Below, one piece after another: positions 1-38,554 of a stretch of DNA of 38,554 nucleotides; position 1 is the first letter of the stretch; each line of letters starts with the position of its first letter. The notes below the pieces were generated by a model. That model did no database searches, had not been told where the DNA came from, and saw only the letters and a program-made list of their open reading frames with translations. Source of the DNA: Chitinophaga pinensis (GTDB lineage Bacteria > Bacteroidota > Bacteroidia > 2-12-FULL-35-15); NCBI GenBank assembly GCA_945885475.1, contig CAMCYR010000029.1:1-38554 (forward strand), written 5' to 3'. The position numbers and the translations under genes are program-made.

Positions 1-1
1 T

Positions 2-2020
2 TTTTTTCCAACAGGCGGTGCGGCATATGATGCAGGTGGTTTGTGTGGAATTTTATTTTGTCCAGAGACCAATAGAAGGTCAGAATCTCCAACAATTAAT
101 TGCACAGGGAAAACAACCATCACTGTTAATTTTAATTATATAGAAGGTGGTCAAACTACTTTTGATGATGCAACTTTTTATTATTTTGATGGTGCTGTAT
201 GGGCAATGTTAGATAATATGCCTAAGACGTTAACTGGTTGTGGTCCACAAGGTTTATGGGCTTCAAGGACAATTGCTCTTCCGGTTTCTGCTGATAATAA
301 TCCACTCGTAAAAATAGCTTTCAGTTGGCTGAACAATGATGATGGTGTAGGAAGTGATCCATCATTCGCCGTTGACGATATTACCTTATCAACCGTTTCT
401 TCATTAAATACAATTACTACCGGAACAATTACCGGAAGCCCGTTTTGTGCCTGCAGTATTGTAAATGTTCCTTTTACAAGTACAGGAACGTTTACTGCAG
501 GAAATACATATACAGCTCAATTATCTGATGCTCTTGGAAGTTTTGCAGCAGCCACAACTATTGGAACACTAGTGAGCATAGCGAATACGGGAATAATCGC
601 CTGCACTATTCCTTGTGAGACTCCATCTGGAGCGGCCTATAGGATTAGAATAATAAGTTCAACTCCTGCAGTTATTGGAACTGATAATGGTGTAGACCTA
701 ATAATAAATGCTGTGACAGTTCCATCCGTTTCTATTACTGCTCTTCCTTCCGGACCAATTTGCGCAGGCGATGCTGTTAATTTTACTGCTACCCCGACTA
801 ACGGTGGAACAAGTCCAACTTACCAATGGCAGGTCAACGGAGTGAATGTTGGTGGTGCTACTTCATCAACTTTTACTTCATCCTCATTTGTAAATGGTGA
901 TTTGGTAACAGTTATTATGACTTCAAATGCATTGTGCGCATCACCTATAACTGACACTTCAAATACAATTACAATAATTGTTTCTGCTTCTGTTCCTGCT
1001 TCAGTAAATATTACATCAACAAGTTCGACAATTTGCGCAGGTGATGCTGTTACGTTTACCGCTGCACCAACCAATGGTGGAGCTGCTCCATCGTATCAAT
1101 GGCAAGTGAATGGAGTAAATGCTGGAACAAATTCGCCTTCTTTTACTTCAACTGCATTGTCAAATGGTGATTTAGTTTCAGTCAGTATGACTTCAACTGA
1201 ACCTTGCGTAACAGGTTCTCCGGCGCCCTCAAACAGTATTTTAATAACGGTCACTACTTGCTCGCCTCCGGTAGCAAATTTTTCAGCTAATGAAACAATC
1301 TTCTGTACAACTCCCGCTTGCGTTAATTTTACTGATCTAAGCACGAATTCACCAACCTCATGGTCATGGTCCTTCCCGGGTGCAAGTCCTGCAACATCCA
1401 CCTCGCAGAATCCAACCAACATTTGTTATGCTGCTGATGGTTTTTATAATGTTACTTTAATTGCAACAAATGCCGATGGTTCGGATACATTAACCCAAGT
1501 AGCATACATCACGGTAGGTGATCCAATTCCTGTGACTATCATTGGTAATTTACTAATCAATGCCTGCGAAGAAACAACATTATATGCAAGTCCATCCGAT
1601 GGTACATATGTTTGGGGACCTGCTGGAAGTTCTTCCGGAGCTCAAATCACTGTTTCTCCATCAGCTACAACTGATTATTTTGTGACTTATACAAGTCCGG
1701 GTGGTTGTACCGATTCGGATACGGTAACGGTAGTGGTACAAAATATTTTTTCATACTATATGCCGACGGGTTTTTCTCCGAACGGAGATGGTATCAATGA
1801 TGTGATTCAGGTTCATGGCCGCGGTATCGATTATATCAATCTTCGGATTTTTGATAGAATAGGTGAGAAAGTTTTTGAAACATCCGATCCTGAAACGGCT
1901 TGGGATGGGAAATTAATCGGACTAAGGATGAATGATAATGTTTTTGTATATACGCTTGAAGTTACATTCTGTAATGGTGATACCGCCAAAGAAAACGGTA
2001 GTATCATGCTTGCCAGATAA
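2..2020 (+). CDS. Secreted multidomain protein with T9SS type B (CHU_C) sorting domain, 5'-truncated
   Basis: The frame is open from the first bases of the window, so the gene starts upstream and about 672 residues are visible; a TTG at 41 is not a convincing start. In order I see a beta-sandwich region resembling a MAM/laminin-type domain (to about nt 400), two consecutive Ig-like repeats of about 91 residues (each with ICAGDAV and YQWQVNGVN), a PKD-like domain (nt about 1260-1530, with WSWSFPG), one more Ig-like segment, and a C-terminal CHU_C domain from about nt 1750 (PTGFSPNGDGIND, then IFDRIGEKVFET and WDGK). The last domain is the known signal for type IX secretion and, in type B cargo, for surface attachment. 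Many Cys and Thr/Ser residues fit an extracellular adhesin-like protein. The gene for a PorP/SprF-family protein follows 50 bases later, the usual partner of such cargo. The true length and ligand are unknown. Confidence 0.9.
   Translation, partial: FFPTGGAAYDAGGLCGILFCPETNRRSESPTINCTGKTTITVNFNYIEGGQTTFDDATFYYFDGAVWAMLDNMPKTLTGCGPQGLWASRTIALPVSADNNPLVKIAFSWLNNDDGVGSDPSFAVDDITLSTVSSLNTITTGTITGSPFCACSIVNVPFTSTGTFTAGNTYTAQLSDALGSFAAATTIGTLVSIANTGIIACTIPCETPSGAAYRIRIISSTPAVIGTDNGVDLIINAVTVPSVSITALPSGPICAGDAVNFTATPTNGGTSPTYQWQVNGVNVGGATSSTFTSSSFVNGDLVTVIMTSNALCASPITDTSNTITIIVSASVPASVNITSTSSTICAGDAVTFTAAPTNGGAAPSYQWQVNGVNAGTNSPSFTSTALSNGDLVSVSMTSTEPCVTGSPAPSNSILITVTTCSPPVANFSANETIFCTTPACVNFTDLSTNSPTSWSWSFPGASPATSTSQNPTNICYAADGFYNVTLIATNADGSDTLTQVAYITVGDPIPVTIIGNLLINACEETTLYASPSDGTYVWGPAGSSSGAQITVSPSATTDYFVTYTSPGGCTDSDTVTVVVQNIFSYYMPTGFSPNGDGINDVIQVHGRGIDYINLRIFDRIGEKVFETSDPETAWDGKLIGLRMNDNVFVYTLEVTFCNGDTAKENGSIMLAR
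722..1257 (+). repeat. Two tandem Ig-like coding repeats (about 91 residues each)
   Basis: The segments at about 722-994 and 995-1257 encode closely similar modules. ICAGDAV starts at nt 758 in the first and nt 1031 in the second, an offset of 273 bases or 91 codons. YQWQVNGVN and NGDLV also recur at matching positions. This is a coding duplication within the surface protein and not a mobile repeat. Confidence 0.75.
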
Positions 2021-2070
2021 GAATGAAACGATAAAAAATATTTTTCTTTTTAGAATTTAATATAATATAA

Positions 2071-3105
2071 ATGAAAAAAATAACTCTTTTAACAGCAGCC
2101 GTTCTCTCCCTTTGTGTTTTCGGATTCGCACAGGATCTGCACTTTTCACAATTTTATGCTGCTCCCTTAAACGCGAATCCGGGCAATACCGGAGCGATCA
2201 ATGCGGATATACGGGTGTATTCACTTTATCGCATGCAATGGTTTACTGTTACCAATCCTTACAAAACATTTAACATTGCAGCAGACGGTCCGATCTTCAA
2301 AAAAAGAATGTTGAGTGACGATTTTTTCGCAGCGGGTATTAATATTACAAACGATAATGATGGCCCTGTTCGCTTGAAAACACAATCATACAATGCGCTT
2401 GTGTCGTATACTAAATTTATTGGTGGACGTCAGAAACACAACATTACACTTGGGTATACCATTGGTTATAATATAAAATCTGTTGCATTAGGCGGAGTGA
2501 TGTGGGATAGCCAGTATGATCCGAACGCGGGAACATATAATCCTGCTTATGGAACAGCTGAAGGCGGCGGAGGAATTGCCTACCTTGATATGTCAACAGG
2601 TCTTGTCTGGAATTTCAGAACAAATCATTTATTCCGAAGTGCCTTGGGTTTTTCTTTTCATCATTTTACTGCACCCCGAGTGAGTATTATCGGTGGATCA
2701 GAACGATTGATTCCGAAGTTAGGTGTACAATGGAATTTCGCATACAAATTAAGTGAGACCAGCAACACAACATTATTACCTAGTTTTATTGCATATCAGC
2801 AGGGAACATCTTTATTATTGAATGGCGGATTAAATGTGAAGTATGTTTTGGAAGAAGCATCCCGTTATACGGATAATCAAACTGATAAAGCATTTTATAT
2901 AGGGGTGTTTTATCGCTTCAGAGATGCTGTATATGTTACTTTTCGTTACGATTACAAAGAATTTTCTTTCGGTGCTGCATACGATATCAATGCATCGAAA
3001 CTAATTGAGGCAACGAAAACTGTTGGTGGGTTTGAGATTTTTCTTCAGTATAAAGGAATCTTTAAAAATAAATTATCGAAAACAACGAATGTCAGATTTC
3101 TATAA
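2071..3105 (+). CDS. PorP/SprF family type IX secretion system membrane protein
   Basis: A 344-residue protein with a clear signal peptide ending near residue 20 (VFGFA-QDL), followed by the family's N-terminal signature HFSQFYAAPLNANPGNTG. The rest is an alternating aromatic and glycine-rich pattern typical of an outer-membrane beta-barrel. PorP/SprF proteins are outer-membrane components that serve T9SS. Many Bacteroidota carry several paralogues, each next to a type B cargo gene, as here. The family fit is strong. Whether this is the core PorP or a cargo-specific SprF paralogue cannot be decided, though the position behind a CHU_C protein favours the latter. The gene is probably co-transcribed with the cargo gene, and a strong terminator follows at 3127. 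Confidence 0.9.
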   Translation: MKKITLLTAAVLSLCVFGFAQDLHFSQFYAAPLNANPGNTGAINADIRVYSLYRMQWFTVTNPYKTFNIAADGPIFKKRMLSDDFFAAGINITNDNDGPVRLKTQSYNALVSYTKFIGGRQKHNITLGYTIGYNIKSVALGGVMWDSQYDPNAGTYNPAYGTAEGGGGIAYLDMSTGLVWNFRTNHLFRSALGFSFHHFTAPRVSIIGGSERLIPKLGVQWNFAYKLSETSNTTLLPSFIAYQQGTSLLLNGGLNVKYVLEEASRYTDNQTDKAFYIGVFYRFRDAVYVTFRYDYKEFSFGAAYDINASKLIEATKTVGGFEIFLQYKGIFKNKLSKTTNVRFL

Positions 3106-3126
3106 AGTAAATAAGTCTGTATGAAA

Positions 3127-3161
3127 AATCCCTTTCTGCAAATGCAGGAAGGGATTTTTTT
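3127..3161. terminator. Bidirectional rho-independent terminator
   Basis: A 13-bp stem (3127-3139 pairing with 3144-3156, one G-T wobble) closes a 4-base loop and is flanked by A5 on the left and T7 on the right, so it can work on either strand. It lies between the convergent PorP/SprF gene and the beta-helix lipoprotein gene. Confidence 0.9.
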
Positions 3162-3182
3162 ATGATTAAATTTTTAAATAGA

Positions 3183-4622
3183 TCAATAGAATTCATATGC
3201 ACCTAGATCGGGAAGTGATGTACTTGGATTTGGCCGTGCTGCATTGTTGAGGTCAAACGGAATAAAAATTCCCGTATCACCTTTGTCAACGGCAAATGAA
3301 GTGGCATTTAAACGATAATCATTAATGCTTATATCTCTGTATCCGGGATTGTTTGTATAAACAGTATTGTAATGCACATTTGCAGTATTTCTCTGTGTTT
3401 TTAATATGCAATGATCAAACTTGTAAGAGAAATATCCCGGTCCGGCAAGGCTTAACGAATCGATTCCAATTTCTTCATCAATATCTCCGTAGATGATACA
3501 ATTTCCAAAATAGGCGCTGTCTAATGGTCTAACAATGTATGCGCTACCAGAAACATAATAATTACTCAACGCAATGATCGGAGTATTTCTTTCATCTCGG
3601 TCCCAGAAATTTGCAAACGTACAATGTTCAAAACGGTATTTTCCGCCAATGGTAAGTGCTGCAACATATTGTCCGCAATTGGCAAAAACACAATTCACCG
3701 CTCTGATGTGAGCGCCTTGTCCGTATAAAGCCGCAGCCGACATGTTTTTTACAATCGTATTTGAAAGTCGAAGCGTAGGATTTGTAAGAGATGCAACCGT
3801 ATCGACTTGTATTCCAATTTGTCCGTTTTTAATGATTGCCCAATCGATGATATTATTTTTACTCAATTGGGAAAGCCATATTTTACCCCATTGTCCGGGA
3901 ATATCTTTGTATTCGGGCTCTAGACGGTCGCCTTGAAAACGGACTTCATTGCCATGAGTTCCTAAGATCTCAAGCGTACCTTCTTTATACACCCAAAGAA
4001 CAGCACTGTTGTGCATGTATATTTTTGTTCCTGCCTGAATGGTTACTTTGCAAGCAGAATCTACTACCACATAGCCAAACATTAAATGTGGTTTATCATT
4101 AGGAAGTATTGTATCGAATCCAGAACGCCCAATAATTGAATAAAATTTTCCTGGTAAAGGTTTATGTAAATATACATCTTGTCCGATCGCAAGAAGCTTC
4201 ACATCCTGAATATTTCCATTCGTTTCAAAGATGATGGAATCTTTTACAATAAGGGGAAGGCTTCCCGTAGGATTTACAAATACCTGAACAAAAACATATA
4301 AGCTATCACCGCCTAAAATTTCAATATCCGTTAAAACAGGTGCACTTGCCGTGGTAGAAACACCATCAATATTTAGCTTAAATGCTGAGCCTGTTCCGCC
4401 AGCCAGATATGCTTTTGAAATGTTTATTGGTTGATCGTAGGTATTATAAATGCGGAAAACTTTTGTAGTGGAGCCTGCAAAATGAAAAACAGTATCAAAT
4501 AACACCGAATCTGTTGAAAATTGAAGCTTTGCGCTGGAGTCTGTGATTAGTTCATCCTTTTTACAAGAAGACAAAATCGTTATGATTAAGACGCAAAAAG
4601 GAATGATTCGGGAAATTTTCAT
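3183..4622 (-). CDS. Right-handed parallel beta-helix lipoprotein
   Basis: The protein is 479 residues from the ATG at 4622. A reading from 4649 adds 9 residues ahead of a perfect lipoprotein signal and would include a promoter box, so I chose the inner start. Residues 1-20 form a signal peptide with lipobox ILSSC (Cys20), followed by KKDE. The N-terminal part (about 35-150) looks like an Ig-like domain often seen in cell-surface Bacteroidota proteins (FDTVF, TTKVFRIYN). The remainder has short repeats with I/V-x-N turns, such as LRLSNTIVKNMSAAALYGQGAHIRAVNCVFANC, typical of a pectate-lyase-like beta-helix, and ends with PDLGAYEFY, a common ending in such proteins. It is probably exported and lipid-anchored. 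No catalytic residues can be assigned; a polysaccharide-binding or structural role is inference. Confidence 0.8.
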   Translation of the reverse strand: MKISRIIPFCVLIITILSSCKKDELITDSSAKLQFSTDSVLFDTVFHFAGSTTKVFRIYNTYDQPINISKAYLAGGTGSAFKLNIDGVSTTASAPVLTDIEILGGDSLYVFVQVFVNPTGSLPLIVKDSIIFETNGNIQDVKLLAIGQDVYLHKPLPGKFYSIIGRSGFDTILPNDKPHLMFGYVVVDSACKVTIQAGTKIYMHNSAVLWVYKEGTLEILGTHGNEVRFQGDRLEPEYKDIPGQWGKIWLSQLSKNNIIDWAIIKNGQIGIQVDTVASLTNPTLRLSNTIVKNMSAAALYGQGAHIRAVNCVFANCGQYVAALTIGGKYRFEHCTFANFWDRDERNTPIIALSNYYVSGSAYIVRPLDSAYFGNCIIYGDIDEEIGIDSLSLAGPGYFSYKFDHCILKTQRNTANVHYNTVYTNNPGYRDISINDYRLNATSFAVDKGDTGIFIPFDLNNAARPNPSTSLPDLGAYEFY

Positions 4623-4626
4623 GATA

Positions 4627-4634
4627 CAAATATA
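4627..4634 (-). promoter_or_regulatory. Candidate -7 box (TATATTTG) of the beta-helix lipoprotein gene
   Basis: An exact match to the Bacteroidota -7 consensus TAnnTTTG on the minus strand, only 4 bases before the ATG at 4622. No -33 TTG is present at the usual spacing; one lies 12 bases away. If it is used, the transcript would be leaderless or nearly so. Confidence 0.5.
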
Positions 4635-4743
4635 AAGTATGCGACACAAGAAACGGAATTTGCCCTGAAATATTTTAAAACTATTGAAAAATCGATAATT
4701 CTATGGAATTTAGTAAAGTATAGCATCAATCAATAAAAAAACT

Positions 4744-4751
4744 TAAATTTG
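4744..4751 (+). promoter_or_regulatory. Candidate -7 box (TAAATTTG) upstream of the 1969-residue SPOR/PD40 protein gene
   Basis: An exact TAnnTTTG match 112 bases before the ATG at 4864, implying a 5' leader of about 105 bases. There is no clear -33 element. The 241-base divergent intergenic region (4623-4863) otherwise shows only AT-rich sequence. Confidence 0.4.
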
Positions 4752-4863
4752 TGTAGTAGGGTGTTATACGAAAGGGGTATGTTTTTTGCAATAGATTGGA
4801 TATCAGTTTTTTATTAATTATCAGTTAAAGCCATTTTCTTCCGGAATAACCGGAATACGCTAT

Positions 4864-7800
4864 ATGAACAAGCAGGTAAGGTTAATTTACTTATTGCTAA
4901 TATCGTTTGCACTCAGCACGCGCTTTGCTTCTGCTCAAACTACTTTTGGTTCAGAAGAAGAGTTGAAAACACAGGCAGACAAATTATTTGATGAAGACGA
5001 GTTTGAAGAAGCCTATCCATTATATTCCCAACTCACCAGTATTTATCCAAAAGACCCTACTTACAATTACCGCTTGGGAGTTTGTATGCTTTACGCTAGC
5101 GATGATAAGGAAAAACCTGTTGCCTTTTTAGAGTTTGCTTCCAATAAACCGGATGTTGAAAAAGAAGTGTTTTTCTATCTGGCTCGTGCGTATCATTTGA
5201 ACTATCGTTTCGATGATGCCATAAAACAATACTTACTTTATAAAAATGTTGCATCCGCTGCAAAAGCAGAAAAGTTGATGGTGAATCGGCAGATCGAGAT
5301 GTGTAAAAGTGGTAAAAAACTACTCCGGAACTTAACTGATCTGGTAGTAATTGAAAAGAAAGAAATGAGCAAAACCGATTTTTTTCGTTCCTACGATATT
5401 TCAGATATTGGTGGAAAGCTTTTGGTAAAGCCTGATGAAAATGTTTTTAAATCAGCTTTGGACAAAAAGAAAAAAGAGAAATCGATCATTTACCTCGCAA
5501 CAAATAATAATCAGGTATTTTTTTCCAGCTATGGTGATGATCCTGAAAGAGGAAAAGATATTTATATTATTCGTAAACTTCCGACAGGGGAATGGAGTAA
5601 GCCGCAGACGCTGGGGTATCCTGTAAATTCTGAATACGATGAAGATTTTCCTTTCCTTCACCCGAATGGAAAGGTTATTTATTTTTGTTCGAAAGGACAT
5701 AATTCAATGGGTGGTTATGATATTTATAAAGCAACATTGAATGAAGAAACGAATACCTGGAACAAACCTGTAAACCTTGATTTTCCTATCAATACTCCGG
5801 ATGATGATATCTTATATATTACTAATGAATCAGAAACTGAAGCTTACTTTTCGTCCGCTAGAGCAAGTAAAAGTGGAAAGACCGCCGTTTATCATATCAA
5901 TGTTGAACGCAAACCAATTGACATTTCTATCATTAAAGGAGCAGTAGTAAAGAACCGCGACAACCAACCCTTAGATGTTAGGATCACTGTGAAGGATCTG
6001 AAAGAAAATGTGATTCTCGGCATGTTTAATTCTAAAGCCGCGAATGGTGTTTATCTAATCAATATTCCGAATGGAGGAAAGTTTTTGTTTACAGTGGAAG
6101 CAACAGGATTTGCTACACAATCAGATGTGGTGGAAGTGCCCGTTCAATATGTTTTTCGTCCGATGAAGCAAGAGATCAGTTATGAATTGGGAACGGATAA
6201 GCTTATTATTAAAAATCTATTTGATGAAGTATTAGACGATGCGAGTTATTTACTCGCTCTTAATTTTATTAAGGAAAAATCAAAAATGGAAGTTAGTGAT
6301 GTAAATGCATCCTTAAATTCTTCGGCTGCCACAGTAAAAGATGTAGCATCTGAAACGGCTGTTGCTGCAACAACCAATAAAGATAAAACGACTCCTACCA
6401 GCACAAAGTTAAGCAACAATGATATAGTTAAGATTGGATACGCTGACGCTGAATATGTAGCCAAGGAAGCGAAAGATCTTCATGAGCAAGCGGATGTGGC
6501 ATTGGTGCTTGCAAATCAGAAGAATGAATTATCTCTTAATAAATCAAAAGAAGCTGCTCAGCTACTTGATGATGCTTCTAAGATGGATGATTATTTGAAG
6601 AAACAGGCAACTATTGAGGAAGCAAATGCTGCAACAAAAGAGGCGGAAGAATTAAGTCAGGAAACAGTTGCAGCTTTTAATCTTGCAAAAAAAATTGAAT
6701 TCAGGGCGGAGGCGAAAGAACAAGAAGCAGATTTATCTTTGCAATATGCAAAAGATTTGGAAGCGGCTGTAAAATCAAAAAATTCTGATCCAGCATTGTT
6801 CGCTAAGTTGGAAGAACAACAAAAGAAGTTAGATGCGCTGTCTGAACAAAATAACAATCCAACATTGGTGAACAGCCTGAAAATGGATGTGGATAACAAA
6901 AAACGTGAATTGGATAAAGCGCTGCAGACTTCTGCAGATATCAAACAAGAAATTACTGATAACGAAGCATTAATTATTACTACCCAGGTTGATGCGGATA
7001 AAGAGAGGAATGAAAAGGTAAAGCAAGGATTGATTGATCAGTTGACAGGGCTGAAAATGGATACGGAAGAGAGTAAAAAAGATCTTGTATTGAACGAACA
7101 AAAAGTTGTTAAATTACAAAAAGAATACAACGGTGTGGTTAATGAAAAGGCATTGGTGAGCAATGTATACGACAATGCGAAAACCGTTACAAGTGAAAAA
7201 GCTACTGCTGATCTAGCGATGATTGATAAGGTAAAATTAGAGGCACAGGTAAATGCAATTAAAAATTCTACAACTGTAAATACTTTTGCAACTAAAACGT
7301 CAGAAATCGCTTCAAATACAACTTCTAATTCAACCGATAGTAATAAAAAAACAAATGATATTGCTCTTAGTAATTCAAAAAAAGTAGATAATACAGATAG
7401 TAATTCTTCTGAAAATAATTCAGATAAAGCAACAGCTGTTGGCGTAACAAATTCGAAAACAACAGATAATGCTTCTGATAATGCTACTCAGATAAAAATT
7501 GATTATGCAAAAAAATACGCTGATGATATCGCTGCTGCTGAGAATCTGGTGAATGAAGTAGAGCGTGAGAACACAAAAGCAGCGTTGTATAAAGATTGGT
7601 CAATATCCATTTCAGAAGACATCGTGGCTAAAAAAGCAGAGGTAAAAACGGAAAAAGACAAGACAAAGAAAAAAGAGTTGACAACTGAAATTTCTTCTTT
7701 GGAGAAAGAGTTGAAAGAGAAACAAAAAACAACTGCAACAATTCTAGTTGCGATTGAGAAACTAAAGAAAGAGGAAGCCCTTGCTGTTGCTAATAAAACA

Positions 7801-10773
7801 AAAATAGATAATAGTAGTGCAGAGAATGCTCTAACCGAAAATACTTCCCTTAAGATTTCTAATCTAGCTGAAATCAATAAAAAATATTCAGATGAAATTG
7901 AAGCAACAAAAAGTATTGCCAATGCAAATGATCGTGAAAAGGCAAAAGCGGCTGTATTAACAAGTTGGAGCAAAGCCCTCGATGCAGATGTTGTAGAGAA
8001 AAAACAAGAAATGGATGCAAGTTCTGATCCTGAAATAAAAGCGTTGCTGGCCATTAAGATCAAACAATCTGAATCATTATCAATAGAAAAACAGAAAGAA
8101 GCGGAGCAGTGTTTGGCGAAGGCAGTGGTAGATCCGGCTATAGCAGTAAACGAAAGTGCTTCGGAGAATACTTTAAAAGTCGGAACAAATACCTTGGCTG
8201 ACAAAACAACAAAAGCAACGGAAACAGAAGTAGTGAAGAATGTAGATAATTCGATTGCCGGCAATGCTTCAAAAACAAAAGACAACAATGATGTTAATGT
8301 AACAGATGAAAAAAAGGATGTAGCGATTGCTAAAACCAAAAATACAAATCCAACAGACAATGCAATCAATTCAAGTTCAGAAAAAATAAAAGATGTTGGT
8401 TCAATAAAAACGGCTGACAATTCGAATAATACCTCTCAAACAAGTGATAACTCGACTTCAAAAACACAAGAAAATTCAACTACTTTAGCAAGCAAAACTT
8501 CGGATATAGAAAGTAATTCGGCTGAAAACGGATTTACTTATACTTCCCCCTTTGCCGTTCAACAAGCAACAAAAGCAGGCGAATTATCGAAAGAGGCGGA
8601 AGAGTTAACTTCTCAGTCGAATGATTTGAAAACCAAAGCAGCAGCAGAAAATAATACTACTACAAAAAATGCAATATATGCTGAAGCAGCTGAATTTGCA
8701 AAACAAGCTGAACGCAAAGAATTAGAGTCGGCCCAACTTTTTGCTGAAGCAAATAAAACGGAATATGCTACCAATCAGTATAAGGTAGACCAATTTGTAA
8801 AATCAACCCAAGGAAATACCTCAGATGATATTTCAATTGCTGAAATGATGAAAGACGAAGCGGATAGCTATTTTAACCTCGCAGCCAAATCCAGAGTAAT
8901 AGCAGCAAACGCAACCTCTTTCTACGAAAAAGAATCTGCTTTGCGCGATGCCTATAAAAATGAATTGATCGCATTAGAAAAGCAAAAGAATGCAAAAGCT
9001 ATTTATTTAAAATATACTCCTGATGTTGCCTCTCAACCAATAGCCTTGGCTGATATAAAAAATACGGAAAATACCTCTTCAAAATCAACAGATTCAGCTA
9101 GTACAAAATCGGAAAACACATCAACTTCCGGAAATGCTCCGAAAAATGCCGGAAATGCAAATGTTGGAAATGCAACAAACTCGAGCGATGTTGTTGCAAA
9201 GTCATTTAATGAAACTTCTGGTAATAATAAGTCGAAAACGACTGACAACTTAGAAACAGATACTACTTTAAAAACGAACAATACAACTGAAACACAGATA
9301 TTAGCAAATACAGCAAAAATAAATACGAATAATGTTGCAGGCAACAATTCAACATCGGATAATAGGGCATCAAACACAACAACAGGTTCTTTTGTGAATG
9401 ACGTTTTTGTTGCAAAATCGACAGCCGCATACTCATCAGCTAAACCAATTCCTGTAAATGAAAAATTGCCGGAGGGATTGATTTTTAAAGTTCAGATAGG
9501 AGCATTCAGAAATCCTATTCCTCAGGATCTTTTTAAGGGAATGTCTCCAATAACAGGAGAAACCACCCCGCAAGGTTTTATCCGTTATACAGCCGGACTC
9601 TTTACAACGTTTGCAACAGCTGATAAAGTAAAAGAGGAAATTCAGGCAATGGGCTATAAAGACGCTTTTGTTGTCGGATTTTACAATGGAAAACGACTTG
9701 CAATGACGGAGGCAATTGCTATGGTCGCTGGAGCTGTTACATCTTTAAACAAAACAACTTCTACTCCAGATAATACAACCGAAGCATCAATATCAGATGG
9801 AGTGACTTCAGCCAATACTAGCGAAAATATTATTTCAATACCTGCAATTACAGAACCTAGCCTTTCTGTAAAAGTACAGTCTAGCATACCGGCCACTGCG
9901 GAGAGTGTTGCCAATGTAGCTGGCTTGTTTTACACGGTTCAGGTCGGTGTATATTCTCAACCTGTTTCTTCTGCAAAATTATATAATGTTCAACCATTAT
10001 ATACCGAAGTAGCACCGAATGGTAATCTAAGGTATAATACAGGGATCTATAACACTATCGGAAGAGCATCTGAGGCAAAGAACATGATTATCGATGCGGG
10101 CATTAAAGATGCGTTTATTGTTGCCTACATCAATGGAAAGCGTATTCCTATGACAGATGCTGCTCAGTTGATTTCCCAAGGCAGCGCTGTTTTCTCAACA
10201 GCACCTAATATGAATGCATTGCCGACTTTTTCGGCTACTGTTTCTGCTACTGTTCAAAATAATGGAACAACTTCAGCTACTGCCTTAAATTCAGTAATTG
10301 TAAAAACGAATGCTGATAAAACGAATAGTAGTGTTGAATCTAATCCGGAAATAACAACTCCGACTGTTGCAGTTACATCTACTCCAGAAAAAACGATTCA
10401 GCCCCTGTTAAATGAAATCAAAACGACAACACCGGTTGTAAGTGAGCAATTAAAGGCTGAAGCCCAAGCAAGTAATGTTTTTCAAATTGATTCAGGTGTT
10501 ATTTTTAAGGTTCAGATAGGAGCTTTTAAAGATGAAGTGCCGCTGGTGATTGCTAATGAATTCCTGAAATTAGCAAACCGTGGTGTTAAGAATTATAAAG
10601 ATGCGAATGGTTTAACCATATACACTGTTGGCAATTTCCGTTCATACGAAGAAGCAGGTACAGCAAAAGTAGAAATTTCGGCTGTCGCGAATATTACTGA
10701 CGCATTTATTGTAGCCTATAAAGATGGATTAAAAATATCTGTGGATGAAGCAAAGACATTGTTTGGTAAGTAA
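4864..10773 (+). CDS. Giant exported protein: TPR, PD40 propeller, CRD, coiled coil, three SPOR-like domains
   Basis: A 1969-residue protein with a signal peptide (cleavage near FASA-QTT, residue 25; no lipobox). Residues about 30-155 look like TPRs (ADKLFDEDEFEEAYPLYSQL). Residues about 195-355 are a WD40-like PD40 propeller (GDDPERGKDIYII, DEDFPFLHPNGKVIYFCS, GGYDIYKA). Residues about 360-435 are a carboxypeptidase-regulatory-like domain. This order matches the T9SS protein PorE, which ends in an OmpA-type peptidoglycan-binding domain. Here, after residue 455, the protein continues as about 1000 residues of Lys/Glu/Ala-rich coiled coil broken by Asn/Ser/Thr/Lys-rich linkers. It ends in three SPOR-like modules at about 1537-1622 (FKVQIGAF), 1687-1775 (YTVQVGVY) and 1878-1969 (FKVQIGAF). 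SPOR domains bind peptidoglycan, so an envelope-spanning or peptidoglycan-tethered role is inferred. clpS starts 22 bases downstream. Confidence 0.85.
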   Translation: MNKQVRLIYLLLISFALSTRFASAQTTFGSEEELKTQADKLFDEDEFEEAYPLYSQLTSIYPKDPTYNYRLGVCMLYASDDKEKPVAFLEFASNKPDVEKEVFFYLARAYHLNYRFDDAIKQYLLYKNVASAAKAEKLMVNRQIEMCKSGKKLLRNLTDLVVIEKKEMSKTDFFRSYDISDIGGKLLVKPDENVFKSALDKKKKEKSIIYLATNNNQVFFSSYGDDPERGKDIYIIRKLPTGEWSKPQTLGYPVNSEYDEDFPFLHPNGKVIYFCSKGHNSMGGYDIYKATLNEETNTWNKPVNLDFPINTPDDDILYITNESETEAYFSSARASKSGKTAVYHINVERKPIDISIIKGAVVKNRDNQPLDVRITVKDLKENVILGMFNSKAANGVYLINIPNGGKFLFTVEATGFATQSDVVEVPVQYVFRPMKQEISYELGTDKLIIKNLFDEVLDDASYLLALNFIKEKSKMEVSDVNASLNSSAATVKDVASETAVAATTNKDKTTPTSTKLSNNDIVKIGYADAEYVAKEAKDLHEQADVALVLANQKNELSLNKSKEAAQLLDDASKMDDYLKKQATIEEANAATKEAEELSQETVAAFNLAKKIEFRAEAKEQEADLSLQYAKDLEAAVKSKNSDPALFAKLEEQQKKLDALSEQNNNPTLVNSLKMDVDNKKRELDKALQTSADIKQEITDNEALIITTQVDADKERNEKVKQGLIDQLTGLKMDTEESKKDLVLNEQKVVKLQKEYNGVVNEKALVSNVYDNAKTVTSEKATADLAMIDKVKLEAQVNAIKNSTTVNTFATKTSEIASNTTSNSTDSNKKTNDIALSNSKKVDNTDSNSSENNSDKATAVGVTNSKTTDNASDNATQIKIDYAKKYADDIAAAENLVNEVERENTKAALYKDWSISISEDIVAKKAEVKTEKDKTKKKELTTEISSLEKELKEKQKTTATILVAIEKLKKEEALAVANKTKIDNSSAENALTENTSLKISNLAEINKKYSDEIEATKSIANANDREKAKAAVLTSWSKALDADVVEKKQEMDASSDPEIKALLAIKIKQSESLSIEKQKEAEQCLAKAVVDPAIAVNESASENTLKVGTNTLADKTTKATETEVVKNVDNSIAGNASKTKDNNDVNVTDEKKDVAIAKTKNTNPTDNAINSSSEKIKDVGSIKTADNSNNTSQTSDNSTSKTQENSTTLASKTSDIESNSAENGFTYTSPFAVQQATKAGELSKEAEELTSQSNDLKTKAAAENNTTTKNAIYAEAAEFAKQAERKELESAQLFAEANKTEYATNQYKVDQFVKSTQGNTSDDISIAEMMKDEADSYFNLAAKSRVIAANATSFYEKESALRDAYKNELIALEKQKNAKAIYLKYTPDVASQPIALADIKNTENTSSKSTDSASTKSENTSTSGNAPKNAGNANVGNATNSSDVVAKSFNETSGNNKSKTTDNLETDTTLKTNNTTETQILANTAKINTNNVAGNNSTSDNRASNTTTGSFVNDVFVAKSTAAYSSAKPIPVNEKLPEGLIFKVQIGAFRNPIPQDLFKGMSPITGETTPQGFIRYTAGLFTTFATADKVKEEIQAMGYKDAFVVGFYNGKRLAMTEAIAMVAGAVTSLNKTTSTPDNTTEASISDGVTSANTSENIISIPAITEPSLSVKVQSSIPATAESVANVAGLFYTVQVGVYSQPVSSAKLYNVQPLYTEVAPNGNLRYNTGIYNTIGRASEAKNMIIDAGIKDAFIVAYINGKRIPMTDAAQLISQGSAVFSTAPNMNALPTFSATVSATVQNNGTTSATALNSVIVKTNADKTNSSVESNPEITTPTVAVTSTPEKTIQPLLNEIKTTTPVVSEQLKAEAQASNVFQIDSGVIFKVQIGAFKDEVPLVIANEFLKLANRGVKNYKDANGLTIYTVGNFRSYEEAGTAKVEISAVANITDAFIVAYKDGLKISVDEAKTLFGK
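7501..8140 (+). repeat. Coding duplication of a coiled-coil unit with about 122-residue period
   Basis: Within the giant SPOR protein, the stretch beginning near residue 881 (YAKKYADDIAAAENLVNEVE) recurs, diverged, near residue 1003 (EINKKYSDEIEATKSIANAN). Both continue with RE(N/K)xKAA, a Trp-Ser pair (DWSIS / SWSKA) and VxxKKxE. The offset between the matching Tyr residues (886 and 1008) is 122. This suggests growth of the coiled-coil region by internal duplication followed by divergence. Confidence 0.6.
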
Positions 10774-10795
10774 GCATAAAAAAAGGAATTTAAAT

Positions 10796-11101
10796 ATGAA
10801 GATTAACGATTTCGATAAACAGCAACACGAATTGGATACGGATTCCGATGTACTTACAGCTCCTGAAGAGGTTGCAGTTGAAGATAAGCAGATTGTAGTG
10901 TACAACGATGATTTCAATACATTCGATCATGTAATCAATTCATTGATCAAAGTATGTAAACATGATCCGATACAAGCAGAGCAGTGTACCTTCTTAATTC
11001 ATCATAAAGGAAAATGCTCTGTTAAAAAAGGTTCGTATGAAAAACTTGAGCCCATGTGCACCGCTTTGTTAGAAAGAGGAATTACTGCAGAAATAGAATA
11101 A
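10796..11101 (+). CDS. clpS: ATP-dependent Clp protease adaptor ClpS
   Basis: A 101-residue protein from the ATG at 10796, with an AAGGAA-like ribosome-binding sequence about 8 bases upstream. An ATG at 10745 would overlap the preceding gene and add a non-conserved extension. The core has the ClpS pattern: QIVVYNDDFNTFDHVINSL (binding loop for N-degrons and the ClpA-type chaperone), then AEQCTFLIHHKGKCSVKKGSYEKLEPMCTALLERGITAEIE. The N-terminal 30 residues are acidic and variable, as is usual. ClpS delivers N-degron substrates to the Clp chaperone-protease in the cytoplasm. It sits 22 bases after the giant protein gene and 21 bases before the M48 protease gene, so the three may share a transcript. 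Confidence 0.92.
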   Translation: MKINDFDKQQHELDTDSDVLTAPEEVAVEDKQIVVYNDDFNTFDHVINSLIKVCKHDPIQAEQCTFLIHHKGKCSVKKGSYEKLEPMCTALLERGITAEIE

Positions 11102-11122
11102 ACAGCTAAAAAAAATATTTTT

Positions 11123-11926
11123 ATGAAGAAGGTTTTATTGTTTTCAGTTTTAGGATTTAGTATTCTTTTAACTGCTTGTCAGAAAGTGCCGATAACGAAC
11201 CGAAAACAAGTTAGTTTAATTCCTGAATCCGAAATGATTGGTCTGAGTTTAACGAGCTACTCTGATTTTCTTTCTAAAAATCCTGCCGTAGCAGAGTCTG
11301 ATGCCAATGCGAAGATGGTTTCCAGAATTGGAAAAGAGATGCAAAAGGCAGTTGAAGTTTTTATGAATGAAAGAGGATTATCCAGTAGATTAGATGGTTA
11401 TCAATGGGAATTTCACATGGTAAATGAGAAGACAGTAAACGCCTGGTGTATGCCCGGAGGAAAGGTGGTTGTTTATTCGGGATTGCTTCCTGTAACTCAA
11501 ACTGAAGGTGCTTTGGCTTGTGTTATGGGACACGAGATTGCACACGCAGTTGCACGTCATGGAAACGAACGGATGAGTCAGGGGCTTTTAGTTCAAGTTG
11601 GGGGCATTGCTCTTTCTGTTGCTCTTTCTCAAAAAACGCAGATGACCCAGGATATTTTTTTACAATCATACGGTATTACCTCTCAACTGGGAATGCTAAA
11701 ATATTCTCGTACGCACGAAAGTGAAGCAGATAAAATGGGATTGGTATTTATGGCAATCGCAGGATATGACCCTTCCGAAGCAGTTTCTTTTTGGGAGCGA
11801 ATGGAAAAAGCTAGTGCAGGAAACAAACCTCCGGAAATTTTAAGTAGCCACCCAAGTGATGCTAATCGTATCGCAGATATTAAAGCTTTTTTGCCTGAGG
11901 CAATGACGTATTATAAAAAGAAGTAA
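11123..11926 (+). CDS. M48 family zinc metalloprotease lipoprotein (BepA/LoiP-like)
   Basis: A 267-residue protein with a lipoprotein signal peptide (lipobox LLTAC, Cys19), followed by the ITNRKQ motif common in secreted M48 proteases. The zinc site HEIAH lies at residues 137-141, and HESEAD at 198-203 supplies the third ligand. The segment AWCMPGGKVVVYSGLL (about 107-122) is also typical. Length and layout fit single-domain periplasmic or outer-membrane-associated M48 peptidases, which act in envelope protein quality control; substrates are unknown. It follows clpS by 21 bases. No TPR domain is present, unlike E. coli BepA. Confidence 0.9.
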   Translation: MKKVLLFSVLGFSILLTACQKVPITNRKQVSLIPESEMIGLSLTSYSDFLSKNPAVAESDANAKMVSRIGKEMQKAVEVFMNERGLSSRLDGYQWEFHMVNEKTVNAWCMPGGKVVVYSGLLPVTQTEGALACVMGHEIAHAVARHGNERMSQGLLVQVGGIALSVALSQKTQMTQDIFLQSYGITSQLGMLKYSRTHESEADKMGLVFMAIAGYDPSEAVSFWERMEKASAGNKPPEILSSHPSDANRIADIKAFLPEAMTYYKKK

Positions 11927-12056
11927 TATTCTATTTATAACTTCCTCGCACAGCTCCGTAAAGATAATCTGTTTTGAAATGTTGATTAATAAATACAAAT
12001 CCACTCTTTTTGTGGATAGTTAATCGTGTAGCTTAAAGATTTCTTTAAGTTGAAAA

Positions 12057-12566
12057 TTAGTTGTTTAAAAAACCTTCCAACGTAGCAATCAGATCATTCA
12101 ACAATACCTGACGCTCCGTGGTGTTATCTTTTTTGAACGCCTTTACCTTTTTTATAGCTTCGGTAATATCTTTTTCAGTAAATGGACCTTCCATGTATTC
12201 AATGGTTGTGATAGCTTCTAACGAAATTAAATAATTTTCATCGAGTGCAAGTAGGATAAAAAAAGGAAGGTATTTACTAAAGTTAATTTCTGATTCCCAA
12301 CAGGCCGCAACTAATATGTTTCTTACATTAGTTGCTTTCGGACTTGCAATTGCGAGCAGCAGTGTGTCGCCTCCCTTTTCTTTTTTTAATGTAATCAAAG
12401 CTTCTTCTTTGATTTCTTTATTTGCTGGGTCGGTAAGCAAAGAAATTAAAGATGATATTTTATCTTCATTTGTTAAGGGAAAACTAACATCTTCAGTTTC
12501 GCCAACTATGGTAGTTGCATATTCTTTTGAATTGAAATATTTTTCAAGATCGTTTGATGCTTTCAT
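12057..12566 (-). CDS. HEAT-repeat-like conserved hypothetical protein
   Basis: A 169-residue cytoplasmic, acidic protein with no signal peptide. It is built of paired helices with the spacing of HEAT/ARM-like repeats (KISSLISLLTDPANKEIKEEALITLKKEKGGDTLLLAIASP, then RNILVAACWESEINFSKYLPFFILLALDENYLISLEAITTIEYMEG). I do not recognise a characterised family member. A protein-interaction scaffold is the default inference. The ATG at 12566 is preceded by AAAAGG (about 5 bases upstream) and by a near-consensus -7 box, GATATTTG, at 12592-12599. It is convergent with the M48 gene. The 130 bases between them hold two weak hairpins only. Confidence 0.7.
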   Translation of the reverse strand: MKASNDLEKYFNSKEYATTIVGETEDVSFPLTNEDKISSLISLLTDPANKEIKEEALITLKKEKGGDTLLLAIASPKATNVRNILVAACWESEINFSKYLPFFILLALDENYLISLEAITTIEYMEGPFTEKDITEAIKKVKAFKKDNTTERQVLLNDLIATLEGFLNN

Positions 12567-12710
12567 ATCCTTTTAATTTTTTTTTAAAGTACAAATATCA
12601 CTAAATTATCAATAAGAAATTGATTGATTCTAAATTCATAATTAAAAGAATCGTTAATTATGAAAGCTTGATTTTATATTCAGGTGGACAGAACGAAAGG
12701 GGAGAAATAA

Positions 12711-13685
12711 TTAAACGAATAATTTCAGAATTTCATCTCTCCAGATTAATACAACCACACCCGTAATCGCAATTAGCGCTCCAAGAATAGCTTTGGATGT
12801 AATTTTTTCGCGGTAAAATAGATAGGAGAGGGGCAAAACAAAAACAGGAACAAGAGAGAAAATAGTTTGGGCTACAGAAGGTTTATTATGTAATAATGAA
12901 ACCGCTAACATTGATAAACTTACTCCCACCACAGGACCAAAAATTGTTCCTCCTAACGTGTAGATTAGACCATTGTTTTTATTTTCCAGAACGGGTTGTG
13001 TGATTTCTTTTAACTTACCCTGAGAAATAGTGATCATGTAGATAATTACTGTAGCGCTGATCATCCGGATCCAGGTTGCTTGAAAGAAGGGAAGATCTGA
13101 ATTGTTTAGTTGTGTTTCAAATCCTTTGTTAGCTAAAACAACACCAATACCCTGACAAACAGCAGATAATACGGCAAAAACGATTCCCTTTCTTACATTT
13201 CCAATTTCATGGTCCTTCATAGCAGCTTTAGAACTTCTACTAAGCGTTAGCCAGATAACTCCCGAAATAGTGATAATAATTCCAATGATACCGATGACAT
13301 TAATTCGTTCCCCGACCATGAAAAAACCAGCGAAAAGTGCAGCAGCAGGAGCAAGGGTTGTGAATATACTACCTACACGCGGACCAAGAATAACAAAGGA
13401 TGTAAACCCGAAATAATCTCCTAATGCCAATCCGATAACTCCGGATGCACCAAACCAAAGCCAATGTTCGGGCATTGGACTTGTAAATAATTCAATAAAA
13501 GAAAGTGGAAGGAAAATGATTGATAATAGCGTTAAAAAAACTACGGCTAAAAATAAGCGGATGTGATTAACCGGATTTGGACCCATTCTTATGGCTGCTT
13601 CCGTAAATGGGAAAATACCAATACTCCAGGATAGCGTTGTTATCAATGCGATAAATTCTCCCAATAAGGGTATACAGTTCGGCAT
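12711..13685 (-). CDS. DMT superfamily (EamA) transporter
   Basis: A 324-residue integral membrane protein with about ten hydrophobic helices arranged as two EamA halves. The first half is about residues 5-140 (LGEFIALITTLSWSIGIFPFTEAA at the start), the second about 165-320 (GIVFAVLSAVCQGIGVVLANKGFE at the start). A short charged link separates them (SRSSKAAMKDHEIGNVRKG). The pattern is that of drug/metabolite exporters of the inner membrane; the substrate cannot be read from the sequence. It is transcribed alone, divergent from the small sorting-domain protein at 13912. Confidence 0.85.
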   Translation of the reverse strand: MPNCIPLLGEFIALITTLSWSIGIFPFTEAAIRMGPNPVNHIRLFLAVVFLTLLSIIFLPLSFIELFTSPMPEHWLWFGASGVIGLALGDYFGFTSFVILGPRVGSIFTTLAPAAALFAGFFMVGERINVIGIIGIIITISGVIWLTLSRSSKAAMKDHEIGNVRKGIVFAVLSAVCQGIGVVLANKGFETQLNNSDLPFFQATWIRMISATVIIYMITISQGKLKEITQPVLENKNNGLIYTLGGTIFGPVVGVSLSMLAVSLLHNKPSVAQTIFSLVPVFVLPLSYLFYREKITSKAILGALIAITGVVVLIWRDEILKLFV

Positions 13686-13710
13686 AATTCCGACTTTTTT
13701 TAATTATGGA

Positions 13711-13718
13711 CAAATGTA
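13711..13718 (-). promoter_or_regulatory. Candidate -7 box (TACATTTG) of the DMT transporter gene
   Basis: An exact TAnnTTTG match on the minus strand, 25 bases before the ATG at 13685. No clear -33 TTG is visible. Confidence 0.45.
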
Positions 13719-13911
13719 CTTAGTTTTTTGTTTTTGCCTATTTTTCTGCTTTAGTGGGTTTAATTTATAGTTTTATCGGCTATACCCTAATATCTATAGA
13801 AATACTATTGATAAATTCACACAGGTAGGTGTTCATAAATATGACTTTCCAACGCTGTTTTTATAAATAAATTAAACTCTATTTGTTAAATAAATATTAA
13901 ATCTCAATAAA

Positions 13912-14274
13912 ATGAATTTGATGAAAAGAATTTCTACTGCAGGCTTTTGTCTGTCGTTTTTAATGATTGTAGTATCAGCGGATGCACAAGACAATCAGAT
14001 ACCAGCAGAAAACCCTGATTTTAAAGTGTTTCCTAATCCGTATCAACCAGATGCTGATATCTATGTCAGTTTAAAAGGTTTTAAAGCGGATAATTTATTG
14101 GTTGTTGTAAATGACATGCTCGGAAGAGAAATTTATTCGAAAGTTGAAGTAATTGAAAACGATGGCTTTTTATTTACGATTACTTCGGATGGTCAACGCT
14201 TGAGTTCTGGTGTATATTTAATTAGTGCTTCTGCAAATGATAAAGTTTTTCATCAAAAACTTATTGTAAAATAA
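13912..14274 (+). CDS. Minimal protein: signal peptide plus T9SS type A sorting domain only
   Basis: A 120-residue protein; an ATG at 13921 is an alternative start. Residues 1-26 are a signal peptide (ending VSADAQ). From about residue 35 to the end it is a complete type A C-terminal sorting domain: FKVFPNPYQPDADIYV (the PNP motif), then VVVNDMLGREIYSK, LSSGVYLISA and KLIVK at the C-terminus. No room remains for a cargo domain: the mature protein before the sorting domain is only about 8-10 residues. Because T9SS normally removes this domain after export, the function is unclear. The closely following hairpin at 14300 suggests a single-gene transcript. The family assignment is firm; the role is unknown. 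Confidence 0.8.
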   Translation: MNLMKRISTAGFCLSFLMIVVSADAQDNQIPAENPDFKVFPNPYQPDADIYVSLKGFKADNLLVVVNDMLGREIYSKVEVIENDGFLFTITSDGQRLSSGVYLISASANDKVFHQKLIVK

Positions 14275-14299
14275 TAAATGGTCTCTCTAAACAATTTCT

Positions 14300-14337
14300 A
14301 AACAGCTCTATTTTTTTTGAAGTGGAGCTGTTTTAGT
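14300..14337. terminator. Probable terminator hairpin between convergent genes
   Basis: A perfect 9-bp inverted repeat (AAACAGCTC at 14300-14308, GAGCTGTTT at 14325-14333) with a 16-base loop, followed by T-rich sequence on the plus strand. The left arm touches the stop codon of the minus-strand DUF3108 gene, so that gene's last codons form the loop. It probably serves the small sorting-domain gene; the T-tract on the minus side is weak. Confidence 0.55.
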
Positions 14338-15147
14338 TTCCGTGACAATGCAGCTCATTGGATTTCTCAATCCTTTGCAATCAACCAGTTTTACCTTGAT
14401 TGTTCCAATAATAATAGGTGTTTCAACGTATACAGGCATCTTATTCTCATCATCAGTTACCCAGACGGTCATTCCCTCACCACCTTTAAAAATTGTTCCT
14501 TCAATCAATTTTGGGCTGAATTTAATGCAGCGAACATTTCCAAGTAAGTCAGATTTTACAGTTTCTTTTCCGAGATATCTGATGTAAGAAGGAAAAACTT
14601 CACCGTCCAAAACAAATGTGATAGGTATCGTATCTTTAGCTTTATATTTTGAGAAATCAAGGCAACGGGCATAAAATATGGCTGTCATTACATCGTTTGT
14701 GCAAGCTGTAATGTTAATGGAATCTAGTTTACTTTGTTTCTTGTTTCGCTTCGAAGAGGTATATACCTTATTTTTTTTCTGATTAAAAACATAATTATCG
14801 TAAGAATAGCTTCCACCTTCTTTTGCTTCACGGATAAAACGAAGTGGCTTCAATGAACTGGTGTCTGCATACGATTCATACTTGTCTCGTACTTTATAAA
14901 ACCAATCGTATTTGGGATATGTAGCTCCTAAGCCTACAAAATGGTAAACACTTCTACCGTTCATCGTATTTAAAAATACGCTAAAGCTTGCTTCACCAGC
15001 TTCCATCCATATTGCCCCCCAGTTGTAAAATATTTTATAGTTAAATTGCTCCCCGGCCTTAAAGCTATTATTGTCAATACTACAGTTTTTCTGACCGAAT
15101 GAAATAAAATAAAAAAGTAACAAGATGACAAAAGCGAGGCGTTTCAT
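14308..15147 (-). CDS. DUF3108 domain-containing exported protein
   Basis: A 279-residue protein with a signal peptide (residues 1-18, ending FISFG-QK). It matches the DUF3108 pattern: FKAGEQFNYKIFYNWGAIWMEAGEASFSV at the start, a central DKYESYAD plus FIREAKEGGSYSYDNYVFN, and a late GGEGMTVWVTDDENKMPVYVE. The family is periplasmic or outer-membrane associated and predicted to be all beta; its biochemical function is not established. The gene ends against the convergent sorting-domain gene. A near-consensus -7 box (TACATTTC) lies 4 bases before the ATG. Confidence 0.85.
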   Translation of the reverse strand: MKRLAFVILLLFYFISFGQKNCSIDNNSFKAGEQFNYKIFYNWGAIWMEAGEASFSVFLNTMNGRSVYHFVGLGATYPKYDWFYKVRDKYESYADTSSLKPLRFIREAKEGGSYSYDNYVFNQKKNKVYTSSKRNKKQSKLDSINITACTNDVMTAIFYARCLDFSKYKAKDTIPITFVLDGEVFPSYIRYLGKETVKSDLLGNVRCIKFSPKLIEGTIFKGGEGMTVWVTDDENKMPVYVETPIIIGTIKVKLVDCKGLRNPMSCIVTETKTAPLQKK

Positions 15148-15151
15148 ATCC

Positions 15152-15159
15152 GAAATGTA
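15152..15159 (-). promoter_or_regulatory. Near-consensus -7 box (TACATTTC) of the DUF3108 gene
   Basis: Differs from TAnnTTTG only at the last base and lies 4 bases before the ATG at 15147, the same close placement seen at several other genes in the window. Confidence 0.3.
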
Positions 15160-15236
15160 CTAATTGTTTGAATTAAGTTCCTGAATATTTTTGTTTTTTT
15201 GTTTTTAATATACCTTTTCTTTTCTGATATTTTTAA

Positions 15237-15244
15237 TATATTTG
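15237..15244 (+). promoter_or_regulatory. Candidate -7 box (TATATTTG) of the T9SS cargo gene at 15280
   Basis: An exact TAnnTTTG match 35 bases before the ATG at 15280, in a very T-rich stretch. No TTG is found 17-23 bases upstream. Confidence 0.45.
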
Positions 15245-15279
15245 TTTAACATAAAACAAATCATAAAACTATTTTTAAA

Positions 15280-17112
15280 ATGAAAAAAACAGCTACTTTA
15301 CTTTTTGCATGCATCTTAAGTCTTAATTCGTTGTTTGCTCAAACAACAGGTGGACCGGATACATATGGTTATGTTTGGCGCGACAGTAATGATCCTTCCG
15401 GACCAGTTTATAATTGGATTGATGTTTTACCATTAGTTGGTGCGCAGGAAGTTCGTTTTCTAGCGGATGATAATACAGTCGGTTCGTTTCCAGTAGGTTT
15501 TCCATTTCATTACTATTGGTATGATGTCTCTCAGTTTTGGATTGGTTCAAATGGATATCTTGGATTTACAAATGGCCAGATTTCTGCTCCGTTCGGCATG
15601 ATCCCGAATGTGGCCGGAGCTCAGAATTTCTTAGCCGCATTGGCAAGTGATCTATTGTTTGACATTTCAAATACAGCTGAATGCTGGAGATATACAAATC
15701 CAAGCAATGACACGTTAATTGTTTCCTGGTTAGATGTTCCTTTTTATGATGCAACAATTCCGTCAGGATCGGGATCCAATACTTTTCAAATAATTTTAAG
15801 TGCTGTTGACAGTTCTATAACGTATCAATATAAAGTTCAAACAGGTTTACCTGCTGCAGGAGCAAATGTTGTTATTGGTATCGAAAACAACTCAGGAAGC
15901 ATTGGTTTACAACATTCAATGAATGTTTTTCCTCCTGTAAACTATGCTATAAAATATTCTTATCCGAGTAATACAACATTTGTTGTAAATGACGCTTCAA
16001 CCGCGTATAACGATAATATAGAAACGGGTGGTTTATTTCTTTCTAAGAATGGGAATTCATTCACGATGAAAACAAATATTAAAAATACCGGGAATCAAAA
16101 CTTACCGTCATTTAATGTTTTTTCAAGAGTTCTTAATTCTGTTGGTGCAACTGTTGTTTCTGACAATAAGATGAGTTTAGCGTCAACTCCCGGCCAGTCG
16201 GAAAACATTACGATGACCAATGTTTTTAATCCGACAGCAGCAGGAACGTTTCGATATGTTACTAATACTCAGTTAGCGGCTGATGCAACTCCAAGTAACG
16301 ATCAGAAAATTCAGGAATTAGTTGTGTTGGATACAACAGTCGCTTCAATTCGTCTTTCTTATGATAACGGAGTAGAAGCAGGTTTAGGTGGTTTAAATTG
16401 GACAGGTGGTTCAGGTGGAGCAGCCATCTATTATGCTCCTCCTTTTTATCCTGCAAAAGTTACTGATCTTTACACATTTATTGTTGCGAACCCAATGTCG
16501 GTTGGTTATTCAATGGTTGTTTACGATGATAACGGATCGTCAGGTGCTCCTGGAACTAAACTAGATTCAATTTATGTTGCTCCGGGCGCCGTATTTATTT
16601 CAACCTGGAACACCATTGCTCTAACTGCACCTCTTACTATTCCATCAGGAGGTTTATACATTGCCTGGAAGATGAATGGGGATGGTTTAACACTCGGACA
16701 AAATCAGGTTCCTCCTTTTTCAAACAGAGTTTTTGAAATACTAGGAAATACTTGGGCTACCTATCGTTACAGAGAAACCGAAGATCTTATGATCAATATC
16801 GGAATTGAAAAGATTCCGGTTTCAGGTGCAGGTATCTATGAAAGTGAAGTGGGTAATTATTTTGGTGATTTTTATCCAAACCCTTCTTCTGATATGGCTT
16901 CCATTAATTATGATATTCCATTTAATGTTAATAATATCGTTTACCAATTATTCGATGTTCAAGGTAAACTGATCACAATTTCTGCTGCTGACGTTCAGAC
17001 TAATAGTGGAAAATTGAATGTACGTTTAAGTAATCTGAATGCAGGTATTTATACTTGTAAAATAATTGTTGATGGTGATGTTTTGGTAAGAAAATTAGTA
17101 ATTGCTAAATAG
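15280..17112 (+). CDS. Secreted protein with T9SS type A sorting domain
   Basis: A 610-residue protein with a signal peptide (residues 1-20, ending SLFA-QTT). The N-terminal 210 residues (YGYVWRDSNDPSGPVYNWIDV, FPFHYYWYDVSQFWIGSNGYLGF) form a beta-rich module often found in Bacteroidota extracellular proteins. Residues about 235-345 resemble a CARDB/Ig-like adhesion module (NIKNTGNQNLPSFNVFSRV). Residues about 355-515 form another beta-sandwich. Residues about 526-610 are the type A sorting domain (DFYPNPSSDMASINYD, VYQLFDVQGKLI, LNAGIYTCKI, RKLVIAK). It is predicted to cross the outer membrane through T9SS. No catalytic motif was seen. A very strong terminator follows at 17132, so it appears to be its own transcription unit. 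Confidence 0.85.
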   Translation: MKKTATLLFACILSLNSLFAQTTGGPDTYGYVWRDSNDPSGPVYNWIDVLPLVGAQEVRFLADDNTVGSFPVGFPFHYYWYDVSQFWIGSNGYLGFTNGQISAPFGMIPNVAGAQNFLAALASDLLFDISNTAECWRYTNPSNDTLIVSWLDVPFYDATIPSGSGSNTFQIILSAVDSSITYQYKVQTGLPAAGANVVIGIENNSGSIGLQHSMNVFPPVNYAIKYSYPSNTTFVVNDASTAYNDNIETGGLFLSKNGNSFTMKTNIKNTGNQNLPSFNVFSRVLNSVGATVVSDNKMSLASTPGQSENITMTNVFNPTAAGTFRYVTNTQLAADATPSNDQKIQELVVLDTTVASIRLSYDNGVEAGLGGLNWTGGSGGAAIYYAPPFYPAKVTDLYTFIVANPMSVGYSMVVYDDNGSSGAPGTKLDSIYVAPGAVFISTWNTIALTAPLTIPSGGLYIAWKMNGDGLTLGQNQVPPFSNRVFEILGNTWATYRYRETEDLMINIGIEKIPVSGAGIYESEVGNYFGDFYPNPSSDMASINYDIPFNVNNIVYQLFDVQGKLITISAADVQTNSGKLNVRLSNLNAGIYTCKIIVDGDVLVRKLVIAK

Positions 17113-17131
17113 CTAATCAATGTTTTTAGAG

Positions 17132-17163
17132 AAGGCGTTCTTGTGAAAGAACGCCTTTTTTTA
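17132..17163 (+). terminator. Rho-independent terminator
   Basis: A perfect 11-bp stem (AAGGCGTTCTT at 17132-17142 with AAGAACGCCTT at 17147-17157), a GTGA loop, then a run of T on the plus strand. It ends the T9SS cargo gene. The T-run overlaps the stop codon of the convergent ispH. Confidence 0.93.
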
Positions 17164-18381
17164 TTTTAGCGCGTCAATAACTGAATCAATGTTTTTTGAT
17201 TCAGGAAAAAAAGATATTATTTTTTGAAGTACTTCGTCAACTATCGAATCCGGACAGGAAGCGCCACTTGTTAAAATAATATCAATAGTCTTACTTGAAG
17301 GAAGAAAATCCATCGTGTGAAGATGTTTCTGATGTAAAAAATCAAAATGTTTGATCTCGTTTTTTGAAATAATTTCCCTTTCCGAAGAAATAAAATAGGT
17401 TGGAAGTTTTTGTTCACAAAGTTCAACAATGTGCGATGTGTTCGAACTGTTGTATCCGCCAACGACAATTGCAAGATCTGCTTTATTTTTTAACATGCCA
17501 AGTGTTGCCTCTTGGTTTTCATTTGTAGCATAGCACAATGTATCTCGCGTATCAGCAAAATGTTTAGTCAGATCGACAGAACCAAATTTATGCGACATTA
17601 CGTTTTTGAAAAAATCTGCTATCTCCTCTGTTTCAGTCGCTAACATTGTTGTTTGATTGATCACACCAACTCTTTCGAGGTGAATTCCTGGATCGAAATT
17701 TTCGGAATATTTTCCTTTAAAAATAATATTAAACTCTTCTTTTGTGATATTTCCAAGAATGTAATCACCCAACACCCTTGATTCTGTAATGTCTTTAACG
17801 ATTATTGAAGGAGCATTCTGTTCACTTCTTGAAAATGTTGCACGGGTTTCTTCATGGTTGAATTTCCCATGGATGATGATCGTATAGTTATCTTCTCCGA
17901 GTTTTTCTGATTTTTTCCAAACTCTTTCTACAAAAGGGCAGGTTGTGTCATATTTTCGGACTTCAATTCCGATTTTGTTCAACTCCGCTTCAATTTTTAA
18001 TGTAGTACCAAAGGCAGGAATAATTACAATGTCGCTTGAAGTCAATTCCGTGAAAGGAATGATCTGATTTCCTGATGTATCCATTAGGAATTTCACACCC
18101 CTATTCAGCAAATCATTATTTACATCGGGATTGTGGATCATCTGACTCAATAAGAATATTTTCTTGTCAGGATTTTCCTCTATGGCTTTGTATGAAATTT
18201 CAATTGCATTTTCAACACCATAACAAAAACCGAAATGGCGGGCGATATGAAAGCGGATAGGACCAAAATCGAGAATCGTTGGATTGAAATCCTTTTTACG
18301 TGGATCATTGATCTTCCGTATCTCCTTTACCTTGGAAATAACACGACTTTTGTAAAAGTCAGGAATATTGAAGTTCTTCAT
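17161..18381 (-). CDS. ispH: 4-hydroxy-3-methylbut-2-enyl diphosphate reductase IspH
   Basis: A 406-residue protein with the three conserved cysteines that ligate the [4Fe-4S] cluster: Cys53 (HFGFCYGVENA), Cys148 (YDTTCPFVERVW) and Cys283 (DTLCYATNENQEA). It also has conserved HGKFNHEE and TSGASCPDS segments. IspH makes IPP and DMAPP in the last step of the MEP isoprenoid pathway, in the cytoplasm. It is longer than the roughly 310-320 residues of E. coli-type enzymes because of a 40-residue N-terminal extension and insertions, as I recall for Bacteroidota homologues. A -7 box lies 7 bases before the ATG, so it probably has its own promoter although the FAD-protein gene lies just upstream on the same strand. 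Confidence 0.95.
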   Translation of the reverse strand: MKNFNIPDFYKSRVISKVKEIRKINDPRKKDFNPTILDFGPIRFHIARHFGFCYGVENAIEISYKAIEENPDKKIFLLSQMIHNPDVNNDLLNRGVKFLMDTSGNQIIPFTELTSSDIVIIPAFGTTLKIEAELNKIGIEVRKYDTTCPFVERVWKKSEKLGEDNYTIIIHGKFNHEETRATFSRSEQNAPSIIVKDITESRVLGDYILGNITKEEFNIIFKGKYSENFDPGIHLERVGVINQTTMLATETEEIADFFKNVMSHKFGSVDLTKHFADTRDTLCYATNENQEATLGMLKNKADLAIVVGGYNSSNTSHIVELCEQKLPTYFISSEREIISKNEIKHFDFLHQKHLHTMDFLPSSKTIDIILTSGASCPDSIVDEVLQKIISFFPESKNIDSVIDALK

Positions 18382-18388
18382 TGGATAA

Positions 18389-18396
18389 CAAAATTA
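18389..18396 (-). promoter_or_regulatory. Candidate -7 box (TAATTTTG) of ispH
   Basis: An exact TAnnTTTG match inside the 26-base gap between the FAD-protein stop codon and the ispH ATG, 7 bases before that ATG. A TTG lies about 22 bases further upstream, slightly wider than the usual -33 spacing. Confidence 0.5.
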
Positions 18397-18407
18397 AGAA
18401 TTTATTT

Positions 18408-19757
18408 CTACTCCGATTCAATAATCTGCTTTGCAATAAATGCCGCTTGTGTTCGTATTTCGGGAACAGCAGTTGTTTCCCAGAGTACCCCGCGTAGTAA
18501 TGAACCTAAAGCAAATATGTCATTTGATTCTTGGTGATCGTAATAAAGAACCTGACCTGAAATTTTCGTTTTGATCCCCATATTCAAATTATCAGAAAGG
18601 ATCATTTTTTTCTTTAATAAATTCACAACCAATTCATCTTTTAACTCTCTGTAATTTGTTTGAGGACCGGTACAATTAATAACTCTGCCAACAGTCAGTT
18701 CCCGTAGCGTTGAGTTTTTTCTTAATCGGATGAAAACACGAATGACGTTTTCTTTCTCATGTATGTCTGAAATTCGTCCACCAATTATTTCCAAGCGCCC
18801 TTCTTCTTGCAGTTTAATTATTTCATCATAAATAGAAACGGGAACTCTATGTCTGGCAATTCCCCAAATATGTCGGATGTGGGAAATGAATTGCTGCTTT
18901 TCTTTTTCTGAAAAGTTTATCCATATTTTCTGAACATGTGGCCGTAAAGAATCTACTACTCCTCTCCAGGAGATATTTTTCGATTCGGCTTTTTTGAGAT
19001 GCATTCTTACAGTTTGAAATATTCCCAGCAAACTTTGTCCGCTGATTTCGTCGTAAAAATCAGGATATTTCTCTATTTTTCCATGAGGTGCTGGAGTATA
19101 TCCTCTTGGAGAAACGACAAAAAAATGACCCTTAAATCCTGCTTTTTTTAAAGTCAATAAACAATCAATCATTGTCAAACCAGTACCTATCAATAATATA
19201 CTTCTTTCAGCGCTTATGTTTTTCGAATAGGCAGGATTCCAGGGATCTTGAAAATAGTTGTTACTCTTAAAAAAATCATCAGAATTTGATTTTGGTGAGG
19301 ATGGAAGGAAATTCCCTAATGCTAAAATAATTTTTTCGGCTATAATATTTCTGCCGCTGCTTAATAGCACAGCGTATTGATTTGTTTGTTTTATTATATC
19401 GATTGCAAGCGAATCGATTATTTCTAATTGTTTATTTGAGATATACGAATTAAATACTTCTGAAATATACTTCCCATATACCATGCGTGGCTGAAATGTC
19501 TCCGAGATGTTTTCAGCAGGATAGTCATTTGCAATTAACCAATCGGTGAAATGATCAGGTAGAAGAGGATAGAGACTCATTTTTCCGGCAGTAACATTTA
19601 ATAAATGCTCAGGATCATTCGTATTGTATGCAACTCCGAGTGCCGTTGGATGTTTCGTATTAATAATTTTTACAAAAACATCTTTACTCCTGTCAAGTAA
19701 TTGTATTGCCGATAAAATTCCGCTTAATCCACCGCCAATAATGATTATTGTTTTCAT
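18408..19757 (-). CDS. FAD/NAD(P)-binding protein (flavin-dependent oxidoreductase-like)
   Basis: A 449-residue cytoplasmic protein. The N-terminus is a dinucleotide-binding Rossmann motif (TIIIIGGGLSGILSA, GxGxxG type), followed by GVAYNTNDPEHLLNVTAGKMSLYP, a signature of the NAD_binding_9 group of FAD-dependent proteins. A second nucleotide-binding stretch (SILLIGTGLTMIDCLLTL) lies near residue 190, and RVINCTGPQTNYREL near residue 360 is the typical late motif. Relatives include HI0933- and ornithine-monooxygenase-like proteins, but the substrate is unknown. An exact -7 box sits 8 bases before the ATG. ispH lies 26 bases downstream; a functional link is not evident. Confidence 0.85.
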   Translation of the reverse strand: MKTIIIIGGGLSGILSAIQLLDRSKDVFVKIINTKHPTALGVAYNTNDPEHLLNVTAGKMSLYPLLPDHFTDWLIANDYPAENISETFQPRMVYGKYISEVFNSYISNKQLEIIDSLAIDIIKQTNQYAVLLSSGRNIIAEKIILALGNFLPSSPKSNSDDFFKSNNYFQDPWNPAYSKNISAERSILLIGTGLTMIDCLLTLKKAGFKGHFFVVSPRGYTPAPHGKIEKYPDFYDEISGQSLLGIFQTVRMHLKKAESKNISWRGVVDSLRPHVQKIWINFSEKEKQQFISHIRHIWGIARHRVPVSIYDEIIKLQEEGRLEIIGGRISDIHEKENVIRVFIRLRKNSTLRELTVGRVINCTGPQTNYRELKDELVVNLLKKKMILSDNLNMGIKTKISGQVLYYDHQESNDIFALGSLLRGVLWETTAVPEIRTQAAFIAKQIIESE

Positions 19758-19765
19758 TTGAAGTA

Positions 19766-19773
19766 CAAAATTA
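19766..19773 (-). promoter_or_regulatory. Candidate -7 box (TAATTTTG) of the FAD-protein gene
   Basis: An exact TAnnTTTG match on the minus strand, 8 bases before the ATG at 19757 and nearly identical in placement to that of ispH. A TTT, not TTG, is found 18 bases upstream. Confidence 0.5.
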
Positions 19774-19874
19774 GGAATTTAGTAGGTCATTAAAAATGAT
19801 CTTTGTCGGTTTTATGAACAATTAAATGTGGATGTAATATTTAATTAATCCTTACGAAGTTAAGATTACTAAAG

Positions 19875-19882
19875 TATTTTTG
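19875..19882 (+). promoter_or_regulatory. Candidate -7 box (TATTTTTG) of the surE-lpxB operon
   Basis: An exact TAnnTTTG match 5 bases before the surE ATG at 19888, divergent from the FAD-protein promoter. It implies a leaderless or nearly leaderless surE transcript. Confidence 0.5.
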
Positions 19883-19887
19883 TATTG

Positions 19888-20661
19888 ATGAAAACAAAAC
19901 GCCCTTTAATTTTAGTAACAAATGATGACGGAATAACAGCCCCTGGTATTGCGACACTTGTTGACGTAATGAAAACATTAGGAGATGTGGTAGTGGTTGC
20001 TCCCGATAAACCGCAGTCCGGTATGGGCCATGCAATTACTATTAATTCCACTTTGCGTATAAATAAAGTAAATATTTATGGTGTGAAAGAGGAGTACAGC
20101 TGCACAGGAACTCCTGTTGATTGCGTAAAAATTGCAATAAATAAAATTTTGAAATGTAAACCAGATTTGGTGGTATCCGGTATTAATCATGGTTCTAATA
20201 TGTCTATCAATGTGATATACTCTGGTACTATGTCTGCCGCTGTTGAGGGCGCAATAGAAGGTGTTCCTTCCATCGGCTTTTCATTGATGAATGAATCAAT
20301 TGATGCAGATTTTTCCGCATCTAAAAAAATCGTCAAGATCATTGCCAAACAGGTGCTTGAGAATGGTTTGCCAAAAGGAGTTTGTCTGAACGTTAATATC
20401 CCAAAAGTAAAATCAGATAAAATAAAAGGTATTAAAGTTTGTCGACAGGCGAAAGCGAATTGGATAGAAGAGTTAGATGAAAGAAAAGATCCTTCCGGAA
20501 AATCATATTTCTGGCTGACCGGGAGGTTTGAAAATTATGATAAAGGGAAAAAAGATACGGATGTTTGGGCACTTGAAAATCAATATGTATCTATCGTTCC
20601 AACACAATTCGATCTGACTGCATACGATTCGATAAAAATAATTGCAAAATGGAAATTTTAA
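19888..20661 (+). CDS. surE: 5'/3'-nucleotidase SurE
   Basis: A 257-residue protein from the ATG at 19888; a TTG one codon upstream is less likely. The metal-binding signature is at the N-terminus (LVTNDDGITAPG), with DKPQSGMGHAIT, SCTGTPVDCV and VVSGINHGSNM further on, all SurE hallmarks. SurE dephosphorylates nucleoside monophosphates and related phosphates in the cytoplasm. Length is normal. It heads a tight run with a small membrane protein (10-base gap), lpxB and a SpoIID-like gene; the surE-lpxB neighbourhood is, to my knowledge, common in Bacteroidota. Confidence 0.95.
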   Translation: MKTKRPLILVTNDDGITAPGIATLVDVMKTLGDVVVVAPDKPQSGMGHAITINSTLRINKVNIYGVKEEYSCTGTPVDCVKIAINKILKCKPDLVVSGINHGSNMSINVIYSGTMSAAVEGAIEGVPSIGFSLMNESIDADFSASKKIVKIIAKQVLENGLPKGVCLNVNIPKVKSDKIKGIKVCRQAKANWIEELDERKDPSGKSYFWLTGRFENYDKGKKDTDVWALENQYVSIVPTQFDLTAYDSIKIIAKWKF

Positions 20662-20671
20662 ATAGTATATA

Positions 20672-20947
20672 ATGGAAAACGTTGATTGGGATCAGACTTG
20701 GATGGGACTTGTAATCGGATTCGCTACTCCTGTTTTAGTATACATACTCTATTATTTTTTCGTTTATGATACAGGTTTAAGGAGTATGAATGTGAGTTTA
20801 TGTGTTGCCAGTAATTTGATCCCCTTTTATTTTTATCAGAAACGTGAAAAATTCAATGGTTTGAAGGGAGTTCTCATTTCCACATTTATTTGGGCTGGTT
20901 TGCTTGTCTTTTTGAGTTTTTCCACAAATTATTTACGCATCGGCTAA
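20672..20947 (+). CDS. Small integral membrane protein, unknown function
   Basis: A 91-residue protein with three hydrophobic helices at about residues 12-33 (MGLVIGFATPVLVYILYYFFV), 40-54 and 66-84 (GVLISTFIWAGLLVFLSF), joined by a short basic loop (QKREKFNG). Its stop codon is immediately followed by the lpxB ATG, so the two are probably translated together. I do not recognise the family. Position between surE and lpxB suggests an envelope-related role, but this is inference only. Confidence 0.75.
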   Translation: MENVDWDQTWMGLVIGFATPVLVYILYYFFVYDTGLRSMNVSLCVASNLIPFYFYQKREKFNGLKGVLISTFIWAGLLVFLSFSTNYLRIG

Positions 20948-22078
20948 ATGAACTACTATATTATTGCAGGAGAAGCGTCAGGTGATTTACATGCTTCAAA
21001 CCTAATAAAATCATTGAAGACCTTGGATGAAGAAGCTTCCTTCCGCTGTTGGGGTGGAGATCTTATGAAAGCGCAAGGTGCTGAAATTGTGAAACACTAC
21101 CGTGATCTTGCTTTTATGGGATTCACTGAAGTGCTGATGAATCTCCGTACTATTTTTAAAAATATTGATTTCTGTAAAAATGATTTGCTAGATCACAAGC
21201 CGGATGTTCTAATATTGGTTGATTATCCCGGTTTTAATTTGCGTATTGCTGAGTTTGCGAAAGTAAACGGAATAAAAGTTTTCTACTATATTTCTCCTCA
21301 GGTTTGGGCCTGGAAACAATCACGTGTTCATAAAATTAAAAAGGTAGTCGACAAAATGTTTGTGATTCTGCCCTTCGAAAAAGAATTTTATCAGCGCTTT
21401 GATTATCAGGTAGATTTTGTTGGACACCCTTTGCTAGATGCTGTAAATAATTATGCCAGTGAGTCAAATGCACTGGATGTGGAAACTGTAAAACCTATCA
21501 TCGCACTTCTGCCAGGTAGCAGAAAGCAGGAAATCGCTACAATGCTTCCATTGATGCTTTCCATTCGTGTTCATTATCCGGATCATCTTTTTGTAGTTGC
21601 AGGTGCTCCCTCTCAGCCAAAAGAATATTATAATACATTTTTTTCTGGTGAAAATGTAAAAATTGTATTTGGTCAGACCTATCAATTACTTCAGAAATCG
21701 CAAGCTGCATTGGTTACCTCTGGTACTGCCACGCTTGAAACTGCATTGTTCGGTGTGCCTGAAGTTGTTTGTTATAAAGGTGGTAAAATTTCTTATACTA
21801 TTGCTAAGCAGTTGATCAAAGTGAAATACATTTCATTGGTAAACCTTATTATGGATAAAGAAATTGTAAAGGAGTTGATCCAGGATGAATTAAACGAGAA
21901 AAATTTAAAGATGGAACTTGATAAATTATTGGTATCCGTTACAAGAATTAAACTATTGGCTGACTATGTTGAATTAAAAGAACGACTAGGTGGTGCCGGA
22001 GCTTCTAAAAAAACAGCTGAATTAATGATTAAGTACTTATCAAAAGATCTTTCAAGGGATGGGCAACGTATATCTTAA
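20948..22078 (+). CDS. lpxB: Lipid-A-disaccharide synthase LpxB
   Basis: A 376-residue protein with LpxB landmarks: the N-terminal IIAGEASGDLHA, then FMGFTEVL, LVDYPGFNLRIAEFAK, YYISPQVWAWKQSRVHKIK, FVGHPLLDAV, LLPGSRKQEI and TSGTATLETALFGVPEVVCYKG. LpxB joins UDP-diacylglucosamine and lipid X into the lipid A disaccharide at the cytoplasmic face of the inner membrane. Length is normal. The start abuts the stop codon of the preceding small membrane protein. The SpoIID-like gene follows 15 bases later. Confidence 0.95.
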   Translation: MNYYIIAGEASGDLHASNLIKSLKTLDEEASFRCWGGDLMKAQGAEIVKHYRDLAFMGFTEVLMNLRTIFKNIDFCKNDLLDHKPDVLILVDYPGFNLRIAEFAKVNGIKVFYYISPQVWAWKQSRVHKIKKVVDKMFVILPFEKEFYQRFDYQVDFVGHPLLDAVNNYASESNALDVETVKPIIALLPGSRKQEIATMLPLMLSIRVHYPDHLFVVAGAPSQPKEYYNTFFSGENVKIVFGQTYQLLQKSQAALVTSGTATLETALFGVPEVVCYKGGKISYTIAKQLIKVKYISLVNLIMDKEIVKELIQDELNEKNLKMELDKLLVSVTRIKLLADYVELKERLGGAGASKKTAELMIKYLSKDLSRDGQRIS

Positions 22079-22093
22079 TTAGTGCAATTAGAA

Positions 22094-23263
22094 ATGAAAA
22101 AATACATAGTACTTCTTCTTTTTTTATTGTCATTCTCTTTATCTATTCATGCTGCGTCAATAAACGTAAGAATTCTTACTACGAAGGTGATCAAGTCCTT
22201 TATATTTTCGCCAATTATTGGAACTTACGATGTGTATGGCGATGGTGTGCTGCTTGCAAATAGTGAAGTACCCGGTATTTTTCAAATGACAATCGATAAT
22301 GATTCAATCATTTTGAAAACCTTCGAAAAAACGATAGGGAAATACGTAACTCTTAAAATGATTTCTAAACAGACGGATGGTACTTTCAAAATTAAATCGG
22401 TTGCACCCGAAGGGAAAGTTCGTACTTATGAGGATAATTTATCGGTTAGTCTAGTTGCAGATAAAAAACAGTTTATGCTCGTCAATAAGGTAGAAATTGA
22501 AAAATACATTGGCGGTGTTGTTGAGTCGGAATCGGGTACCCGTGCAAGTCTGGAATATTACAAGCTGCAATCAATTTTATGCAGAACGTACTTGTTGGCA
22601 CATATCACACGTCACACTCCTGAAGGATTTCAGGTATGTGATGATGTTCATTGTCAGGCTTATTTAAGCAGAACAACAGATGCTGATGTGAAAAAAGGTG
22701 TTGCTGAAACAAAGGGATTGGTTGTAGTAGATAATGATTTGAACCTTATCACTGCGGCTTTTCATTCTAACTGTGGCGGACAAACAGTTGCATCACAGGA
22801 TGTTTGGTCGATGTCTACTAGCTATTTAAAATCAGTTAAAGATACTTTTTGTATTCATAAAACGCACGCAAAGTGGAAAAGGAATATTCCTTTGGAAGAT
22901 TGGAGAGCCTACTTGCAATTGAAACACAAATATCCTGTTGATGATAGTTTAAAGTTGAATGATGCAACATCTTTCTCTCAGCCAAATGGAAGATCTATTT
23001 ATTTTATAGATAACGAATTGAAAATCCCGCTGAAAACAATTCGTGCGGATTTTCAGTTAAAATCAACCTATTTCTCGATTGATCAACAAGGAGAATCCAT
23101 TTATTTTACTGGTAGAGGATACGGCCATGGTGTTGGTCTTTGTCAGGAAGGTGCTATGCATATGGCTGAAATGAAAAAGTCATATAAAGAAATTCTAAAT
23201 TTCTATTATCAGAATGTTCATCTTGTTGATCTTTCTGCCTTGAGCTATTTCATGCAAGAGTAA
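22094..23263 (+). CDS. SpoIID/LytB domain protein, exported
   Basis: A 389-residue protein from the ATG at 22094; a GTG four codons upstream is less likely because MKKYIVLLLFLLSFSLSIHA is a clean signal peptide. The SpoIID core spans about residues 130-380: VEKYIGGVVESESG, LQSILCRTYLLAHI, FHSNCGGQTVASQDVW, and the C-terminal GRGYGHGVGLCQEGAMHMAE. SpoIID proteins are lytic transglycosylases acting on peptidoglycan lacking stem peptides; the Glu in VESES fits the catalytic position. In a non-sporulating Bacteroidota member it would act on periplasmic peptidoglycan. It is the last gene of the surE-lpxB run. Confidence 0.9.
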   Translation: MKKYIVLLLFLLSFSLSIHAASINVRILTTKVIKSFIFSPIIGTYDVYGDGVLLANSEVPGIFQMTIDNDSIILKTFEKTIGKYVTLKMISKQTDGTFKIKSVAPEGKVRTYEDNLSVSLVADKKQFMLVNKVEIEKYIGGVVESESGTRASLEYYKLQSILCRTYLLAHITRHTPEGFQVCDDVHCQAYLSRTTDADVKKGVAETKGLVVVDNDLNLITAAFHSNCGGQTVASQDVWSMSTSYLKSVKDTFCIHKTHAKWKRNIPLEDWRAYLQLKHKYPVDDSLKLNDATSFSQPNGRSIYFIDNELKIPLKTIRADFQLKSTYFSIDQQGESIYFTGRGYGHGVGLCQEGAMHMAEMKKSYKEILNFYYQNVHLVDLSALSYFMQE

Positions 23264-23371
23264 ATTCGAAGGGCATAAGTTTATCTTCTTTTTTAAAACA
23301 GCAAGAAGACGATTCTCTTTTTTTACATTTTTTTTGATTTAGATATGCTTAATTAGCTGTAAAATCTTTCT

Positions 23372-23379
23372 TATCTTTA
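23372..23379 (+). promoter_or_regulatory. Near-consensus -7 box (TATCTTTA) of the DUF2279 gene
   Basis: Matches TAnnTTTG except for the last base and sits 3 bases before the GTG start at 23383. Confidence 0.25.
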
Positions 23380-23382
23380 ACT

Positions 23383-24309
23383 GTGAATTTATTCTTAAAA
23401 AAACAGCTTATCGTATCTATATCATGCTTATCTATAGGCATTTTCTCCTTTGCTCAAAAGGATACCTCGGCTTCAATTTCTTTTCTGAATAAAAAGAGGC
23501 TTGCAATTGTTGCAGGTACTGAAGCCTTCTTATATGGCGGTTCTTTAGTTGGTTTAAATGAATTGTGGTACAAAGATTATCCCCGCTCTTCCTTTCATTT
23601 ATTTAATGATAATGAAGAATGGTTGCAAGTTGATAAAATCGGACATTTAACTACATCATATTACGTTGGCAGGGTAGGAGTCGGATTGTTAAAATGGAGT
23701 GGAGTAGAGCGAAAGAAAGCGATCTGGTTTGGCGGTATGTTGGGTTCCGTTTACCAAAGCACTGTTGAAATTTTAGATGGTAATTCTTCTGAATGGGGTT
23801 TTTCTATTGGAGATTTTGCGGCAAATACTGCTGGTTCTTTTTTTTGTGTCGTTCAGGAATTAGCTTGGAACGAACAGCGCATTGTTCTTAAATATTCTTT
23901 TCAACAAAGTGAATATGCTCCATTCCGTCCCACTCTTTTGGGTGATAATCTTCAAGAAAATGTATTAAAAGATTATAACGGACAAACGTATTGGCTTTCA
24001 GTAAACCCCTCTTCCTTTATGAGTAAAGAGAGCAAATTTCCCAAGTGGCTGAATATTGCTATTGGTTATGGCGCTAACGGAATGACTGGAGGACTTTTTA
24101 ATCCACCATTTATTGATGAGAATGGCCTCCAAATCTATCACGAAAGATACCGGCAGTATTATTTATCACTTGATATTGATTTAACGCGTTTGAAGACGAA
24201 ATCGAAATTTCTTAAGACGGTTTTTTATTCGATCGGATTTCTTAAAGTACCATTGCCTGCAATTGAATTCAGCGAAAAAGGAGTAAAAGGAAATTTATTG
24301 GGTTTTTAA
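23383..24309 (+). CDS. DUF2279 family protein
   Basis: A 308-residue protein starting with GTG. An in-frame stop at 23350 and the lack of any upstream ATG make this the only reasonable start. Residues 1-24 are a signal peptide (ending FSFA-QKD). Residues about 35-165 carry the DUF2279/YfiM pattern: a hydrophobic helix (IVAGTEAFLYGGSLVGL), DKIGHLTTSYYVGRVGVGLL, a second helix, VEILDGNSSEWGFSIGDFAANTAGS. The C-terminal half is beta-rich. The family is an envelope protein of unknown function. The stop codon lies 1 base from the stop codon of the convergent MFS gene, with no terminator between. Confidence 0.8.
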   Translation: MNLFLKKQLIVSISCLSIGIFSFAQKDTSASISFLNKKRLAIVAGTEAFLYGGSLVGLNELWYKDYPRSSFHLFNDNEEWLQVDKIGHLTTSYYVGRVGVGLLKWSGVERKKAIWFGGMLGSVYQSTVEILDGNSSEWGFSIGDFAANTAGSFFCVVQELAWNEQRIVLKYSFQQSEYAPFRPTLLGDNLQENVLKDYNGQTYWLSVNPSSFMSKESKFPKWLNIAIGYGANGMTGGLFNPPFIDENGLQIYHERYRQYYLSLDIDLTRLKTKSKFLKTVFYSIGFLKVPLPAIEFSEKGVKGNLLGF

Positions 24310-24310
24310 A

Positions 24311-25555
24311 TTAATGACTTATTAAGCCCGCTTTTTCTCTGATGTTATAGTCGCGTATCAGCAATACATACAATACAACGCCTATACTATACATGCCGGA
24401 AGTTATCCAAAATATATTTACATATTCAACATCTAGATGGCGCAAGATTCCAAATCCTACAGCACTAAAATAGGCTGATCCCGACCAGATTGCGGATGTT
24501 AATGCGCTTACCATTTCTCTATTTCTCTCTCCCACATATTTCATTGTGATTTCAGAAGTCATTGGAACGGCCGCACTCATCAATGGTTGTCGGAATAAAT
24601 AAAACACTGCTGCAATGATGATCGAAATATTTAAGTGACTATAGTATTGTGTGGTAGCCATTATTATTAATGAGATGATGGCAAATGATTGCGTTGTAGG
24701 AATGGTTCTATGGTAGCCATAACGGTCTTTTAACATCGGAATGTAAATAGCAACAACTGTTACGGTAATGGAGGTAATCATATTTAATGTGGAAAACATT
24801 GCTGTACTCATATTGTGTACGTTCGAAAAAAATAAACTCATAAATGGAATTGTGAAGCCGGCTCCGATAGCGATAATCATTGTGGGAATAAGTGCTTTCA
24901 TGATAATGACCCAATCGTAGTCTTTTAAATTTGTTCTACTTTTTTTGATGACCGGAATATGCTCCTTCTTTTCCATCTTCATCACAAAATAGATCCCCGA
25001 AAAGCATAAAAGAGTAATGACGAATAGTAAATTCCGCTCCGTAAATAAGTCCGGATTTATCCCGTTAAATACTGCTACAAGAAAACTTCCAGCTATTGTA
25101 GCGATACTCCATGTTGCAAAATTAAGTGTGATCGCCATCGTTTGCTGCTCTTTTGGAGCATTACGCATAATGTAAGGCAATATAGGAATTTGAATAAATG
25201 TGTATGCTGTCCCCCATAATAAATGAGAAATAAGTAATAATGGACTTGAGTGAATCTGAACACCAATAATAATAAGAACAGCAAAAAAAGGAACACCAAT
25301 TGCTGCCACATAAAACATCGGTACAATTTTTCTTCCTTTGATATACATTCCTAAAAATACCGCTAACGCAAGCATTCCGAAGTAGCGATAGGAAGTAAAG
25401 TGAGCATATTGTGAATCGCTATATCCTTCTGATTTCATATAAAGTGGAAGAATCGCAACAAACAAAACATTGATCAACTGAACAAAAAACTCAACAGTAA
25501 TTAAGTTAAGAAGTGTTTTGTTGAGTTTGTTATATTCCTTTAAAGTGCTGATCAT
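24311..25555 (-). CDS. Major facilitator superfamily transporter
   Basis: A 414-residue inner-membrane protein with about twelve hydrophobic helices in two halves, split by a basic loop near residues 193-210 (KMEKKEHIPVIKKSRTNLKDYDW). The order and spacing fit MFS; GIYFVMKMEKKE precedes the central loop. The substrate cannot be predicted. The gene follows miaA on the same strand with a 65-base gap and no clear promoter of its own, so the two may be co-transcribed. Confidence 0.85.
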   Translation of the reverse strand: MISTLKEYNKLNKTLLNLITVEFFVQLINVLFVAILPLYMKSEGYSDSQYAHFTSYRYFGMLALAVFLGMYIKGRKIVPMFYVAAIGVPFFAVLIIIGVQIHSSPLLLISHLLWGTAYTFIQIPILPYIMRNAPKEQQTMAITLNFATWSIATIAGSFLVAVFNGINPDLFTERNLLFVITLLCFSGIYFVMKMEKKEHIPVIKKSRTNLKDYDWVIIMKALIPTMIIAIGAGFTIPFMSLFFSNVHNMSTAMFSTLNMITSITVTVVAIYIPMLKDRYGYHRTIPTTQSFAIISLIIMATTQYYSHLNISIIIAAVFYLFRQPLMSAAVPMTSEITMKYVGERNREMVSALTSAIWSGSAYFSAVGFGILRHLDVEYVNIFWITSGMYSIGVVLYVLLIRDYNIREKAGLISH

Positions 25556-25620
25556 GTTAGCTTACCACTGATGGTGTTAATAAAATTGTTTTTGCAGAAA
25601 TAGCCATCAATCACATTTAA

Positions 25621-26523
25621 CTATAATTGTGAATCTATAAATTTCAGTATTTCAGAAATTTCATTCGGTTCAAACCACTTTATTTCCTGATCTCTGCGAA
25701 ACCACGTTAGTTGACGTTTTGCAAATTTTCGTGTATTTTGTTTGATGGATTCTATCGCCGTTTTTAAATCCGTTTTATTTTCCAGATAATCAAATAATTC
25801 ATTGTAACCGACCGTTTGCAGAGCATTTAAGTGTTTTTGAGGATGAAGACTTCTTGCTTCTTCCAGCAATCCGCTTTCTATCATGTTATCTACCCGATTA
25901 TTAATTCGTGCATATAAAATATCACGTGAAGTATTCAAACCGATTTTTATGAACTTAAAATTTCGTTGTTTTATTTTGCCTTCACGTAGAATAGAGTAGG
26001 TCTTTCCTGTTGTTAAACAAACTTCTAACGCACGACTAATACGTTGTGGATTCTGGAGATCTACTTTTGAATAGTACACAGGATCAAGTTCTTTTAAAAG
26101 TGATTGCAGCGCCTCTATTCCCTTTTCTTGAAGTAATAAGTTTATCTTTTCACGAACGGAGGGATTGGCTTCCGGAAGTTCGTCAAATCCTTTGCATACC
26201 GCATCAATATAAAGTCCTGATCCACCAACAAGGACAATTGTTTTGTTTTTTAGAAAAAGAGTATCCAAAAGTGCAATAGCTTCCGTTTCATATTTTCCAA
26301 CATTTATTTCATCGTATATGGAATGTGAATCAATCATGAAATGTTGAACACCTTGCATTTCCTCCTTAGTCGGTTTTGCTGTACCAATGCTCATTTCTTT
26401 GAAGAATTGTCGCGAGTCTGCGGAGATTACTGGGCAGGATAGTTTTTTTGCAATCTGAATGCTTGCTGCTGTTTTTCCAATAGCTGTTGCACCGACGAGC
26501 ACAATTAGGGTATAATCAGACAT
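25621..26523 (-). CDS. miaA: tRNA dimethylallyltransferase MiaA
   Basis: A 300-residue protein with the P-loop GATAIGKT (residues 11-18), SADSRQFF (34-41), IGTAKPTKEEMQGVQHFMID, VLVGGSGLYIDAV, and LQNPQRISRALEVCLTTGK. It ends with FAKRQLTWFRRD. MiaA transfers a dimethylallyl group to A37 of tRNAs reading UNN codons; its substrate DMAPP is made by IspH, encoded elsewhere in this window. Length is normal. A -7 box TAAATTTG lies 19 bases before the ATG. Confidence 0.95.
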   Translation of the reverse strand: MSDYTLIVLVGATAIGKTAASIQIAKKLSCPVISADSRQFFKEMSIGTAKPTKEEMQGVQHFMIDSHSIYDEINVGKYETEAIALLDTLFLKNKTIVLVGGSGLYIDAVCKGFDELPEANPSVREKINLLLQEKGIEALQSLLKELDPVYYSKVDLQNPQRISRALEVCLTTGKTYSILREGKIKQRNFKFIKIGLNTSRDILYARINNRVDNMIESGLLEEARSLHPQKHLNALQTVGYNELFDYLENKTDLKTAIESIKQNTRKFAKRQLTWFRRDQEIKWFEPNEISEILKFIDSQL

Positions 26524-26542
26524 GTTTTGTACTTCGGATAAG

Positions 26543-26550
26543 CAAATTTA
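26543..26550 (-). promoter_or_regulatory. Candidate -7 box (TAAATTTG) of miaA
   Basis: An exact TAnnTTTG match on the minus strand, 19 bases before the ATG at 26523. No TTG at standard -33 spacing. Confidence 0.45.
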
Positions 26551-26575
26551 ATATTGGCAAATGAATAGAAGAGCA

Positions 26576-27229
26576 TTAGTGGTCTTCCTCTTCGAATCCA
26601 CCCTCTTCATGTGCATCTTCGTCATTCGCTTCATCATTGTGCTCTTCCTCTTCTGCTTCTTCTTCGCCTTCTTCTCCTTCTAATAAAGAGGTTTCATCTT
26701 CACCATGTGCATTTGCGTACGCATCGTCATCAATATGTGGTTCATCTTCGTCATCAAAATCATCATCATCAACTGCAGCAACAATAGTTGATGTTTTATG
26801 CTGTTTGGGTGCTTCTCCGACAGATTTTATACATCTTGGAAACGTTCCTTTCGGATCGTCCAATAATATTTTCAACAACTCGATCATGAATGTCCAGCTG
26901 GTTTTTGGATCATATACGTATACAAATTTTTGATGCGGGTCATCAATCAATGATGCCATTTTGCATTTATTCATTTGTTTTTTTATCGGAAGTTCTCTCC
27001 TTTTTCTTCTTTCTACTTCTAATTCATCCATTGGCTGAAGTCCGATCTCATCTCCTTTTCTCCACAGATCATCACTGATGAAAAAAGAGGCATCATGCAA
27101 ATTATCAAAACCGATTGATTGAACAATGATATTATGGAAATCCTCGAAATGCTGAGCGGATTTGATATCTATTTCGCGATATACTTCTTCGTTATCTTCA
27201 AATGTTACTCGAAAGCGATAAACAGCCAT
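26576..27229 (-). CDS. Plasmid pRiA4b ORF-3-like (IS1096 passenger-like) protein with acidic tail
   Basis: A 217-residue protein from the ATG at 27229 (MAVYRFRVTFEDNEEVYREIDI). A reading from 27298 adds 23 non-conserved residues and overlaps a -7 box, so I prefer the inner start. Residues 1-145 match the pRiA4b ORF-3 family pattern (SAQHFEDFHNIIVQSIGFDNLHDASFFIS, KFVYVYDPKTSWTFMIELL). From about residue 150 the chain becomes extremely acidic, with about 65 residues of mostly Asp, Glu, Ala and Gly. The family name comes from a plasmid and mobile-element context, but no transposase or repeats are nearby and the gene sits among housekeeping genes. Function is unknown; the tail suggests binding to basic partners or metal ions. 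Confidence 0.8.
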   Translation of the reverse strand: MAVYRFRVTFEDNEEVYREIDIKSAQHFEDFHNIIVQSIGFDNLHDASFFISDDLWRKGDEIGLQPMDELEVERRKRRELPIKKQMNKCKMASLIDDPHQKFVYVYDPKTSWTFMIELLKILLDDPKGTFPRCIKSVGEAPKQHKTSTIVAAVDDDDFDDEDEPHIDDDAYANAHGEDETSLLEGEEGEEEAEEEEHNDEANDEDAHEEGGFEEEDH

Positions 27230-27295
27230 GGTAGTAGTTCGTTTGTAAATTAATAAATGTTGACCAAGTAGTAATTGCTCCTTAGTTTCCTGTGG

Positions 27296-27303
27296 CAAAA
27301 ATA
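27296..27303 (-). promoter_or_regulatory. Candidate -7 box (TATTTTTG) of the pRiA4b ORF-3-like gene
   Basis: An exact TAnnTTTG match 66 bases before the ATG at 27229. It overlaps the first codon of the longer reading frame, which argues against that longer start. Confidence 0.45.
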
Positions 27304-27367
27304 CGAATTATTGCTTTATTTATATTAAATTTATTTTAAAAGTCGCTGACGGTGATTGAATGTAACG

Positions 27368-28795
27368 CTAAGAACTTTTTAGTCCTAGTTTTATTCCTTC
27401 TGCCATCATAAAGGCTGTCGCTTCCGAATGATTATTTTTAATAACTCCGTCTAAAATAGCTTCCCGTATTGAGTTTTTAATGATTCCTACTTCTTTTCCC
27501 GCGGGGATATTAAATGCTTTCATAATATCTTCACCGCTTATAGGTGGTTGCCAGTTTCTGATATTGTCTTTTTCTTCAACTTCTTTTAATTTTTGACGAA
27601 CTAATTCAAAGTTCTTCATGTATTTCTGAACTTTATATTCGTTTTTAGAAGTGATATCGGCTTCACATAATTTCATCAGATCATCAATGTCATCGCTAGC
27701 TTCAAATAATAATCTGCGCACTGCACTATCCGTTATATCACTTTTTGCCAACACTATTGGTCGCAAATGCAATAAAACGAGTTTCTGCACATACTTCATT
27801 TTTTCATTCAGTGGCAGCTTTAAGTTCTCAAAAATTTTAGGAACCATTCGAGAACCTCTGTCTTCATGTCCGTGAAAGGTCCAGCCATGCTCCGGCTCAA
27901 ACCGTTTTGTCGGAGGTTTTGCAATGTCGTGTAAAATTGCTGCCCAGCGCAGCCAAAGATTGTCGGTTGTTTTACAAATATTGTCAAGTACTTCTAATGT
28001 ATGGTAGAAATTATCTTTATGTGATTTACCGTTCCGCACTTCAACACCTTGCAGTGCAACCATTTCAGGAAAAATAAAATGTAATAGACCAGTATCAAAC
28101 AATAATTTGAATCCGATCGAAGGAGTTGTTGCTAGAATGATCTTATTAAGTTCATCTGTGATTCGCTCTTTTGAAATGATCTTTATTCGTTCTTTATTCT
28201 TTGCAATGCTTAATAGCGATTGTTCTTCTATTGTATAATTCAGTTGAGTCGCAAAACGTATCGCACGCATCATTCGCAAAGGATCATCTGAATAGGTAAT
28301 ATCAGGATTCAGAGGGGTACGAATAATCTTTTCTTGCATGTCTTTGATGCCACCAAACGGATCGAGCAAGTCGCCGTAGTTTTTTGAGTTGATGGCAATT
28401 GCCAGTGCATTTATCGTAAAATCTCTCCGATTCTGGTCGTCTTCTAATGTCCCGTTCTCTACAATTGGATTGCGGCTTTCGGATCGGTACGACTCCTTCC
28501 GAGCGCCAACAAATTCAATATCGTAATTTTCGTGTACGATTTGTGCTGTACCGAAATTTTTATAAACATTGACGTGAAATTTGTTTCCTAATTTTTTTGC
28601 GACTGCTGTTGCTAATTCGATACCGATCTTTCGTATTTCATTATGAGATCCTACGGCAACGATATCAATATCTTTGCAAGGACGGTTGAGCTGAAGGTCA
28701 CGAACCCAGCCGCCAATTACGTAGGCGTCAATATTCATTTCGTCAGCACATTGCGAGATGATTTTAAAAACAGGATGTGTTAATTTTGTTTTCAA
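27368..28795 (-). CDS. CCA-adding tRNA nucleotidyltransferase with HD domain
   Basis: A 475-residue protein starting with TTG at 28795. No ATG lies between it and the in-frame stop upstream, a GGAG sequence sits about 5 bases before it, and its first bases overlap the TGA of a small upstream ORF. Residues 24-33 carry the nucleotidyltransferase motif (YVIGGWVRD), and D42/D44 (CKDIDIV) form the catalytic DxD. RRDFTINALAI and DPLRMMRAIRFATQL follow. An HD domain lies at about 255-330 (FYHTLEVLDNI, WAAILHDIAKP, HGHEDRG). The enzyme adds or repairs the tRNA 3' CCA end. Poly(A) polymerase is an alternative within the family. Confidence 0.92.
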   Translation of the reverse strand: MKTKLTHPVFKIISQCADEMNIDAYVIGGWVRDLQLNRPCKDIDIVAVGSHNEIRKIGIELATAVAKKLGNKFHVNVYKNFGTAQIVHENYDIEFVGARKESYRSESRNPIVENGTLEDDQNRRDFTINALAIAINSKNYGDLLDPFGGIKDMQEKIIRTPLNPDITYSDDPLRMMRAIRFATQLNYTIEEQSLLSIAKNKERIKIISKERITDELNKIILATTPSIGFKLLFDTGLLHFIFPEMVALQGVEVRNGKSHKDNFYHTLEVLDNICKTTDNLWLRWAAILHDIAKPPTKRFEPEHGWTFHGHEDRGSRMVPKIFENLKLPLNEKMKYVQKLVLLHLRPIVLAKSDITDSAVRRLLFEASDDIDDLMKLCEADITSKNEYKVQKYMKNFELVRQKLKEVEEKDNIRNWQPPISGEDIMKAFNIPAGKEVGIIKNSIREAILDGVIKNNHSEATAFMMAEGIKLGLKSS

Positions 28796-28902
28796 TAGGC
28801 TCCGAATTGTCTCAAGTGATCATCAAAATGTTTCCATTGAAGAATGTCCCCTTCTTTTTCGGTCATTTTTTGTTTATCGTATGTGTTGTAAAAGCTTTTC
28901 AT
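28792..28902 (-). CDS. 36-residue small ORF overlapping the start of the CCA-transferase gene
   Basis: On the minus strand an ATG at 28902 opens a 36-codon frame that ends with a TGA at 28792-28794. This stop overlaps the TTG start of the CCA-transferase gene (sequence TTGA), the classic layout for translational coupling. The peptide starts MKSFYNTYDKQKMTEKEGDI and ends HLRQFGAY. It is mixed charged and aromatic, with no signal or membrane segment. It fills most of the gap between tsaC and the CCA-transferase gene. I do not recognise it; it may be a real small protein or a leader peptide. Confidence 0.5.
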   Translation of the reverse strand: MKSFYNTYDKQKMTEKEGDILQWKHFDDHLRQFGAY

Positions 28903-28948
28903 TTTTTTGAGAACTTACTATTCAGAAAATAATTAAGATTTAAATATT

Positions 28949-29512
28949 TTATTTTCTTAGGATCTTAATCTCTCCATTCATTGCAATTTTAATGATGGTG
29001 GAAGGTTTTGTATTGTTGGTTTCCTTCTGCCTTAGATTAACAATATAATCAACCTTATTCATGATGTCTAGTTTAATGTCGTTAAAAGAACTGGGTGAAG
29101 GTTCGCCACTTACATTTGCAGATGTTGAAACAATCGGTTTTCCGAATTTGTGAATCAGATTTTTGCAAAATTCATCTTTTACAATTCGTATTCCGACACT
29201 TCCATCAGCGGCAATAATATTTTCAGCTAACATTCTTCCATCCGGATAAATAAGTGTCAATGGCTCTTCTGTCGTTTCAATAAGATCCCAAGCAATTGCA
29301 GGGACTTCTTTCACATAGCGGTTGACCATTTTTTCGTCACTTACCAAAACAACCATACTTTTATATTCTGCTCTTTGCTTCAGCTTAAATATTTTATTAA
29401 CGGCTTCTTTATTCCTTGCATCGCAGCCGATGCCCCAAACAGTATCTGTCGGGTAAAGAATCATTCCTCCTTTATGCAATACGGCAAGTGCATTTTTTAT
29501 TTCTTCATCCAT
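28949..29512 (-). CDS. tsaC: L-threonylcarbamoyladenylate synthase (TsaC/Sua5/YrdC family)
   Basis: A 187-residue protein consisting of a YrdC domain: GGMILYPTDTVWGIGCDA near the N-terminus, FKLKQRAEYKSMVVLVSD, PLTLIYPDG, DGSVGIRIVKDEF and KPIVSTSANVSGEPSP. These form the ATP/threonine/bicarbonate pocket that makes threonylcarbamoyl-AMP for t6A37 modification of tRNA. It is the short form without the Sua5 C-terminal domain. It lies upstream of the small ORF and the CCA-transferase gene on the same strand; all three could share a transcript, giving a tRNA-maturation unit. Confidence 0.93.
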   Translation of the reverse strand: MDEEIKNALAVLHKGGMILYPTDTVWGIGCDARNKEAVNKIFKLKQRAEYKSMVVLVSDEKMVNRYVKEVPAIAWDLIETTEEPLTLIYPDGRMLAENIIAADGSVGIRIVKDEFCKNLIHKFGKPIVSTSANVSGEPSPSSFNDIKLDIMNKVDYIVNLRQKETNNTKPSTIIKIAMNGEIKILRK

Positions 29513-29662
29513 TTGCGGGCTGATAATGAATTTTTAATAATTTACCTCCCTCGTGTTGGCTCGGGATATCAATTCTGCGGATCTTATTCGCACAGCAACG
29601 AATATACGAATCTGTGTTTAATGATGTCCAGATTTTATTTAAAAAATGTAAACAATAATTTT

Positions 29663-30646
29663 TTACGAAATTCGGGCAATCAAGTCAGTCGTTTCAACTG
29701 AAAACCCGCACTTAAAATGTCCTTGCGGGCAGTTTTTGTGTCCGTGTAAACCACAAGGACGACAATCTAATGCTAATTTAGTTTCAATTATATGAGAATC
29801 ATCCGCAAGCGGACCAAATCCAAAAGCAGGAACAGTGGAGCAAAAAATGGCAGTTGTTCTCGCATTCATGGCAGAAGCAATGTGCATAGGTGCCGAATCA
29901 TTTACATAATTCATTTTGGCTTCCTTCATCAATGCTGCAGATTCCAAAAAGTTTAATTTTCCAGCGAGGTTAATGATGTTTTGATTCGTTGACCTGGATT
30001 TTATTTGCCCGCAAGCAATTGAATCACCCGGGGCTCCAAGTAAATAAATCATCAGGTTTTCAGGTAATTGATTACATAATTCTATCCATTTTTCTTTTGG
30101 ATATTGTTTGGTGAACCAAACAGAAGTAGGAGCGAGGCAGACATACTCCGCGTTTTTGTATTTTTTAACAGATTCGAAATTTTCTGCAGTCGGATACAAT
30201 TTAGGCCCGACAGCTTTATTATCTGTTAAGTGCTCAATCAGCTGTTGGTTGCGTTCAACTTCGTGTTTCCCATTTCCGATCTGGTGCTTGATTTTTTTTG
30301 AAAATAAAAAATAGAGTGGATTTTTATCGAATCCAATTATTTCATGAGCACCCGAAAATCCTGCAATTACTCCTGAGCTTGCAAAGCGATGGAGATCTAT
30401 TACTGAATCGTATTTTTGTGATCGTATTTCCTGTGTTAATGAAAGTAAATTTTTGACTTTGCCTTGTTTTTTATCCCAGATATAAATAGTATTGATAAAA
30501 GGGTGATCGGCAAGAAGGGCCTCGTTTCCTTTTCTTAAAACAAAGTCAATACCCGCATCAGGATAATGCAAATGTAGCTTTTCAGCAACAGCAGTTGCCA
30601 GAATAACATCACCAATAAAGGCCGTTTGAATGATTAGAAATTTCAA
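29663..30646 (-). CDS. Glycosyltransferase family 9 (ADP-heptose:LPS heptosyltransferase-like)
   Basis: A 327-residue protein starting with TTG at 30646. A stop codon (TAG) directly precedes it in frame, and KFLIIQTAFIGDVILATAVAEKL is the canonical GT9 N-terminus, so this start is firm. Other features are VIDLHRFASSGVIAGFSGA, CLAPTSVWFTKQYPKEKW, NLAGKLNFLESAALMKEAK, NDSAPMHIASAMNARTTAIF, and a Cys-rich end (LDCRPCGLHGHKNCPQGHFKCG). GT9 enzymes transfer heptose or related sugars during LPS core synthesis in the cytoplasm; the exact donor is uncertain in Bacteroidota. It lies 42 bases downstream of dapD on the same strand. Confidence 0.9.
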   Translation of the reverse strand: MKFLIIQTAFIGDVILATAVAEKLHLHYPDAGIDFVLRKGNEALLADHPFINTIYIWDKKQGKVKNLLSLTQEIRSQKYDSVIDLHRFASSGVIAGFSGAHEIIGFDKNPLYFLFSKKIKHQIGNGKHEVERNQQLIEHLTDNKAVGPKLYPTAENFESVKKYKNAEYVCLAPTSVWFTKQYPKEKWIELCNQLPENLMIYLLGAPGDSIACGQIKSRSTNQNIINLAGKLNFLESAALMKEAKMNYVNDSAPMHIASAMNARTTAIFCSTVPAFGFGPLADDSHIIETKLALDCRPCGLHGHKNCPQGHFKCGFSVETTDLIARIS

Positions 30647-30688
30647 CTATTTTAATATAAAAGACTAAAAAATATTTCGATAAATTAG

Positions 30689-31495
30689 CTATACAGCTAC
30701 ATCGTACTCTCTCAGTGCATTGTTAAGTGATGTTTTTAAGTCGGTACTTTCTTTACGTGTGCCAATGATCAATGCACATGGAACCTGAAAATCTCCAGCA
30801 GGAAATTTTTTGGTATAAGAGCCCGGTATAACAACAGAGCGGGAAGGAACAAATCCTTTGTATTCTTTCGGTTCGCTTCCTGTTACATCAATTATTTTAG
30901 TGGATTTCGTTAAGACAACATTCGCTCCTAATACAGCTTCTTTTTGGACATGAACACCTTCCACCACAATGCATCGTGAACCAATAAAACATCCGTCTTC
31001 GATAATTACCGGTGCTGCTTGAACAGGCTCCAATACTCCGCCAATACCAACACCACCACTCAAATGCACATCTTTTCCGATTTGAGCGCACGAACCAACC
31101 GTTGCCCAAGTGTCAACCATCGTTCCGCTGTCAACAAAGGCGCCAATGTTCACGTAACTCGGCATCATAATAACACCCTTAGCCAGATAAGCACCGTAAC
31201 GGGCAACCGCATTCGGAACAACACGTATTCCTAATTCAGCATAATTCGTTTTCAATTTCATTTTATCATGGTATTCAAAAATGCCCACTTCAATGGTTTC
31301 CATTTTCTGAATAGGAAAATACATAATAACCGCTTTTTTTATCCACTCATTCACTTGCCATTCTGCACCTTTTGGCTCCGCTACACGTAATTTCCCTTTA
31401 TCAAGCAATTCAATAACTTCACGAATGGTTTGTTGCGTTTTTTCATCTTTTAATAATTCCCGATTCGCCCAGGCTGTTTCAATGATATTTTCCAT
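30689..31495 (-). CDS. dapD: Tetrahydrodipicolinate N-succinyltransferase DapD
   Basis: A 268-residue protein from the ATG at 31495 (MENIIETAWANRELLKDEKT). A reading from 31534 adds 13 residues and would include the -7 box at 31522, so it is rejected. The left-handed beta-helix hexapeptide region lies at about residues 95-215: YLAKGVIMMPSYVNIGAFVDSGTMVDTWATVGSCAQIGKDVHLSGGVGIGGVLEP, then IEDGCFIGSRCIVVEGV. DapD succinylates tetrahydrodipicolinate in the lysine/diaminopimelate pathway, supplying peptidoglycan precursors. Length is normal. Confidence 0.94.
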   Translation of the reverse strand: MENIIETAWANRELLKDEKTQQTIREVIELLDKGKLRVAEPKGAEWQVNEWIKKAVIMYFPIQKMETIEVGIFEYHDKMKLKTNYAELGIRVVPNAVARYGAYLAKGVIMMPSYVNIGAFVDSGTMVDTWATVGSCAQIGKDVHLSGGVGIGGVLEPVQAAPVIIEDGCFIGSRCIVVEGVHVQKEAVLGANVVLTKSTKIIDVTGSEPKEYKGFVPSRSVVIPGSYTKKFPAGDFQVPCALIIGTRKESTDLKTSLNNALREYDVAV

Positions 31496-31521
31496 ATTGC
31501 TTCTTTTGTCTTTTGTGTTTG

Positions 31522-31529
31522 CAAATATA
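31522..31529 (-). promoter_or_regulatory. Candidate -7 box (TATATTTG) of dapD
   Basis: An exact TAnnTTTG match on the minus strand, 26 bases before the dapD ATG at 31495. No clear -33 TTG. Confidence 0.5.
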
Positions 31530-31598
31530 TTCATTTTTTAGCGTTTAATTCTTTGCGCTTAAACACAAAAAGTCACTTTAAACATGCACATTTTTTAT

Positions 31599-31606
31599 TA
31601 CTTTTG
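31599..31606 (+). promoter_or_regulatory. Candidate -7 box (TACTTTTG) of ruvX
   Basis: An exact TAnnTTTG match 4 bases before the ruvX ATG at 31611, divergent from the dapD promoter. TTT, not TTG, is found 19 bases upstream. A leaderless transcript would be expected. Confidence 0.5.
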
Positions 31607-31610
31607 TAGT

Positions 31611-32024
31611 ATGGCAAGGTTAATGGCAATTGATTATGGAAGTAAACGTGTTGGAATTGCGGTAACCGATCCGATGCAGATCATTGCTACCGGTCTGACA
31701 ACAGTTCATTCAAAGGACTTGATAGATTTCCTGAAGACATACACCAGCAAGGAAGAAGTAGAATGTATTGTTGTTGGTGAGCCCAAACAAATGAATAATG
31801 AACCTTCGGAATCTGCTCGTTTTATCGAACCGTTTGTGGTTCATTTAAAACGAACATTTCCTACAATAAAGGTAGAGCGTATGGACGAACGTTTCACCTC
31901 TAAAATGGCTTTTCAGACAATGATTGATAGCGGTTTGAAAAAAAAGGCAAGACAAAATAAAGAACTGGTAGATGAAATTAGTGCTACCATTATTTTGCAA
32001 AGTTATATGAATAAAATATTTTGA
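31611..32024 (+). CDS. ruvX: Putative pre-16S rRNA nuclease (RuvX/YqgF family)
   Basis: A 137-residue protein from the ATG at 31611. An in-frame start at 31584 would place the -7 box inside the gene. The RNase H-like fold shows MAIDYGSKRVGIAVTDPMQ at the N-terminus, the middle motif IVVGEPKQMN, ERMDERFTS and a C-terminal DEISATIILQSYM. The conserved acidic residues (Asp8, the Glu of VGEP and the Asp of VDEISA) are all present. The family processes the 5' end of pre-16S rRNA; an older link to Holliday junctions is by homology. def starts 82 bases downstream, perhaps with its own weak promoter. Confidence 0.92.
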   Translation: MARLMAIDYGSKRVGIAVTDPMQIIATGLTTVHSKDLIDFLKTYTSKEEVECIVVGEPKQMNNEPSESARFIEPFVVHLKRTFPTIKVERMDERFTSKMAFQTMIDSGLKKKARQNKELVDEISATIILQSYMNKIF

Positions 32025-32106
32025 GTAAATGATGGCGTACTTTTCTTGTTTAACAAAAGTAATTTAGCAGTATAGTTTATAACGATCAACAATAAAAAGA
32101 ATTAAA

Positions 32107-32706
32107 ATGATATTACCGATTATAGCTTATGGCGATCCCGTATTAAGAAAAGTTGGAGTAGAAATCTCAAAAGATTATCCTGGTCTGGATCAATTAATAA
32201 AAGATATGTTTGAAACAATGCGTGCATCTGCAGGTGTTGGTATAGCCGCTCCTCAGGTTGGAAAAGCTATTCGTTTGTTTCTAGTGGACACAACACCATT
32301 TGTGAATGGGGAAAGAAATGATGATGAAGAAGATGAATATTCTCCTGAAGAGCGTGAGCAGTTGGGAAATCTTTCCAAGGCATTCATTAATCCTATAATA
32401 ACTATTGAAGAAGGGGATGAATGGGTATTTAATGAAGGTTGCTTGAGCATCCCTAAAATTCGTGAGGACGTAAAACGTAAACCTAAAATTCAAATCCAGT
32501 ACTATGATACTGATTTTAATTTCATTGAAGAAACATATGAAGGCATTGCTGCTCGTGTGATCCAACATGAGTATGATCACATTGAAGGGCGACTTTTTAC
32601 CGACCGTATTAGTCCCTTGAGAAGAAGATTGTTGAAAGGCAAACTGTCTGATATATCTAAAGGAAAAGTTAATGTTTCTTATAAAATGCGTTTCCCTGGT
32701 AAATAA
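32107..32706 (+). CDS. def: Peptide deformylase
   Basis: A 199-residue protein with the three deformylase motifs: GVGIAAPQ (43-50), EGCLS (110-114, metal ligand Cys112) and HEYDH (154-158, two His ligands and the catalytic Glu). It removes the formyl group from nascent proteins and is essential in most bacteria. An acidic insert at about 65-90 makes it a little longer than E. coli Def. The lipoprotein gene starts 4 bases after its stop codon, so the two are co-transcribed. Confidence 0.95.
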   Translation: MILPIIAYGDPVLRKVGVEISKDYPGLDQLIKDMFETMRASAGVGIAAPQVGKAIRLFLVDTTPFVNGERNDDEEDEYSPEEREQLGNLSKAFINPIITIEEGDEWVFNEGCLSIPKIREDVKRKPKIQIQYYDTDFNFIEETYEGIAARVIQHEYDHIEGRLFTDRISPLRRRLLKGKLSDISKGKVNVSYKMRFPGK

Positions 32707-32710
32707 AAAG

Positions 32711-33268
32711 ATGAAAATAGTAAATTATTTATTAGCCTCTTTTGCCCTTATTTTTATTGCTTCTTGTGGCAATGACAGTGCTGTTTCTGAAAAAAATAAA
32801 GTTGCACAAACTGATCCGAAATCAGGTTTACTGAAGCAGATCCAACAATTGGAAACGGAAATGCACACATCTGTGCAGATTGATAATATTACTGCAGGCC
32901 AAGCACTGCTTGCTTATTCTGAATATTATAACAATTACCCAAAAGATTCCATCACTCCTGATTATCTTTTTAAGGCGGGCGAAATTGCTACTGCAATAAA
33001 GCAGTATCCACAAGCAGTAGGATATTACCAAACCATCGTTGAAAAATATCCAGAATATAAGTTGGTGCAAGAAAGCCTTTTTTTGCAGGCCTCACTTCTT
33101 GATAATTATCTCAATCAGGATGAAAAAGCAAAAGTAGCGTACGAGCGACTGATGCAAAAATATCCGAAAAGTATTTATTGTAATGATGCAAGGGCGGCTA
33201 TAAGTAATCTTGGGAAATCAGACGAGCAGTTGATCAAGGAATTCAAAAAGAAAAACGGAGAGAAATAG
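32711..33268 (+). CDS. TPR-like lipoprotein (BamD/YbgF-like), unknown function
   Basis: A 185-residue protein from the ATG at 32711; an earlier start at 32672 would overlap def. Residues 1-19 are a lipoprotein signal with lipobox FIASC (Cys19), then GNDS. Residues about 55-180 hold TPR-like helix pairs (TAGQALLAYSEYYNNYPKDSITPDYLFKAGEIATAIKQYPQAVGYYQTIVEKYPEY, then DEKAKVAYERLMQKYPKS). The pattern resembles BamD or the CpoB/YbgF group but is shorter. Coupling to def by a 4-base gap suggests shared expression only. Its stop lies 4 bases from the convergent cdaA stop. Confidence 0.8.
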   Translation: MKIVNYLLASFALIFIASCGNDSAVSEKNKVAQTDPKSGLLKQIQQLETEMHTSVQIDNITAGQALLAYSEYYNNYPKDSITPDYLFKAGEIATAIKQYPQAVGYYQTIVEKYPEYKLVQESLFLQASLLDNYLNQDEKAKVAYERLMQKYPKSIYCNDARAAISNLGKSDEQLIKEFKKKNGEK

Positions 33269-33272
33269 TCGA

Positions 33273-34070
33273 TTAATGTACTTCCGATTCCAATAATTCT
33301 TTTAGCCTATCATGCGTCATTGCATGTTTTAATTCTCCTTTAATCGAATACGAAATTTCACCTGTTTGCTCAGATACCACAATCGCGATAGCGTCCGTGT
33401 TTTCTGTTATTCCAACAGCAGCTCGGTGGCGCATTCCTAGGTGTGCTGGAAAATCGGCATGCTCGGTTACCGGTAAAACGCAGCGCGCTGCAATTATTAT
33501 ATTGTTGGAGATAATGATTGCTCCGTCATGCAGTGGAGAGTTTTTATAAAAAATACTTTCAATCATCCTCACCGAAACTTTCGCATCAATTGCATCGCCG
33601 GTATTTGCATAAAATTTCAGATCGTTTTCTTTTGTAAGGATGATAATTGCTCCGGTTTTGTTCTCACTCATGTTTTTGCATGCTTTTACAATTGAATTGA
33701 CATCCAGTGTTTGAACGGCACTTACATTCCATTTAAAGTCAAACAATCCTTTCCCTATCTTACCTTTTTTGAATAGATCCGATGTTCCTAGGAATAATAA
33801 AAATCGTCTGAGTTCAGGTTGAAAAACGATCAGCAATGCAATAAAACCAACATCAATGAACTTACTCAAGATGCTGCCAAACAATTGCATATTCGCAACT
33901 CTTACAACAATCCAAAGAACATATATCAGCATGATCCCGATGAAAATGTTTATTGCAACAGTTCCTTTCACCAAGTGGTACAGTTGGTAGATAAGAGCTG
34001 CAACTAAAAGCATGTCAACAACATCTATCCATCGAACAGTAATAAAAGCAGGTGTAAAGAGGTGAATCAT
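33273..34070 (-). CDS. cdaA: Diadenylate cyclase CdaA
   Basis: A 265-residue protein from the ATG at 34070. A longer frame from 34160 adds 30 residues and includes the -7-like box, so it is rejected. The N-terminus has three hydrophobic helices (about 18-34, 38-57, 70-84), followed by the family segment VFQPELRRFLLFLG. The DAC catalytic domain carries DGA (182-184, in SPLHDGAIII) and RHRAA (214-218). CdaA makes c-di-AMP at the inner membrane. No cdaR or glmM neighbour is present, unlike Firmicutes operons. Confidence 0.94.
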   Translation of the reverse strand: MIHLFTPAFITVRWIDVVDMLLVAALIYQLYHLVKGTVAINIFIGIMLIYVLWIVVRVANMQLFGSILSKFIDVGFIALLIVFQPELRRFLLFLGTSDLFKKGKIGKGLFDFKWNVSAVQTLDVNSIVKACKNMSENKTGAIIILTKENDLKFYANTGDAIDAKVSVRMIESIFYKNSPLHDGAIIISNNIIIAARCVLPVTEHADFPAHLGMRHRAAVGITENTDAIAIVVSEQTGEISYSIKGELKHAMTHDRLKELLESEVH

Positions 34071-34074
34071 ATTA

Positions 34075-34082
34075 CAAGTATA
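34075..34082 (-). promoter_or_regulatory. Near-consensus -7 box (TATACTTG) of cdaA
   Basis: One mismatch to TAnnTTTG, on the minus strand, 4 bases before the cdaA ATG at 34070. The spacing matches the other close-placed boxes in the window. Confidence 0.3.
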
Positions 34083-34266
34083 CCATTTTTTTGCTAAAAA
34101 ATGAGTGGGGAAGTTGCACTTCATTTTATTTAAAAATGTATAAAATACTCTAATTGTCAACTGGAATCAACTATGGAAAGAGTTTATGTAGTTAACTGAA
34201 CTCGTTTAAAAAAGCTTGTAATTTTTTTTCTTTTTTCTTTTTTAGCATTTTTTTTCAAAATTATTC

Positions 34267-34296
34267 TTGCACGTATACTAATTTGAATTAACTTTG
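34267..34296 (+). promoter_or_regulatory. Promoter with -33 TTG and -7 TAACTTTG upstream of the 34326 gene
   Basis: TTG at 34267-34269 and TAACTTTG at 34289-34296 are separated by 19 bases, the expected spacing for a Bacteroidota primary-sigma promoter. This is the most complete promoter in the window. The predicted start site, about 34300, falls inside the palindromic operator. Confidence 0.65.
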
Positions 34297-34313
34297 CAAT
34301 ACAAAGTACTTTT
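34291..34313. promoter_or_regulatory. Palindromic operator candidate, site 1
   Basis: ACTTTG (34291-34296), a 5-base spacer, CAAAGT (34302-34307), then a further ACTTTT half-site (34308-34313). The first two arms are perfect reverse complements, and the second and third overlap in a second palindrome, AAAGTACTTT. It covers the -7 box and the predicted start of the promoter of the membrane-protein gene at 34326. A near-identical copy lies at 35318. The likely ligand is the winged-helix regulator encoded at 35001 (inference). Confidence 0.7.
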
Positions 34314-34325
34314 AATATCTCTAAA

Positions 34326-34949
34326 ATGACAGAAGAAAAAGAACACTTGCAGGCAATAACAGACATTCGTTCCATGATGGAAAGATCATCACGTTGTATT
34401 TCATTAAGTGGTCTGTCCGGCGTATTTTCGGGAATATTCGCATTAATCGGAGCCTATCTTGCCATTGATAGATTTGAAACCGCTTCTGATAAGTATAGAG
34501 TAATAGGAGGGGCGGAATTGATTGATATTACCATTTTCTTTTTTGAAATTGCAGGAGCGGTGTTGGTTTCTTCTTTATTGGTAGGAACCCTCTTAACGAT
34601 AAGGAATTCCAAGCGGAAGGGAATCAAGATCTGGGATAATTCAACAAAACGTTTGTTGATCAATTTAGCGATTCCATTGATAGCTGGCGGTTTATTTTGT
34701 TTGGTGCTTTTGTTTCATGGTATCATAGGCTTGGTTGCTCCCGCAACGTTAATATTTTACGGTTTGGCTTTGTTAAATGCAAGTAAATATACTTTTGATG
34801 ATATTCGTTATTTGGGTTTATGTGAAATTGTATTAGGTTTGGCCGGTTCCTTTTTTATCGGTTATGGTCTTTTGTTTTGGGCCATCGGATTTGGACTGCT
34901 GCACATTATTTACGGGACAGTGATGTATTTTAAATACGAGAGAAATTAG
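34326..34949 (+). CDS. Conserved membrane protein of the winged-helix regulon
   Basis: A 207-residue protein. A short charged N-terminus (MTEEKEHLQAITDIRSMMERSSR) is followed by about six hydrophobic helices (about 26-46, 64-88, 112-132, 134-152, 160-180, 182-200). The segment ISLSGLSGVFSGIFALIGAYLA is characteristic of a Bacteroidota membrane protein that, as I recall, is often encoded beside a small winged-helix regulator, as here (regulator gene 51 bases downstream). No catalytic motif is seen. The promoter is overlapped by palindromic site 1, so repression or induction by the neighbour is likely. Confidence 0.8.
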   Translation: MTEEKEHLQAITDIRSMMERSSRCISLSGLSGVFSGIFALIGAYLAIDRFETASDKYRVIGGAELIDITIFFFEIAGAVLVSSLLVGTLLTIRNSKRKGIKIWDNSTKRLLINLAIPLIAGGLFCLVLLFHGIIGLVAPATLIFYGLALLNASKYTFDDIRYLGLCEIVLGLAGSFFIGYGLLFWAIGFGLLHIIYGTVMYFKYERN

Positions 34950-35000
34950 GTAAATTTATAAATACGCTGCAGTTATTTGTATAAAAAATTTTAACGTATC

Positions 35001-35300
35001 TTGAAAAATTATTTACAATATTTAAATAAAGCATTTGAAAATCGAATCAGGCTAGGCATCATGTCTATTTTGATGGTAAACGATTGGGTGGAGTTTAGTA
35101 CTTTAAAGGAAATGCTTGATATTACGGATGGAAATTTAGCTTCTCACATAGCTGCACTCGAAAAAATTGAATATGTAGAAGTGAAGAAACAGTTTATTGG
35201 AAAGAAACCGAATACGACTTATGCTGTCACCAAAACTGGTAAAAAAGCGTTTAATGAACATTTGGATGCCTTGGAAAATCTAATCAAAAACAGAGATTAA
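35001..35300 (+). CDS. Winged-helix DNA-binding transcriptional regulator
   Basis: A 99-residue protein starting with TTG at 35001. A stop codon lies at 34992 in frame, and the next Met, at residue 21, would cut into the fold. The sequence NKAFENRIRLGIMSILMVNDWVEFSTLKEMLDITDGNLASHIAALEKIEYVEVKK is a winged-helix/MarR-ArsR-like domain: helix 1 (NRIRLGIMSIL), the recognition helix in TDGNLASHIAALE, and the wing (GKKPNTTYAVTKTGKKAF). It is a probable homodimer, which suits the palindromic sites on both sides of it. There are no metal-binding Cys/His clusters, so its signal is unknown. Repression of the membrane genes is inferred from operator position. Confidence 0.88.
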   Translation: MKNYLQYLNKAFENRIRLGIMSILMVNDWVEFSTLKEMLDITDGNLASHIAALEKIEYVEVKKQFIGKKPNTTYAVTKTGKKAFNEHLDALENLIKNRD

Positions 35301-35317
35301 AATTTTTTTATACTTAT

Positions 35318-35340
35318 ACTTTGTAATTCAAAGTACTTTT
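35318..35340. promoter_or_regulatory. Palindromic operator candidate, site 2
   Basis: ACTTTG (35318-35323), a 5-base spacer, CAAAGT (35329-35334), then ACTTTT (35335-35340), matching site 1 at 21 of 23 positions; only two spacer bases differ. It lies 20 bases before the ATG at 35361. An ATACTTTG overlapping it resembles a -7 box with two deviations, and no -33 is evident. Confidence 0.7.
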
Positions 35341-35360
35341 AATTAATTTAAATACATAAA

Positions 35361-36071
35361 ATGGAACTATTCATTGTCACAGCTATCGCATATGTCATTT
35401 ATGCTTTATACTTTTTAGTTACCTACATTATTACTTTAGCCCACAGGGAAGAGCGTTGCCGCAATTCATTCTCAGAACGTATAATGGTTTTCTCGGAAAT
35501 TGTTTACACGATCGTTGGTCCGATTGTTGGTTTTGCCCGTTTTGATGACTACGGAAGTTCTATCCCTTTTGAAAAACAATATGTGCTCAGTATTATCATT
35601 TTGGTAATTGTTTCTTCGACTTCTTATTGGATTGCGCGTTGTACATCACGATCTGAAAATCCTGTTTTAAGGATCATTGTTTCGATTGGTTTACTGCAAG
35701 GAATTGTACTATGTTTAGTAAGCACCATACATTTTATTTCAATCATTCCGCTTGGTTTGGTTTTCCCTATTATGGGCTTTGAATTGCTGTCTCCGTTCTT
35801 CGCCCTACTATTACTTTCGAGGAAGTTCTACTTTTACAACAAGCTACAAATTAAATTCGAAGATGCTTTACCTTATAAATCCGAATTTGGATTTGTGCCT
35901 TTGATGTTTAAAATTTATTCTGCCCCATTTTTTTATCGCATTCTTATTTATTGTGGATTGCTCATTCTTGTAATCGCTGCTCAAGCTTTTATTGCTTATG
36001 GCTTCGGACAAGATATTGATGCAATAATAAAAGCATTCAGGCATTCCCGTGGATTTATATTTTCAATGTAA
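35361..36071 (+). CDS. Integral membrane protein, unknown function
   Basis: A 236-residue protein with about six hydrophobic segments at roughly 4-26, 46-60, 74-92, 104-124, 128-153 and 190-213, and a soluble stretch (FYFYNKLQIKFEDALPYKSE) between the last two. I do not recognise a characterised family. It is the first gene after palindromic site 2 and begins a tight run: the COQ4-like gene follows 12 bases later. Expression is probably controlled by the winged-helix protein. Confidence 0.75.
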   Translation: MELFIVTAIAYVIYALYFLVTYIITLAHREERCRNSFSERIMVFSEIVYTIVGPIVGFARFDDYGSSIPFEKQYVLSIIILVIVSSTSYWIARCTSRSENPVLRIIVSIGLLQGIVLCLVSTIHFISIIPLGLVFPIMGFELLSPFFALLLLSRKFYFYNKLQIKFEDALPYKSEFGFVPLMFKIYSAPFFYRILIYCGLLILVIAAQAFIAYGFGQDIDAIIKAFRHSRGFIFSM

Positions 36072-36083
36072 ATAAAAAGCAGT

Positions 36084-36554
36084 ATGAAAAAGATAAAATA
36101 TTTTCGTTCGAAGTTATTAGAATTATTAACGCACGGAATCGCTCTGCCAATAATTGGTAAGTTTCGGAAAAAACCGGAATTTATTCACACAATGGAGCAT
36201 TTACAACTATTTGATGAAGGAACGCTCGGTAAAGATCTTGTGCTTTACCTACATAAAATGAATTTCAAACTGCTTCCTAATTACGAACAGCATGATTGTA
36301 AACACATCATACTTCAATACGAAATGGACGAAGAGGGTGAAGCACGCATGCAATTCTATTTTTTAGGCAACAGGCATTATTCTATTCCTGTTCTTAGTAC
36401 CTGTTTCATTTGTTTCTTTTTAATGCCAGAATATTGGAAACAGTTTTACTGTGATTATCAACTTGGAAAGTCGGGAAAAACTTTTGATGATATCGATTAC
36501 AACAGACTTGTATTTTCAAAAACATCTGAATTGCGTAAACACTACAGACCATGA
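36084..36554 (+). CDS. COQ4-like protein
   Basis: A 156-residue protein without membrane helices apart from one hydrophobic stretch (VLSTCFICFFLMPEYW). It contains HDCKH followed, after 11 residues, by Glu (HDCKHIILQYEMDEEGE), the HDxxHx11E metal-binding motif known from COQ4. Around it are EGTLGKDLVLYLHKMNFKLLPNYEQ and YFLGNRHYSIPVLS, which also fit the COQ4 family. COQ4 acts in ubiquinone synthesis in eukaryotes, whereas Bacteroidota generally use menaquinone, so the role here is open: binding of a quinone or another isoprenoid lipid is plausible. Its stop overlaps the start of the next gene (ATGA). Confidence 0.7.
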   Translation: MKKIKYFRSKLLELLTHGIALPIIGKFRKKPEFIHTMEHLQLFDEGTLGKDLVLYLHKMNFKLLPNYEQHDCKHIILQYEMDEEGEARMQFYFLGNRHYSIPVLSTCFICFFLMPEYWKQFYCDYQLGKSGKTFDDIDYNRLVFSKTSELRKHYRP

Positions 36555-37033
36555 AAAAAGATCTTGAATTAAAAAGAAAAATCAAAGGATTAATCATCCT
36601 GTTTATTATACTATTGGTGTTAAGCGGTATTACAGCATTTCCTATCGAAAGCGAACTCTCATTTTTATTAAAACACAGTTCTTCTTTCCCTGTTTCTCTG
36701 AAGCATTGGCTTTCAAAGATCTATCTGGAAGTAAAAAAGACAAATACTGATTTTCCACATCTTTCTTATGGGACAGACTGGCTTGCATTTGCTCACATAG
36801 TTATTGCTACAGCCTTTATCGGTCCGTTGATCGATCCAGTAAAAAATATCTGGGTAATTCAATTTGGAATGATCGCTTGTATCATGGTTTTTCCTTTAGC
36901 ACTGATTGCGGGACCTATCAGGCAAATTCCATTTTTTTGGCAACTGATCGACTGTTCATTTGGTGTCCTCGGTGTAATCTTCCTTTACATGACTTATAAG
37001 AACATAAGGAAGCTTGAAATTCAAAATAAATAA
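36551..37033 (+). CDS. Integral membrane protein, unknown function
   Basis: A 160-residue protein with a basic N-terminus and about four hydrophobic helices at roughly 12-30, 77-96, 100-119 and 128-147. Between the first two lies a soluble loop of about 45 residues containing SLKHWLSKIYLEVKKTNTDFPHLSYGTDWLAFAH. The start codon overlaps the stop of the COQ4-like gene by four bases (ATGA), which points to translational coupling and a shared function. I do not recognise the family. Confidence 0.75.
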   Translation: MKKDLELKRKIKGLIILFIILLVLSGITAFPIESELSFLLKHSSSFPVSLKHWLSKIYLEVKKTNTDFPHLSYGTDWLAFAHIVIATAFIGPLIDPVKNIWVIQFGMIACIMVFPLALIAGPIRQIPFFWQLIDCSFGVLGVIFLYMTYKNIRKLEIQNK

Positions 37034-37087
37034 GCTTAATTTTCGTTTGATAACGGAATCAGTAAATAAATCTAACTATAAAAATAT

Positions 37088-38554
37088 ATGAAAAAGAACG
37101 ACTGGGCTATCCTACTATCTGTAATGCTTTACAGCATTCTGTTTTACGAACAAACTGCAGGAATCAACTTCTTACTCTTCAGTCTTTTATTAGTTGGATT
37201 ATTGCTTTACAGAAGGTTAGATCTTATAAAGAATAAAATTTGGATTTCTGTTGCAGTTGGAACAATTGCCTCCTCTTTTTTTATCTTTATTTATGGAAGT
37301 GCTCTTGCAATATGGGCAAATCTATTTTCTTTATTTATTCTTTCTGCCCTGAGTATTAATCCGAAAACATCTTTTCTTACCAGTATTTTTTTAACGATTT
37401 GCGCTACCGGATCGTCAGTTGTCTTTATGTTCATCGATTGGGTTAACAGGAAGCGAAATCAGATTGCAGGTGTTTATCAGCGGCCTTTTTATGTAAAACT
37501 TTTTTTGATTGTTATTCCTCTCTTAATTACCATTTTATTTTTCTTCTTTTACCAAAGTTCAAACCCTCTTTTTTATGATTTTACAAAGGATATTAATCTT
37601 GATTTCATTTCAATCGGCTGGATCTTTTTCACATTAGGAGGATTACTTTTGCTATATGGTTTCTTTCATAATCGAATTCTTCCGGGCATTTCTGATAAAG
37701 ACGAAGCAGCTGCATTAAATCTTACAACGGAATTAGCATCGGGTAAAAACTTTCTGAATGGAGTCATGCGCATTGAAAATGAGAATCTTTCCGGAATCAT
37801 TTTATTTACGATGCTGAATAGCTTGCTCCTGATCCTCAATTTACTTGATATTAATTATTTTTTGTTCGATGGACTCTTGCCGAAAGGAATTAGTCATAAA
37901 GCATTTGTTCACGACGGAATAGGTACTTTGATCACATCCATTATTGTGGCTATTTTCATTATTCTTTTTTATTTCCGTGGTGAATTGAATTTTTACAAAG
38001 GCGGCAAATGGCTCAAAATAATGGCAGTTTTCTGGATTATTCAAAATGTATTTATGATATTTTCAACTGCTTACCGGAATAATTTATATATCATGGAGTC
38101 GGGGATCTCCTATAAAAAAATAGGAGTGTACGTTTATCTTATTCTCGCTATAATCGGGCTCCTTACTACATTGCTAAAAATTCTTAAATTAAAAACGAAT
38201 TGGTACTTGTTCCGTGTAAATGCAGCTGTTTATTATTACTTTTTAGTTCTTTCCTGCTTTTTTAATTGGGATATGATCATTACCAATTTCAATATCAAAA
38301 AAAGCACTGAGGAGCATAAGAAATTAGAAAAATATTTACTCCTTGATCTGAGTTATAAAAATCTCCCGCAACTTTTAACGTTACCCGATTCAACTGCAAA
38401 TAGTGATGATTACGATGCAAGGGATTATTATAACTCTTCTAGAGGTACCTATTACTATAATTTCAAATCCGGTTTGTCCTCTAAACTCTATGATTTTATG
38501 AAAGAATACGAACAATCGGAATGGCCTTCTTATTGTTCAGAAAAAACAAGAACT
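37088..38554 (+). CDS. DUF4153/DUF4173-like large membrane protein, 3'-truncated
   Basis: An open frame of 489 codons from the ATG at 37088 to the window end without a stop. It starts MKKNDWAILLSVMLYSILFY and has about ten to twelve hydrophobic helices in the first 400 residues, followed by a soluble part (about 405 onward) beginning NWDMIITNFNIKKS and rich in Tyr, Asp and Ser. The overall layout and the NFNI segment after the last helix resemble the DUF4153/DUF4173 group, whose function is not established. It lies 54 bases after the previous gene and may belong to the operon starting at site 2. A minus-strand ORF at 37841-38044 is a shadow. Confidence 0.75.
   Translation, partial: MKKNDWAILLSVMLYSILFYEQTAGINFLLFSLLLVGLLLYRRLDLIKNKIWISVAVGTIASSFFIFIYGSALAIWANLFSLFILSALSINPKTSFLTSIFLTICATGSSVVFMFIDWVNRKRNQIAGVYQRPFYVKLFLIVIPLLITILFFFFYQSSNPLFYDFTKDINLDFISIGWIFFTLGGLLLLYGFFHNRILPGISDKDEAAALNLTTELASGKNFLNGVMRIENENLSGIILFTMLNSLLLILNLLDINYFLFDGLLPKGISHKAFVHDGIGTLITSIIVAIFIILFYFRGELNFYKGGKWLKIMAVFWIIQNVFMIFSTAYRNNLYIMESGISYKKIGVYVYLILAIIGLLTTLLKILKLKTNWYLFRVNAAVYYYFLVLSCFFNWDMIITNFNIKKSTEEHKKLEKYLLLDLSYKNLPQLLTLPDSTANSDDYDARDYYNSSRGTYYYNFKSGLSSKLYDFMKEYEQSEWPSYCSEKTRT

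Follow-up and report, generated by a model that had tools for sequence, protein, structure and literature searches.

A family of giant periplasmic proteins of Bacteroidia with a PorE-type head and SPOR-like modules

The gene at positions 4864-10773 on the forward strand of the window, i.e. the whole 38,554-nucleotide stretch of Chitinophaga pinensis DNA that was analysed, encodes a giant periplasmic protein; its family, as yet unnamed, is kept in single copy by many Bacteroidia. Judged from its sequence, the giant protein is related to PorE but appears not to be a PorE with a swapped anchor. The open reading frame begins with ATG, runs without an internal stop and yields a product of 1969 aa, in which a TPR domain, a shortened PD40 propeller and a carboxypeptidase-regulatory domain (CRD) are followed by a helix-rich middle and three SPOR-like modules (M1, M2 and M3; Table 1). 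The parts of the protein are known, and the whole architecture is named as a family by no model or paper found; no description of the TPR-PD40-CRD-SPOR family was found in the literature outside subscription papers.

Table 1 Predicted features of the giant protein and genes around it (positions in the window)
Feature	Residues	Position	Strand	Basis or remark
Signal peptide, Sec-type, ending ...STRFASA before Q, without lipobox	1-24	4864..4935	+	read from sequence
TPR-type helical domain	31-154	4954..5325	+	AF2 helices; sub-threshold Pfam TPR; invariant columns
Partial TolB-like/PD40 beta-propeller	185-349	5416..5910	+	Pfam PD40; VIA-align; TPR-to-CRD interval
Carboxypeptidase-regulatory/CnaB-like beta-sandwich (CRD)	about 352-453	5917..6222	+	VIA-align; sub-threshold Pfam in ortholog
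Helical segment A, long helices	517-800	6412..7263	+	AF2 helices; heptad-like period in MSA
Helical segment B	890-1092	7531..8139	+	internal duplication by self-comparison
Helical segment C	1215-1405	8506..9078	+	composition and conservation
SPOR module M1	1523-1621	9430..9726	+	Pfam SPOR; AF2; Gln and basic site invariant
SPOR-like module M2	1674-1772	9883..10179	+	homology to M1; AF2; Gln and Arg invariant
SPOR module M3	1865-1967	10456..10764	+	Pfam SPOR in orthologs; VIA-align; alignment
clpS		10796..11101	+	Pfam ClpS 64 bits; start most likely 22 bp beyond the stop codon of the giant gene
M48 metallopeptidase lipoprotein (BepA/LoiP-like)		11123..11926	+	Pfam Peptidase_M48 123 bits
Type B CTD protein		41-2020		upstream of the giant gene
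PorP/SprF protein		2071-3105		upstream of the giant gene

The order signal peptide, TPR, PD40 and CRD had been proposed in an earlier note on this DNA, and it was borne out by Pfam, AF2 and fold comparison. When the whole protein was searched against Pfam, PD40 (28.1 bits, cut-off 20.9) and SPOR (PF05036; 26 bits, cut-off 21) each exceeded the cut-off, and a TPR match was obtained below threshold. Pfam and NCBIfam gave no OmpA match on the giant protein, SPOR being found there instead, and searches of the whole protein with both collections detected no T9SS sorting domain. No lipobox was recognised by motif scan, the signal peptide ending in ASA before Q. A survey of 72 complete family members, performed as a motif scan and not with a signal-peptide predictor, found no lipobox-like motif in 68 and a lipobox-like string in four, none of them convincing. 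The giant protein is most simply regarded as soluble, periplasmic and wall-held; the periplasm-spanning role suggested in the earlier note would call for a membrane partner.

The head matched the NCBIfam model of PorE (NF052230) with 82.3 bits (E 2.4e-23; curated cut-off of 600 not reached) and that of CHU_0125 (NF053607) with 76.3 bits (cut-off of 620 not reached), both matches being confined to residues about 211-425 (213-425 for PorE). The PD40 part was aligned to the TolB propeller by VIA-align with Z 9.1 and 3.3 Å over 136 residues (~160 residues matched). The CRD resembled transthyretin/CnaB-like folds at Z about 8-10 (VIA-align), and Pfam CarbopepD_reg_2 was detected below threshold in the CRD of one ortholog. 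Foldseek of the N-terminal model listed chiefly long helices, with TM-scores near 0.1, and these rows were treated as meaningless. The head of the giant family is homologous to PorE-type heads. The interval from TPR to CRD measured 207-211 aa in each of 15 sampled family members (210 aa in the giant protein) and 291-324 aa in 14 paralogs. By alignment, the propeller was short by about 90 residues, roughly two PD40 repeats or blades, in every member sampled, and the giant family thus appears to have lost about two blades throughout; the partial propeller might possibly be completed by dimerisation. In the TPR domain, C74 and C147 (5083-5085 and 5302-5304) were invariant across 26 family members, possibly as a structural disulfide.

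The earlier note had interpreted the protein as a PorE that had exchanged its OmpA anchor for SPOR modules, and the N-terminal domain order is indeed identical to that of PorE. The PorE of P. gingivalis (PG1058; NF052230) is a ~670-aa T9SS-associated periplasmic lipoprotein with a five-bladed propeller of about 270 residues and an OmpA_C domain (PMC7192894). The giant protein shares with it the order of TPR, propeller and CRD and a peptidoglycan-binding end (binding predicted), but it is ~2000 aa long and unlipidated, its propeller is shortened, and a long helical stretch leads to three SPOR modules. The same genome encodes many further PD40 proteins, including a separate PorE-like protein (L076:4399-6504) with an end-to-end match to the PorE model, much better at 526 bits, and an intact OmpA domain. 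In the head tree, the giant family formed one group (100/100) with short non-OmpA paralogs and two PD40-SPOR paralogs as its neighbours, and a 98/98 branch divided it from the PorE-like protein of the genome and the CHU_0125-like proteins; this tree was unrooted, its paralogs came from one genome, and the order of its nearer branches was weakly supported (85-93). The exchange of anchors was rejected on the basis of the head tree and the co-resident PorE-like protein, and the lack of a lipobox and the shortened propeller also speak against it; we regard it as highly improbable. What survives of the earlier interpretation is a PorE-type head joined to another, predicted, peptidoglycan-binding end. 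The grouping of the N-terminal part with PorE-like proteins likewise holds as homology of the head, but not as a place on the side of PorE itself in the tree.

The two PD40-SPOR paralogs are adjoining proteins on contig C9 (L074:5565-8378, 937 aa; L074:8957-11071, 704 aa), which carry TPR, PD40 and CRD, lack OmpA, end in SPOR-like modules and form their own clade in the head tree. SPOR in place of OmpA is therefore not unique to the giant protein. Their head and modules are alike in order to those of the giant protein, but their propeller interval is of full length (298-300 aa) and they are short, without the long helical middle. The CHU_0125 family protein has a similar head (76 bits), but its end is OmpA-type and that of the giant protein is not. 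In F. johnsoniae, more than twenty PorE-like proteins are present (PMC7192894).

The middle of the giant protein consists of three helix-rich segments, joined by N/S/T-rich (up to 60%) linkers with little conservation. Coiled coil over about 1000 residues, as described in the earlier note, was rejected, and the description was retained for segment A only (about 280 residues). In AF2, segment A was composed mostly of long helices of 46-61 residues each, and its alignment-averaged profile had a heptad-like 103-degree period that was reached by 1 of 500 shuffles. The same alignment-averaged test placed segments B and C not above shuffles (217/500 and 223/500), and none of the three segments exceeded shuffles in the single-sequence test. 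Segment B contained an internal duplication of ~65 residues (self-comparison, E 2e-6).

The three modules were compared with each other, and similarity was detected between M1 and M2 (36%, E 1e-21), M1 and M3 (32%, E 4e-13) and M2 and M3 (E 7e-7), where the E-values were computed for a three-sequence database; the modules appear to be homologous to each other. M1 matched Pfam SPOR at 23.4 bits, above the gathering cut-off of 21, and did so in 23 of 23 orthologs. M3 scored 20.8 bits in the window (cut-off 21) and matched in all 23, and M2 was matched in 11 of the 23 at E up to 1, the window copy not being among them. AF2, run with 24 sequences, predicted three confident module domains (pLDDT mostly 80-96) separated by disordered linkers. 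Each followed the SPOR-like order strand-helix-strand-strand-helix-strand, with the first helix short in M1 and absent in M2, and ended in a short extra strand and helix that correspond to the NGKR tail. The top PDB match in Foldseek of the C-terminal model was the SPOR domain of CwlC (prob 1.00, E 0.016, whole model), and DamX, DedD, FtsN and RlpA were also listed. VIA-align of M3 gave CwlC (Z 7.0), RlpA (Z 6.8) and DamX (Z 6.1), scores that are not decisive alone but agree with Pfam; M1 gave PII-like ferredoxin folds only (Z 4-4.5), in a run on the C-terminal model that probed mainly M3 and scarcely M1 and M2. The claim of three SPOR-like modules is supported by Pfam (for M2 in about half of the orthologs), the beta/alpha pattern predicted by AF2, Foldseek and, mainly for M3, VIA-align. 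In the module tree, the copies of M1, M2 and M3 from distant orthologs each formed one group (88/96, 99/98 and 81/86), indicating that the three had separated by the time the sampled families split.

Denuded glycan is contacted in RlpA by Q270 together with an arginine patch, which in CwlC is formed by K42/K47 (PMC6895207). All 23 orthologs had the Gln aligned with RlpA Q270 in each of the three modules; at the position of RlpA R309/CwlC K47, M1 and M2 carried an Arg without exception, but M3 had I/V/L. The alignment predicts that denuded glycan is bound by M1 and M2 and perhaps not by M3. The RNP-like SPOR fold and the conserved Gln are shared with CwlC, RlpA, DamX and FtsN, as is the basic site in M1 and M2; in these, SPOR forms part of an enzyme or of a membrane-anchored protein, whereas the giant protein carries three modules behind a PorE-type head, each with a strand-helix tail. 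The NGKR tail had been read in the earlier note as the mark of a single duplicated unit. Homology of the modules stands, but this use of the tail was rejected, since tails of the NGKR form also follow SPOR in other proteins of the same genome, namely a PorG-like one of 769 aa, another of 463 aa and the PD40-SPOR paralogs; the tail seems to be a general trait of SPOR modules in this genome. The 769-aa protein (L069:4784-7093, contig C12) has weak N-terminal PorG similarity (65 bits, cut-off 130) and two to three C-terminal SPOR modules, and it adjoins the 463-aa SPOR protein.

Among 40 relatives searched, orthologs turned up across the genus and also in further families. Of the 26 ortholog loci examined, most contained ORFs of 1800-2300 aa, and a profile of the C-terminal modules matched strongly three times in almost all full-length orthologs. 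A contig scan with module 1 confirmed at least 477 relatives, of which the best 80 were kept. M1 was carried by all of these 80, which include records named Vicingus serpentipes, Crocinitomicaceae and Flavobacteriales; among the complete ORFs (median length 2092 aa), nearly all had TPR, PD40 and CRD together with SPOR modules, usually three but ranging from two to four. At a threshold of E up to 1e-28, a strong module-1 match was obtained in 153 of 395 evenly drawn genomes of the class, nearly always one per genome, and the matches spanned about 28 of the 77 sampled families (counted from the rows listed). A phylum-wide draw gave a match in 2 of 395 genomes, and the rows shown were all of the same class, so absence elsewhere is not implied. 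Five genomes of one family (G194, G274, G297, G379 and G397) had a second strong match; where listed, these fell in short reading frames (about 370-410 aa), part of them interrupted by a stop codon, and they are possibly a separate short SPOR protein. Two shorter members, L065:6472-10023 (1183 aa) and L067:6381-11120 (1579 aa), kept the head with a weak or undetectable SPOR match; both lie upstream of clpS, and in the tree they fall together at the margin of the family.

Directly downstream of the giant gene and on the same strand, clpS was found in 60 of 77 loci, other families included. ClpS is cytosolic, so this linkage may be only regulatory or historical. Of 74 loci, 42 had an M48 metallopeptidase gene no more than 1.5 kb away; the copy in the window matched BepA (111 bits) and LoiP (71 bits), both below their cut-offs. 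Upstream, a divergent beta-helix/choice-of-anchor Q protein (3183-4649, reverse strand) occurs across much of the genus. In the PorP/SprF protein of the window, no twin-cysteine motif resembling that of the track-linked SprF of F. johnsoniae (PMC12635249) is present at the C-terminus.

We consider the chances about even that the giant protein serves as a wall-bound scaffold, in which the SPOR modules would grip amidase-processed glycan and the head would dock an envelope partner. The observations behind this reading are the family, its domain order, the homology of the modules, the truncated propeller, the conserved neighbourhood and the site residues, and from them we infer binding, location, partner and function. 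The protein would be exported by Sec without lipidation, and its three C-terminal modules would hold it on peptidoglycan. The predicted target is probably amidase-processed, stem-peptide-free glycan, with M1 and M2 keeping the glycan-binding residues and M3 divergent. The long middle of helices and linkers would act as a flexible spacer, the head of TPR, half-propeller and CRD would dock an envelope partner as PorE docks PorP, and the scaffold would gather at places of wall remodelling, for example at the division site. This proposal is favoured by an architecture conserved across families, by the strong single match in 153 of 395 genomes of the class, by the SPOR assignment and the site residues described above, by the homology of the head to PorE-type heads and by the signal peptide without lipobox, and it agrees with the reported binding of PorE to PorP and peptidoglycan (PMC9143113, PMC7192894) and with the recognition of denuded glycan by SPOR domains (PMC6895207). 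Against it, M2 falls below Pfam detection in half of the orthologs and M3 lacks the basic residue, some SPOR domains may serve protein contacts, and the clade of L065 and L067 keeps the head with a weak or undetectable SPOR end.

The head could instead bind a PorP/SprF-type barrel together with a type B CTD adhesin, the SPOR modules fixing this complex on the wall. Genes of both kinds lie just upstream in the window, complexes of PorE, PorP and type B CTD are known (PMC9143113), and the head is homologous to PorE. However, PorP was present within 5 kb in just 6 of 27 loci, all from close relatives, and the conserved neighbour is clpS, not porP. A PorP partnership argued from synteny was therefore rejected, and PorP as the partner is doubtful. 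The head is also truncated relative to PorE, and the genome has its separate PorE-like protein; on balance, anchoring of a T9SS adhesin is unlikely. Coupling of outer-membrane constriction to the splitting of the septal wall, by analogy with Tol-Pal, CpoB and DamX and with TPR, TolB-like half-propeller, long spacer and SPOR modules combined in a single chain, is another function that we judge unlikely. The fold neighbour of the PD40 part is TolB, a gene for an M48/BepA-like lipoprotein is often next in line, a housekeeping role would suit a widely conserved single-copy gene, and septal denuded glycan is the target of SPOR (PMC6895207). TolB, however, is a generic fold neighbour of PD40, so that the match shows no function, and division genes are absent next door. 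A bolder form, in which a widespread single-copy wall scaffold of Bacteroidia, built of TPR, a TolB-like half-propeller and three SPOR modules on a ~1000-residue spacer, replaces coupling of the Tol-Pal/CpoB/DamX type, is quite doubtful.

The PorE-like proteins of Bacteroidota have mostly been seen as OmpA-anchored parts of the T9SS. In the giant family, the PorE-type head is also joined to predicted binders of wall-remodelling sites, and the gene, conserved, usually single-copy and linked to clpS, looks more as one would expect of a housekeeping function in the envelope than of an accessory anchor for adhesins. The family thereby offers a defined target for studying how these bacteria tie their outer-membrane machinery to the wall.
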